From Phoenix dactylifera (Eukaryota; Streptophyta; Magnoliopsida; Arecales; Arecaceae): DNA of 64,000 nt. Location of the stretch: positions 3,203,001-3,267,000 of the forward strand of contig NW_024067666.1 in NCBI RefSeq assembly GCF_009389715.1. The letters run 5' to 3'. Positions 1-64,000 of this stretch are shown here, piece after piece. The notes under the pieces are model-generated. The model was not told the DNA's origin. It was given only the letters and a program-made list of their open reading frames with translations, and searched no databases. The translations under genes were made by a program, and so were the position numbers. Every line of letters starts with the position of its first letter. The first letter of the stretch is position 1.

Positions 1-739
1 GAAGAGCATTTATCAAAGGAAGGTGGTGGTTGTGTCATTTTTGAAGTCAAAAGTAGAACTAGGATGAACTCACTTTCTTTTCTTTTCTTTTCTTTCTTTC
101 TTTTTCTTTTTTTTTTGGTGGGGGCGCGGTAACTCCCGGTTGATGCATACATAAATATGCCTCTTGGAATCTATTTGGATTAGGCCTATAGGATTTGTAT
201 GGAAATTGGCAGTGTAGCAGCAGCAAGGTAATCCATAACTAGAGATTGAAGTTGGTGATATGCAAGTGGAATCAAGAACCGATCTGTGTCTCAGCATCTC
301 AGACTTCTTGCCATGTTGTTCTAAGTTTGGCATCAGGAACTCTCTTTGGAGGTTAAGAGAGGATTTCAGCAGCATGGAAGCGGTCAGTGCGGTATCTAAT
401 TGGGGTATTTGGGAACTTTTTGTTGGGTTATTTTTGGACTAAACCTGTTTACAGATGTTCTCTCTTCTTATTTGGTTAGGTCTAGTTCTTTGTTTTATTG
501 TCTACTCTTTCAGGCTGATGGGTTGGCTGTGGGTTATCTCAGAAGGTGATGTTTCTATGACCTATTGAAGATGAAATGAGCTTATCCTAATAACTATCAG
601 TATCCCTGATACATATGATGTCTCCTGTTGATCTTATCGCCATTTTTTTGTCATAGCATTAGTGGAAGATGGCCCACCTGATACAATCTCTAGCATCCAA
701 CACTTGTTTCTCATACTGACACCTGACCTGGAACCAGTG
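1..739. other. intergenic, no gene seen
   Basis: Pyrimidine-rich low-complexity DNA near 75-120 is followed by unremarkable AT-rich sequence. The short open frames here show no motif I recognise. Confidence 0.5.
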
Positions 740-958
740 CAGGCTTTTGAGTTGGATCATCTTGAGAATGGGGTCTCATCCTTCGAGGCTGGGAGCATTA
801 TTCTTGAGAAAGTGAGAGAGTGTGGTGCCTTTCAAGCCATGCATGTTTACCGCAAGGCGAATAAAACAGTTGACTGGATCGCTTCCTATGGTTATTCATC
901 ACTTTGGCGAGTTTTTTTGGACTCAGAGTTTTATTGTGAGTCGTCTTCTTTCTTTTGA
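740..958 (+). mobile_element. LINE relic: end of an RNase H-like domain
   Basis: A plus-strand open stretch ends in a segment reading HVYRKANKTVDWIASYG, the form of the C-terminal RNase H region of plant L1-clade LINEs (usual form HVYREANRAADWVA). The next residues contain a tryptophan in the usual place, then a stop codon at 956-958. Upstream residues no longer look like an RNase H fold, so this is a 5'-truncated, decayed copy. A sister copy lies at 8815-9165 on the same strand. Family recognition is from memory of the motif. Confidence 0.5.
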
Positions 959-1380
959 CACGGCTGGCTGTATTGATGCATATTTAGTATGAGTAGCTGA
1001 TGTACCAAAATAAAAAACAGTTTGACTTGTTTTATAATTTCCGCTTTAAAGTCGCATAAGAAAGAGAATCCAACGTGCACTTCATAAGCATCCCATTTTC
1101 CCAAATAAGTGTTTTCATGATCTAGCACTTCTATAATAAAGCACGTAAAATTTTACAGCTCTATTTTTAGGCTTCAAGAGTGTTATCTTCATCCATCTTC
1201 CCCAAGGAACTGTAATCCATTCTTGTTTCTAGACTAAAATTTCCTACTCATCTGTTCAAACTGAACTCTTACACGATGCAAATTTGTGAAAGAGTGCGCT
1301 CAAGCTTGACATGGAAACATAAAAAGACATGCATTTAAATGACAAGAAGATCAATAATGTGAGCATGCAACCAGCATGAC
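959..1380. other. intergenic / 3' flank of SNAP33
   Basis: AT-rich sequence between the LINE relic and the SNAP33 stop codon. Its right part is likely the 3' UTR of SNAP33, but I could not place the polyadenylation site. Confidence 0.4.
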
Positions 1381-1454
1381 CCAATTCAATATGATGGGTG
1401 GAATGTTACGATAAAAACCGGCTCATCTTCAACACCCTTTCTAACGTTAGCAAA

Positions 1455-4400
1455 CTATTTTCCAAGCAGACGACGCCCTCGAATATTTGCTCTTTTCACC
1501 CTGAAATTTAGTTCATCAACATCATCCTGCATACGATCCAGAGCTCCGGTATGCCTGCAATTACCAAACAAAACAACGACATTTAGTTTAACAGAAAATT
1601 GGGGGAAAGTGTCACTGAGGTAGGATTTGGTAAAATAAACAACTAACGTGTGGTCAATGTTCATAAAGTGTGTCCCTTTTAATGCATCACTTCATGTCAG
1701 GTGGCCTTTGAACGTTATTTTTATCTCGAATATAAGATAGTTTCACCACATAATGTCAATGCTTGATATCATGACTTACGCTTAACTTCTAGCAACATCA
1801 ATCTGCCATTAACCCACAAGGCATTTCTTTACAAAGATTAATCAATTCAAAGTCCAAAATAAGAAGCTTACAGGGAAAAATAACTAAAACTGCATGTAAA
1901 TGAGGCACACAGAAACAGATTAAAGAGCAAAGCATAGCAATAAGGTGATTTGATGACATCCATGATACTGATCAAAGGATACAAATTATACCCATATAAT
2001 ATTAGTTCCAATCCTCATTAAGTTTCTCAACCTCTCCAGTTCAACCATTCACAGTTGAATCAGGTGGATCCCACCATAAGATGTGAAAATGTTTCATGAC
2101 CGAACAGGACAAGATGGCAACAGGAGAGCATACAATCTCACAATCCAAAATGTGATGCAAACATCAAGCTCATGCAAACAAAGGATTAGTATCAATGTTT
2201 CTAGTAGATATCACTGCTCAAAGAAAGCTTTAGGCAGTCAGCATGGCCAACCTCAAAACTTCCACTTTGCCATAATCCTCCTCTATACCACATTTTTCCC
2301 TAGAGAGGGCAGAACTCGACCGCATAGAGATGTTTTTAGTAAAGAAGTGAAAAGGTTTAATTTCCTGGGATTGGCTTTAAGCTCAGGGCTGAAGTTGTAA
2401 AAGAATGAAGCATCAAGCATCTAATCAAAACCAGCAAATATGAGTTCTCCAAATCAAAACACAGACCATGCCAAGATCCCAAAAGATGTAAAGGCAAGAA
2501 ACAGACAGCCGACCTCTCTATCTCACCACCCATGTCCATAGCCATGTCCTTCAGCTCAACCAACAAGTCACTCAAATCAGAAAGGGCATCATTCTGCTTG
2601 GCCTTCTCTATCTGTTGAAAAAACCAAGATAATTAGATTTAATAGGTGATGGTCGTATATAGCTACTAAAATTTCCCTCCTCTCTACTATCTGCATTACC
2701 TCGACTTTCTCCAGTGCAGATGTAGGTTCAGAAGGAAAAGTTCGAGGATTGGACCGACACAAAGGACCTGATAATCCCAACTTTTGTCTCTGCTCCATGT
2801 GGCTTCCTTTTTGTATAAAAGAATCATCTGTTCATAGATCGATCAAATCAGATAACAAATCACCTAGACATTTCACCATATCAACATTTATTTTAGATTT
2901 ACCTCTTGTTAATACAGGCCCCTTTATTTCACGATTTTTCTTTGGCTTCCATGTCTTGGAGAAAATTCCGCCAAGACTTCCCAAAAGCTTTTCGCCCTGA
3001 AAAGAGAAACATATGAATTAGATGGGAACCTAACTTGAAAGCCTTAAGTTATGTAGTATATCCCATCTTCACTAGGTTGGAGTAGATGGGAATTTAACAA
3101 AAAGGCAATCCCTTCAAGCAGCAGCAAAACTAAAAACAAATCAAAGACTTGATGATCAAAAAATTAGTACTCATTTATATTTCTAAAGCCATCTAGTACA
3201 TCAATTTTCTTAATAAGCATGTGGTTTTAATATCAAAGGTTGAAATAGAAAAAACTCCATATTGAGCATCTGCATTTCTCATCTTGTGGCAGTTATACAG
3301 TGAGCCACAAAAATATGGTAGACTTGGATGATTTAGTCTTGACATGAGACCTCGTATTAGGACAGAAGGAATTGCACATGGGGAATCGTCTGTAAAAAGC
3401 ACTAAAAATAAGGGAATAACACTAGATGATGGATATCTTATTAGTTTTTTTTCCCAACTAAGCCCTAAAAAACAAGTCATTCCAACCCACCATGGCAAAC
3501 AGAAAAGGCAGGGATATATCCTAGATAGAGCATCATCCTATTTTACAGTCATGCAAAAACAAATGCTTAGGATTTTATTATCTTCAAAAATAATTCACAA
3601 AAGATACCAACAACTTGGAAGTGAATTATATGTCTGCAGCTAATTTTATACTAACAATCTCAGCAGCATTGCCAAATCTCAGTTAATAACCACCTCTCGA
3701 ATATGACAAAGTTCTCTATTTCTTAACTTAACTCTGTCATTCAGGAAGAGAGGAAGCTTATAATTATAGTCTTCAGAGGGGAAAAAAGGGGAAGTAATGA
3801 CTTCCTATTTTAACAATTCTGTAGTATAGAATAGAAAAGATAATGACACCTCAATTAAAAAGATAAGGTATTTAGTGTTATCCACACCAATTCTACCATT
3901 GTCTGTGGACTGTAAAATGTACTATGTTGCTAAAAGATTTAATGAACTCAGTGATCAGTGCCAGTGCCAAGACTGAACAATTACTAATGAGAGATAGTAA
4001 TAACCAGTTGTTGAACAATCTAACTGAAAAGTATGCTAAACCTTAAAAAGTCTAAGCTCAAAATGAAAAGCAAAGAAAGAGGTAGGACAAAATCAAGATA
4101 ACAATGAAACATAGGCACAAGAACAAATAAGTTATTAAAGATATGATCACAATACATGTAACCAAATGAGTTCCACATAAAAGAGCATGAAAGTGGATAA
4201 AAAGTAGCATTAGAGCCTCAGAAGCAAAGACTTCTATAAAGAATAGCATGCTCACAATATCTTATGAAATAATCTTATGCCCTATATTTGAGTTGCCTGA
4301 CAAGAAATAACGAATATCCATAATTCTGCAAATTTTCAAGGAAAAGGGCTAGACATCTTGCTAGATTATCATGTCCACATAGATCCAGTTGAACACAGAA

Positions 4401-4898
4401 CTGCATGAATTAAACAAAGCATACCCTACTGAGGTCATGATCAATGTCTGCAGCAGTTAGATGAGTCTGAGTAATTTTTTGGCCCTGCTGATGCAAGCTG
4501 ATGAGAGTCCTTGAAGCATCTCCTCTCATCTCTTCAGCAATCTTCAAACAGCCATTTATTTTGTGTGTAGTCTCCTCAGCCTTATACACAGCATGGTTCT
4601 CTAGCTCTTGCACAGACTGGTTTTCAAAACCCCCCGAGTCACGGAAGTCATTTTTGTATTTGATTCTTGAAGTTGAAAAGCCTGAATATGATGACGAAGA
4701 AGAAGCACCATTTCCTTCATCTCCATTGTAACTAAACTTGGAGCTTGTTTTTTTCGGTCTGCTGATCACAGGGGCTGAGGAAGCTCTTGCAGTCTTATGA
4801 TTCAAGTCAGACTCCGAATCAGAATCAAAAGGGTTGTAACCCGAAAAACCAGGATCAGGAGAACATTGCTTAGAGACCTTAGACACAGATGTCTTCAT
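1455..4898 (-). CDS. SNAP33: SNAP25-family SNARE (SNAP33-like), five coding exons
   Basis: This gene encodes a Qb+Qc SNARE that joins syntaxin and VAMP partners in vesicle fusion at the plasma membrane and cell plate. Coding exons on the minus strand are 4898-4425, 2996-2903, 2827-2700, 2611-2514 and 1554-1455. All have GT-AG borders and keep one frame, giving 297 residues; Arabidopsis SNAP33 is about 300. The N-terminal region has the family's GYNPFDSDSESD segment, then the Qb helix from FENQSVQELE to ADIDHDLSR. The linker contains GEKLLGSLGG and SKTWKPKK. The Qc helix runs from LSDLSDLLVELKDMAMD through MQDDVDELNFRV and ends in RGRRLLGK. There is no membrane span, as usual for the family. 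The ATG at 4898 is chosen because the few in-frame residues upstream (to 4961) do not look like family sequence; the start is therefore the least certain part. Splicing was read by eye. Confidence 0.93.
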
Positions 4899-6905
4899 TA
4901 GGCTAATTTTAGAGATATCAACAGCAATAATTGCTGAAAATGCTGACAAAGATATCAACAAAAACAGTACACAATCAGCAGAACTCTAATCACCACAGAA
5001 ATCTGTCAATGTTACCTGTCAACACAAGAAAAGGCTGCCACTTTATAACACATGCTATCTAACACTGGTTTCAACAAAATGTTATGAAAAAGAAAACAGC
5101 ACAAACACAATATAAGACCAAACACATAGATGGACATGAGGAGGTAAACAGAAAAACTAGCATCACAAACAAGACCAAAAGACCATATCGATCAAAAAAG
5201 GGTGGTTGAACAAGATAATAACCAAATAAAAACCTGCATAGTGATGATGAAAAAGAAGTTAACATTAGAAATTATTTAGTTAAATAAACAGATCAAAGCA
5301 ATGGAAACCAAAGAACATGAGCAGGGTAAAAGAAGTGCAATTCCAGTATGATATATCCCAATGGTCAATAAGATAGAAAGTGCAAAGGAAAATTGAGGAA
5401 AGAAACAATGCTAGATGTTGCAAAAGAGTATTGAGAATATCTGAGATAAGAAAATCCATAGGTAGCTTAGCAGAATGTTGTTAACAAGATTCAAAATTAA
5501 TAATAAGTTTTTGCAGCGATCTCCTGCGTGATAGGATCCATGAAACTATTAAGCAATACCTGAAAACCTATCGGGGAGATAGAAAGTATATTCAGAAATA
5601 TCAGTGACCATAAGGGGATAGGAACAGAAATCTGAAGCATATTAATCAGTTATGGAGAAACGATATCGACAGTACATATGTTCAAAACCAAAGGAGTACT
5701 GATTCCTCTGAAAGATAGTAACACAAGAAAACTTAAAAATTAAAAGCAATGGCAGTTCATACAAAGCAATTGGCAATTGAAACGAAAATCCAATCATAGG
5801 AAATTAAATAGGTAAAAAAATCAATAAAGTACTGCAGTAGAAATTAAATATGGGTTTACCATAGGAAAACCAAAATATTTCATCAAGTAAGTGGTGGTGG
5901 TGCTCTACCTTCACCTTTTCCTCTTTCTGCAAAGATTTACGACCAGATCCTACAAAAACAACTACAGCAGGCAATAAAATCAACATATGAAACGAAATTA
6001 AATATCACATACTCTTTCTTATTTAAGAAATTATCAAAATAAAAACAATAGCAAGTAATTATAATACAAAAAATTCAGAGCACAGCAATTTCGGGAATTT
6101 AGAAACAAAAGTAGTTGCAAGGATAATAAAAGACACATGATCCTGATAAGAACCTAAACTAACGAACTTTCACCCCACAAACAAATTTCTTTAAAAAAAA
6201 AGAACAAGATAGATCCCAAAACATCACCATCAGCGAAAAAGTACAAACCCTAAAACCAAAAAGAAGACGGCAATCAAAACCCAGAAACCGAGACCAGAAG
6301 TCATGGAATCAGAATCAAGTAAAGATCGGCAAAAGAAGAATCATGGAATTGAGGATGGGAAAAGAATTGGTCTTCGCATTTCCTTAACAAGATTCTTAAA
6401 CCCCAACAAAAGTCCAAGAGAAAAAAAAAACAAATAGAGAAGAATGCAAACGCAGAAAAAAGAATACCTAATTCAGAAAATAAGACACTTATCAATCCGA
6501 TATAAACTATAGAACGAACTGGGCCCGAAATTTCAGATGGGGCGAGCATTCCGAGAACTGAAACACTTTCGAACACGGCTAAAGTTAGACCGAATTTAAC
6601 CACTTCTCCCCCCCGTTCTCTCCACTAATTCAAGAAAACAGTTAACGAAATGCCAGTAACAAGAGATCAAAGTAATCAAACCTAAGGAACGAAACAGAGA
6701 AGAATACCTCGAAAAACCCAAGAGGGATAGCGCTCCACGACCACAACACGTCGAAGAAACGATGGAGGATGAGGAGGAGAGGAGAAGGTTAAAAAGACGA
6801 GCTTTTTCTCGTCACCCACGCGGCGATCACGTCCAAAGGGCGCCGCGAGACTGCCGCCGCCGGGGAGGATGGGGCGGAGGAGAAGTGGAGTGGGAGGAGA
6901 AAGGT
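4899..6905 (-). other. SNAP33 5' UTR with leader intron
   Basis: A minus-strand leader exon appears to end at 6708 with a good donor (CGAG before GTATTC). Acceptors lie near 5000-5020 (TTGACAG before GTAACATTGACAG), which leaves an intron of about 1.7 kb. A small segment near 5911-5955 is also bounded by a TGTAG acceptor and an AAG/GTAGAG donor and could be an optional noncoding exon. No other gene was seen in this span. The exon structure is inferred from splice consensus only. Confidence 0.5.
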
Positions 6906-6934
6906 GGTGATCTAAACTAATTTAGATCTATTAA

Positions 6935-6944
6935 TATTTATATA
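6935..6944 (-). promoter_or_regulatory. TATA box of SNAP33
   Basis: The minus strand reads TATATAAATA, a near-perfect TATA box. It would place the transcription start near 6905, upstream of the proposed leader exon ending at 6708. Confidence 0.5.
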
Positions 6945-6949
6945 CACTT

Positions 6950-8814
6950 TTGGGTAATCTTATGGATTTTTCAAAAAATTAGACGGCTCAAATTAAATTT
7001 CGTGCGTAGAGTAGACGGTTGAGATCTTCTCTCGCTTTGCTGCGAGCGTGCGCCAGAAAATCAGACCGTTGGCCCCTGTCGCTTCTTGGGGTCGCAGCTG
7101 TCTGCGTTCGCAGGCATCAGGATTATTCTTCCCTTCGCGCAGGAGATTGGGTTCACTGGAACCTTAGGCCGCACAGACCAAATGATTCTGATTGAGTGAT
7201 TAATAATGACATATTTTTTGGGTTATTAGATTGAAATGAATGATAAAATCAAGGGAAATAACATATATTTTCTAGTTGATTTTTTTTATTAGACCTTGAG
7301 ATTTTGTGTGTGTTGGTTTGCATGGGATTCTAGATGACTTTAAAAAAGTTTTGATCTTTTACTTTGAAGGCTTCTTTTCTTTTTCCAAGAGAAATCTAAG
7401 TGACCTCTTCTGAGCTACCTTGGCATCTTCATAATTTGGATGGGTCTTATGCTTACAGATGTATCCATTCTAGAGCTTTGCAATATAGTTGGTCTCAAAA
7501 AAAAAAAAAAATGGACATGATGGTAGTCTCCAGAAATAAGTCTTGGAGATATTCAAACTAAGATTGCATGCAAATTTTTACAAGCCGGTTGGAAATGCGG
7601 ATTTGGAAGTTGGTGCAAACATTACATCTTTTAAGGGGGTGGGAAGCCTGGAGAAAAGCACATAGGGTTGAAGAAAGTTGGCTACAAAGATTGGAATCTT
7701 AACTCAATTTGGCATGTGTGATTTGGTAGATTCAGATAAGATCCAAATCCAATGAGGAAGATGGATGATCCGGACGGAGTTAACTTCATACTTAAACCTT
7801 AAGCACCAATATTAGCTTAATAGTTGGGTTTTGTTTTCTCTAGGTAACTAATGCTATGTTGCACCAACATGTTCCTATCCTTGTTCTCAGTTTATTGTGG
7901 TGGAAGGAGATCAGTGCTATTTAAGGGTTTGAAGCAGGGGTATTTTCAGTCTACTTCAAAGGAAGGAAAAAGCAAATGAGAGATTTGGTGTTTTACTTGC
8001 AATCAAAATAGAGGAAGAAAAGTTGAGGGAAGGAGTGGCTGGTCCCTCCCCCTCCCCTCCTATGTTTTACCAAAAAAAAAAAAAAGGAGTGAGGATTTTT
8101 TTAATCAATGGTTAGAAATAAATCTTTTCTATGATCATATGATTTTTTTTCTCCTTCTTGCCCTAATCAGATAGCCATGTTGAGAATGGATAAAAAGAAT
8201 CACAAGCACCATTTAATGGAAAATTAGAATATTACTGCAGAAGATGCTGTGGTCTCTGATAGTTTTTTGAGCTTTGAGGCCATTATCCTTAAGAATGACA
8301 GATACAATGATGAACTCAATGTCCAACTACTCTACATACCTCACCATAACCTAGTTCAATACTAGAAATAGAGGTTAGGATTGCCTCAATTATCCGCTCA
8401 AGCTTATCCATGGCAGAAGGGGGAAGTTTGGGCATGTTTTTGTTTCATATTTTTCTATTTTAAACATTTTAATTTAATAGTTCCAAGGAAAATGCTAGTT
8501 GAACTCACTTATGTGATGGATACATAGGATAGTTTTTTGTGGTTGAATGAGTTTGTCCATTAGATGAATACTTTGTTGGACTAGTTTTGAAGGACAAAAA
8601 CAAAATTTTGCAAATTCTTCTCTGTTCCATTCTCCTTCACTTTCCCTTTCTTCTTCTCCTTCATCCTAATCTTTGCTTTAAAAACAAGAAAGTAAGATCT
8701 TTGTCTGGCCTTCCCTCCATCGGCGAACTCTCTAAACATGCTGGAGTTCTACTTTTATGCATCATGGATCAGTAGCCACTAGCTAGTGCCACTCAATTGT
8801 TTGATACTACTATT
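6950..8814. other. intergenic, repeat-rich, no intact gene
   Basis: AT-rich sequence with two A-homopolymers near 7498-7511 and 8072-8085. These may be poly(A) tails of old retroelement insertions. I see no supported coding region. Confidence 0.4.
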
Positions 8815-9165
8815 CTAGATACTGACTTGCGAGGCTCTTGGAATGGACTCAAATATGCAAGACCTATACTGAAGGCTAGACAAGTTCTTTTTGAAGATTA
8901 CTTGGTGATAGTAATTGGATGGGTTGCGAGCTAGAATCAGCTAATTGAGAGCTATCCCCAATTGGAGGATTTGTGGAAGTTATCCAGAACGTCCCTTTTC
9001 ACACTTTTTATATCCATGGTGAGATAAATAGAGCAGTGGATTGAATGGCTTCCTATATTGCAGATCGCTTTGGTAACACTCTATGGCTAGATCAGATTTC
9101 TACACCACTTCCACTTTGGAATATTTTATTATCTGATTTGTCTGTATATATTCATACTCGATAAA
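8815..9165 (+). mobile_element. LINE relic: RNase H domain
   Basis: Translation on the plus strand gives an RNase H-like stretch of an L1-clade LINE: a segment resembling NGLKYARPILKARQVLFE, then DLWKL, then IHGEINRAVD, a TGA where the family has Trp, and MASYIADRFGNTLW, ending at a stop after VYIHTR. The sister copy at 740-958 retains the Trp (VDWIASY). In-frame stops show it is dead. Nothing of the reverse transcriptase was recognised upstream, so it is a 3'-end fragment, the usual outcome of incomplete LINE insertion. Confidence 0.6.
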
Positions 9166-12100
9166 TATGAGCCATTTGTTTGATAAAAAGAAAAAAGGAA
9201 GATGAATTTGGCTGCAGATGATAGGTTGGCTCCAACCTCTAGGCATGCCTCTTTTCACTCTGATCTAAAAAGTCACCTTTCATGTATGAGATAAGAGGAT
9301 GATGCCTACCCATGAGGGAAGTGGTGGGAACACACAGTGATTACTTAACTACTAAGGAGCAATAACCACAAAGTATTTATTAGTCTTGAAGAAGGCATAA
9401 TAAACCATACAAACTCCTATATTTCATGATCTGATTTAGATATAGGATTTGCTTCTCCTCAAAATCTTAATGACCGAGAAGAAGGAAACAACATTGCTCT
9501 GTATTTGTCAAGATTTATGCTGCACTTGAATGATCTGATGACCATGCCCTGATGAAAACCTTGAGACTGCATCTGTAGAAAGAGCTAATTATTGGAATAC
9601 AGCAACTTAGTAATCAGCTTTCACAAATATAATAATGCATCTTGTTTTGTGGTACAAGCCAAATAAAATTCATCATTTAAACTTACTGGTATATTAAGCA
9701 AAATTATACCATACTCCTTGCCACCATGTTACTTGGCTTGCTTTGCCATGCACCATGTATTCAGCATGCTAGGCATGGGTGTGCAAAGTTTCTGATCCAT
9801 ATTCAACAGAGAATAATAGATGCTGAAGGAGCTGAGAACCTCCATCTAACATGAGCATTAAGCTGTTTATCTGATCAGCTTTCACCACTCAGTGAGATGA
9901 TATAATGATGCGGCTATTATCAAAAATATAGATATATATATATATATTGTTAAAATGGCTGATTCATACAGTTCTAATACAGATACATTCAACTCTCCTT
10001 CTCCAGCCTATAAGGTATTCTCGGAGTGACTGGCCACATACGAGGCCATTTAGTCTGCGGCCCCATTAATTTACCAACAATAATTTGAGAGGTTGAGACT
10101 GCGATTTTCTATTCTTGCTTGCCATTGTTAATCCTAAATGAATGGCCAGCTCAATGGCAAAAATTTTCATAATCTTAGGAGTCTGTTTCACTTCCTAACA
10201 CTTTGGATATTTTCTATAATCCTGGTGGCACTTCTAACCTTGTTCCAGATTTTACCTTGTGTAATAAATTATAATCCTGGTGGCACTTCTATTTTACCTG
10301 TTTTCTCTTCATTTTCCCCAATTAAGAGAAGGCCGAAGGAAGAAACATCACCTGAAGAGAAAACTAGTAATCATACGGAACAATGCCCCCAGAGGCATCC
10401 CAGCTACAAATAATACAATGCGTACAGCATTGGCTACGTTGCTTATGATTGACGTAAATATCTGGAGTCCTATTTAGCTGTACTCCGTGCAAACCTACCA
10501 TTTTGTCTCTCTCTCTCTCTCTCTAAAATATACGGCTATTATTAAATGAATAACTTGTGACTAAAACAAAGAATATTCTAAAATTAGTTAGGATCGGCGT
10601 GAAGAAGGAATGGAAATGTGCGATGAAGAAAGAGACTCCTATTTGATGACATTAAATACTGGCCCATGAAATAGTTCTACATATTCGTTTGCTGCATTTA
10701 TTTTGAATCAGTCCCTTTCAGATATTATTTATCAACATTATCTTTTGAGCCTAGGTGGGTCATAGGGGCCTGATTTACCTAATCAACATTATCAAAGAAT
10801 GATTCACTTTGTTTCTCGATGTCAACCATTAGATCTTGTAATGGCTGTTTTGTGATTTACACAGACGGATGTACAATCCAATAGTTGATATCGTGAAAAA
10901 ATATCGTTCTTTCTTTCGTACAAAAAGTATAATTCGGATTCATGTCTCAACTAATTTAAGATTCCAAATAACGAATTTTAGCTGTATATTTCGTTTGAAA
11001 AAAAATTTAATTTTTTATAATATTAATTATTGGATTGTGCAATAGCCGCTTCAAAATTTATATAAATAGATTAAAAAAAGAAAAGGTTGGAGTGCTTTAT
11101 GAACTAATGCAATGCATGATGCAACTGTTGACATCACCGAAGGTAACGTGTGAAAGATATAACTCGAACCCACGTAATAGTTAAACATAAGAGACAAAAA
11201 GACATAAAACAAAATAATCAATTCAAAATTTATCCCATCAGGACATGCTAGAGGAAGCTGCAACGGGATAGAGATGGTTTTAGGGTGAAACCAGTGTGAG
11301 ACAGAGCATCAGGAGAACTGGAGGAGCATGCGTTCCTTTTTTTTTTTTAAGGGGTTTAAGGATTCAGTTGTCTTAACCAGAAAATTTGAACCTTGACTAA
11401 GTAGTCAAGAAATCAAAAATAAATATCCCAGAAAGACAAGATAATTCCAGAAATACGTCTGCAAACATGATTTTCTCCATTGCTATGGCCCTTTCTCCTC
11501 CTCCCTATTCATGTCCTCTCTCTCTCTCTCTCACTTACTCACTTGCACCCCCACACACACACACTGCTTTTTGTTTAAATGCACTAGATTCCATAGGCTT
11601 CACAACCACCAGAACCTCATATCCAGGGTGCAGCCAAAGGCTATATCCAGAAGAGGTGGTCTGTGGGTTTTGGAGGTGAAAGCTACCTATAGGTTAAGTC
11701 TCACATTTAAGCAAACAGGTTCCAAAGCATCCAATTTACCAAGTGGGGCGCGAGCGAACGCAACTGCAGGCAAAAGCACCTTTTCTTCTTTTTCCAAAAA
11801 GCCATGGGTAGATCAGTGGTCCGCATCTACCCTTCTTCTTTTTAAATTTTTTTTTTTCTTCTGAGATCCATATCTCTTTGCGTTTTATTAATTCAGATTT
11901 TCAGAGATTTCATCTCCTCCAATCCACAGGGTACCAGAGATAATATATTCTAGCGGTTTGTCATGCATGAGAATCGAGAATTTCCATGTGCTAAAACGGC
12001 TTCTAGCGTCGCCATCACACCTCCAAAAAGAAAAAGAAGTAATCTCCCATGACCAAACAGTCTTCCCACTAATAACAGTCGCGTGAAAGAGACAAGAAAA

Positions 12101-12182
12101 TTTGCACCACCTCTCACTCCTCCTACTCCTCCTCCACCCACTTGCGGTAGAAATACTAACTATAAAGACCCGTGCTAATATA
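9166..12182. other. intergenic, no gene seen
   Basis: Contains an (AT)n run near 9930-9948, a (CT)n run near 10505-10525 and CT/CA-rich tracts near 11517-11565. A 21-bp sequence starting TATAATCCTGG occurs twice, near 10215 and 10270. The small open frames show no recognisable domain. Confidence 0.4.
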
Positions 12183-12567
12183 TGTTTAGTCCTGCATCAA
12201 TTATTCGTTAGATAAATTTTAAATATTTTATACAGATTAAGAAATCTAAATAATATCTTCTGACTAGTTATTTTGGATGAGATTCTGAGTTGTTACAAAT
12301 GGTATCAGAACGGACCCAGCCTATAATCTATATAAGCTAGAAAACACTGCAATATGATTCTATTGGGACTGATCACGGATCGATCGTGGTGTTTATGATT
12401 AGATTTGAATGAATTTGAACGAAGGAAGTATGTGAGGATCCGTGAAGGCGTGTGTTTAGATCCACATCAGTTATTTGTTAGATAGATCTTGAGTGTTTAT
12501 ACAAAATTAGAAAATTCAAATAAAAACTTTCAATTAACTATTTTGGGTGAGAATCAAAGTTGTTAAA
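12183..12567 (+). mobile_element. TRIM (terminal-repeat retrotransposon in miniature)
   Basis: Two similar direct repeats of about 115 bp bracket a short noncoding interior. LTR1 is 12183-12297, starting TGTTTAGTCC and ending TGTTACA. LTR2 is about 12453-12567, starting TGTTTAGATCC. Two bases after LTR1 comes TGGTATCAGAAC (12300-12311), one base off the standard primer-binding site complementary to initiator-methionine tRNA. Only about 155 bp separates the LTRs and nothing is coded, which is the TRIM layout. Divergence between the LTRs implies an old insertion. No clean target duplication was found. Sequence after LTR2 (near 12568-12600) weakly resembles the interior again, so the copy may be part of a tandem derivative. 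Confidence 0.75.
12300..12311 (+). other. TRIM primer-binding site (initiator tRNA-Met type)
   Basis: TGGTATCAGAAC lies two bases inside the left LTR. It differs at one base from the usual plant sequence TGGTATCAGAGC. Confidence 0.7.
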
Positions 12568-14280
12568 CTAACCATGGTCTACAATTCATGAAGCTCGATA
12601 TATCATCGACGTGTTGCTAAAACATGAGCTCCGTAGGACCTAAGCATCATTGTTGATTTTTATTCGTATTTGTGCTTGATTGATAGGTTGCCATCAACAC
12701 CAGCTCTTACGACAGCAACATCACTAAATAAAATAACAGAAGGCGACAAGATCTCTCCTTGCGACAAGGCGCGTGGTATGCGATCTCTTGCTTCTTCCTT
12801 CAAGCAAGGATGGAGAAAAAGCCTACTTACTTGGACACTTACCACAACACAGACTTGCGTACGGAGTCGCCATAATAAATAGCTCTAGCTTCCTATGAGT
12901 TTAATTCAGAGAACACCACCAAGACCAGCTCCAATAAGAAGGAATGCTGGAAAAAAAAAAAACTTAATTTTTTCGGTGGAAACAGGACTAGTCTTATGTC
13001 GAGTAACAGCCAGTCAACCCTCACCACATCCTACTTTTTTCCATCCCCACAAGCTTCCAAACCTCTCCACTCAATAGGAAAGCTACCTCCCTCTTGACAT
13101 GGTCCTCATATATAGATGTTCTCCCCACACCCTTTGTCCTAACTTCTATCTTTTTAAAGAAAAAAAAGTGCCCTCACAAACACGTACCCTCGTCCCCAGT
13201 AGAGCCCTCACGACCACCTTGGTGTTGGAATTCCATTGCACACATTACCATATGATATGGTCATGGCAATTAAGTTGCTAACATTGCAAAGACCTAACCA
13301 AGTTAAACAAGTGGTCATTTGACTTGGAAAGTGCAACCATGGAAGAAGGACAAGTTGAATTTTTCAGGCTTCCATTTCCAACCGAGGTTGCCCTCTACCT
13401 GAACTATGACTCGTTCTTCTATGACCTGAACTAGGTCTTAATTCTTTAAATTCCACATAGTAGCTAGCTTTTACTGATCCAGTCTCCTGAATATTAAGCT
13501 TCGAGTTAAACTATTACACCATTATTGCCACTAATGAACTCATTATCATAGTATTCTTACAGAGAGTAAATTAATCTGAGACCTATACACTGGAGGAATT
13601 TAGTGCAAGAGGTTCACAAAGTGGAGCTTGGAATGGCAGCCACACAGCGGGGGTGGGAGCGACGGGCTTTCGTGCGGCCCAAGTTAGGTTTCGAAAAGAT
13701 TCGTGCTGGGCCCCGCTCTCCCGCCACCGTCAGTCCCACCAAATCCCCCGATTAACAAAGTCGTTGATTAATTTAATCGCCGATCACTTGTACGACTCTG
13801 CCCAATTTAGGACCACCGACTCGTACGGTAGGGACACAGTAGCCGTTCGAACTCCTGTCTTTCGATCTCCACCGTTGATCTGAAATCTCCTCTTATGGAA
13901 TATCTTAATGGTTGTTTATTAATTTAGAGAACGGAACGGAACCGCCTCCCGTCTTTTCTTAACAGGACGCTAGCTACGGCATTTCTTGAGTGCGAAACGC
14001 GTGGACTTTACATCTTGTGCACGTCAATCAAGAACACCCCGAATCCTGAAGCCAGACGTGCGCATCCGATCTTAGCTGCTTCACGGTACAAGTGGACTTC
14101 ACGAGTCGCATCTCAGTGTGCCGTGTGCTTACAACTTAAAAATCTAAACTGCTCCAAGTTTTTGACTTAGTTAATTGAACTGTTAAAGCAATCGATTGTA
14201 GAATAATTAAACATAATTAATGGAATAGAGTAGAGATTGGACCATACCAAACCGAGCGGTTTTGACGACCGGTTTAAATT
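12568..14280. other. intergenic; GC-richer segment near 13640-14120
   Basis: No gene recognised. The segment 13640-14120 is noticeably richer in G+C and CpG than its surroundings. A TTGACT (W-box core) occurs at 14162-14167, about 1 kb upstream of the WRKY start codon; a single short motif is weak evidence of control. Confidence 0.35.
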
Positions 14281-14289
14281 TAGCAATAT

Positions 14290-14795
14290 TAAATAGAATT
14301 TTTTTTTTGCATAAATATCTTCCCAAAAATTTAAATTTATATAAATATTTTTTTTAAAATTTATATATATTTCTGTATCCTCATAAAACACTATTTTTTT
14401 TTTTACAAATGCCCTTAATATAATAGTTCTTCTAACACTATTAATAAAAACCATATATTATTTTAATTAAAAAAATAAAATTTTGAAATTATTTGTTTGT
14501 CCCACGTCTTATAATTTTTTTTACAGCTATCCATTAAGAATACTTCAGTTATTTTAATTTAAAAATTATTAATTTTTTAACGATGGCGCAGGTACATATG
14601 TAAAAATAAAAATAAAAAAAATAAAATAGCAAAATAGGTGTTTAATGAGGATATATATATATATATGTAAATATTAATTTTCAAACAAATTTTGATGTTT
14701 AGAAGGTATATGTGTAAAAAAAATTTATTAAATAATTGTTATCTTTTACGGGAATAAATGATTTTTGAAGTTTTTGTTTAAAAAAAATTCTGCGG
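14290..14795. mobile_element. possible AT-rich MITE upstream of WRKY
   Basis: A very AT-rich block is bordered by imperfect inverted ends, AGAATTTTTTTTTTGC near 14296-14311 and the complement of AAAAAAAATTCTGC near 14780-14793. No target duplication could be defined, and low-complexity DNA can produce such ends by chance. Confidence 0.25.
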
Positions 14796-15151
14796 AGGCT
14801 ATTGACGAGAGGACGGAGAGCCAAGCTTGGAAAGTTCCAAAAGCCCTCGACGCGTCTACTCCAAAACCCGAGAAAATGGAAAATAAAAAAAATAAAAGAC
14901 TAAATTAAAAAAGCGAGAGCTCAGAAGGAGCGTACTTAAGTAGCAGAAAGACTAGCAACTTGAAGAAGGGGGGAGAGAGAGAGAGACTGAGAGAGGAGAA
15001 ATCGAAACCCTTACCTCTTTCTCACTCCGCCGATCATCTCCACATCCGTCTCTCCTCGCAGGAAACCCGCCGGAATCCCGAGCTTCCTCGCCGGAGAATC
15101 AAGAATTCCGATCGGAGTCTCTTCCCTCTCATCCAAACATCCGACCCACCG

Positions 15152-18100
15152 ATGGACGACAAGAACCAGCCGCCGCCGGGATCCGACGCCCACAGCGGCG
15201 GCACCGGCTGGCGATACCCCGGCTACGTCGGTGGCGGGATCTCCTCCCTCGACGACCTCTGCGCCGGAGAGGAGGACGAGGCCAGCATCCTAAAGGCGTT
15301 CGGGTGGAGCATCCCGCTGGACTCCAACCCGATCGGGGAGGACGGCGGATTCCGAGGGTTCGGCCTGGACGATGCCCCGGGACCGTCGTCGGCGATGGCG
15401 GCGGCGCCCCTGGAGGACAGATCAGATCCCCCGGCGGCATCTCTCCTCGCGAGATCCGGCGACGCCGTGTCCTCCAGTTCCAGCGAGGAACCCCCGCCGG
15501 AGCCCGACGAGAAGCCGGCCGAGACAGCGTGAGTACCATTTATACAATATAAACTACTCTAGTGTCCTGCCGGTTCTCCTCTGAGTGGCAAATTCGTAAT
15601 AAGACGGGATGTCAGGGGGCGAGAATTTGGGATGGTGGAGAGCCGTAGGGCTTGCGCGAGAGAGATTGCCGCCGAGACGAGACCGCGCGATGGAATTCTT
15701 GGGGATTCCATCGCGCGGAGAAGGGCACTCTCGTAAATTGGAGGGAAGATCTTCGGCCATCGTATTCAGTGCAGCACGGCCGTCATTGCGGTGGGAATTC
15801 CGCGTGCGATCTTTCGAGGATTACGCGGTTTCTTTTTTTTTTTAATCCTCTTTCCTATCCCCATACATATATGTACAGTTACTTTTTATGATCATTTGTT
15901 TCGTAGTATAAATTATAATTTGTTTCATAGCATAAATTACAGACTGAAACAGAAAAACAAAGATCCCAACGTCTACCGACACTTGTGGGCTAAGTTTTGC
16001 ATGCATACATGGCAAATGGATTTTCTTGTAATCTCACGTCGATTTAGTTACCATTTAACTGTACATGTTTGAAGTTCTCTTCATAATTTTTATGGCGTAT
16101 AATTGTATGCAATCATCCGGTGTGTACCGTAGTTGGTCTCAGTTTTGATGTCTTCAAATTTCATTTATTACATACACTATGTTTGCGGTTAAGAATCCCT
16201 CTTCTCTCATCTGTTTTGTTGCATTTGTTCTTTGTAGTTTTCTCAGCGCCGTCTCCTGTTCATGGTCATTTGTCTTTAAGTAGTGAATATTCATTATTTC
16301 TCTAGCCTAGCTCTCACTATATTGTGTACCATCCATCTTCAGCGTTGTTGCTTGTTGATAAGTTCTCTTCGTGGCATTCTTCGTTTTCTTTATTAATGTA
16401 TTTATTTCATCAGACACAAAGATTCAGGTCACTTTGGTTTTTTGGGTTGACATTCAGGTCTCTTTTCAATTGCATATCCTAAAGGAATTATTTGTTTGGT
16501 CATCGTAATATGTGCATAACTTGTGCTTCATTTTTTCGATCCCGCGTGTTCATGATTTATATACATATCCCACAAGAAATTTCTGTAGTTCAATGTTCTC
16601 ATGCAGTGAATGCATATCCAGTATTCTCAGAAAACTCAATATTATGACCTTACTTGATATTGGAATTATATATAGCTGTACTCATTGACTTTGATTAAAC
16701 TGATCTGTATGTGTCATGTTCTTTAGTTTATATAACAATAATTCTTATTATTTTACAAATGCAAATTTCTTTTAGGGCACTTATGTGGAGATTCAATCTG
16801 AATTGTTCGTTCAATCTCCTGGACGAATTTTTCTTTAAACCTTCCTCTGAAACTTTAGTCATATGTTTATTGTTGACCATCTGATGTAATTTTAACGCTT
16901 ATAATTTTCTGTTTCTTCTCTCAGGGAATTATTTCTCTCCCGAGCTAAAATAACTATCAGTTTGTTTATAAGTTTCTGAGCAGAACTAGATACCGTTTCA
17001 TTCTATTGTCTCTATATTAATTGTATTAATTTTCATTGTAAGAGCTACTTTCTAAGGATTTGTCAGATAAAAATATCACTGGAAGATCTGATGTTGAAAG
17101 AACTACTTCAGATACAAGTTGAGGCCAATTCATATGCCTGCCTCATTTCTTGGTTTTATTATTATTTATTATTTTGGTATAGTTACAACATTTCTGCTCG
17201 ATTTTGGTGTTTTGTAATAACTTCCATCATTGTTACGAAAAGATTACTAATATATTCCATTTGTTAAAATTGCTCTGAGCCAACCTGTTTAAATATTTAG
17301 GGTGCATCTCACGGCTAATCCATTTAGATTTTGTTTAACATGTGAATTTTATATGTTCATGCATTCATACCACATTTTACTATTCTGGCTGCAGGAACAA
17401 AAGTACTAAGAAGGGGCAGAAGCGAAGCCGTCAACCCAGATTTGCATTTATGACTAAGAGCGAGATTGATCATCTGGAAGATGGCTACCGATGGAGAAAG
17501 TATGGGCAGAAAACGGTCAAAAACAGCCCATATCCAAGGTTACTATCTTTTAATAATTTTTTTATTTGTCATATTCATTGGATTCTCTGGACTGTTGAAA
17601 ATGCTTTTCCTTTCTAATTCTATTGTCTAAACTGGTCATGCGAATGAAAAAGCATGTTCCTACTTTATTATTTTAAATCACTAAATAGATTTTTTCTTTT
17701 CATCTTGTAAATATAAGTAATTTTTTATGCAAAATGTGAATGATTTCTGATATATATTTCTTCTATGAATTATTAGTGTATGGATACATGCCTCTTAAAA
17801 AAAATCCAGACCTTTTTATCTTAAATTAGCAGTTCTATCTTCTTGCAAAATGTTATGCCAAATTTCAGTTTTCGTTCCTTGTGGCCATGATTCTTTATCA
17901 AGTCTTCGCTCAGAGAGAGAATTTAATGAAGCAACTCATAAATATCACTCAAAAAAGTCGCGTGGTGGTATTCTGATTGCTCCCTTTGAATTGGTATGGT
18001 GAAGTGTGGAATTTAATGAAGCAAAGTGATTGGCGCTAGAGACCCAACTAACTTCTTTGAGTGTTTTTTCTAAGTCAACGTAGAATTGCTTTTATTTCAT

Positions 18101-18739
18101 TAGCTGAACTTTTCCATATCTCTACATTACTGCTGCTGCTGCTGCTATTACTTTTCGGACTTTTTGTAAACTAGCTTTGAACTTTTATCCTCCTTGGAGA
18201 GCTATTCTTCCATGAACATAAGAGATATCCTTTTGTACTATAGACTTCTCTAAACGTATAAAGAACAACAAGATACCTGATGTATGTACACTTAAGAAGT
18301 AAAACTATCAGTTTGTGAGAAATGCAAAAGAGAAGCAGTGCAACTCTAACTCTCTGGCTGCGTTCGTAGGAGCTACTACCGCTGCACTAACAGCAAATGC
18401 ATGGTGAAGAAACGAGTGGAGCGATCCCCCGAAGATCCCACCATTGTGATCACCACGTATGAAGGGCAGCACTGCCACCACACTGTATCTTTCCCTCGTG
18501 GCAGTGCGTACGTTCACAGTGCAGCTGCCTCTGCTGAACGGCTAGCATTAGCATCTCCACAGCTCTATCTACAAGCAATGCAATTCCATCAGAACCCTGC
18601 AGTGGGTGGAGGCCAGCAGTTGCCACAAACCCTCCATGGAGAGCATCAAACATCCCTGCCGGCAGGAACTTCCTCGCCGCTTCCCACCGATGAGGGACTG
18701 TTGGGTGACATGGTGCCGCCTGGGATGAGAAACAGATGA
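15152..18739 (+). CDS. WRKY57: WRKY57-like group IIc WRKY transcription factor
   Basis: A DNA-binding factor for W-box promoters; in Arabidopsis WRKY57 acts in drought, jasmonate and senescence responses. Exons are 15152-15528, 17395-17538 and 18370-18739, all GT-AG, giving 296 residues in one frame. The N-terminal exon is GC-rich and acidic, without a known fold. Basic residues (about 131-138) precede [11 protein letters not shown]. The domain has WRKYGQK at 159-165 and a zinc site C179-x4-C184-x23-H208-x1-H210. The second intron interrupts the codon for Arg174 in the PYPR segment, the conserved intron position of most WRKY domains. Residues after the domain are rich in Gln, His and Pro. The ATG at 15152 is preferred: the frame is open upstream to 14960, but those residues read as 5' UTR. 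The zinc spacing and flanks indicate group IIc; WRKY57 rather than a close paralogue is from memory of RFAFMTKS and TTYEGQHCH. Confidence 0.93.
15529..17394 (+). other. WRKY intron 1
   Basis: The donor GTGAGT at 15529 and acceptor GCTGCAG ending at 17394 bound an intron of 1866 bp. It contains a perfect hairpin at 15683-15718 (separate entry). No other gene was seen in it. Confidence 0.85.
15683..15718. repeat. perfect 14-bp inverted repeat in WRKY intron 1
   Basis: CCGCGCGATGGAAT (15683-15696) and ATTCCATCGCGCGG (15705-15718) are exact reverse complements separated by an 8-base loop. The arms are GC-rich, so the intron RNA could form a stable stem about 155 bases after the donor. Confidence 0.9.
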
Positions 18740-21700
18740 GGATAATAATTGGGTATAACAAGACTCTTATAACCTCTCTTAAGTTTTTGATTCCTTTTGA
18801 ACTAAGATATAGAGTAGTAGGGACGACCTTTGCAGTATCTTGCCGTCGGACTCACCATCATTGCAGCCAGTTGCTGTAGTTTGGCAATGCAGCAACGGCA
18901 TTCACACAAGAGTTAAAGTTAGATATGTGTAATATTTTGCTCAAATCATAAAAGAAGAAAGAGGATTTATGTGCATAAAAAAATTATTATCCATTATCTT
19001 AAATAATCAAATCAGAGAGTGACACATAACTGATACATTTCAATACATGCAGTTAAAAAAAAAGGGAAACCTGGGTGCATGACCCATGATTGGTAATTTC
19101 ATGGTGCTGGTGATGATGATAGTGAAGAGTACATGCATGTGGTGAGTGGAAATTATGAGACACTGTTCATGGTTCCAACTAGTTAAAGAGTGGCATATAT
19201 ATGCGCCTCTCATTTTGGTCGACAAACTACTATCTCCTTTACCTTCTGCTTCTCTTTGTTTTTGCCCTTTACGATCTAGAATACCTATGCAAATCTACTA
19301 ACTATATGTCATCTTTCTTATGCTTCTTCGTATCCACATTATTGTTTATTTTAGAAAGAACAACCAAAAGAAACTATTTATTTTATGAATGAAATGTCAT
19401 TACACCCACACATATACCACTGCATAAATGTCGTAGTAAGAGCACTATAATTTGACTGCTATCAGGTCTTTTGCTTATTATTTTTCGTGCAATCTTATGG
19501 CAGGTGTATTGACTTCTCTCCATCATAATATAAATCACACAGGTTCTTATAAAGAAATCTAAGCATAACAAGATCATCGATGTCCCGGGAGGTACATGCA
19601 TGGAGCTTCTTTGTTTTTCATGTTAATGTAGCACCGGCGTACCATCACACGGAGCCAGGATAGACAGAATGGCGATTCATATATAACGCTCGTATGAGCT
19701 ACAGCTTGTGTAGGCATTGATTTTAGCTTTAGACCTGTAATACTTGGCAGATTTTGATGCCACATTAATTATTCCTGCAGCGTTTGGCCTTTTTTTTTGG
19801 TCTTTTAGTGTCCTGATCATTTGTAATAGTAGTTAATTTATTCAAATCTCCTTCACCTGCTAGAACTCTATATTCATGTAGAAACTAAGCAGTTTCGTAA
19901 CCTCCTCATTGTATTCATGTGGAAGTATCAAAACCTTAACTTTTTTTTTTCTTTGTACACTCACTATTTTCTCTAATTTTAGGGTTATCATCATCTCGTG
20001 GGAAAGCAAGAAAAGAGGTCAGGGAACGTTGCTAGAAAGGTATAATGACGTTTGTACTCTCCCTGACCTGCTGAATTCGAGGGGAGAATGCTTTCTCTGT
20101 TTTCTGTCGGATGAATCGATGACTCTGAACGCTGCGTTGTAAGGGTTAGGTGCAACAAGGCTGTATGTGTGACACGTGGTGACCTCTCAGACAGAGGAGA
20201 TCTAAGGTCAAGGCTTTTGGATTTTGGGATTTTTCTCTTCCATTATTTTTTCTTTAATTCTTAACGTAAAAAGGAATCCAGCTAGCAGCTACTCGGTTGG
20301 TGTGGTCCAACCTAGATCCGGCATGGGACGTCACTCGGTCCCTGTGGCCCCAAAAAAGTGCCCAAGTATGGGACGTTCATACCAGTACATGGCTTCCTTA
20401 CTCTGCTTCCTTTTATCCTTTATTAATTTAATAGTAGCTATGACGTGTGTCTGACATAAATAATTTTTTATGGGTAGAAATTTTCTAATAAATCATTGAG
20501 GACTCCTTAGGTTTGTAAATTTGTTTTTTTACTAAAATATTCTTTTTTAAAAAATGGCTTCTATAAATATAATATCTGAAAAAGTATCTTGGTTGGTCAT
20601 TAAAATATGATTGGTTAAACTAATTATATAAAATATATTTTTTTATATTTTTAATAAAAAATTTTACTTATAAATTTTGATAATCTATAAGTATTTTTTT
20701 TAAAAAAAATCAATTCTCAACCAAAGTGGCTTTCTTATGTCTCTTATAATTTTATTCAATAAAATATAAAAATTTTATTTTCATAAAAATATTATTTTTT
20801 ATTTTTTAAAAAACTTCAACCCATTAATTTTTTATTATTTTTTTATTTTTTTTAACGGACCAAACTAGCCCTCAAGATGGAGTAAAGCCGAAGGAATGGA
20901 TATGGGAAGATGTAGTTTTCAAATTCAAGAAGATAGCATTAAATTTTATGAAAGCTACTCCCCTGGAAGTTGCTTTCAATCACATGTGCCACATCATTGC
21001 ACAAAAATAATTGTACATTAAAATATCTAGTGGATAGCATTCCTCTATGGTCCGAATTGCGAACATTATTATTCTTTCAGCAAATTATCCTTTCAAGTTT
21101 TCATGGGGCAAGCGACATATATATAGCGGACAAGAAAGGAGAAATGAGAGCTTACAGGAGAGCAAGATGAAGATAAATGAACAGATAAACTATGGTGGTC
21201 TTGCAAACAAAGGTTAAGAGTGTGTGTTGTGTGGTCTTGCACAAGATTAGGGCTAATATTGTGTACATTACCTGCAATACCCTCATAATAGAATGCAGTG
21301 TGTATTGTCCCAGCCTAGGAGTTGCAAACACTAGTTTGACCTTCATCCCTAGTTAATGAGAAGAGAAATAGAAGTTGAGAGTTTGCACCTGCAAGTTCCA
21401 AGCAGACCCAATCCTGCAGCCCTGTTGCAAGGTGACAAGTTCAAGTATTGGATACCCAATAAGAAAGGTGTGATTGAATAGGCACCATATCGTAGCGCAT
21501 GCAATCAACATTATCAGGTTCGAATGAACCCTGTAACAAGGAGGATGATGAAGCGAAGAGAAGAAACAAATCGATAACACATTAAATTTCAAGTTTAGAA
21601 GAAAGCAATTGTCATAATCCAGGATTTCAATGTGCCAGATACCGATTTTGCGTCACAGCTTTAGGGGTCCTATTAAATGGTTAAATGAGGATGAGCAAAT

Positions 21701-22899
21701 AAAACTATAGTAATCAGCATCCATAACCCTTTTCTCTTTAGTCAGGTTTGTGGCGTATCTTCTACACCATTTAATCGGAACTCTTTGATTTAACGGTCTC
21801 ACACGATAGTATGTAAAGAAATATAAGGATCGAGCAGTTGACGAGTTTAAAAGAAAAGCTATCCAATTGGCATTGTTACAGAAGGGTTCCATGAGAAGCA
21901 AAGTCTAGACTCATTAGCATTTCAAAAGGAGGTAATAATAATAATAATAAAACCACCTAAAACAGACACAGCGCAACAAGACAGAGATGTTGATACCAAA
22001 ACTATAAATTCAACTTTAAATTGAAATCTAATCAAGGCCGACATGTTGAGAAGGATATATTAGCTACCAGTTTCAACTATAAATTTATTCCAAATCCAAT
22101 CAGCGAACAGTGCACAGCAAAATTAAGACAGAGATGTTGATAATGCTAGCATAATTTTCATATCCTGCAAACCACACTAAAATTGTATGAGAACGACCAG
22201 ACCTGCCAACAACTCTTTTCACACAACTCACTGCCCAACCACATATATCACACCAGGTTGCTTCCACCACAAAAAAAAAAAAAAAGAAGAAGAAGTGTGC
22301 AGCAGATTTTGGTTAAGCAGTAAACAATTCTTTAATACTGGGGAATGATCTAACCTTAAACAGGCAAATAGTGAATTTGTGCATTTTGCTGTCTATTGTA
22401 GTCAGGAGACATGTAAATAAGCTGGAAAAAAATGCAAGAAGTAAGGCACCAAATAATGTACAATGATCTTAGATCTGAATTCCATATCTTAAAGCATATA
22501 TTACAGTGTGGAGCCTAATTTAGAACTACAATGATCCTAGACCTGAATTCCAGATCTTAAAGCATATGCTACAGTGTAGGGCCTAATTTAGAACTAAGTT
22601 TTTGAACATGCAAAATGAAAAAGCAGAATATGTGAGACAACATTCCTACACATACCATGTTTTCAATCGACTCCACTAGAAAAATCAAACAGGCAAAAAC
22701 TGTACAAGTATTGTTTTCCAAACTAAAAGCTGCCAGTACGAATACACAATTGCATGGTCGAAACTGAATCCAACTTGTCTGCCATATATGATAGCCAGAA
22801 TGTGATCACACAACCCCAAAGGCCTAGAGTAACAAATCATTTAAAGCACAAAAACACTCCACAAGAATTGAGTGTGTTCCTTTACCATCCAGACTGCAC
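18740..22899. other. intergenic, no gene seen
   Basis: Contains the WRKY 3' flank, a G-box-like CACGTG near 20174, a very AT-rich block at 20460-20870 that may be an old mobile element, and a TAA microsatellite near 21932-21950. The right end includes the 3' flank of the broken zinc-finger gene. Open frames here show no recognisable domain. Confidence 0.4.
22460..22595. repeat. 68-bp tandem duplication
   Basis: Two adjacent copies, 22460-22527 and 22528-22595, both start ACAATGATC and end TTTAGAACT and differ at a handful of positions. It lies about 300 bases past the end of the zinc-finger pseudogene. Confidence 0.85.
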
Positions 22900-24979
22900 C
22901 TAGCTAACAGTTGTCTCAAGCTGTTTCTTCACCATAGCAAGGTGTTTCTGCCCTGCAACATGTAAATCAAATACTTTCTCACTGTTGCAAACAACACTGC
23001 AAAGAGAGCAAGGTCTAATCGAATCTGCAGATGTCCCTTGTTCCAAAACCTCTCTTTTCTTTGTTTCCAAATCCTGCTTGGATGCTGGGACTGCCTTTTC
23101 TCTTTGTTTGCGCATCTGTAACTTGATGTTGTCAGTGGCTGGAGTTTTCTTCCCAGCAGACGTCACTGGAGCATTTCTGGGCTTTGGTGTGATTGACTCC
23201 TGCAGCTTCTGCAAGTTTCTTTTATGTTTCTTGCCCAGTTTGGGGCTGTTGAGGACTTCTTGGCTGTTACAATCAATCTTTCAAACCTCACAGTACACAG
23301 ATTGGACGACCTTGGGAGTCTTTTTTCAAGCCCTTCCTTACGCCAGTTTTAGATGCCAGCTGTGCTACTTTGTTGGTCCAGTTCTTGGGTTTCACAAGGT
23401 TGGAGACTGCTGGGGCCTGCCCATCAGAACTTCTTCCTAGGGCCTGCAAGAAGAAATTCATTAAAATCAACTCAAAAGGAACAATAGCTTATATAAGACA
23501 GAACAAAATGGATCACTTTGAAACATGGAAATGGCTACCATGGTACTACCACCGACACTGTAAACGACTAATGTAATACTAACGTTGAATGCGATATATA
23601 TGCATTTAAACATTATAAACTAAATAAAAATGTGATATGGATATAAAAAGTTCACACAGTAGTCATGTTTCTACATATACATACAATTATATGCATAGAG
23701 GCATACATCAAAAGAAAAGGTAACATCAAAGCTCAAGTTGCAGGAAGAAAAAGCATAGTTAATTGCTGATAATGATTATTTGATACATACAGACATACAC
23801 GCATACAAAGACATGAAAATATTTACACATGGGACCATGCACATGTCGAAAACAATTATATGAAAGAACAATCACATATGTATACAAGCGTCAATGCTGG
23901 AGATAATAGTAAACTCTTCCAACAGAGAGATAAATTTATTACTAGTGAGGAAGGCATCTATATTGACTCATGTTTTTTGCTTTTAATACTGTCACAAAAT
24001 ACCATTACCTGCTACTTAAGCCATGGACCTGGGTTTAGTTACCAAAACAACTCAACTGAAAGCCGATAAGGATTCTAGGGAAAACCCAGTTCATATGTAT
24101 TCTGAATACCATTCATAGATAATCTGTCTAAATATTATATTCTTACAAAAAGACTTCCATTGAGCTAATACAGATTTCTACACGAAGCAGATTCCCTATA
24201 TTTTACACCCTATGCCAATTAAACATAGAATTAACGAGTTCTGTATCATATCCACATATTCCTTTAACATGTTTAGCTTATCAAAAACAGCTGAACATAA
24301 GACAATTTGCAGTTTTGTTTCATCGATCTTAAGCCACATTTATACATAAATAATTGCATAACATATATCAGTTCATGAACATAGGCAGGTGGCGGCTGAT
24401 TCAGTACATAACAGAGATGAGGATGAATACACCAACAAATGCCCACATCGCCAGACATTTATATCAGCATAATATAAATATAAGATATAGAACCACAGCA
24501 GAAACTGCATTAAGTATACAATTGACATGGATAGCAAGTGCCAGAGATGAGAAGGTAAATCCTATAACATTCTATTCACTCATCAATTCAAATGAGTATA
24601 TTGAAACCCCCCTCAAGCCTCCTCAAAATTCAGGATGCATTCTTGAAGACACAAATACACAAAAGGCATGTAAAATAACAATCATGGTCAGGGTCAATGA
24701 TAAGCATCTGTTTTATCTTATGGCATGCTTTTCTCCTACAAGAAGTGAAGCAAAACCCTTTTACTATTGCAGACAACGTTGCACACCATGCAAACTACTG
24801 CAGAATCAGCAGCTACACCTCCCAGAATAAGCTTCTGCTTCTTTGTATCCAAGTTTTCAAAGGTTTTCTTGGTACTAACAGCCTTCCTCACCTGACAAGT
24901 TACAATCTGATGAATCATTTCCCACACATGTAACTTGAATGTAGCACATGGTGCAAATTTAATGGTCGTGAACGGCACA

Positions 24980-27090
24980 TAAGTACTGATATGTAACCCC
25001 TAAGCTTTTTGCTTTCTAGAAACTCAGTGGCATCTCCAATATACAATAAGAGACAGCATATCCGAATGTCTGACTAAACTAATAATCTTTCACTCGACAT
25101 GTAATGATTTTTTTCCAAAATGTTTTACGAAATAAACAAATAACCAGGAAAAGGAAAAGGGTTTCTATGCCAACAAGATGTGCACGCGCGCGCACATACA
25201 TGTGCACACCTGATAACAATTTTGAGTCACATATGCACCGATCAACTATCAAATCTCCACATTGACAAAGATCATACAGCAGATATGAACACAAGCACAT
25301 GGTTGGTAAAGTCCTGGTGCACCTAGGCTGAACACAAGCATTCAAGAAGACGGATGAAGTGAATGAAAAATAAAATAAAATAAGTAAAAGAAGAAACGTA
25401 AATCACTTATGTATTAGTAAGACTCATAAACACATACAGCCCGTGAATAACAAGTATGTTCCACTTGAGAAACAGCAAATTATGCCATGAACAGCATATA
25501 AATTAATAAGTTTAACAATGACATGGTAATTTCACAAATTTGTAGATTAAAATAGTATGGGCAATCACTATGATAAGTAGCAAAATTTTTATAACTGTAA
25601 TACAGCAGGTATGATACAGCTTATCGAAATATGAAATGATGCAACACTGTTTATTTAGTCTTCAGAAAAATCAAGTAGATGGAAGACAAGGAGATCATTG
25701 TTCATAAGAATTTGACAATCGAGAATATGTAGTTAATGATTTCATCAAAAACATAATCACTAGCCCAGCACTAGACTGAAATTTCTTAAAACCTACTGGT
25801 GCCATATCCAGACAATATAACACAACTAGCATAACTGTTCTGCATGTTCTTGAGTTTCTTAAAATGAAATGGTGCAGCTTTAATTGATCAACAAAAGAAG
25901 ACCTCTTTACAGATGGAAGAGAAGGAACCTATGAATGTAAAGTAACAAGTTGAGACAATTGAGGATAGCAACATATGTATCACACATTGTGTGGAGCATA
26001 AATACTGGTTATATCAACAGTAGGATCCAACAGGAATATTTAAAATCTATTAGTGTCATATCCAGAACTGACTAAATCAGACCAGTGTCCATTCATGCAT
26101 TTTGTGTAGCTGCTACAGAAAGCAAGGTCTGCTTTTAGATGATATAACAGCAGATTTGCTGATTCAGCAGTAACTAAGTTCGACCTCAGACTAGAAAATC
26201 TAGGCAACTTGGAGACTAAATACATACCAGGATTTTTAGATCACTCTCAAATCCTCCTTAATGGTGAAGGGAGAAAAAGAGTTTCAATCCTTTGATTAAC
26301 TAAAACTAAAGGATACTATACAACTGAACAATGAAGAGTAGTTAGGGCAGAAGCTATGTATTTCAAAAAATTATCATTTATGACAGCTTCTGCATGGACA
26401 ACAGAAGAACTTTTTCAAAAGAAATCTGCAGCCTAAAGGTGCATGAGACAATAAATCTTATTGGGTAACTATAAAACCTTGAAATCATGGCCTATCACTC
26501 ATCACATTAATGTTGATGAACATCACCAATAATACCAAATATTTGCAGGCTGCACCAAGTGCTTCGACTTTGAAGAGAACAATTGGGAACAAAGATATTA
26601 AATTGCAAAACTCATCCAAGAAAAAGTGAAAAAAGAGAACAATCTGAATGCTATAGGAAGTCTTGAGCCTAAAATACGTGGTTGTCATATGTAGATTCAA
26701 AAATTTAAAGATAAAGATTTTCTTCCAACAACACAAAGTTTCAAAAAGCAACTTGCATCTAATCACCCCTTAAAATGAGACATCAAAATAGATGCTATTC
26801 TCATTCTCATAGTCATTTTTTTTTATAAAAAAAAGTGATAAAAAAACAGACCTGCATATCCAACTCTAAGGCGCATTATACTCTCTTTTTGTATTTTTGA
26901 AAAGCATCACAAATCAAATCCGAAAGGAGGTGTTATGAGGAGGGTAAAAAACATGACTTATGACTTCTGGTTTAAGGGTGTCATATGATTTACCATTGTA
27001 TATTTGTATGAGTGCTAGATAAACAGCTCACATCCAGATGTCAACTCTTTGAATTGGAGTAAAATTCACTGCAGAGGAATCTTTGGAGTC
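24980..27090. other. large intron of the broken zinc-finger gene, left part
   Basis: AT-rich intronic sequence. A (CG/CA)-rich purine-pyrimidine run is near 25183-25207. No coding segment recognised. Confidence 0.4.
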
Positions 27091-27104
27091 TAGACTAGAA
27101 TAGT

Positions 27105-27680
27105 TAGGACCAAGGTACGCCGAATCGGGCCGAACCGCCCAATTCACCCCATACCAAATTGAACTGGTACGGAACCACGTCGGTTCGGCCCTAATTTTTG
27201 AAACCCCCTAAAGTGTTTTGAGCTGCTCTAAACTGCCCAGTTTGGAACCGGTGCAAATCACTCGGTTCGCACTGGTTTAAACCAATTTGGCCCCTTTTGT
27301 CTCCGTTCTTTTAATATATCAAAGAGCTGGTCTATCGAACGAGGGTGAACTGGTTCCCCTCGTACCAAACTGCATAGATCCCGATATTAGTTCCGCTAGT
27401 CGACAGGCACAGATCCCAGTACTAGTTCAGCTAACCCTATCATATCAATTGAGTAGCAAGTAAGGTTTGCCGTATCGGTATCGAACTTCGTATCGGTGCC
27501 ACACTATCATAGTGTCGGTACGATACGATAGGCGGTACGTCTGACGTACCGAGTGTCAATATGGTATGCTATACGGTACGTCTGACGTACCGAATATCGG
27601 TATGCCATTGATACTGATAGCGGTACCAATAAGGCATGCCCTGGTACCCTTCGGTATGGTACAATATACCATGGCAAACA
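27105..27680. mobile_element. non-autonomous DNA-element-like repeats with foldback motifs
   Basis: Within the large intron lies sequence dominated by variants of GGTACG, TCGGTA and CGTACC. Two segments start alike: near 27112 (AAGGTACGCCGAATCGG) and near 27461 (AAGGTTTGCCGTATCGG). CGGTACGTCTGACGTACCG, palindromic except for its centre, occurs twice at 27533-27551 and 27574-27592. Dense short inverted motifs of this kind are typical of subterminal regions of plant DNA transposons. I could not define ends or a target duplication. Confidence 0.5.
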
Positions 27681-28303
27681 TCATCACAGTTGTGGATTGA
27701 CCATGTGCAACATGACGGATGTTTCTTTTCTTTTCCTTTCGTTTTTTCTCTTTTCCCTTTTCTTGTAGAAAATGTCGGTAATGGGCTGCCCATTGTAATG
27801 TTGAAGCAAAAAGATAAATCATGAAAACCCCATTCACAAAGATAATTAGAAATAAGGTGGGAAAATGGTGAACGGAGAAAGAAAGCATGGAGCTATAACA
27901 ATATAAAGAGAAGAGAAAGGAATGCACTCACAGCTCCATAATGGCGAACCGAAAAGCCCTGTGCCTCCCCTCTTCCGTCCCCATAAATAGTAAGACGTCG
28001 AATCCACACCAGGCGCCGCCGCCGCCAAAGCCGCTTGGATATAGGGGTAGGATGGGCAAGGTAGCCATCGTAGCCGTCGCCGTGCGCAGCAGAAGGGTCC
28101 CCGCGCGGCACCCGGAAGGCCCCAGGATCGACGGAGGAGGCGGAATTATCGTGCGCGAGGATCGGTTTAGGGTTAAGATTAGGGTTTGGGAGGAAGGAGT
28201 AGGAGGGGCCGACGTAGAGTTGGGGGTGGTGCGCGGCGGCGGCCCGCCGTAGAGCGGTAGAGGTGGTGGCCGTTCTGGTGCGCCTGCGGAACTTTGAATC
28301 CAT

Positions 28304-28860
28304 CAGAACCGCATTCGCCGAGAGGAAGATGGGGAGCGAGGGATTTTTTTTTTTTTTTTTTCCCGTGGTTCGGTTTCGCTTCTATTTGTACGGGACTTTC
28401 CTCGTCCCAACCGAAGCCCAACTAAGACCTGAGGCCGGGCCCATTATTAGCTCTATGACATGTTGGCCCACCCCGGCCTTAGTGTTAAAGAAGGCCCAAG
28501 ATCAGTTGAAAGGGTGATGCTACTTTCCTCATCCAATAATTTGGTTCAAAATGAGAGGGTTCAAAATGAGATGGTTAATATGAAGGATTTACCAGATAAG
28601 TAGCTGTAAATGTAGCAGTCAGGAGAAGGGCCGTGTGTAGTTTTTTGAAAGTTTCGGGATCCAAGTGTTATTATTGTAAACTTATAGGGTCTATTTCTAA
28701 TATTTTAATAATACAATGAATGGGAATGTTTGCTTTTGGGACTAAGTACGTTGTTATCTCTCATATCTAAAGATAAGAATGACGTGTCATAACTTTTCTA
28801 ATATCATGGAAACACTAGCAAGTTCAGGTTGCTTTTGAAGTTCAAATATATATGCAATAA
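28304..28860. other. upstream region of the broken zinc-finger gene
   Basis: A T-run near 28347-28360 and GC-rich flank upstream of the proposed ATG, then AT-rich DNA. No TATA box is convincing. A partial unit of the following minisatellite (TTATTGTAAACTTATAGGG) occurs near 28670. Confidence 0.35.
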
Positions 28861-28871
28861 ACTTTTGGAGG

Positions 28872-29005
28872 GATTAAGTATTACTATTATAAACTTTTGG
28901 GGTCTAATTAGTGTTACTACAGTAAACTTTTAGGGTATGTATGTTACTATTGTAAACTTTTAGGGTCTGTATGTTACTATTGTAAATTTTTAGGGTATGT
29001 GTATA
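28872..29005. repeat. minisatellite, about 30-bp unit
   Basis: About four imperfect units of the form TTACTATTGTAAACTTTTAGGG plus a short spacer (GTCTGTATG or GTATGTATG) run head to tail. The first units are more diverged than the central ones. Confidence 0.8.
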
Positions 29006-29165
29006 ATAACCTAAGAATGTAGTGGATGAAAATTTTTGACATCTAGTGCTAGCTATGTCATATTTATAAAGCTTTTCATATAATAAAATCACATTTCAGC
29101 TGCTAAAGCTGATATTTAAGGGTACTAACCAGCTCAAATTTGAGTAGAATCAAATTTCTTAATTT

Positions 29166-29535
29166 AGTATATCTCTACCCTATGAAGGGAAGAGGCATGA
29201 ATTCTCCATCTACAGTTCTTCTTACACACTGCAGTGACTCTAGCCCTCTCATTATGTTTCTAAACATAGTCAAAGCCCTCCTGTATTGAATATTGCCGCA
29301 ATGCCTTTCTAAACAAATGCATTGAAGAAAAAAACATGTTTATCTTCAATTGAATAGGCCTGCCAAAATTGGTTTCCTCATTGAACTTTAGAAACCGAGA
29401 ATGCTCTAAAGCTTCTTCTTTTGAAGAGCTACCTAAGCTTCTAACCTCATCGCTATTAGATAACTCAGCTTCCCTACCAATCAACTCATCATCTGCTTGT
29501 CTAATTATTGTAGTAACTAATAGACCCACCCACAT
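29166..29535 (-). mobile_element. Mutator-like (MULE) transposase N-terminal relic
   Basis: The minus strand reads an acidic leader, then FSSMHLFRKALRQYSIQEG, then after an in-frame TAG continues KHNERARVTAVC and WRIHASSL. This is the DNA-binding N-terminal domain of MuDR/MULE transposases, with its usual order FSSM..FRKA..REY..I, then K.NE..RV.A.C, then W.I.AS. Only about 120 residues of a protein of 700 or more residues remain and there is a stop in the middle, so it is a dead fragment. No terminal inverted repeats were identified. Confidence 0.8.
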
Positions 29536-32400
29536 GCTGCATCATGGGGGCGAAATGAAAGGAACCCCCATGGTGGATCTCCAAAGTGAAAAGCTTAAAG
29601 CCATGCTATATTCATAGAAAAACAATGTTAATAGACATGGAAACTATGTGGTCATGTGGTGATAAAGCCATAAAGTCTAACATAAACAATCATATGGTCC
29701 CCAATCATGTCGTTATGAAATTATGAACTCAACCGAGGGGTATGTTTAAGCAAAAGTTAACTTATTGTGTGGTACCATATAGCACTGTAGATTGATGTTA
29801 CTTAAACTAACAGCACATTGGCTAAGAAATCTTAGAAAGATACTATCTAGATTATGCAACTTTTGAGGCATAGTCCCACCTTATGGACCTCTGACATTCC
29901 AAAGGATGGAGGTAATATTATGTTGTAGAGATTGTGGTCCCTGCAGGTTCTTATTTGTTAAAAGAGTGCGACAAAGATAGGACTTTTCTGCCGCCCTTTG
30001 AATAAGAATGGATAATAACTTTGAAGACAGGGTTCAAATTTTTTATATCATTATATATTCAATCTAACTAAATGACACACTTAGCAATATTCAAATAAAA
30101 ATACACATAACCCTAGAATCCACTTATCTATTTGATGGTTCAGGGGATAGCCTCTGACTTGAGCATACTGATACACCAATAGGGTACGACTTCTACCTCG
30201 TTTGTACAAATGGAAAGAGTGGAAGGAGGGTAGCAGTTGGAGGGGGGATGGGAGGGCCGACGTCGAAATGGACGAGGTGAAGGAAATAAGAGCGAACGGA
30301 GATGGAAGAGGGTTTAGTCGGATGGAGAGGATTGTGCGTTGGATGCCCGGTCAAAATGGAGCAGGAAAGGTGAGGGATAGCTTCGAAGCCTGGACAGAAT
30401 AGAGAAAGAAAAGATGGTAGGTATGAACTAAGGATTAGTGGGGTGTTCGGCAGTTTTTCTCCTAAATCACATTTTAACACAAGAGAGTAAATTAGTAATT
30501 TCTCACATAAACAATGTTAGAACTCTAGTGGATGGCCGGAGCATATTGCAACCAATTCATAACTTTTGAGGTCTAACTAAAAAAAATTAAAAATTTTGGA
30601 GTATGAGTGCAAATCGCAAAAAGTTGAAGAAGTGTCTCTATAATTTACCTAATAGCTATCGCAGGATGATAATTTGGTGAGCATGGATAGCATGGGCGGT
30701 AACAATGGATGCCACAAATAGTTCCATGACTTTTCCATATGCTATGGACATGACACAATGATTTGGTACAGATTTGCAAGGATAATTACATGCAAATAGT
30801 CTAGGAGATTAAGTTGGCGGAGAAGTTTTTTTTAACTAATTAGAGTGCATTATGTAAATGCATGTGCAATTGTTAATTGGGACCTGACAGACTGATGATA
30901 CACTCCCTGCTTAGCAAAAGAGATTCTTGGTTTAAATCTTAGATGATGCATCTCTGGGTATCTGGCCTACGTAATCAATTTCAAGTATGTCACATTGATA
31001 CATGCACATGTCACTGGAGAAAGTCATACGCAAATGCATTTTGACATTAATGAGCACTAGGGAGCATGAAGGGTCATCCATTACCTCTCATGAATCATGC
31101 CCTCATCTTGTATGTCACAATTAGAAGGGGTGCAATTCAGGGGGATTGCTTGATTTCGATCGCACCCCGACAGCATCTATTGCAATCTAGATGTATTATC
31201 TTGGCATCATGGTGATTATTTTCGACATGCGAAAGCCATCTACACATAAATGAGCCCTAAAAGCTTCTTTAATGACATATTATTTTATCAAATACATGCA
31301 AAGCATGCAAATGGAGAGGGTTTTGGAATGATTTCTCTCTCACGTAGGTAGTTGGCACCCTTCTCTTCAAGCAAGGATTCTCGGATTCCAGCATGTGTTG
31401 TGGCAAATAACTACGGTGTTCAGAAAAAAAACGAAATGTAGGGCAATGAAGGAGTTTCCAATTTTGCATACATATGTAATCAATAAGTTCTGCTGTTCCA
31501 AAGACGAAAAACCTTTAGTTCAAAAGAATGAACATTAGGATGGTCCATTTGAACATTAGGAAATCATATGTTATAGACAAGGAAAAATATGTCGAAAAAT
31601 GGTAGGATGAAGATTGTTTCGACAAAATGCGATGTGTTATTAACATGCATGATGCATGCATGTATATGTAGTTAAAGAATATGATTTAGCTGATGTCTAG
31701 ATATGGTCAAGTCCAGATGTTCATGAGCACTAGGGGTGTATCTAGTCAGCATATAGATGCAATTATTCCTAGATGCGCCAAAAATAATTTCCATAGGTAA
31801 ATGATGTCCACAGCTCCTTTATCTCTAAAGGGGTCGAATCTAATGCATATCTATCCTCCAAATCAAGAGAATCTTGGTGTTATTTCATGTCTATATATTC
31901 ATTATTTGCCTAATTATGTAGGATAATTGCTTATTACCAAGATTTTGAAATAAGAGTCAGTAATGAGCAAAATGCAAAGTAGTAAAGGAGTTCTAATTTT
32001 GTATTTGCTATGATTAAGCAATCTGAAAGGTCCACACACACACAGAGACATACATATCTATATACATATGAGAATCCTTTGGTGCAAAAAGGATAGGATG
32101 ATCAGACCATCAGTGGCCCATCAGGTCAGTAAGATCTAGAACCAGGTGGCTTTAGCAGAGATCAGGCTTGCTTCTGAAAGCAATGTCCACATTGCACTGC
32201 TGCATAATATTCTTGTAAGATTATGATAGCTAGATCTAAATGCAAGACTGGAAGAAAGCTTAATTATTGGCTGAGAGATCCACTTCACCAGGCCCACAAT
32301 ACTCTGGTTGTCTATGGTTGTAGATGGCCCATCTCGGCGACTTTTCGAACAATCTAGTCCATTCAGTCCACTCTATTCCGGTGACCAAGAGGGTGCTTAG
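29536..32400. other. intergenic, no gene seen
   Basis: AT-rich sequence. A purine-rich, GC-richer patch at about 30190-30410 interrupts it, but its open frames show no known domain. Confidence 0.4.
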
Positions 32401-32790
32401 TGTCAAAGTCCCACACTGACTAATAAAAAAGGTGCCAACCATATTGGGTTATTAGCTTGATCCAGTCCTTCTCTCCCGATAGCTTAAGTTTTTGGACTAT
32501 AAGTCTGTGACAAGTAGTATAAAAGCTAGGCACATTGTGCGTCAAAACTTTTATTAGCTATGTGGGCTTCTTGCTAAAAGATGCAGGGGTCGAGCATGAC
32601 TTAGACCATGGGTGGCTCTTCCTCTCTCGAGGAGGAGCTAATTGTGATGAGGGCATCACAAGATTGGATGGGAGAGACTGTCAAAGCTCAACATTGACTA
32701 ATAAAAAGGATGTCACATAGGTTTATTAACTTAGGCCGACATGCCTAACTTGGATAAATGAACTGCTCTCTGGCCTAAAGAACTAGACAA
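32401..32790 (+). mobile_element. second TRIM element
   Basis: The left LTR is 32401-32512, starting TGTCAAAGTCCCACACTGAC and ending GTGACA. It is followed two bases later by TAGTATAAAAGCTAGGC, a decayed version of the initiator-tRNA primer site TGGTATCAGAGC. A second TGTCAAAG starts the right LTR at 32679 and continues CATTGACTAATAAAAAGG, matching the left LTR. It is preceded by a purine-rich tract (GGATGGGAGAGAC) in the place of the polypurine tract. Similarity fades after about 32750, so the right LTR is truncated or diverged. The interior is about 165 bp and noncoding. Its LTRs differ from those of the 12.2-kb TRIM, so this is another family. Confidence 0.75.
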
Positions 32791-34480
32791 GATCTGAGCT
32801 CAGCCCAATATTTACTTACCTCAATATAAGACCGCACGAAGCGGTAGAATCAGCACACCAACATTAGGTTTGAGAATGGAGGCATGGCGAAGATGGGAAG
32901 ATATAATGACAGAAAACAAACCATTATGCTCTGTATATTGTCTATGTTTAGAAGATGCCATCATGAATCGAAGACTATAAAACCATTTCTTTCCTCAACA
33001 TTTAAAAATGGAAGACAGTAGACCACATCCAATCATATCCTACCAAACACAACCCATATCCCCATCAGATTTTCCATAATTCTAATCAGATCAAGCTAAT
33101 ATCACCACAGCTAGCAAATCTTAATACAGCAGCAGTACAGCACTGAATCTAGGGTGAATTTCACCATATAATTCTTGTTTACTGTAAGATGGATATGGTC
33201 ATTCATGCAGCATACATACCTTGTCATTCTAGAAATATGTTAATCCTATATATCAATTAGATGCATTTAGACATGACCTGGGTTTGTGAAGAGAGTACAG
33301 AGTAGGGAAGGCAAGTACTCTCATGAAGGGATACGCTTCCCAAGGCCAGCAAGTCAAAAAGACAAGGACTCACGGTAAAGATATGCGCCAAGAACTGTTG
33401 TTCCTACTTGTTTTAAAGCATGGAAAGGAAAAAAAGACACCCACATTGATAAGGGAGATGGGTTGTCATCCGTTTTGGTGGACAAGTGAGAAGCCAACTT
33501 GGGATCACATGCCATCGTAGTATTATTAAATTACATGAAAGAGAGAGAAAGAGATAGGCCATTAGCCATGGTTGCTGATAGATTTCACAATCCAATCATT
33601 CCCACCCCAACTCAAAAGCTTCCTCAAACCTCTGCCCTCAGCTATTGGTTACTGGTAAAGCTAGTTGTTTGGAGCATTTGCTTTTGTGTTCACTCACAAT
33701 TCCATAGTTCACGGTCTCAGCAAAATGCCAGACCAGATTTCCTCCACTATTTCTCAGATCTTAGCTTGCAATGGTAAAGCAAGATCAAGGATAGTGACAG
33801 AATGTAATAATATTTTAAGCATGGTAAACTTTAGGAAAGATATTCACTGTGCAGTTTGTTCTGAAGCCTTAAAAGGATTGGTAATCATAAAAATTGCAGA
33901 AAAGCTAATCAAGATGTTTGCTGCTTTCCGTTCAATTCTCTCAATTCATGAGAACAACAAGGTTTGATGCAGCTGAGAGTGAGATATTATCAAGAAAAAT
34001 AATCAATAGTTGCAGAACTAACACTGAGAGACAATAAACTACTCAGATTGCAATCTTTTTTTCCAAAAGAATTAAATTCTCACCTGGGACAGACAGTATC
34101 GGCTCAATTCTCAGATGATCAGATCATTTCCATGACTTCACTATAGAACAGGCAGAGCAATTTGGCCAAAAGGGATACTAACATTGAAATGCTGAACAAC
34201 TTCCTTCAAATAGATATGGTGGAAAACACGCACACACACAAAAAAATATATATTATATTCACCAAGAACAGGCTGTTCATAGAAGAAGCTACTGAGAACG
34301 CCTGCATGAAAATTCTTGACATTTTTTGTCCACATTGCAATCATATCAACTATACACCGCACCACAAATTCCAGGGTGCCGTTCTTAGCTAGTGACCGAT
34401 ATAATGCAGAGTGAGCTGAGAAAAAATGTTCAATTTTGCTGATGAACTTCTAAACAAGACCCAATCATGATTTTCCTTTC
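32791..34480. other. intergenic, no gene seen
   Basis: AT-rich, with a short CA repeat near 34229-34241 and an A-run near 34482-34495. No coding signal recognised. Confidence 0.4.
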
Positions 34481-34839
34481 AAAAAAAAAAAAAAACCAAA
34501 AACAACAACAAAAAGAGCCATCCAGTTTGCATCAGTAGAAGTTTTACTGATGGAGTATCAAACTAATCAAATCAGCAATGTCAAGTGCTGCCAACCACTG
34601 GCCTCCATTGGCACTTCAATCAGCTCTTGTATTGTGATCATTGTAACGAAGTTTTATTATAAGATCCAATGAAGAGAGGAAGAAAAGGAGCTTAAAAGGC
34701 TTTGAGTAGTCTACTTTGAAACTGAGCAGTAAGCAGCAAATGGAGCTGTTACCTGAACATTGATCTGAAAGAATGGATGCAGCAGGAATTCATCAGCTCT
34801 CTGAAGAACCTGCACACTCCTCCAACCTCCCCATCCCCA

Positions 34840-36327
34840 TCAATTGGAGATCACACCAACCAGAGGCTCGTGCTTGAGGCTGCTTCCAGCCCACCATGAC
34901 TGCATCTCAGCACTCCCATTGGCACTGTTAAAATCTTCATCGACGGGAGCCGGGAGGTTGAGGTCGAGCAAGTCGGGCATCTCCAGAGGCTGCTGCTGAG
35001 TTACAATGGTCTGACGGCGAGCTGCATCGCCTCTGTCATTGGCGTTCATGACCAAATGAGCTCTCTTGTGACCCCCCAATGCCTGGCCTGAAGCGAAGAC
35101 CTTGCCGCAGAGCAGGCACTCATGGCCCTTGGCCTTCTTCGGCGATCCATTGGCGGCTTCAATGCCCACACCTTGGCCGTCCATCTCCTCGGCCGCTGCC
35201 TGATCAACAGAAGCATCGGCCTCCAAGCTGTTCTCACTGCCGGAGCATCCCTTCGTCCTCTTGTGGCTCGCCCGGTGGCCACCGAGGGCTTGGTAGGAGT
35301 GGAAGGTCTTGTTGCAGGTCGTGCACTGGAATCGGCTCCTCCTCTCGGAAGCCTTATCAAAAACGCCATGGGAAGCATCGAGCCTGTACCTTTCAATAGA
35401 ATCCATGCCAAATTGAGCATCGGAAAGATCGAATCTTTGCTTCTCAATCGCGAATTCGCTTCCATCAAATCTGGGATTCAGCCCCGATTCAGAAACGGCA
35501 GAATTCAGATCGTTCTTCTTCGAGCTATCCTTCTTTGATTCTTCATCGAAGTCCTCAGGCTCATCAGCGTCGGAATTACAGACCTTGGGCTTCTTAAATT
35601 CATTATCCCCGACAAACCAATCATCGGAAGCTTCAGATTCCACCCTCTTGAACCCACTCCTCCAACACCCCCCGCTTCTTGGAACAAAATCCCCATCCCC
35701 TTCGCCAATTCCCCTCCCCTCAAAGACCACAGAATTCTTATCAGAAGACTCGGTGAACGAATGAATTCCACCAGCGCCGCCGCCGCCTCCACAGTACCAG
35801 GCATCCCTCGACAGCATCATAAGGCTTATAGCTCCATCCTCCTCCTCCCTCTCGTACTCCGACACCGAGGAAGAACTCGCAGCAATCGCCGCCACCATCC
35901 TTCTCGATCCTCGCCTCCTCCTCGGCACCGCCACCGCCGCAGCCTCACCCTCCGACTGCCCGCCATTGCTCCAAGAACCCTCCTGCTCTTCTCTCTCCTC
36001 TGAAGCCGGGCACACCCTCTCAGAGTGGCACCTCATGTGCCCAAACAGAGCTCTCCAGGACGGGAACTCCTTGCCGCACTCCCGGCACTGCTTCTCACCA
36101 TCATCGCTAGTACAATCCGATATCCGCCACGTCTTCTTGGGTTTCTCCCTCAGTCCATAGCCGGCTCCTCTAATGCTTGGCGCCGCCCTCTCCTGGCCGT
36201 TGTTCTCGGAGCTCCCGGCCACCGCCATGCGGAAGTGTGACCTCATGTGGCCCCCCAGCGATCGGCCCGACGGGAAGCTCTTCCGGCACACCTTGCACCG
36301 ATGCTTCTGCAATCTCTCTCCTTCCAT
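34840..36327 (-). CDS. C2H2 zinc-finger repressor with four fingers and EAR motif (ZAT4/ZAT9-like)
   Basis: A nuclear transcription factor of the plant-specific Q-type C2H2 class, likely a stress-linked repressor. It is a single exon of 495 residues. Fingers are at C11/C14/H27/H31 (GRSLGGH), C81/C84/H97/H101 (WRALFGH), C335/C338/H351/H355 (YQALGGH) and C404/C407/H420/H424 (GQALGGH). Finger 2 has Phe instead of Gly in the signature, like the N-terminal pair of ZAT1/4/9 proteins. A basic patch RRRRGSRR (137-143) may be a nuclear signal. An EAR repression motif LLDLNLPAP sits at 453-461; in this family it recruits TOPLESS-type co-repressors. The middle (about 150-330) is low-complexity and acidic. 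The ATG at 36327 lies 13 bases before the first cluster of finger residues in protein terms (HRCKVC at 9-14), as in relatives. A ZAT4/ZAT9 assignment within the clade is approximate. Confidence 0.93.
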
Positions 36328-36460
36328 CTAAAACCAGGGGACCAAAACCGACCACCGAAAAGAAAGACAAGACAAAAGAAGAGGTCAAAGAAAGGCTTAG
36401 AAGAAGCCCAAAGATAGCCTCAGATCTTGAGACTTTGGACTCCAACTAAGCTCTGCTCTC

Positions 36461-36468
36461 TCTTTATA
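36461..36468 (-). promoter_or_regulatory. TATA box of the C2H2 gene
   Basis: The minus strand reads TATAAAGA about 135 bases upstream of the start codon, giving a 5' UTR of roughly 100 bases. A CT/GA-rich tract lies just upstream (36520-36555). Confidence 0.6.
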
Positions 36469-36479
36469 TCTAACTGTGG

Positions 36480-39400
36480 AGTAAGAAGATTAAAGAGAGA
36501 AAGAAAGAGTGGTTGTTTTCTCTCGCTCGCTCTCGCTCTCGCTCTCTTTCTGTGTTGTTTTATTTGGGGTTCTTCTGGGGGCCATGGATGGGAAGAGAAA
36601 GCCATGCATGGAAGCAAAGTGCAAAGAGGAAAGAGAGAGAGCGAGAGGAGAACGGCAAAGCTACGCGGCACGTGTACTCAAACTGAGGATCCTGAAGCCA
36701 CCTGATCAGACGGCTATAATAGTGCCACGTAGGACAGGCGAGCATCTCTAGGGGGATGGAGACAGTGTGCTGCAAAACTAACTGCCCCTAACTATTCGTT
36801 CCATTGTCGTGCTCCTCTAGCCCCCCCCCGGATCCGCCCTGTGGGCAGGATCCCCTGTTTAGCCCCGTACATAGAACATCTAAATTAATAGTTTTCTATT
36901 TTGGGTTATGTGTCGATCAGTGGTTTGATGTTTCCCGTGTTTTGTGTCTGGTGGGTGGCCTACCGGAGAAGCCTCCATCGTTATTCCTTTGAGGTTATCC
37001 TTTTATTCTAGGGTGTGCTATGTCTCTAGATAAAATGGGAAGCATACTGGGAAAAAAAAAAAACAGGGAAAGGTCAAAATGGGGCCATATTTGGAAATTT
37101 CTTGGCCAAAGGTTCTTTTTGGGTAACGTTAAGTGGACGAAGTCAACTAGGGCATTGTACATTTGTTGGCTGTTGATTTGTGGGTCAAGGACATGGTTGG
37201 TATTCTTCTTGTAAAGATTTTTTTTTTTTTCTTCCAATGATGAAATATATCAGTAGAGTTCGATCTATTTTGATTTTGGCCAGGTTTCAATTTGATGCCA
37301 ACTCCTTCACTAAAGTTTGGTGTCGGACATTTGATACTCTGTGACTCTTTGAATTTTCAGCTCATATGATGCAAAATTAAGGCAGGATTTGATACAAGAA
37401 ATCATTTATATATGCAAATGAATTAGTCAAATCGGACTAAATTCCCAAATCCAAATTTTTTTTTTTGGAGCAAATATTTTTCTTTTTTTGGTTGAATAGA
37501 AAACATTAAGTGATACATGAGAATCAAAGACGTTTTTAAGTTAATAATTGATTGCTCTTAAGAAATATAAAAATAAATGCACCATTCAATGCTGCAGGGT
37601 GCATAGGAGTTACTTCATGCTATATTTTGTAACATTTAACATAGATCCCCAAAAAAAATATCTGGATGGTGTTGTAATGGCTATTTGTTCTTCTTACCTT
37701 CTATCTAAGGGGACCAGGTTTTGTGCCATAGATTTGAGGGAAGAAAAAGGATTCATATGAAGATTTACCAATGCGAGAGGATGTAACCCTGCTAACTTTT
37801 TGAAGCGACGCTTGGAATAACTTATGTATCCTCCTCAATCCTCATCACATCATGGATGCACTCCTCTTTCTTAATAAATAAATGCACACCTAATTGTGTC
37901 CATTTATTCTTGGACATTGTATACAATAATCGACCAGAGAAGAAAAACCTGGGAATGTACACATCAATGAAGGAGAATATCCTTCTAGGCATTGGTTTCC
38001 AATATCCTAATGGCAACATATTATTGCATGCCATAATCACAGAGTGGGAGTGGCATTATGTTCTATATTTGCTTATCTTATTCCATTCATTTCTGCCCTT
38101 CTGATGGATTCACTGTTATGGTCTCCATCCAGGGGAATGAGCATCAGAGGATGCAGAGCAAAGTAAATGCCAATGTCACCACCAGGACATTCAATTGGGT
38201 TACTTAAAAAAACATTAGGTTGGAAAAAAGACTAAGAACTTTCTACCACTGATCCTTCAATAGACATAGGAACTCTTTCCTCAGCAAAGAGTATGCTGCT
38301 GACATCAAATATGGGTAAAGTGAGCCAGGAATCTTCCTCTTAAATCTTTTTAAGTTAGTTGAGCTGTTTGGATGCTAGTTTATGCTGCTACATAATCTTC
38401 TCACCTTCTTGGTGGGTAGCAAGCATGTCCAAAACAAGCAATCGCATCGGCATAATTCCAACTCAGGCCGGCCCTCGATGCAACCAAAATGTACCATTTC
38501 ACAAGCATGTCATGAACCAATGCTAATCGCTTTCGAGCTGCTTCCAAATTATCTATGCCATCTTCCACCAGCATGTTCATGTGCATTAGACCAATGATTC
38601 CTTCGTATGCGTATAGCTCTATGTAGGCGTACGAAACACCATTCAGATGTGCTCAGAAATCAGCAATGGAGTTCCAAAGTAGAGTTAATTGGATTTATTT
38701 TTGAAGAGTTATAAAATAGAAATAACCAAATGGATTCATAATTCTAGCACAAGAGAGGCTAAACAATTAGTAATACAGTACCAAATATTTCAGCAACATT
38801 AAGGCTGTAAAGTTACTGGCTTTAATTACGGAATTGGTTTGCTAGCTATTCTTTAGTTCATGTTTTTTAGATTTTGATTTGAAATTTATTAAGAGGGATA
38901 TGCTTGGGTGCAAAAAAAGGTAGTTAGCAGATGGAAGGTGTAGAAATCCTTGAACTTTGAAATTATGCTTGAAATCAAAATTATTCAGTTCAAACATTGG
39001 GATCTTTTCAATATTAAAAAAAAACGAACACCTAATTAAAGAAAATAAGTTGTCCTAAAAATGATACAGAGAAAAAAAAAAGAAAACCAAGATTTCACTA
39101 TGAACACAAAAAGCTAGAACTCTGTTTTAGGAAGCAAAGTCTTTTTATCTATCCTGACTATGGGGCATACATACACATAATGCCTTCTTAAGCCCTTTGA
39201 GGCACATATTTAGTCTCATGAATAAGTTTTCAAGAAACTTCACTTTGGAGCAAAGTCCCTCTAAAACTAATAGCTAAAGAGACAGCTTGGTGCCTAACCT
39301 ACAAAGGTTTGGCCTCTCCTTATCCCTTGTTACAGGCCCTTGGCATGTTTGAGATGCCTACCCTTAATTAAGACAGCCAAGTCACATTTCTCACACATCC

Positions 39401-41440
39401 TGCCTAAAACCTGAACCCCCAACTACAACATACCATATTTCAGAAAAAGATTGAAACCAACTCTAGGACGTAGTGCATCCAACACTAATGCATGACCCAC
39501 ACCATGCTTATGATATTATGCTCCTTCCCACCAATGCCCTACGCTTCTTTCAATAACTGGTTCTGGCCAACCCATATTACCACTCCCCAACTCACTGGGA
39601 TCTCAGTAGCTTACTGGCTCTGGAAGATCTTCCTTTGCTCCAAATGCAAGAAAAGCACCAGGGCCAAACTTGTTGGAGTAAATAGATAAACATTATGTCA
39701 AAGTTTCTGTAAGGATTATGACTGCTGCATGAGTGACAAGGCACAGTTCTACTAACATTGATGAAGAATTGGAGAATAGAGTGGATGCAGTGCAAGGAGG
39801 TGACTGATAATATATGAAACAAACTTTCGTTCTTCTCTGGAGATGCTCGAATGATGTTTCTGTTTGCGTCCGATATAAGATCATATGAACCTGTGAGAAG
39901 CCTATTAATTTTCACAGGATTAGATGAGATCCACAATGAGCAAATGTGAAAAGATAATCTTTACCGATCATTGTACTACCATTATCGAGACAAGCATGCA
40001 AATGCATGACTTGGAAATTATAACCGAAGCCACACTCCAGCTCTGCAAGTTATGGATTTTAAAGTGAACAGAAATGACTGCCGAGTGTGAGCTTTTTTAT
40101 ATGGATTCACTAGTATTTACCTACGCTCTTACTGCCATGAAGGTTGAGCTGAGTGCTCAGTGTGCCTTATTTACCAGAGCTAGTCATGTGAAAGTTGGCC
40201 AAGTGTAGCTCTTCATATGCTATTCCAAGGATAGGTACAGATGGTATAAACAAAAGGAGGTGGATGGATGGGTGTAGCCTTATGGGCAACTACAAAGTCT
40301 ATCAACCCTTTATATTATAGGTTCCAAGCATAAAGGTGCATGTGTTTCCCTTGCAAATGTAATAATGGAGCATGTGTTGGTGAGCAAGATCTCACCAGCA
40401 ATGCTTGGGAAATACTCAAAAAGAATCAATGGAATGCGAATGTTTATGCTACTTGGGGACCATCCTTTTTTCCTTGTTTTATGGTGGATGAGATGGTTTT
40501 GGGGAGCACCAAAGCTATCTGCTATGTTGTTTATTGCGACATCTAAGCATGGCTTGAAGCGTCAGTCATGCTAGTTCTAGTAATGTGAGCTCAACAATTC
40601 AAAACATCATGAAACTCCAACTCTCTTTCTCTCTATCAAACACACACACCAAAAAAGAAGAAAAGAAAGAAAAGAGACATTATCCCACTAAAAATGCTCG
40701 AAAAGCTCTAGGAGCCCATGGTTTGCTTACTGAAACCCTCTGTTCAAGTTTCTTGAATCTATGATTACTCTACTGCAATAGATGATGGAAGAATCCAGAG
40801 TAAATTAAGCTCCTTTATGAAGCCTAATTGACCGAAATTAATAAAGGGACAAAATGATTACTATAGCAAGAAAATTAACATTGTACCTGTGAGCAATTTT
40901 TTTCGTATGTGTTAGCAAGAATAAACAAGACTTGAAAATAAAACAATTCATGAACTTTCAATTATACAGATCATACCTATGCATAGGGAAGAGAATTGAG
41001 AATAAATAGCCAGTATGGTCACAAAAATTGAGATGAGATCTGGCTTGTTGCCAATGTCGGGGTATGCGTAACACATGTTTACATATTCATGCATGGCTAC
41101 GAGGCCATAGCAGATATGAAAGCCACAACTTATTAGTCATTTTTTCATCAATTAAATTACTCAAGTTTGATGGAAACTAAAACAACGCCTTAGTGCGGCA
41201 TGAGCACAACATTAATAAGCAGTTTCATGACATGAACAGAACAAACATGTGATTAATCTCTTCCTCATCCTTCTACGTAATTTAGATATATTAATCACTT
41301 TTATCTTAGGTATGTTTTTAAAGATGGGATTGATTTCATCAAGGCATCTGTTATGGATGGCGTACAGGAATGCCAAGAAAAAAAATATGTTCAGCTTTAT
41401 GGCCATAAGGTGACACCTCTTTCAGGATTTTTCTAATTGC
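36480..41440. other. intergenic, no intact gene seen
   Basis: Begins with the C2H2 promoter region (GA/CT-rich), then about 4.5 kb of AT-rich DNA with scattered homopolymers. Short open frames such as those near 38.4-38.6 and 39.6-39.9 kb show no domain I recognise. Confidence 0.4.
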
Positions 41441-41451
41441 GGATATGTTTT

Positions 41452-41860
41452 TACTTAAGCAGTATGAAGATGAGTTGCCTTCCGAGGAACCTGACACATC
41501 TTCTGCAAAATCTAAGTTACAGAAACTGCATTTATGATACTTTAGTTCACTTAAGGGAGAGTTTTCTCCTAACTTTTCCCCTCACCAAAAAAAAAAAAAA
41601 GATATTTAGCTCACTTATGACAATTGCTAGTTCAAAAAGTATTTCTCATACTTTAACTTTCTTTGCTATACAAATATGTCCTACATATCAAATTTCATCA
41701 ATTGCAAAGTGTAATATGTTTTTTTTTTCTTTTCTTTCCCTTTGTTAGGAAGAGAGAAAAACTCTGCCTAGCTATCGATATCGAGAGGAACTACTTCAGA
41801 CTGTTAAGGACCATCGAACATCAGATCAAATTCTTGTTTGTTAGTCGATTAAAATGTACA
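41452..41860 (+). pseudogene. DEAH-box RNA helicase fragment (PRP2/DHX16 type)
   Basis: Two short pieces match the region just upstream of helicase motif I in the spliceosomal PRP2/ESP3/DHX16 family. The first, near 41458-41530, reads QYEDELPSEEPDTSSAKSKL. The second, near 41750-41833, reads EERKTLPSYRYREELLQTVK and follows a plausible acceptor (TTTGTTAG). In intact genes this is EERKTLPIYPYREELL followed at once by the Walker A loop. Here the frame instead reaches a stop before any GETGSGKT, and the first piece lacks a proper splice donor. The intron-like gap shows it derives from genomic DNA, not a processed mRNA. Identification is by memory of the EERKTLP segment. Confidence 0.6.
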
Positions 41861-42538
41861 GGTTGGTTACTCCACCATTTTGAAGATTGTTACTTCAGAC
41901 AGAAATGTCCTTAAATGTATGACAGACGGTTTGTTTTTGTAGGAGTTTCTTGGTGAACTGATTCAACTGTTTGTCATCATATTTCGTTTGATTGCTAATG
42001 TGCTTTTTTGTCTTTTTTTCATGTGGAATATGTTAGTGTTGTGATGGAAGATGAGGTAAACGAGATAACACTTTCAAGTTTCAACAGATATCTTATTTGG
42101 TTTGGTGAAGGTAAACTTTGGTCATTCTTGAAATTTATATGTTATTTGGCAGTGTACACCAGATATTTGTACATATTTAGTTTCTTACGAGTTTGCTCGT
42201 AAAGTTTTGAATAGATTGCCAGTTCTGAACAGTCCTCATACATTAAGACTGCAAATATCCAAGTAAATCCACTCTCCAACTTCAATCCTTAAAATGCCTT
42301 CGCTAATACAAAGGAAGGTGCTACACTCATCCTGCACCCTCAAATTAGATGATCCAGAGAGCAAGGGAAATTTAAATATGTACTTCTATCTGGAAGACTT
42401 TGTGGATAGAATGCATGGTGGTATTCAAGGAAGAAGACCATAAAAACCTACGAAGTTTGCTTGCCTCAACATCTGAACTACATGGTATTGGCTTCTATAA
42501 AAGTTAGCTTGTCTTAACATCTATACTACATGTTATTA
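41861..42538. other. intergenic, no gene seen
   Basis: AT-rich sequence after the helicase fragment. No further helicase motifs were recognised. Confidence 0.4.
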
Positions 42539-43003
42539 GCGGCAATTTATGACTCGATCCATCAACCCAACCCATGAACAACCTAATTTAAGTAGGTTTG
42601 GATTTGACATAAACGAATTTGACTCGTAAACATGTTTATTAAATGGCTTAGATTTAGATTTAAACTTTTGGCATATTTAATCCGTTTTAACCCATTTAAT
42701 AATTAGATCGAATTATGACTCTACCCTTAAAATATATTTAAAATCTGTTTGAAACTTGCTTAACCTATTTCTAACCTATTTAACCCAACTTACTTAACCT
42801 GTTTAAATCCATTTACTTCATTAAAAACCCATCTAACTCATTTAACTTGTTTAATAAATGGGTTATATGGGTCGGGTCCGGTTACGTGTTTAATAAATAA
42901 GTCGGATTCAAATTTAAAATTTTGACTTGTTTAATAAACAGGATAGATTTGGATTGATAAATTTTTAATCTGATCCATATCTGTTTCGACCCAATTGCCA
43001 ACT
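42539..43003. mobile_element. possible non-autonomous DNA element with GGCAATT ends
   Basis: The block starts CGGCAATTTATGACTCGA and ends GTTTCGACCCAATTGCCA, whose complement begins TGGCAATTGGGTCGAAAC. Between them are many variants of AACCCATTTAA and GGGTCGGGTC in both orientations. Inverted ends plus subterminal repeats suggest a hAT- or Mutator-derived non-autonomous element. No target duplication was clear. Confidence 0.45.
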
Positions 43004-43645
43004 AACAGAGTCCCAGCAGGGAATACAGCAGCTTTATGCAAGAAGCTCATTCAAAATAGAGGTAGACATTAAGATTCTTTCTTACCATTTTGCTACATCA
43101 CAATATCCTTTCGTATAAGCAAAGAAGTTTCATGTGCGTCCCATGGCACCATGGAACTCATAACCAGGAACCTTCTAAGCTCAGTCCCGGTTTGGATTAG
43201 ACGACCTTTTTACTCGGGGTAGAAGTTGCTGATTCAATGACAATGCCACTCTACACTTGTAATGAAACTTGAAGCTGGCATTCGGAAATGTATGCCGATG
43301 GTTGATGTTGCCATAAATGACAGAAGTTGGAACTCTTGCAATCATATTTCATAATTTCATAAGAGGCAGGAAAGATGTATACTAATAGATGAAGTTTCAA
43401 CTCAGAATTCCTCAAATGTAACAAGAGAAAAATGCACATTAAGTATAATTAAGAGTAAAGCAGCAGATAAACATGAAAATCCCCGCCATATTCTAGTTAA
43501 TTATAACCCAGAAAACAATAAAAACCATAAAAAATACCAACTCGGCCGAACTGTAAACAATCATCAGTATGAACTGACACTGCATGCACCAACTGGGTTC
43601 CATCGGATCTCACTACTTCCTCTGCCTATCTGCAGCAGTCCTCCA
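43004..43645. other. UGDH 3' flank
   Basis: AT-rich DNA that should include the 3' UTR of the UGDH gene. No separate gene seen. Confidence 0.45.
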
Positions 43646-45091
43646 TCAGGCAACAGCAGGCAAATCCTTGAGCCATGGATCCAGTGGCTTCCCAATCGAG
43701 TACACAATGAATCCAATCTCCCTAAGCTTCTCTGGATCGACCACATTGCGCCCATCAAATACAAAAGCTGGCTTCTGCATGTTCTCGTGGATCCGCTGAT
43801 AGTCTAGAGACTTAAACTCATCCCACTCAGTCAGAATGCAGACGCCATGTGCTCCCTTGGTGGCCTCATAAGCATCCCATGTCACAGACACCTGCTGCTT
43901 CACCGCCGTCGGACTCATCGGCTGCAGGTGGATTGGGTGGTCCCAGTCGAACTTGTTCATTGCGAGGTCGCGTTGGATCTGGTCCTCAGTCACCTGTGGA
44001 TCATAGATGCTAATTGTGGCCTTGTCCCCCAAGAGACCCTTGCAGACATCAATTGCAGGAGTCTCCCTTGTGTCGCCGGTGTCTTTCTTGAATGCAAACC
44101 CGAGCACAGCAATCTTCTTGCCGGATACGGTATTGAACATGGAGGACACAACCCGGTTCACAAACCGGCTCTTCTGGTAGTCATTGATCTTGATGACCTG
44201 CTTCCAGTAGTCAGCCACCTCAGGCAGACCATTGCACTCACAGATGTAGACCAGATTAAGGATGTCCTTTTGGAAGCAGGAGCCTCCGAACCCTACACTG
44301 GCATTTAAGAATTTAGGACCAATCCTTGAGTCCTTCCCCACAGAATAGGCCACCTCTGACACATTCGCCCCGGTGGCCTCGCAGAGTGCGGAAATGGCAT
44401 TGACAGAGGAGATCCTTTGTGCCAAGAAGGCATTTGCTGCAAGCTTCGACAGCTCTGCGGACCACAGGTTGGTCGTTATAATCCGATCCTCAGGCACCCA
44501 ATGGGCATAAACATCTTTTAGTGCCTGAACAGCCTTCTGGCCCCCCGGAGTCTCCCGGCCGCCAATAAGTACCCGATCAGGATTGAGCAAGTCCTGGATT
44601 GCTGTACCCTCTGCAAGGAACTCTGGGTTGGAGAGGATCTGGTAGTTGATTCCTTTGCTGTTGTGGGTTAGAATCTTCTCGATGGCCTCAGCAGTCTTGA
44701 CTGGGACCGTGGATTTCTCGACCACAATCTTGTCGGACTTGGAGACATCGGCAATCATGCGGGCAGCACTTTCCCAGTAGGTGAGGTCAGCAGCCTTCCC
44801 TGCCCCGAGGCCGCGGGTTTTGGTAGGAGTGTTCACTGAGACAAAGATGATGTCAGCCTCATAGACATGCTTCTCAACGTCAGTGCTGAAGAAGAGGTTC
44901 CTTCCGCGGCACTGCTTGACCACATCCTCGAGGCCTGGCTCGTAAATTGGAAGCTGATCGCTATTCCATGCATTGATGCGGGTGACAGAGATATCAACAA
45001 CAACTACCTCAATGGTTGGGCACTTGAGGGCAATGACGGCCATGGTCGGCCCACCAACATAGCCAGCTCCAATGCAGCAGACCTTCACCAT
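43646..45091 (-). CDS. UGD: UDP-glucose 6-dehydrogenase
   Basis: The enzyme oxidises UDP-glucose to UDP-glucuronate with two NAD+ in the cytosol, supplying precursors for pectin and hemicellulose. The uninterrupted frame of 481 residues has the N-terminal Rossmann loop GAGYVGG at 8-14, NTPTKT at 87-92, [11 protein letters not shown] at 125-135, [10 protein letters not shown] at 155-164 and the active-site segment [10 protein letters not shown] with catalytic Cys272. Later come [13 protein letters not shown] and, near the C-terminus, FDGRNVVDP. Length and motif order match plant UGDs, which are about 480 residues and characteristically have an intronless coding region. The gene looks fully functional. 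The 5' UTR is split by a leader intron and the promoter adjoins a tandem repeat array; both have their own entries. Confidence 0.98.
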
Positions 45092-45113
45092 TTTTTCTTC
45101 CTAATTCTGTGAC

Positions 45114-46316
45114 CTGTGAGTTTACAAAATGATCAAGTAACAGTGGGGAAGAGCACCAATCTGCAGTGCACTAAAGAAACATCAACAAGTTTCATTGATC
45201 TAAGATCTCCTCGTCTATTAACAGGGACAGGTAAAGTCAGCATATCGCAAACTTTCAAAAGAAAAACAATTTCAAGATCAAATCAATTTGTTTCGACACT
45301 GAAGAGCATAACTTTCCAAACCAACATGACAGAATTGGCACGCACACAAAGAAGATCATTTGTAATAATGTAACAATCTCAAAAAAAAAAAAAATCTCAA
45401 TGGCTCCGAACATAATAATGTAATAATCTTAAATTATCTCCAGAACTCAATTGATCATTTGTAAGTATTCTCGATCCCAACTGCTCAATACAACTAGAAA
45501 ACACAAAGAGGATCGTAACAAAAAAGAATTCGGCAATGAAAGCATAAAGGCCTGAGGAGAAAACAGGGATAAATATCTGATGCCTACAAACTATATATTA
45601 TACTAGCCAGCCTTGCATACGGTCAAATCAAAAGCAGCATAATTGGAAACACATCTAATATTAAGTCCTAAAAATCTTGAGGAACAAACGAGAAACACAC
45701 ATCTCGTATCCCCAACTTGCTGAGAGCAACAAATTAGCAGACAGATCTGAGGAGTCACGAGGGAATCACAGAAATTGACAGATATTTAAAGCTAAAAACA
45801 TAATCAATAAGGTAGAAGTTTACAACAAAAAAAAACCTGAAATTTTCCAAATCAACTTATCAATTTCTCATATCATCTTCAGATTTCGGAAAATGCAAAA
45901 AGAAAAAATGCATCCCAGATATACGTACAGCATTGAACCCGTACCTTCTAATAAAAAAAATCTGCGCTATATTTCCAAAATAACAAATCACTTAAATCAT
46001 ATCCACAACAAAAGAATACTCGAAACCAACAGATCTATGCATTTCCGGGTTCGATCCTTCAACCACAAATCAGATCCAAACGACACAAACAGATCTACAG
46101 GGCGAAAGAAATACCAACATGCTCATGCATCATAGATCGTGATCAGCAAAGGAAATCGATACAAAACAAAGATTACATCTTGGTAGGCCTCCAGATTAGG
46201 TCGCAGCAAAACAAAACCTTGCAAAATCCAGAGCAACGACGACTTCAAAAGATCGAATTATCTAAACACCAGATCAGAGCACAAGGCTAATCTCAGAGAC
46301 CAGATCGGAAAATTAC
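45114..46316 (-). other. UGDH leader intron
   Basis: A minus-strand donor (CAGAAG before GTAATTTTCC, at 46316) and acceptor (CTCACAG, ending at 45114) define a 1203-bp intron ending 22 bases before the start codon. A second acceptor seven bases later (GTCACAG) is possible. Leader introns are known in plant UGD genes and often raise expression. Confidence 0.7.
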
Positions 46317-46453
46317 CTTCTGACCTGCTTCCACTCCAACTGCACCAAACACGAGGGGGTCAGAGAAAGGGAGAGAGAAAAAATCTAAGCGAGGGGGAGG
46401 GGAGGAGAGAAGAACAGCTCTTGACACAGGGAAGAAGTGTGACCTTGCCCTTC

Positions 46454-46462
46454 CTTTAAATA
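46454..46462 (-). promoter_or_regulatory. TATA box of UGDH
   Basis: The minus strand reads TATTTAAAG, followed by a pyrimidine-rich leader (CTTCTCTCCTCCCCTCC) ending in the 46317 splice donor. Transcription would start near 46425. Confidence 0.55.
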
Positions 46463-46656
46463 CGCGCAAAAAAAGGTCGGATGCAAGAGCCGAGCTGGAC
46501 AATTTCAACGCGTTTTCTCAGAACTCTGCGAGCGAGCGAATAGATTTTAAAAAAAGTCGGCAGCGTATTCCATGTTCCAAAGGTACCCGGTATCCGTATA
46601 AATTTTTTTGTTACTAAAAATATAAGCTGGGTTACTTTAATCCCAACTCGTCTGTC

Positions 46657-47617
46657 ATTAAAATTATAAGTAATATGGTTCACCGTAAAAAGCAACAAAT
46701 CAGGCCTTATATTCTGATCCACACTCAAACAGTGAGAGATCATTTGGGAGAGTCATGTTTCTTTTTTTTTCTCCGTCATTTTTTTTTTTTTTTTTGTTGA
46801 CTCTATTGATTGCACTCATATTCGGCCAGTATGAGTTGCCATTAAAACTATAACTAATAACAACAAAGAGCGAGAGACTCTGTGGAAGAGTCATCTATTT
46901 CTTCTCCTCTCCGTTATTTTTTTTTCTAATTCTATTAGTTGTACTCATATTGGACTAGTATAAGTTACCATTAAAACTATAACTAATAACAACAAGGAAT
47001 TAAGCCTTATATTCTAATCCAGACTCAAAGAGTGAGAGACTCTCTGGAGAGTCATCTGTTTCTTCTCCTCTCCATCATTTTTTTTTCTAATTTTATTAGT
47101 TGCACTCTTATTTGACTAGTATGAGACGCCATTAAAACTATAACTAATAATAACAAGGAATTAGGCCTTATATTTTAATCCATGCTCAAAGAATGAGAGA
47201 CTCTCGAAAAGAGTCATCTGTTTCTTCTCCCCTCCATCATTTTTTTTTATAATTCTATTAGTTGCACTCATATTCGAGTAGTATAAGTCACTATTAAAAC
47301 TATAACTAATAATAACAAGGAATTAGGCCTTATTTTAATCCATACTCAAAGAATGAGACACTCTCAAGAAGAGTCATCTGTTTCTTCTCCTCTCCATAAC
47401 ATTTTTTCTAATTTTATTAGTTGCACTCATATTCGACCATTTTGAGTCACCGTTAAAACAATAACTAATAATAACAAGGAATTAGGCCTTATATTCTAAT
47501 CCAAACTCAAAACACGCATGAGAGACTCTCTGAAAGAGCCATCTGTTTCTTCTCCTCTGCGTCATTTTCTTTTTCTAATTTCACTAGTTCCACTGATGCA
47601 CGTCCAGTGCAAGTCTC
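46657..47617. repeat. six-unit tandem array, about 160-bp monomer
   Basis: Head-to-tail units start at 46657, 46841, 46970, 47131, 47293 and 47452, most with (A/G)TTAAAACTATAACTAATAA. Lengths are about 184, 129, 161, 162, 159 and 166. Each has, in order, GGAATTAGGCCTTATATTC (absent from unit 2), a GACTCTC..GAGAGTC foldback, CATCTGTTTCTTCTCCTCTC, a T-run and TTAGTTGCACTCATATT. Inner units resemble each other most. The array lies about 200 bases upstream of the UGDH TATA box. Confidence 0.9.
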
Positions 47618-48566
47618 CGTTATATTTAAAAAAAAAACAGTGCACTAATCATAATGTAACAATTTATGTGAATTTTTTTTTGCAAAACGAAGACCAGTTC
47701 TTGCGGTGATACACGGACCGGAGTTAAAATTTTTTTGAAAGATTCAATCGCTGGAGTACCCAAAAGTTCACTGCATCAATAAAATCTTATCTTATTCCCC
47801 TGGTATGCACACCAACCAAGACCAGGGGCGAAAAGAAAACTCCTCACGGTAAACTTTCGATTTAGCGTTGTAATTTTGACTAAGTTTTAGATATTCCAAA
47901 ACCCGACTTTGTCCATAGAAAAAAAAAACCGAGAAGGATAGAAAAAGGAAAGCCAAGTGCCACAAAAATCCGATCTTTAAGGCATAAAAAGGGAGAAAAG
48001 ACCACAGGCCATCACAATCTTAATCCCTAGGCCCCAGAAACCAAAATCGCCCAAATCCCAGAAAACCCAACAGATAGCAGCGATTTCCATGCAAGTTAGG
48101 GGTTTTTTTTTTGACAGGAAGATGAGATTTTTACCACGTCCGTTAGGGAAAGAGAGCGCTCGGGGAATTAAGAAATGAGAGGGCTTTGTGTGAGATCGAA
48201 GCGACAAACGGGGCGAGCTGTCGGAAAACCTAACGCCCAATAATAATTAAAGAAAAAGCGAATATAGGAGAGAAATTAAGCATGGGCGACGTGGGGGATG
48301 GGAAAAAGCAACCAAATCGGCCCATTTTTTGATCGAAACGGACACTGCAAGAAGAATACTAGAGAAGATCGAAGCAAAAGGGGAAAAGAGAGAGAAGAGG
48401 ATGATACCCTTCGCTTTCAAACCTGTGATGGAGCTCAGATTAGGGTTAGGGTTAGGGTTCAGACCGTGTGAAAGGGAGTGGTGGAATAGCGGGTTCTGTT
48501 TTATCTCAACGGTAAAAAAGAATTAATGACGTTATGCTTTATTTGTGATTCTATGGGAAGGGATTA
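47618..48566. other. intergenic; telomere-like motif at 48440-48459
   Basis: The segment 47980-48480 is GC-richer than its surroundings. On the minus strand it reads like a pyrimidine-rich leader with a possible donor (GACGTG before GTAAAAATC near 48136), but no coding exon could be joined to it. TTAGGG is repeated three times at 48440-48459. Confidence 0.35.
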
Positions 48567-48793
48567 AAGGTGCATTTGGTTCTCAGCTAGATTGAAATTG
48601 AAATCCAAACGCCTCCAGCACATTTAATTTGTGATCGAAATTGAAATCTTGATCGAAATATGAATTAAATTTAGAGAATTGCAACATTTTAATTTCTTCC
48701 ACCATATCGAAATGGAAACAGCTATCTATCAGAATATGAGTCATTCATTCTCATTTCCATTTCAGAGTCCAATTCATTCGTACCAAACATATC
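48567..48793. mobile_element. Tourist-like MITE
   Basis: A 227-bp block begins AAGGTGCATTTGGTTC and ends with the imperfect complement CCAAACATATC, flanked on both sides by TTA (48564-48566 and 48794-48796). TGTTTGGT-type ends with a three-base TWA duplication are characteristic of PIF/Harbinger-derived MITEs. The ends match only partly, so the call is moderate. Confidence 0.55.
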
Positions 48794-49590
48794 TTAAATG
48801 ATTTAAACATGCGCTAGATTTACTATGAGGGATGAGTTCTTCTGCTCCCCTTTTGTGCACCCTGTATGTCAACCATTTAATCTAGCACAAGGAGGTGGTG
48901 AAGATGGACAACGCTGGTCACAGCCATCTCCACCCAATCTCTCACAAAGACACTTGCAACCTTGAGAATTCCTGCGCTTAGGAGTGCACAAGGCTACGTG
49001 TTGACGTGGTAGGTTGTGATATCTCTAGAATGAGTCAATTATCACATGCAATTAATCAACAGCCTCATGAGCATATATTTGTATACAAAGTTGCACTACA
49101 CAACATGGTATCTTTAGTTAATCAGCTCGGAGGTATTCTCGAGTTGACTATATCTGCTGGTAGACTTGGCCATTGGTCTAATTTCATATTGATTGAGATA
49201 GAACATTGAGTCGAGCTTACTTTAGTTTTTACTGCTTAGCTCGAAATCAATGGCGAAGAGAAATCTAAGATTTTAGAGTAACATGAATTAATATGTATAG
49301 TTTTCTTTATCAAACTGCTTGATGATAGCCTGTACGGTGTCGAATTAAAGTTTCTATATTGAGGGGTATTGTGAAAGTTGCATTAATAAGTAACGTTAAT
49401 TTATTTGTGAGATTCATAGAAACCTCACCTAGCCATGCAAATGATATGAAACTCGACATTAATCATGTAACATTCTCATGAGAAATTTATGTCTATTCTT
49501 CATCATTTCATCAAGACAGTAGAATTGAAGTTAAGCACCATTTCACACTCACTTTTCCATATGTTTGTTTTGTTTAGCCACCTACCATTA
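48794..49590. other. intergenic, no gene seen
   Basis: AT-rich, no recognisable coding segment. Confidence 0.4.
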
Positions 49591-49599
49591 ATTGATGGA

Positions 49600-50418
49600 G
49601 CCCACTTGATCGAACAAGTGGATAATTTAACAAATAATTTAACAAAAATTGGACCCAATCTAAATTTCAGGTCAGGTCTAGTTTTTGTGCTTTTCAATCC
49701 AATTTGACCTAATCTGACCTATGTATCATTTGGATTTATTTTGGATCAACCAAAATCGAACACAACCCGATCTGAACTGACTCCAAAACTCAAATCATAT
49801 CAACCTCCTTTTCCTTCCAATTCATTGAATGAACTCTAATTTAAATTAATTTCTCTATATCTTCTCAAGAACTACATCTTCTCTTCTCTATTTTCACTCA
49901 ATCATAATTAAACATTTATATTTTATTATTTATTTTGGTGAATTCTTATTTATAAATTATAATGCCCTCAAGTATATCAATATATATTAAAATTTATATT
50001 CTGTAAACTTAAAAAGAATCAATTACTTGGATATAATTAAAGTTTTTGAATGGAAATTCGAGCTTCAGTTGATTTCTTTAGTTTTATTTAAAAATTTGTA
50101 ATGATTTTATAATTAATTATTAATTATTATATTTTAGATATAAAATGTTATCTAGATACTTGACTCAAACTGCAAACTCAACTTGATCCTCCCAATCCGA
50201 ATATTTTAGGTTGGGTCTGGGTCATTATTAACTTCAATCCAATCCAAATGTTTCACTGGATCTACAATTCATTCTATGGACTTGACCCGACCCAATTAGC
50301 TAATGGGTTAGGTTCAGTCCAAAATCATGACCTGAATATAAAATTTAGTTGGGTCAAGTTGGGATCATGTATATCCTGTTCCGACCCAACCCATTTACAC
50401 TCCTGTATAGAACCACTT
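49600..50418. mobile_element. possible non-autonomous DNA element rich in GACCC/GGGTC
   Basis: Variants of GACCCAATC, GACCTAATC, TTGACCCGACCC and GTTGGGTC cluster at both ends (49645-49790 and 50185-50390) of an AT-rich centre. The right border ACCCATTTACACTCCTGTA resembles the inverted end of plant elements that start TAGGGGTGTAAA. The left border could not be matched. Confidence 0.35.
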
Positions 50419-52154
50419 GTGTCTATTTTTTTCTACATGGTGGTTCCTTAGGTCATATTCAATTGTCAAGAATAGAGATTAGGTACCCAAAAAAAAAAAA
50501 ACTTCCCTGGAAAATCCATTTTCGATTAGGAATAATTAGTTTGTTTCATTTATTTGAATAAATTTAGGTAAATCAGAAATTGAAAACAGTGCCTGGAAGG
50601 TAAGAAAATAAGCTTTTGCTGAAACACCACTAAAACCCCTTTCAATCCCAACCACCAATAATGCCATTGCTGTTTGCATGGATATTTCTTGAATTAGTCG
50701 TGAATAATTTTCTAAATAAAATATAAATCTGTAAATTTTTGAATAACTCCATACTAATTTAATTATTTTATTAAACCGTATATCCAAGAAAAAAAAAATC
50801 ATAAATGATTCCAGAATCAACTAAACTTGCTAAGTGGGCAGGCCTCAGCTCCGCCCGCAGCTCGAGCAACGCTATGGTAGCTCAGAAAAAATATTCATGA
50901 AAGCCCTCAGCTGTCTTGCACCATTCAGTTGGCCTAATTATATGGCACAACTCCCAGCTACTCTCAAGACTTGGGAGCTTGGGGGCTATGAAACCTTCTG
51001 TCTGAAGGAAGGGTAAAGAAAAAAAATCCTTGGTGCCTCAAAAAAATGGCGTGCCCACCTCTCTCAGACAATGAAAAAAGAGTGCTACACTTATCTGAAC
51101 AGACTGCATCTAATTCCTTGTGGGGTGCCGATATATATTACCACAGCTTTATGCCCCAAGGTATCAGTTGCTGTTTGCATTTTGTCATCTTCAGAGCTAA
51201 TGACCTCAAAACAATTCTGTGCTGATCCGAAATATGAACCCTTCCTGCTCCACCAACTGATGTCGTCTTTAATCTCGATGTTCTCGCAATGTTAACAGAG
51301 ATGATTCAGCCTGCTGCCAGTGTCCTTTACATCATCACAACAATTTGGAGGCACCGATTAGCTGTAGTCACGTTACTCTTCATGTCAATTGTCAGGGTCA
51401 TGAGAGGTCAGTGGGATCCTGGCAACACCAATTGGATTCTGTGAGATAAAATGATACCATTATCTTAGGAAATTAAAAATCATAAGGTCCATGATATCCA
51501 TGGAAGAGTTATTGTTGTATCATAGAATCGACCACAGCATCCCCAAGGCACAATTAACACATTTCATTTGACATCACAGAAATCACATTCCTATTGACGA
51601 GATTGACAAGCAACCATACCATGCTGAAGCTATGATACTTGCAACGACAGCATAGATCGCATGTAACCAAAACCTGGTAGGTTATGGTGCATGAGAGGGC
51701 TAACCTAGCGATCCAAGATACAACAGCCAGTATACAGAAGAGAGAACAAAAAAAAGCACTCAGTCCTATTGAATGTTTGGCAAGCAGGCATTTGCTCCCT
51801 TTTACGGGTTCTAGAATATGAGACCATCATACTATTCAGCACACCTGATTTAATTTAGCAACAGAGCTGCAAACATACCATCAATATCCACAGACAGCAC
51901 GAAAACACTGCAAAAAATTGATTTCCATTACTTTGAAGCTGGAGCACAAGCTGAATGGTCCTGCTACCACCATAGAAAAAAAAAAGAAGCTACGATAAAG
52001 GGGACAGCGACCAACAAGTGCCCCAGTTTAATGAGACCCTAACTACAACTAAACTTCCTTGTTACTGCTATGGATGCAATTGAACAATTTCTCACCCCAG
52101 CCCTCCCCTCTCCCTATAATCCTATAATGTACAGTAATGCTGCATCAGTTTTAA
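50419..52154. other. intergenic and SCC2 3' flank
   Basis: No gene recognised. The part nearest 52154 is presumably the SCC2 3' UTR; the polyadenylation site was not placed. Confidence 0.4.
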
Positions 52155-55100
52155 TTACACCCGTAATCTGGTAACCCTGCCACCATTGCTCTTTTGGTTG
52201 CTAAAGTTAAGCCTTCGCGGCCCTCCAGTCCAGTCCTCGTCGTCATCATCATCGTCATCCTCACCATCTTCACCTTTACCGCGCGCAGCTTTTCCGCTTC
52301 TTGAACTTCTTGGAGTAGGGTGTTTCCTCTTGACATTAGCTGTGTAAGTTGCATAGTCTATAGTATCTTCCCTAAGCAACCTCTTGAATTCCTGCATTAC
52401 AATATCATATTATGAATTAGTGCAATCTGGAACTTTGCATTGTGAAGGGCACGGGAAAATGCGGAACAGGGTAATAGGTTTAAACCTAACAAGCAGTTGA
52501 TAACTGGGCTATGGTCAGAAAGTGGTCATGTGAATTACAACACAAACTGTTTTCAGCCAAGTGACACTATAGTTATATAACTAATAAGCCAATATAATGG
52601 AAGAAAGTTTACTTTAATGTGAGACTGATGACTGACCGAATTGTTGATAGATCTTTTTCCAATTAAATCAGGTTTTTAACATGAGATAAGAAAAACAACA
52701 ATCAAATGTCCAGAAGTTCCAAGGACTTCACGTGTAAAATGTCAGATTTATATTAGTGCAGCAATACAGGATGTCATTTTAGAAATCTAAAATTTCAATA
52801 GCAAACCTGATATTTTTCAACCATATCTTGATAAGAAGCAGGCAAACTGATTGGAGCATCATGGATGCTGAAGGGAATATTTTGCTTAGATATTGTCTCT
52901 CCAGGCTTTGGATGTTCCTTCAGAGAAAATGCCTAATGCGGAAACGAATGGAGATTTTTCATTAATTGGTTTGAGATAATTGAATGGGCATGATCTACAG
53001 CAACAAAGGCAAGAAATGACTACTAAGTTAAGAAAAGAACAAACCTGGCACCGGGCATCATTTAAACCATACACAATTTTTAAATGTCTTTTCAGCTTTA
53101 GGAGGAGTTGCAGAGCTATTGCATCATGGCAATCAGCCTGAAAAGCAAACAGAATGTCAATAACCAGTAGAACTAATTTGTACATGAGACTAAGATGGCA
53201 TTGTAGTAGCACCACTACTTGATAAAAATAGAAACTCTATGACTTTGATAAGAAACAGAACAATATCAAATTGTATATGGAAAATATTAAAGCAACATAA
53301 GAACAAAAGATTCAACATAAATTGCCATTGACAGGAAAGACAGGATAGCAAAATGTACAGTGAATTCTCATCCTGCTTCAATGATAGAAAATTTACAAAA
53401 GAAAACAGAAATAATCTATTCATGATTATCCTGCTTCAGCATCCGCACAACTGTTATCTGACTGAAGAGAAAAAGAAAATTTTATTACCTGAAACTTTTG
53501 TAGGTCTTCTTTTGAAATACCACATGTATTGTTAGATATACTTTCAGGAGTCACTGTCATGATGTGCTTGGATAAATGATGCACTCCAGGTTCGGCTTCC
53601 ACCTTTTGATTTTCACTAGGGAACTTCACAGAATCCCGCTGCTGTGAGAAGGAACTCCACGTTTTCATATTTGCCTCAAGAGACCCAGCTCGGACTTGTA
53701 TTACTCGATTGATATCATAAATCAAATAAAGAGGCTCATCAGGGCAAGTAAATGGGAGAGATGCAAGAATTTCCGTGCAATATCTACAAAAAGCAGATAG
53801 CATTTTCAATTCAAATGCTTATTGAATTATAATCTAGCATAAGAAAGATAATTTTTTGGATACTTACAGAAGAAAGCTAACTGATGAATAATTCCAACCA
53901 GCAGACTCAAATTTCCGCACTATTGAGTGCATAAATTTGTTCCTTGAAACACGATTTCCTCGAATAAGCCTGTATATTCGAGATATTCCTGGCCTGACAA
54001 ATGCTATGGGATTTCCATCAGATTTTCCTCTTGCATTTCCTGATACTGTATTATGGTTGCTTGCAATTGATTGGACAAACTTATATGACATCTGGAGCCC
54101 ATCTCCCAAACGGCTTTCAAAGAAAGAAGGATACCTGCAAAAATACAGATATTACTTAACCTATACCATCCCAACGTGTAAAAATATTAGAAAGGCAACA
54201 CGTCTAATTAGATTCATACTTTTCATTCATGTTCATGAGCAAGAGATGGGCCAACTTTGAATTCACCTCCAGTGGATCAGTTTCTAGTGCTACAAGATAT
54301 GGAACGCATGTAATTGGATGAACCAGACCTTGACGTAGTACAATTTCTACAATCTGCAAAATAGAACAAAAAAAAAAAATCAAATGGAAAAACAGTGCAT
54401 AGCCAAAAAAAAAAAAAAGAAGAAGACAACCTATGGGCAAGGCACAAAGCAAAAAAAAAAAAAAACAGCACACAGCATACAATAGATTTCTTATGGGAAA
54501 AAAGCAGTAAGAGTAGAAAAACCAGCAAGAGTAGAAAAGTCAGGTTCTTGCCTTTAGTGCAGATTGACGAACTTGATCATTCACATCCAAGCATGTTTCC
54601 AAAATACTATTCCAATACAACTGAACTATTCCCCCACAAATGTTAGTGTCACCTGCACCCGCAGCCTCAGGCACTCTGTTTGCAGCGTCTTCTGAATATT
54701 TAGTTGCAGTCTTATTGACAGAGTTGGTAGTCAGCTGGCTTTCCGCATCCAGAAGATATTCATATAGGTTTTGCAAAGCTTGCATCTGCTAAAAATGATA
54801 GATTATAATGGACAGATAAAAGGGATACATAACTAAAAAAAACAAAATACAAGAACCTTTAGTCGAGAATCAGCGCCTGAAGATAATGAGGTCTCTAATA
54901 TTTTCCCAATATCCTTTTCCAACATGTACTCAGGCCTAGCAATCAGAATGTAACCTAATGCCTACAAAAGATAATGTAGCATAAATCAAATGCTTGAGAC
55001 TGTAACTACAACTTCATTAATAAAATCTGGGGGAAAATGCTCACCTGTAAAGCCCGGACCTTCAAGCCAAAATCCTCCGCAAGCAGATATTTTTTCACCA

Positions 55101-58100
55101 ACGAGAGACTCTTAACAATATGAAGACATTGGTTATCAGATGTAACCATTAGTTCATTGCCATACCTAAGGAGAAGCCCAAGACAAAAAAGAGAACGCCC
55201 CAATAACTGAACATTAAAGAGAAATCACACTTTGTCAGGTAATAGAATCATTAACTAAATTGCAGATACATTGGCAATGATTAGAGAGAAAGAGAAAGAG
55301 ATGTGAAGCAGAAACCAAGTTGATGTACTCCAACGGTAAAAGCCAAGGACAAATATTAACCAAGTTGTATGGGCAGAGTGCCAAGGCTAGTGTTGGGCAT
55401 GGGGCCGTGCCGGGCCGGGCCGGCCCAGGCCCACCGGGCCCGAGGTCTAAACGGGCCGTGCCTGGCCCGGCCCGCTTATGAAGCGGGCCGTGCCGGCACG
55501 GCCCGTCGCGGGTGCAAAAGGAAGCCCGGCCCGGCCCCCGGCCCGTCTATTGGCGGGCCGGGCCGGGCACGGCACGCCACGGGCCGTGCCAGGCACGGCC
55601 CGTAACGGATGGCACGGCCCGCAACGGTGAGGGGTGAGGAAAATAGCCGTTTCCAACGGCTATTTTGGGAAAAAGTCGGTTTTACCCCTCCCAACAGTCC
55701 AATAACGGCTGAATTGAGGGGTATTTTGGGAAAAAAAATTTTGGCCTTCTATAAATAGCCCTTTCCTCCCTCATTCTCACCACACCAAACCAACTATTCT
55801 CTCCTTCTCTAATACTATTATTTCTCTCTTCTAAAGTGCTCTTCTAGCAATTTAATTTTTAGTTTGCATTTAGCAAGTGTTCAAGTGCTACACAAGAGGA
55901 GGTTCCTGTTGAGAAGAGAAGGTCACTCCTGTTGAGAGCACAAGAGGAAGCTCAGAATCTCGGCTCTGCGGCTCTGCCTCTGCCCTCCGACCCTCTACTC
56001 AATTCCTCCAATCCTCCTTGTGGTTAGTTTTTATTTTTTTAATTCATCAATTTAGATATGTCATCTTTTGAGGAAAGTCAGTTCGGCATTCCTCCTGTTT
56101 CTGAGGGAGAAGAAACTAATCTCCAACCCCATGTTCCTAGTTCCTCTAGAACTAGTGAACCGAGTGAAGATCAAGCCTCTTCTCGTAAGAGGACTAGTGC
56201 TGTATGGACTGAATTTGATAGAGTTATGGTTGATGGAGTCTGAAAAGCTAAATGTAAAAAATGTGCCAAACTGTATAGTTGTAGTAGTAGTGGGGGAACA
56301 GGGCATTTAAAAAGACATCAAGAGAGTCATAGGATGCATGATTCTCATGCTCAAACTCAAAGTACCCTTAATATACAAGGGCGAATACTTGTAGGTAATT
56401 TTGCATATAATCATGAAAATCAAAGAAAAGCACTTGTAAAATGGATAGTTAAGGATGAATTACTTTTTAGTTTATGTGAATCTTTTAATTTTGAAGAATA
56501 TGTTCAATTAAACCTACAACCTGCTTACAAAAGAACTAGTAGGCGTACATTTAGAAGAGTAGCTATGACTAACTTTTTAGCAATGAAACAAAGTTTAATT
56601 GAATCACTTTCTACTTTAAATGTAAAAATTTCATTAACTTCTGATATTTGGTCAGCATCTGTAGGTAGTAATTGTTTTATTGCCATTACTGCTAATTATA
56701 TTGATAATGATTGGCAATTAAATAAACGTATTCTTGCTTTTCGTGCTTTTGATTTTCCACATTCTGGGCAACAAATTTCAAATATCATTTATCAAACTGC
56801 ATGTTCATATAATATTAATGATAAAATTATGTCTATTACTTTTGATAATGCATCTAATAATAATTCTGCTGTTGCATTATTAAAAGACTCATTGCATCCC
56901 ATGTTAGATGGAAATTTATTGCATATTAGATGTGCATGTCATATCTTAAATCTTTCTGTTCAAGCTGGCATGGGTATGATTCAAGATGTGATTGGTAAAA
57001 TTAGAAATGCAGTTTCTTTTATTCATGCTTCAAGATCAAGACTTCAAGAATTTAAGAAACTATGTATAAATCATGGTAAACGTTTTAAAAAATTTAAACT
57101 TGATGTAATTACTCGTTGGAACTCAACATATAGCATGATACATGATGCATACCCATATAGAAACTTATTAAGTGCATATATTAATGATCGTGGATTAGAC
57201 TTTACATTGACTGAAACTGATTGGAATAAAGGAAAAATTTTGGAAGATTTTTTGCTTAGTTTTTATAATGCTACCAATGTTCTTTCTGGTATTTATTATC
57301 CAACTTCATGTTTATTTTTACAACAAGCATATATAATTAGTCAAAAATTTGCAGAACATAGATATGATGATGTTTTAATGCCTATTATTGACCTAATGGA
57401 ATCTAAATGGAATGAGTATTGGGACAAGATATGTCCTATGCATAACTTAGCTGCTGTATTTGATCCTAGAGTTAAATTAAATGGCGTGCTAATTTTACTT
57501 GATGCATACTATGAAAATATGATTAAAGATCCTGAACCTGCTAAAAATGAGGTAAAACAACTTCTTTATGATATTTATGCTATATATGATGAAAAAATTC
57601 GTGGATCTAGAACACAAATACAAACCTCTATTCCTTCTTCTAGTAGTTCTCGTTCGTCATCTATTTTTTCATTCATTGCACAGAGAAGACACACACATGC
57701 TTCAAGTTTATCTTCATCTTCTTCATCTTTAAGTAGTGAACTAGAATTTTATTTACGAAATGATCTTCAGTCTGCATATGATGAAAATCAAATAGAGAAT
57801 CTAGATGTATTATCTTGGTGGAAGAGTGTTAGAAATCAATATCCTGTTATGTCTGCAATTGCACGCGATATTTTAGCTGTGCCGATGTCCACGGTAGCAT
57901 CGGAATCCGCTTTTAGTGCAGGTCGGCGTGTTCTTGACGAAAAGAGAAGTAGGATGACGGGCGAAACGGTGGAGATGCTTCTCTGCTTCAAAGATTGGTT
58001 GGATGCTGAGGCAAGACTTCAAGATAAAGGTGGACATAATACAATATCCTCTGATGATGATGATACAAACACTACTGAAGACTGAAGAGTGAATACTGAT

Positions 58101-61100
58101 TCACTGAATCACTGATGATTAGTAAGATTTCTTAATTTTTTATAATTGTACATTTTTATTGTATTCTGGAGGTCAGACCAAGGTCCAAACCTCGGCCCTT
58201 TGGCCCCTTTCTTATTGTATTCTGGAGGTCAGACCAAGGTCCAAACCTCCCTTCATGTACCATTTTGATTTAAATTAATAAACTGGTAGGGGTCTATGCC
58301 AAACCCCCCACCATTAAGGTGGCTTTATATTCATAAATCCTTAGTTTTCAATATTTATTAATTTATTAAAAAAATTTATGAAGCATTAATTTTTATCGGG
58401 CCGGGCCTGGCCCAGGCCCGGACCGTGCCAGGCCCGCGGGCCAGCCCGGCCCAGGCCCTGATGGGCCGTGCCGGGCTGGCCTGCGGGCCTAGAGCGGGCC
58501 GTGCCGGCCCAGGCCCGAAGCGGGCCGTGCCTGGGTCGGCCCGCGGGCCAGTAACCTGTGACCCGGCACGGCCCCTTTAAATGGGCCGTGCCAGGCACGG
58601 CCCGGCACTGTAGCTATCGGGCCGTGCCAGACACGGCCCTCTTCGTGCCGGGCCGTGGGCGGCCCGGCCCAGTGCCCAACTCTAGCCAAGGCCAAAGTAC
58701 AATAATTATTGTTACTCAATTATAATGCACAGTTAAAGGGTCAAAACAACAGGATGTGTTCGGATTTTTAAATGATTAAAGTTCTGATTAGCTTTAAAGA
58801 AAAACAAGAACTAAATATCTAATTATCTCTAAAAGTAAATATCAGAGAACACTTACCTAAATCACCCATGCTACTCATTTAAAAAATTAGGTATGCACAA
58901 AAAATGGTAAATGACACAACAATCTACTTCCATAAGCTGTGACATCATGCAAGCATTAAATATCTTAGCATCAACAACTGTAAAAAGTGAAAGCACTTAA
59001 ATGACTTGCTGCTAGAATGATATTATCTGCAAGTTGATTTTAACATGTATGAGATATGATAGCTTTACGCATGACAAATAGCAATAATAACAAGAAACTG
59101 TGGTAATTATTTAATGTGGCTTCCACAGAGATGTGAGATACCAACCAACAAATTCTAGTAGTAGGCCTTGTGCATGACAAGGCCAGAAAACTTGTAATGT
59201 TGAGTGCATGCATTTTGTCAGCAGCAAATGGACCAAACATGAGTCACACAAGATGACAAAATAGATAAATACATATATAATAAAGAAAAGCTGGAAAATT
59301 TAGTAAATAAAATTACAAATTATCTGTTGAATGTATTAAACCAGTAACTAAGATGAACATATACTGACTAAAAAGGAGAGCAAAAAGACATAGATACAGA
59401 TATTAACAAATGGCTTCTTGCTTAGATCTATAATGCAAGGGATGTTAGTTAGGATAATCTACCAGGATAGGGCACTGATATCAAACAAGTATTGGCATGG
59501 TAACACCAATATGGATAAAGATTCTTTTACAATTTCCCTAGATTCCTCCAACTAAGAGGTCCTAATTTTGTCGGAAAGAATCTAGAATCTAGAATACATT
59601 AACCATACCACAAATAATTAGAGACCTTGTATTCTTTTGCTGCTTCCAACCCCACAAAATAGGCAATGCACATTTAAAAAACAGTTATTAACATAAAACA
59701 TTAGAAAACATAGTTACTGGACATAAAGGTCTCGACTCTAAATTCAAATTCACATCGATCAACTACCTCTAAAAGACATACTTCTTTTATGCGCTGTCAT
59801 TTTGCAGCATAATCACTAATATATGTTACAAAATAATGTCTGAAATCTCACATGATCGCCACTATCTGTAAGTAAAATCACTAAATTCTTTCCTTTTAGA
59901 AGAAAGTGGGTGGGTGGGGGGGTCTCAAAAACTATGGCACATCATAATAGCATCTAAGAATAAAACCGATACACAATGTACAAGCGGTACAATGATTTTT
60001 CAAGGACATATTCCACCCCAAAAAAGCCTAAAAATACATCGAAATTAATGGTAAGATCATACATGCATGAATCTGTAGTAGATGCATGATGCATGCATTC
60101 CCTATTCCATAAACCAATGAAAAGAACTACTAGTATTAAGATCTTTGGTTATTGTTATCTTCAGTGCCATCGCATTTTACAATTTAAATGAACATTTTTC
60201 CTAAAAAAATTACACAACGATGTCTCTGGAACTGTCATGACCTACCAAACAAATTAGAGAGAGAGAGAGAGAAAGAGAGAGATCAAAACAAATGAAAAGA
60301 TATAACGATCCAATCTTATTTAGAAGACAAGGTAAAACTTTAGATATGCAAGCAGATGTAGTACATGTATCATCAAAATCCCGACCAACAATATGATCAT
60401 GTTGGCATTAAGAGGGTAAGACCCAAAGAGACAAGTAATAGAAATCCTATTTAACACGCAATGGGAAACATCCCTACTTCACAATATACAGGCAAAGTAA
60501 AGATGACTACCTGTTTATTATCAAAATTTGGACCATGCAGATGTTTGGAAAAAATCTGAATCAGATGCTCAACTAAACTTGTTCCTTTGCCAGCTATTTT
60601 ACTAAGTGAACAAAGGCACCTGGATGAAAATAGAAATATCAGCTTTCAATAGTAATTAACAGCCCAGAGGCAGCATTTAGTGAGAAAAGAAGAAACGGAA
60701 AAAGCATGCATTCGGACTAAGAATTTTAAAAAAAAAAAAACAAAAAAAAATACTGATGTAATGATGCAACAACATAATTCACATGAGCAACTATCCATAG
60801 AGGACCACAGAAACCAAAATAGCAAAATTGTTGAGAAAGCAACGTGGGGAATGGGAAATGGACACATTTAGCTACCAAGAACAAAAAAGAAAAAAGGGAA
60901 GAAAAAACATATCAGCTTATTCTGATATTTGCATGCTTGGATCCTGATGAGCATAATTAAATCAAAATGCTGAGTCTGAATGTATAACTAATATATCTTC
61001 ATCAAGTAAAACAAATTTGACACACTATTTCAAATTCAAGATCATACAATCTCAAAGGCTACTTTTTTATTATAAAAAGATGTGATTGATCCATCTCAAT

Positions 61101-62495
61101 GACAAAATGGGTTTCATGCTGTACAGTCATCCAAATACAACTAACGTGCCCAACCTAACTTTCCTACAAACCCAAGCTTCCCAATTATCAACTCTTGCTC
61201 CTTCATCGAGTTTATGAAAAGATATGCCCGGATTAGAGTTGCCAGATTATAAACCACAGATGCTAACAGAAATTAAATGAAATCCACAAAACAACATGAT
61301 TCAAGGGTTTTTAATAACTTAAACAAGTTTGGACATATATAAGGTTACCTATATAGTAGCCACATTTTCATACTCCTAAAAATAATGGTTTTCAGGCTCA
61401 AATAGGGTAGTGAAGTTAGTTTTCTTTTAAGATAAAGAAGTTCTGAAAATTAAAGAACTTCAAAGGCAAACCATTTAATAAGGATTTTCTTTCTCCAACA
61501 TTTTGTCAAAAAAAAATTGGATGCAGTTTCAAGGGTACAATTCTTATACCTATCAAGAAATTTTGGTCTTATAGAGAAACTGTTTTAGGGACTACAGTCA
61601 GAATTCCTGATAGCTTGCAACTATAGATATTTATAAAGTTTTTCAGTCAAACTCCATCGTCTATTTTATCAGCTTATACTTCATAATGCATGCTTGACTC
61701 ATAAGGTCTTACAAACCATAGTAGGATCGGACAGCTGGTGTATGTAAATTGAGCGATTCAAAAATTAATATCAATAAGCAGCATAAGATAAATAACCAGA
61801 CAGATATAACATTTAAAACAGCAACGGTCAAGAAATCAATGCAAAGGACATATATTGATAACTGCAAAGTTGTCATACAGCATTAAGCCGTATACAATTG
61901 ATAGCCCAGCACCACATACTTTGGACTCTTGAAGTTAGACAGGAAAACTGAACAACGAAAAATGCTGTACCATCATCGAACATGGAGAAAGAAAGAGCAA
62001 CCAAAATGGGCTTAGAACTGATCAACAAAGTCAACAACGCAGAGAAAAAACTTTATGCATTATTGACATGGGGGAACCTTAAGCTTGTATAGTTTTCCAT
62101 GACATAGCTACATCATGCTGAATAAAGTTGTGCAAATATATTGCTGCATGCATCAGTTCCTTTTTTAAGATGCCATAATCAAATCAATCCAAATGAACTT
62201 ATTAGTTATCTAAACAACCAGTCAGTAAGACATAAATGTATATAACTATTAAGCGAATTGGTATTTGAAGGATAAACAGATGTCTCGATATATAACCATA
62301 TATAATAATAAATGACTACAAAAGAGAAAATCAGACATAAGTTGTACCACTACTGAACTTGACCTAATCTGCAGTAAGTGAATATCATGGACAGGTTATG
62401 CACAAAGTTTTTGTATGAAAGCTTACAAAACCAAAGATAGTTTCCATGCCAATGGTGGTTTCGAATTTTGCAATAAACAACTTTCATATCCCAAG

Positions 62496-62536
<41 letters not shown>

Positions 62537-64000
62537 GAAATATCTAGGTGAAAAGCAAAGTATTATTCACAAATTTGGAAATTCAAACAGAAGATAGTGA
62601 GGAAGATAAGATACTTGATACAAGCATGCACGACTGTCAGGAATGAATGACGAACAATCATGTGTTTCAGATCCTGTTCAAGTTCCTCGATAACACTTTG
62701 TGTCGGCTTTCGGAGCAATGGAAGTACAGCATCAATCACAAATATTATACTCTCAAGCAACTGAGCAATTGATTTATTATCCACCTACACATGAGAATGA
62801 GAGGTCAACTGAAATTTCAGTGCAGATAAAGTTAATCAGTATTCATTTTCTCCTCAAGTGATTGTAAACATTTGTATTACCAAAAGAATATCATGAGATT
62901 AAATATCCATTACCATAAAAGAAAATGCAGTTAAGAAAGTAAGCATGCATGTGCATTCAAATTATGCGTGATTATTGATACTTGTCTTTCTGTTGTATGA
63001 CTATGGAACGATTGTGGAATCCAAAACAACTTAATAAAAATTCTTTAGTGCAATTTTTTATCAAATATATAATGAACTACAAGAACATGGGTGCATTGTC
63101 ACAATGTAAATCTCAGCCTCAGTTGTTGCAAGCTCCAAATCCAGAAAAAAAAGACAAGGCTTTGTTGAGGCGGCACAACTTGAAATCCTGTTGGAGAACC
63201 TCTGCCTATTCTTCTGCTATCTTCCTTTCTGCACCTCTACATGCTAATCTCCTAAACCTACTTGTTTGTGCAGCACATTTCATTAATTCTGTCCTCTCAT
63301 TCATCCTCCCTCTCAAATGATTGAGAAAAGAAGCTAATTAAACTGCTTGGACATCCAATCCTCCTCCATAAGTTTTCTTCTTAGTCCTCTTCCAACTATC
63401 TCTTTACTTTTGTCTCACATTGTTTTCGTCCACCCTTCTAGACCCCCTGCTCTTATTTCTCCTAATCTGCCTCATCAATGCTTCAATGATAACCTCTCAT
63501 TTCCCTTGCAGTTTTTACTTGAGAACATTATTCCCTCAACCTGAACAACTTGTATATCAGGTGCTTAGTTGATATAATCATTCTTGATTTCTAACTAATC
63601 ATTCATGGCCTCTCTTAAAAAGCATTAGAAAATGCAGTGCTCTATTGCCAAACATGGGCAACAAGGGCAGCATAAATGTTGAGGTCAGAAAAAAGTGCTG
63701 CTGATATAAAGATGTGTCATTCAAATTGTAAATTCATATCAATTTTCAATGGACGCTTAACAAACATTCATGAGCATTTTCATTATATAATGTTGGTAAT
63801 CACAATAAGTTGCTTTCAGGGCTCTCAAAGTCAATAAAATCTAAAACTGATTACCAATAAACCTCTGTGATAGTCACATTGATTGACCCTGAGAAGATCA
63901 ACAAGTACAACTGTAATTACCTGGTTCTTTAGGTATGGTTGCAGAGTGACAACAAACTGAGATGGATCTGTAGCTGGTGCACAGAGGGTCGGATCTACAA
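52155..64000 (-). CDS. SCC2: cohesin loader SCC2/NIPBL homologue, C-terminal part (gene continues past window)
   Basis: SCC2 with SCC4 loads cohesin rings onto chromatin in the nucleus. Twelve exons are visible: 64000-63921 (partial), 62784-62615, 60619-60511, 55206-55045, 54961-54857, 54785-54552, 54353-54220, 54134-53868, 53783-53489, 53137-53045, 52932-52807 and 52391-52155. They join in one frame of 669 residues to a TAA. Family blocks in order: [134 protein letters not shown] and VEKYQEFKRLL. These are the HEAT-repeat C-terminal half with the Nipped-B C-terminal domain. The tail is acidic ([14 protein letters not shown]) then basic. One intron has a GC donor, and the intron 60510-55207 carries a hAT transposon. 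The reading frame looks intact. Confidence 0.95.
54354..54551 (-). other. GC-AG intron of SCC2
   Basis: The exon ending in SALK at 54552 is followed by GCAAGA, not GT, and the next exon begins at 54353 after TTTGCAG with IVEIVLRQG. Protein continuity fixes both borders, and AAG/GCAAG fits the GC-AG donor consensus. No GT nearby keeps the frame and the conserved residues. Confidence 0.85.
55380..55387. repeat. hAT target-site duplication, left
   Basis: GCCAAGGC, identical to 58685-58692. Eight bases is the normal hAT duplication length. Confidence 0.97.
55388..55640. repeat. left subterminal GC-rich array of the hAT element
   Basis: GGGCCGTGCC and its complement GGCACGGCCC occur repeatedly in both orientations, for example near 55404, 55454, 55486 and 55580. 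These sites probably bind the transposase BED finger, as subterminal motifs do in Ac and related elements; that role is inferred. Confidence 0.85.
55750..55758 (+). promoter_or_regulatory. TATA box of the hAT transposase gene
   Basis: TATAAATAG lies about 300 bases upstream of the transposase ATG, just after the GC-rich array. A short leader intron could end at the CAATTTAG immediately before the ATG. Confidence 0.6.
56058..58085 (+). pseudogene. hAT transposase with one in-frame TGA
   Basis: The product cuts and reinserts the element. From the ATG at 56058 a single frame runs to the stop at 58085, broken only by TGA at 56241-56243. Before it lies an acidic/serine-rich leader and the start of a BED zinc finger ([12 protein letters not shown]). 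After it come CKKC and [10 protein letters not shown], the finger's zinc ligands. Counting from the next ATG (56334, 583 residues), the catalytic Asp is in SDIWS (D104), the second Asp in FDNASNN (D171), CACH at 200-203, and RWNSTYSM near 261. The hATC dimerisation region lies at about 490-556, with ASESAFS giving the third acidic residue (E524). The stop splits the BED finger from itself, so only readthrough or a downstream start could give protein, and the latter would lack the finger. Otherwise the frame is intact. Confidence 0.92.
58395..58684. repeat. right subterminal GC-rich array of the hAT element
   Basis: GGGCCGTGCC variants in both orientations, for example near 58462, 58496, 58527, 58581 and 58619. 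The motif density matches the left array, giving the element nearly symmetric ends. Confidence 0.85.
58685..58692. repeat. hAT target-site duplication, right
   Basis: GCCAAGGC, an exact copy of 55380-55387. Confidence 0.97.
58693..60510 (-). other. SCC2 intron, part outside the hAT element
   Basis: AT-rich intronic DNA with a GA-rich run near 60253-60282. No coding segment recognised. Confidence 0.5.
60620..62614 (-). other. SCC2 intron
   Basis: AT-rich sequence with a (GA)n microsatellite near 62497-62526. No coding segment recognised. Confidence 0.5.
62497..62526. repeat. (GA)n microsatellite
   Basis: About fifteen AG units inside an SCC2 intron, near the exon border at 62615. Confidence 0.9.
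62785..63920 (-). other. SCC2 intron
   Basis: Intronic DNA between the last two visible SCC2 exons. A pyrimidine-rich stretch near 63340-63540 carries open frames without recognisable domains. Confidence 0.5.

Follow-up and report, generated by a model that had tools for sequence, protein, structure and literature searches.

Among described hAT systems, Hermes of the house fly and Ac/Ds of maize offer the closest comparisons. In the part of the Hermes study covered (PMC10368747), subterminal repeats are bound by BED domains and the target is 8 bp long. The Hermes BED domain binds AAGT followed by AT-rich DNA, whereas the arrays of the palm element described below are very G+C-rich. At the protein level, Hermes chains (6dww, 4d1q, 2bw3, and 8edg) align partly or fully with residues 129-583 in the 613-residue open stretch of the palm transposase, the relationship being distant (E 2e-15).

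Ac/Ds is, like the palm element, a plant hAT system. According to the sections of PMC3260210 covered, the two share 8-bp duplications and repeats in the outermost 200 bp or so at either end, while the ends are 11 bp long in maize and 12 bp in palm; the same sections count 903 elements in maize, three of which resemble Ac, with small rearrangements. The Ac hexamer AAACGG is found once in the left 200 bp of the palm element and is absent from its right 200 bp, which places it outside the Ac/Ds family proper, defined by several such hexamers per end.

For the date palm itself, the annotation of the cultivar Deglet Nour reports hAT as the commonest TIR superfamily, with 2,001 elements, and gives, in the part of the paper covered, no family, ends, ages, or frames (PMC12295771). 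Among the matches listed, literature searches for the motif letters or for hAT elements with GC-rich ends returned no account of the family described here, and those for SCC2 together with hAT returned no relevant publication. The locus analyzed below very probably belongs to a date palm hAT family that is young, high in copy number, and largely self-encoding, acting through the mechanism proposed in the last section.

Structure of the Element and Its Insertion Site

The element occupies positions 55388-58684 of the window (the whole stretch of date palm DNA analyzed, 64,000 nucleotides) and, at 3,297 bp, is nearly complete. It is bordered by an 8-bp target-site duplication, GCCAAGGC, with identical left (55380-55387) and right (58685-58692) copies. 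The terminal inverted repeats, TAGTGTTGGGCA on the plus strand (55388-55399) and TAGAGTTGGGCA on the minus strand (58673-58684), pair with each other at 11 of 12 bases, with one mismatch, and similar ends recur in other copies.

All exact 8-bp direct repeats 150-8000 bp apart in the window and flanking 12-bp inverted ends were scanned. Five cases had at most two end mismatches, and only the hAT element was left when at most one was allowed. Of the other four, two have homopolymer repeats, one is AT-rich, and one lies within the subterminal arrays themselves. The 12-bp end pattern is matched in full, in the window, only at the two ends of the element; with two mismatches permitted, this pattern alone occurs 15 times against 13.1 by chance, i.e., without excess.

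Next to the ends lie two arrays of GGGCCGTGCC-like repeats. With up to one mismatch allowed, the window contains 23 occurrences of GGGCCGTGCC, for an expectation of 0.57, and all of them fall within these arrays: 12 in the left one (55400-55640; both orientations; about 77% G+C) and 11 in the right one (58391-58672; about 76% G+C). As single-stranded DNA, the left array folds better than 200 out of 200 shuffles, and the right array has a fold z-score of -11.4. A TATA-box-like sequence, TATAAATA, is present at 55750-55757 (plus strand). On the 3' side of the transposase frame are found AATAAA, at 58277, and a 41-nt repeat in two copies, 56 nt apart and 98% identical (58153-58249, plus strand). 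The ends, subterminal arrays, promoter, frame, and exact 8-bp duplication listed in an earlier note on this DNA could thus all be located, the promoter as a TATA-like sequence with a presumed function.

The host gene, on the minus strand, is the cohesin-loader gene SCC2. The intron (55207-60510, minus strand, GT...AG) measures 5,304 nt, or 1,999 nt once the element and one duplication are subtracted. The exons upstream (60511-60619) and downstream (55045-55206) of it, both on the minus strand and identified by their splice join and NIPBL match, join across it in phase 0. The protein from six joined exons matches human NIPBL (E 1.9e-29), as well as Mis4 and Scc2 chains. The exon join and the NIPBL match agree with the earlier proposal that the element is nested in an SCC2 intron, in antisense orientation. 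This position may, as also suggested there, be why the insertion is tolerated in a possibly essential gene. The right intron flank (1,818 bp) has one full-length occurrence in the assembly. An SCC2-like duplicate was considered as a substitute for the empty site and rejected, the only other stretch found being a broken fragment; elsewhere in the 5.5 kb examined there, nothing matches the upstream exon or the intron of the window.

Transposase Reading Frame

The transposase frame (56058-58085, plus strand) comprises 675 codons, from the ATG at 56058 to the stop at 58083-58085. It is interrupted once in 2,028 bases, by an in-frame TGA at codon 62 (56241-56243). The longest stretch without a stop covers 613 codons, while none of 300 shuffles exceeded 153. 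The TGA had been described in the earlier note as the only visible lesion, which holds, and as lying inside the BED finger, which does not: it is located four codons ahead of CKKC (codon 66). The remains of the finger (CKKC ... HLKRHQESH, 56253-56330, plus strand), downstream of the stop, display a CxxC ... H pattern, weakly recognized by the Pfam zf-BED model when the stop is read as X (13.9 bits, for a cut-off of 20.6).

Further along the plus strand, matches to hAT-like_RNase-H (PF14372; 57294-57563; 38.3 bits, cut-off 27) and Dimer_Tnp_hAT (PF05699; 57741-58001; 91.2 bits, cut-off 21.4) were found, the latter containing the E of VASESAF. This residue and the D of SDIWSA align with an E and a D of Hermes. 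The D of TFDNAS, the putative second catalytic D as judged by motif, falls where the Hermes alignment is two residues off. Structure prediction from the single sequence was unusable (mean pLDDT 34.8). The element carries traits of the hAT superfamily, namely an 8-bp duplication, short inverted ends, an RNase-H-like core, and a dimerization region. As the TGA is upstream of CKKC, the protein ends before the zinc ligands, and for this reason the SCC2-intron copy most likely makes no working transposase.

Copies in the Date Palm Genome

A genome search for the same 12-bp ends, suggested in the earlier note, was carried out on the 773 Mb date palm assembly and yielded several hundred of them: 542 left ends (274 + 268) and 576 right ends (279 + 297), with at most one mismatch and 0 for the controls. 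A 31-bp coding word gave 517 exact matches (254 + 263; reversed-pattern control, 0), for this word alone, to be set against the maize count given above. In viral_contigs and genome_contigs, no relatives were confirmed, the 1 and 23 pattern matches, respectively, being dropped by tblastn.

Forty-eight copies were compared. The first set contains 40, i.e., the 39 best DNA matches and the SCC2-intron copy, and the second set 8 young copies, picked from rows without stops, whose open frames are thus no sample. Relatives lacking the stop exist, as had been supposed: in the first set, codon 62 is free of a stop in 36 of the 40 copies, and 15 have an uninterrupted frame. The possibility that all relatives carry many lesions, which would have spoken against a recent insertion, was examined and is not borne out. 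Target-site duplications are exact over 8 bp in 24 of the 39 other copies of the first set and one base off in 6 more; 3-8 bases differ in the 9 others, and wherever an end is truncated the scan may have been misplaced. The duplications are exact in all 8 copies of the second set, so that, counting duplicates, the total is 32 out of the 47 other copies. To see whether the copies are a single block multiplied by segmental duplication, the 150-bp flanks of these 47 copies were compared; this revealed three pairs representing one insertion each, and none with the flanks of the SCC2-intron copy. The family is, overall, a young, high-copy, and largely self-encoding hAT family, with several hundred copies in date palm.

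Origin of the Stop at Codon 62

The stop is found in 4 of the 48 copies, that is, in the SCC2-intron copy and in 3 of the 47 others, at other sites; codon 62 is not a stop in the remaining 44. In the protein search, 5 of 72 rows, including the SCC2-intron copy, correspond to open frames of exactly 613 residues.

The three other carriers elsewhere in the genome, with a fifth suggested by a protein-search row, would fit a stop that predates the insertion, in a copy already moved in trans, rather than one arising afterwards. Nevertheless, the four carriers are scattered on the tree, requiring 4 changes by parsimony, and, beyond the stop itself, no site is exclusive to them, save one shared by two carriers. 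Such homoplasy is not rare, with at least 4 changes required at 10 of the 51 variable sites with minor counts of 3-5. A stop older than the insertion is, on balance, possible but rather doubtful.

Given the homoplasy on this same tree, it is unsafe to count four independent stop events. CpG decay is unsupported as a cause: comparison with 43 of the 44 stop-less copies shows the change to be a transition that does not lie in a CpG (codon 62 differs in another way in the 44th). The sequences compared are compatible with a recurrent stop as well as with an old variant common to the carriers.

Age and Selection

The SCC2-intron copy differs from the nearest of the 39 copies by a p-distance of 0.0084 (0.84%). 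Its end branch on the tree is 0.0044 (0.44%), and 11 of 2,750 sites bear a substitution private to it, which upholds the recent insertion put forward in the earlier note, and the lesions of the frame give an estimate of d between 0.0030 and 0.0061. At assumed substitution rates, the insertion would be about 0.6-1.7 million years old. CpG decay in the arrays was rejected as an age test: CpG-transition variants of the GGGCCGTGCC motif are absent (0) from the SCC2-intron copy, but the same holds for 32 of the 48 copies when it is counted among them, so that such decay dates nothing.

A younger subfamily has 45 exact 200-bp matches in the genome. For the 8 copies fetched, the nearest copy is 1-3 sites away in five, 6 in the sixth, and 12 and 22 in the remainder. 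When the older group (14 open copies) is compared with the younger one (7), pN/pS is 0.46; it is 1.30 within the 14 open older-group copies and 1.34 within the clade of 17 that includes the SCC2-intron copy. Substitutions within the clade look neutral, and those between subfamilies constrained.

An old, inert relic could also look young if its copies had been homogenized, for example, by gene conversion, which would yield homoplasy as common as that observed (the 10 of 51 sites above); 26 of the 45 inner branches, moreover, have support below 80. However, a rapid burst also gives poor resolution. The duplications, which lie outside any converted unit, are, nonetheless, exact in the 32 copies mentioned, and the frame has its single interruption. 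Homogenization of a relic is, thus, very unlikely, and a young family is the preferred reading.

It is also highly improbable that the TGA is no lesion, the protein being restored by readthrough or by a small intron. In the latter case, 69 GT...AG combinations of 60-500 nt leave the remaining frame open, one of them with a GTAAGA donor (56185; length 63), but a long open frame should offer about as many anyway; codon 62 lies inside each of these introns, all of which would remove coding sequence, and the 44 copies without the stop need no splicing. Hardly tenable either is a finger-less protein starting at Met93 (56334) and repressing the family, for which the in-frame ATG past the finger, the open RNase-H and dimerization parts, and the presence of the stop in 4 of 48 copies (5 of 72 rows by 613-residue frames) would speak, while the pN/pS of 1.34 in the clade indicates no constraint.

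Proposed Mechanism and Significance

From the observed anatomy, and by analogy with the hAT superfamily, we infer how the young family would operate. The element's own gene would produce a transposase, whose BED fingers would find the GGGCCGTGCC-like subterminal arrays and whose RNase-H-like core would cut at the TAG...TTGGGCA ends. Insertion by an 8-bp staggered cut would leave GCCAAGGC on either side. The present copy entered the SCC2 intron, in antisense, roughly within the time range given above. Since its ends are complete, non-autonomous behavior is expected of it, and the transposase of intact relatives could move it. Once inserted, copies appear to evolve unconstrained, and the lineage founding the bursts would be kept functional by selection.

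Taken by itself, the SCC2-intron copy is unremarkable for a hAT element, and the interest lies in the large, young, largely self-encoding family. This family may still be moving, as many of the compared copies are young with an unbroken transposase gene. A bolder picture, in which it transposes today, with dozens of near-identical self-encoding copies inserting, cultivars differing at many sites, and the codon-62 stop giving finger-less damping proteins, seems rather unlikely.

The best studied case is maize, where only a few Ac copies are self-encoding and many are defective (PMC3260210, sections covered). The palm genome holds hundreds of coding-part matches, with a tail young enough for current activity to be plausible. 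It offers a natural system for understanding by what means a cut-and-paste transposon can grow in number and yet escape a collapse into defective copies. The family is also a possible source of insertion markers among date palm cultivars, and its insertion into the SCC2 intron constitutes a datable event.

Structure of the element and its transposase

The hAT element in the window at 55380–58692 is complete: it is 3,297 bp long, bounded by exact 8-bp duplications (GCCAAGGC), and its 12-bp ends differ from one another by a single base. GGGCCGTGCC-like repeats are arrayed in both orientations at each end: the left array holds 12 and the right array 11 at no more than one mismatch, against 0.57 expected in the window, and at that threshold none occurs in the rest of the window outside the two arrays. 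The G+C content of the arrays is 76–77%, versus 33% in the transposase frame, and as single-stranded DNA they fold better than 200 out of 200 shuffles. On the plus strand, a transposase frame of 675 codons (56058–58085) lies between a TATA-like box (55750) and an AATAAA (58277), and its sole interruption is an in-frame TGA at 56241–56243 (codon 62). The ends, duplications, arrays, TATA-like box and one-TGA frame had been correctly described from the sequence alone in the earlier note. This is an ordinary hAT copy.

The 613-aa stretch located 3′ of the stop matches Dimer_Tnp_hAT and hAT-like_RNase-H over the Pfam cut-offs, as well as Hermes transposase structures. Two of its catalytic residues align with Hermes, while the third is presumed from its motif. 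The BED finger pattern (CKKC ... HLKRHQESH) is visible, but scores under the Pfam cut-off even with the stop read as X. Because the stop lies 5′ of the zinc ligands, this copy yields no finger-bearing protein unless the stop is bypassed.

Other features were observed in the window. Degenerate GGTACG-like and CGGTTCGG-like words are numerous at 27110–27690, together with a 41-bp tandem unit, and CpG is raised at 27400–27700 (o/e 1.25); this region may be the eroded end of a different element. Tandem repeats include an array at 46864–47594 (period 161 bp, 4.5 copies, 86% matches) and two copies of a 68-bp unit at 22459–22596 (90% identity). Long open frames also lie on the minus strand: that at 43646–45100 putatively encodes a UDP-glucose 6-dehydrogenase, and that at 34840–36327 a putative C2H2 protein with multiple fingers.

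Host gene

The exons on either side of the element, on the minus strand, encode SCC2. When six exons are joined by eye, the resulting protein matches human NIPBL (E 1.9e-29); the best-matching stretch is downstream of the element-bearing intron, and a second, weaker stretch (i-Evalue 0.00049) spans the exon junction there. The intron (55207–60510) has GT...AG borders, its exons join in phase 0, and it would measure 1,999 nt without the element and one duplication. Contig C687 carries the only other SCC2-like place found in the genome (80% identity over 634 bp), with another short match 21 kb beyond it. In the 5.5 kb fetched from this contig (L068, G000:C687:71800-77300), the first 685 bases are SCC2-like and carry a stop and an apparent frame shift in the part read, and no match to the upstream SCC2 exon of the window was found. 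From its sequence, this stretch looks like a decaying partial duplicate.

Family size and open frames

The genome assembly searched comprises 773,078,369 bases in 2,391 contigs. A 31-bp coding word, chosen as invariant in 40 copies, has 517 exact matches genome-wide and none when read backwards as a control. Left and right ends number 542 and 576, respectively (at most one mismatch; no control matches), although a few right-end matches lie less than 100 bp apart, so that end counts are not quite element counts. As ends are not much commoner than coding words, most copies of these subfamilies seem to keep the coding part, in a count that excludes more diverged or shortened derivatives. On contig C4, two same-direction members (31712857 and 31715934) lie closer together than one element length, the distance being 3,077 bp between their coding words and 3,078 bp between their right ends. 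They may be tandem copies or have an end in common.

Two sets of copies were fetched. The first, of 39, came from a DNA search (40 scored minus the window copy, from 946 first-look candidates); the second, of 8 younger-group copies, came from a protein search (72 scored rows of 1,541 candidates). Duplications are exact over 8 bp in 24 of the 39, differ by one base in 6 and by 3–8 bases in 9; all 8 younger copies have exact ones. The flanks of the window copy were not found around any of these 47. Among them, three pairs (L014/L016, L023/L026 and L038/L039) share flanks, with identical or near-identical duplications; each pair is a single insertion, present either as segmental duplicates or as both alleles in the assembly.

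Start-to-stop open frames occur in 15 of the 40 copies chosen by DNA similarity (window copy included). All 8 younger copies are open, having been chosen from stop-free rows, and are hence no sample. In the protein search, 57 of the 72 scored rows lack a stop inside the match, including the window copy, whose stop precedes the query. Assembly errors may account for some of the single-base shifts seen in the other copies.

The stop at codon 62

A stop at this codon is also found in 3 of the 47 other copies, all at different sites; the change is a transition outside CpG. In one further row among the 72 scored, the open frame is exactly 613 aa long, suggesting a stop at codon 62 there too. The four carriers require four changes on the tree, and may reflect recurrence, gene conversion or an old variant moved in trans; since 10 of 51 comparable sites require at least four changes, this count does not separate the three.

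Age of the insertion

Among the 39 copies, the nearest differs from the window copy by 0.84% and the farthest by 3.2%. Of 2,750 sites, 11 carry substitutions private to the window copy, and its end branch is 0.0044; both values bear out the earlier suggestion of a recent insertion. The single frame lesion gives a maximum-likelihood divergence of 0.0030–0.0061 depending on the indel share (upper bounds 0.014–0.029), presupposing an open frame at insertion. A substitution rate of 2.6e-9 per site and year would make the end branch about 1.7 million years long, and a rate of 7e-9 about 0.6 million years. In the younger subfamily, six of the eight copies are 1–6 sites from their nearest relative (about 2,720 sites), the other two being 12 and 22 sites away; a 200-bp segment taken from one member has 45 exact occurrences.

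In a published Phoenix dating study, nuclear data place the split between date palm and P. sylvestris at ~8 million years and date the separation of North African from Asian date palms to ~3.2 million years, while the plastid tree is younger (~2 million years for North African date palm vs P. sylvestris) and gene flow is reported (PMC8476131). Set against these dates, the insertion is expected to be absent from most of the sister species, barring transfer by gene flow.

Selection and decay

Between 14 older-group and 7 younger-group open copies, pN/pS is 0.46, in sets that omit L046 (an open copy grouping with the younger set) and L067 (one of the 8 younger copies). It reaches 1.30 within the 14 older copies and 1.34 within the window copy's clade of 17, and is 0.24, with few changes, within the 7 younger ones. 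Read most simply, these ratios mean that inserted copies drift, while the founding lineage is maintained in working order. Compared with other sites, transitions in the window copy's clade are 6.8 times as frequent at CpG and 4.3 times as frequent at CHG, an excess that would be expected if the copies were methylated; none of the window copy's 11 private changes is such a transition. No description of the family was found in the open-licence literature searched. It is of an already known kind, and is unusually large and young.
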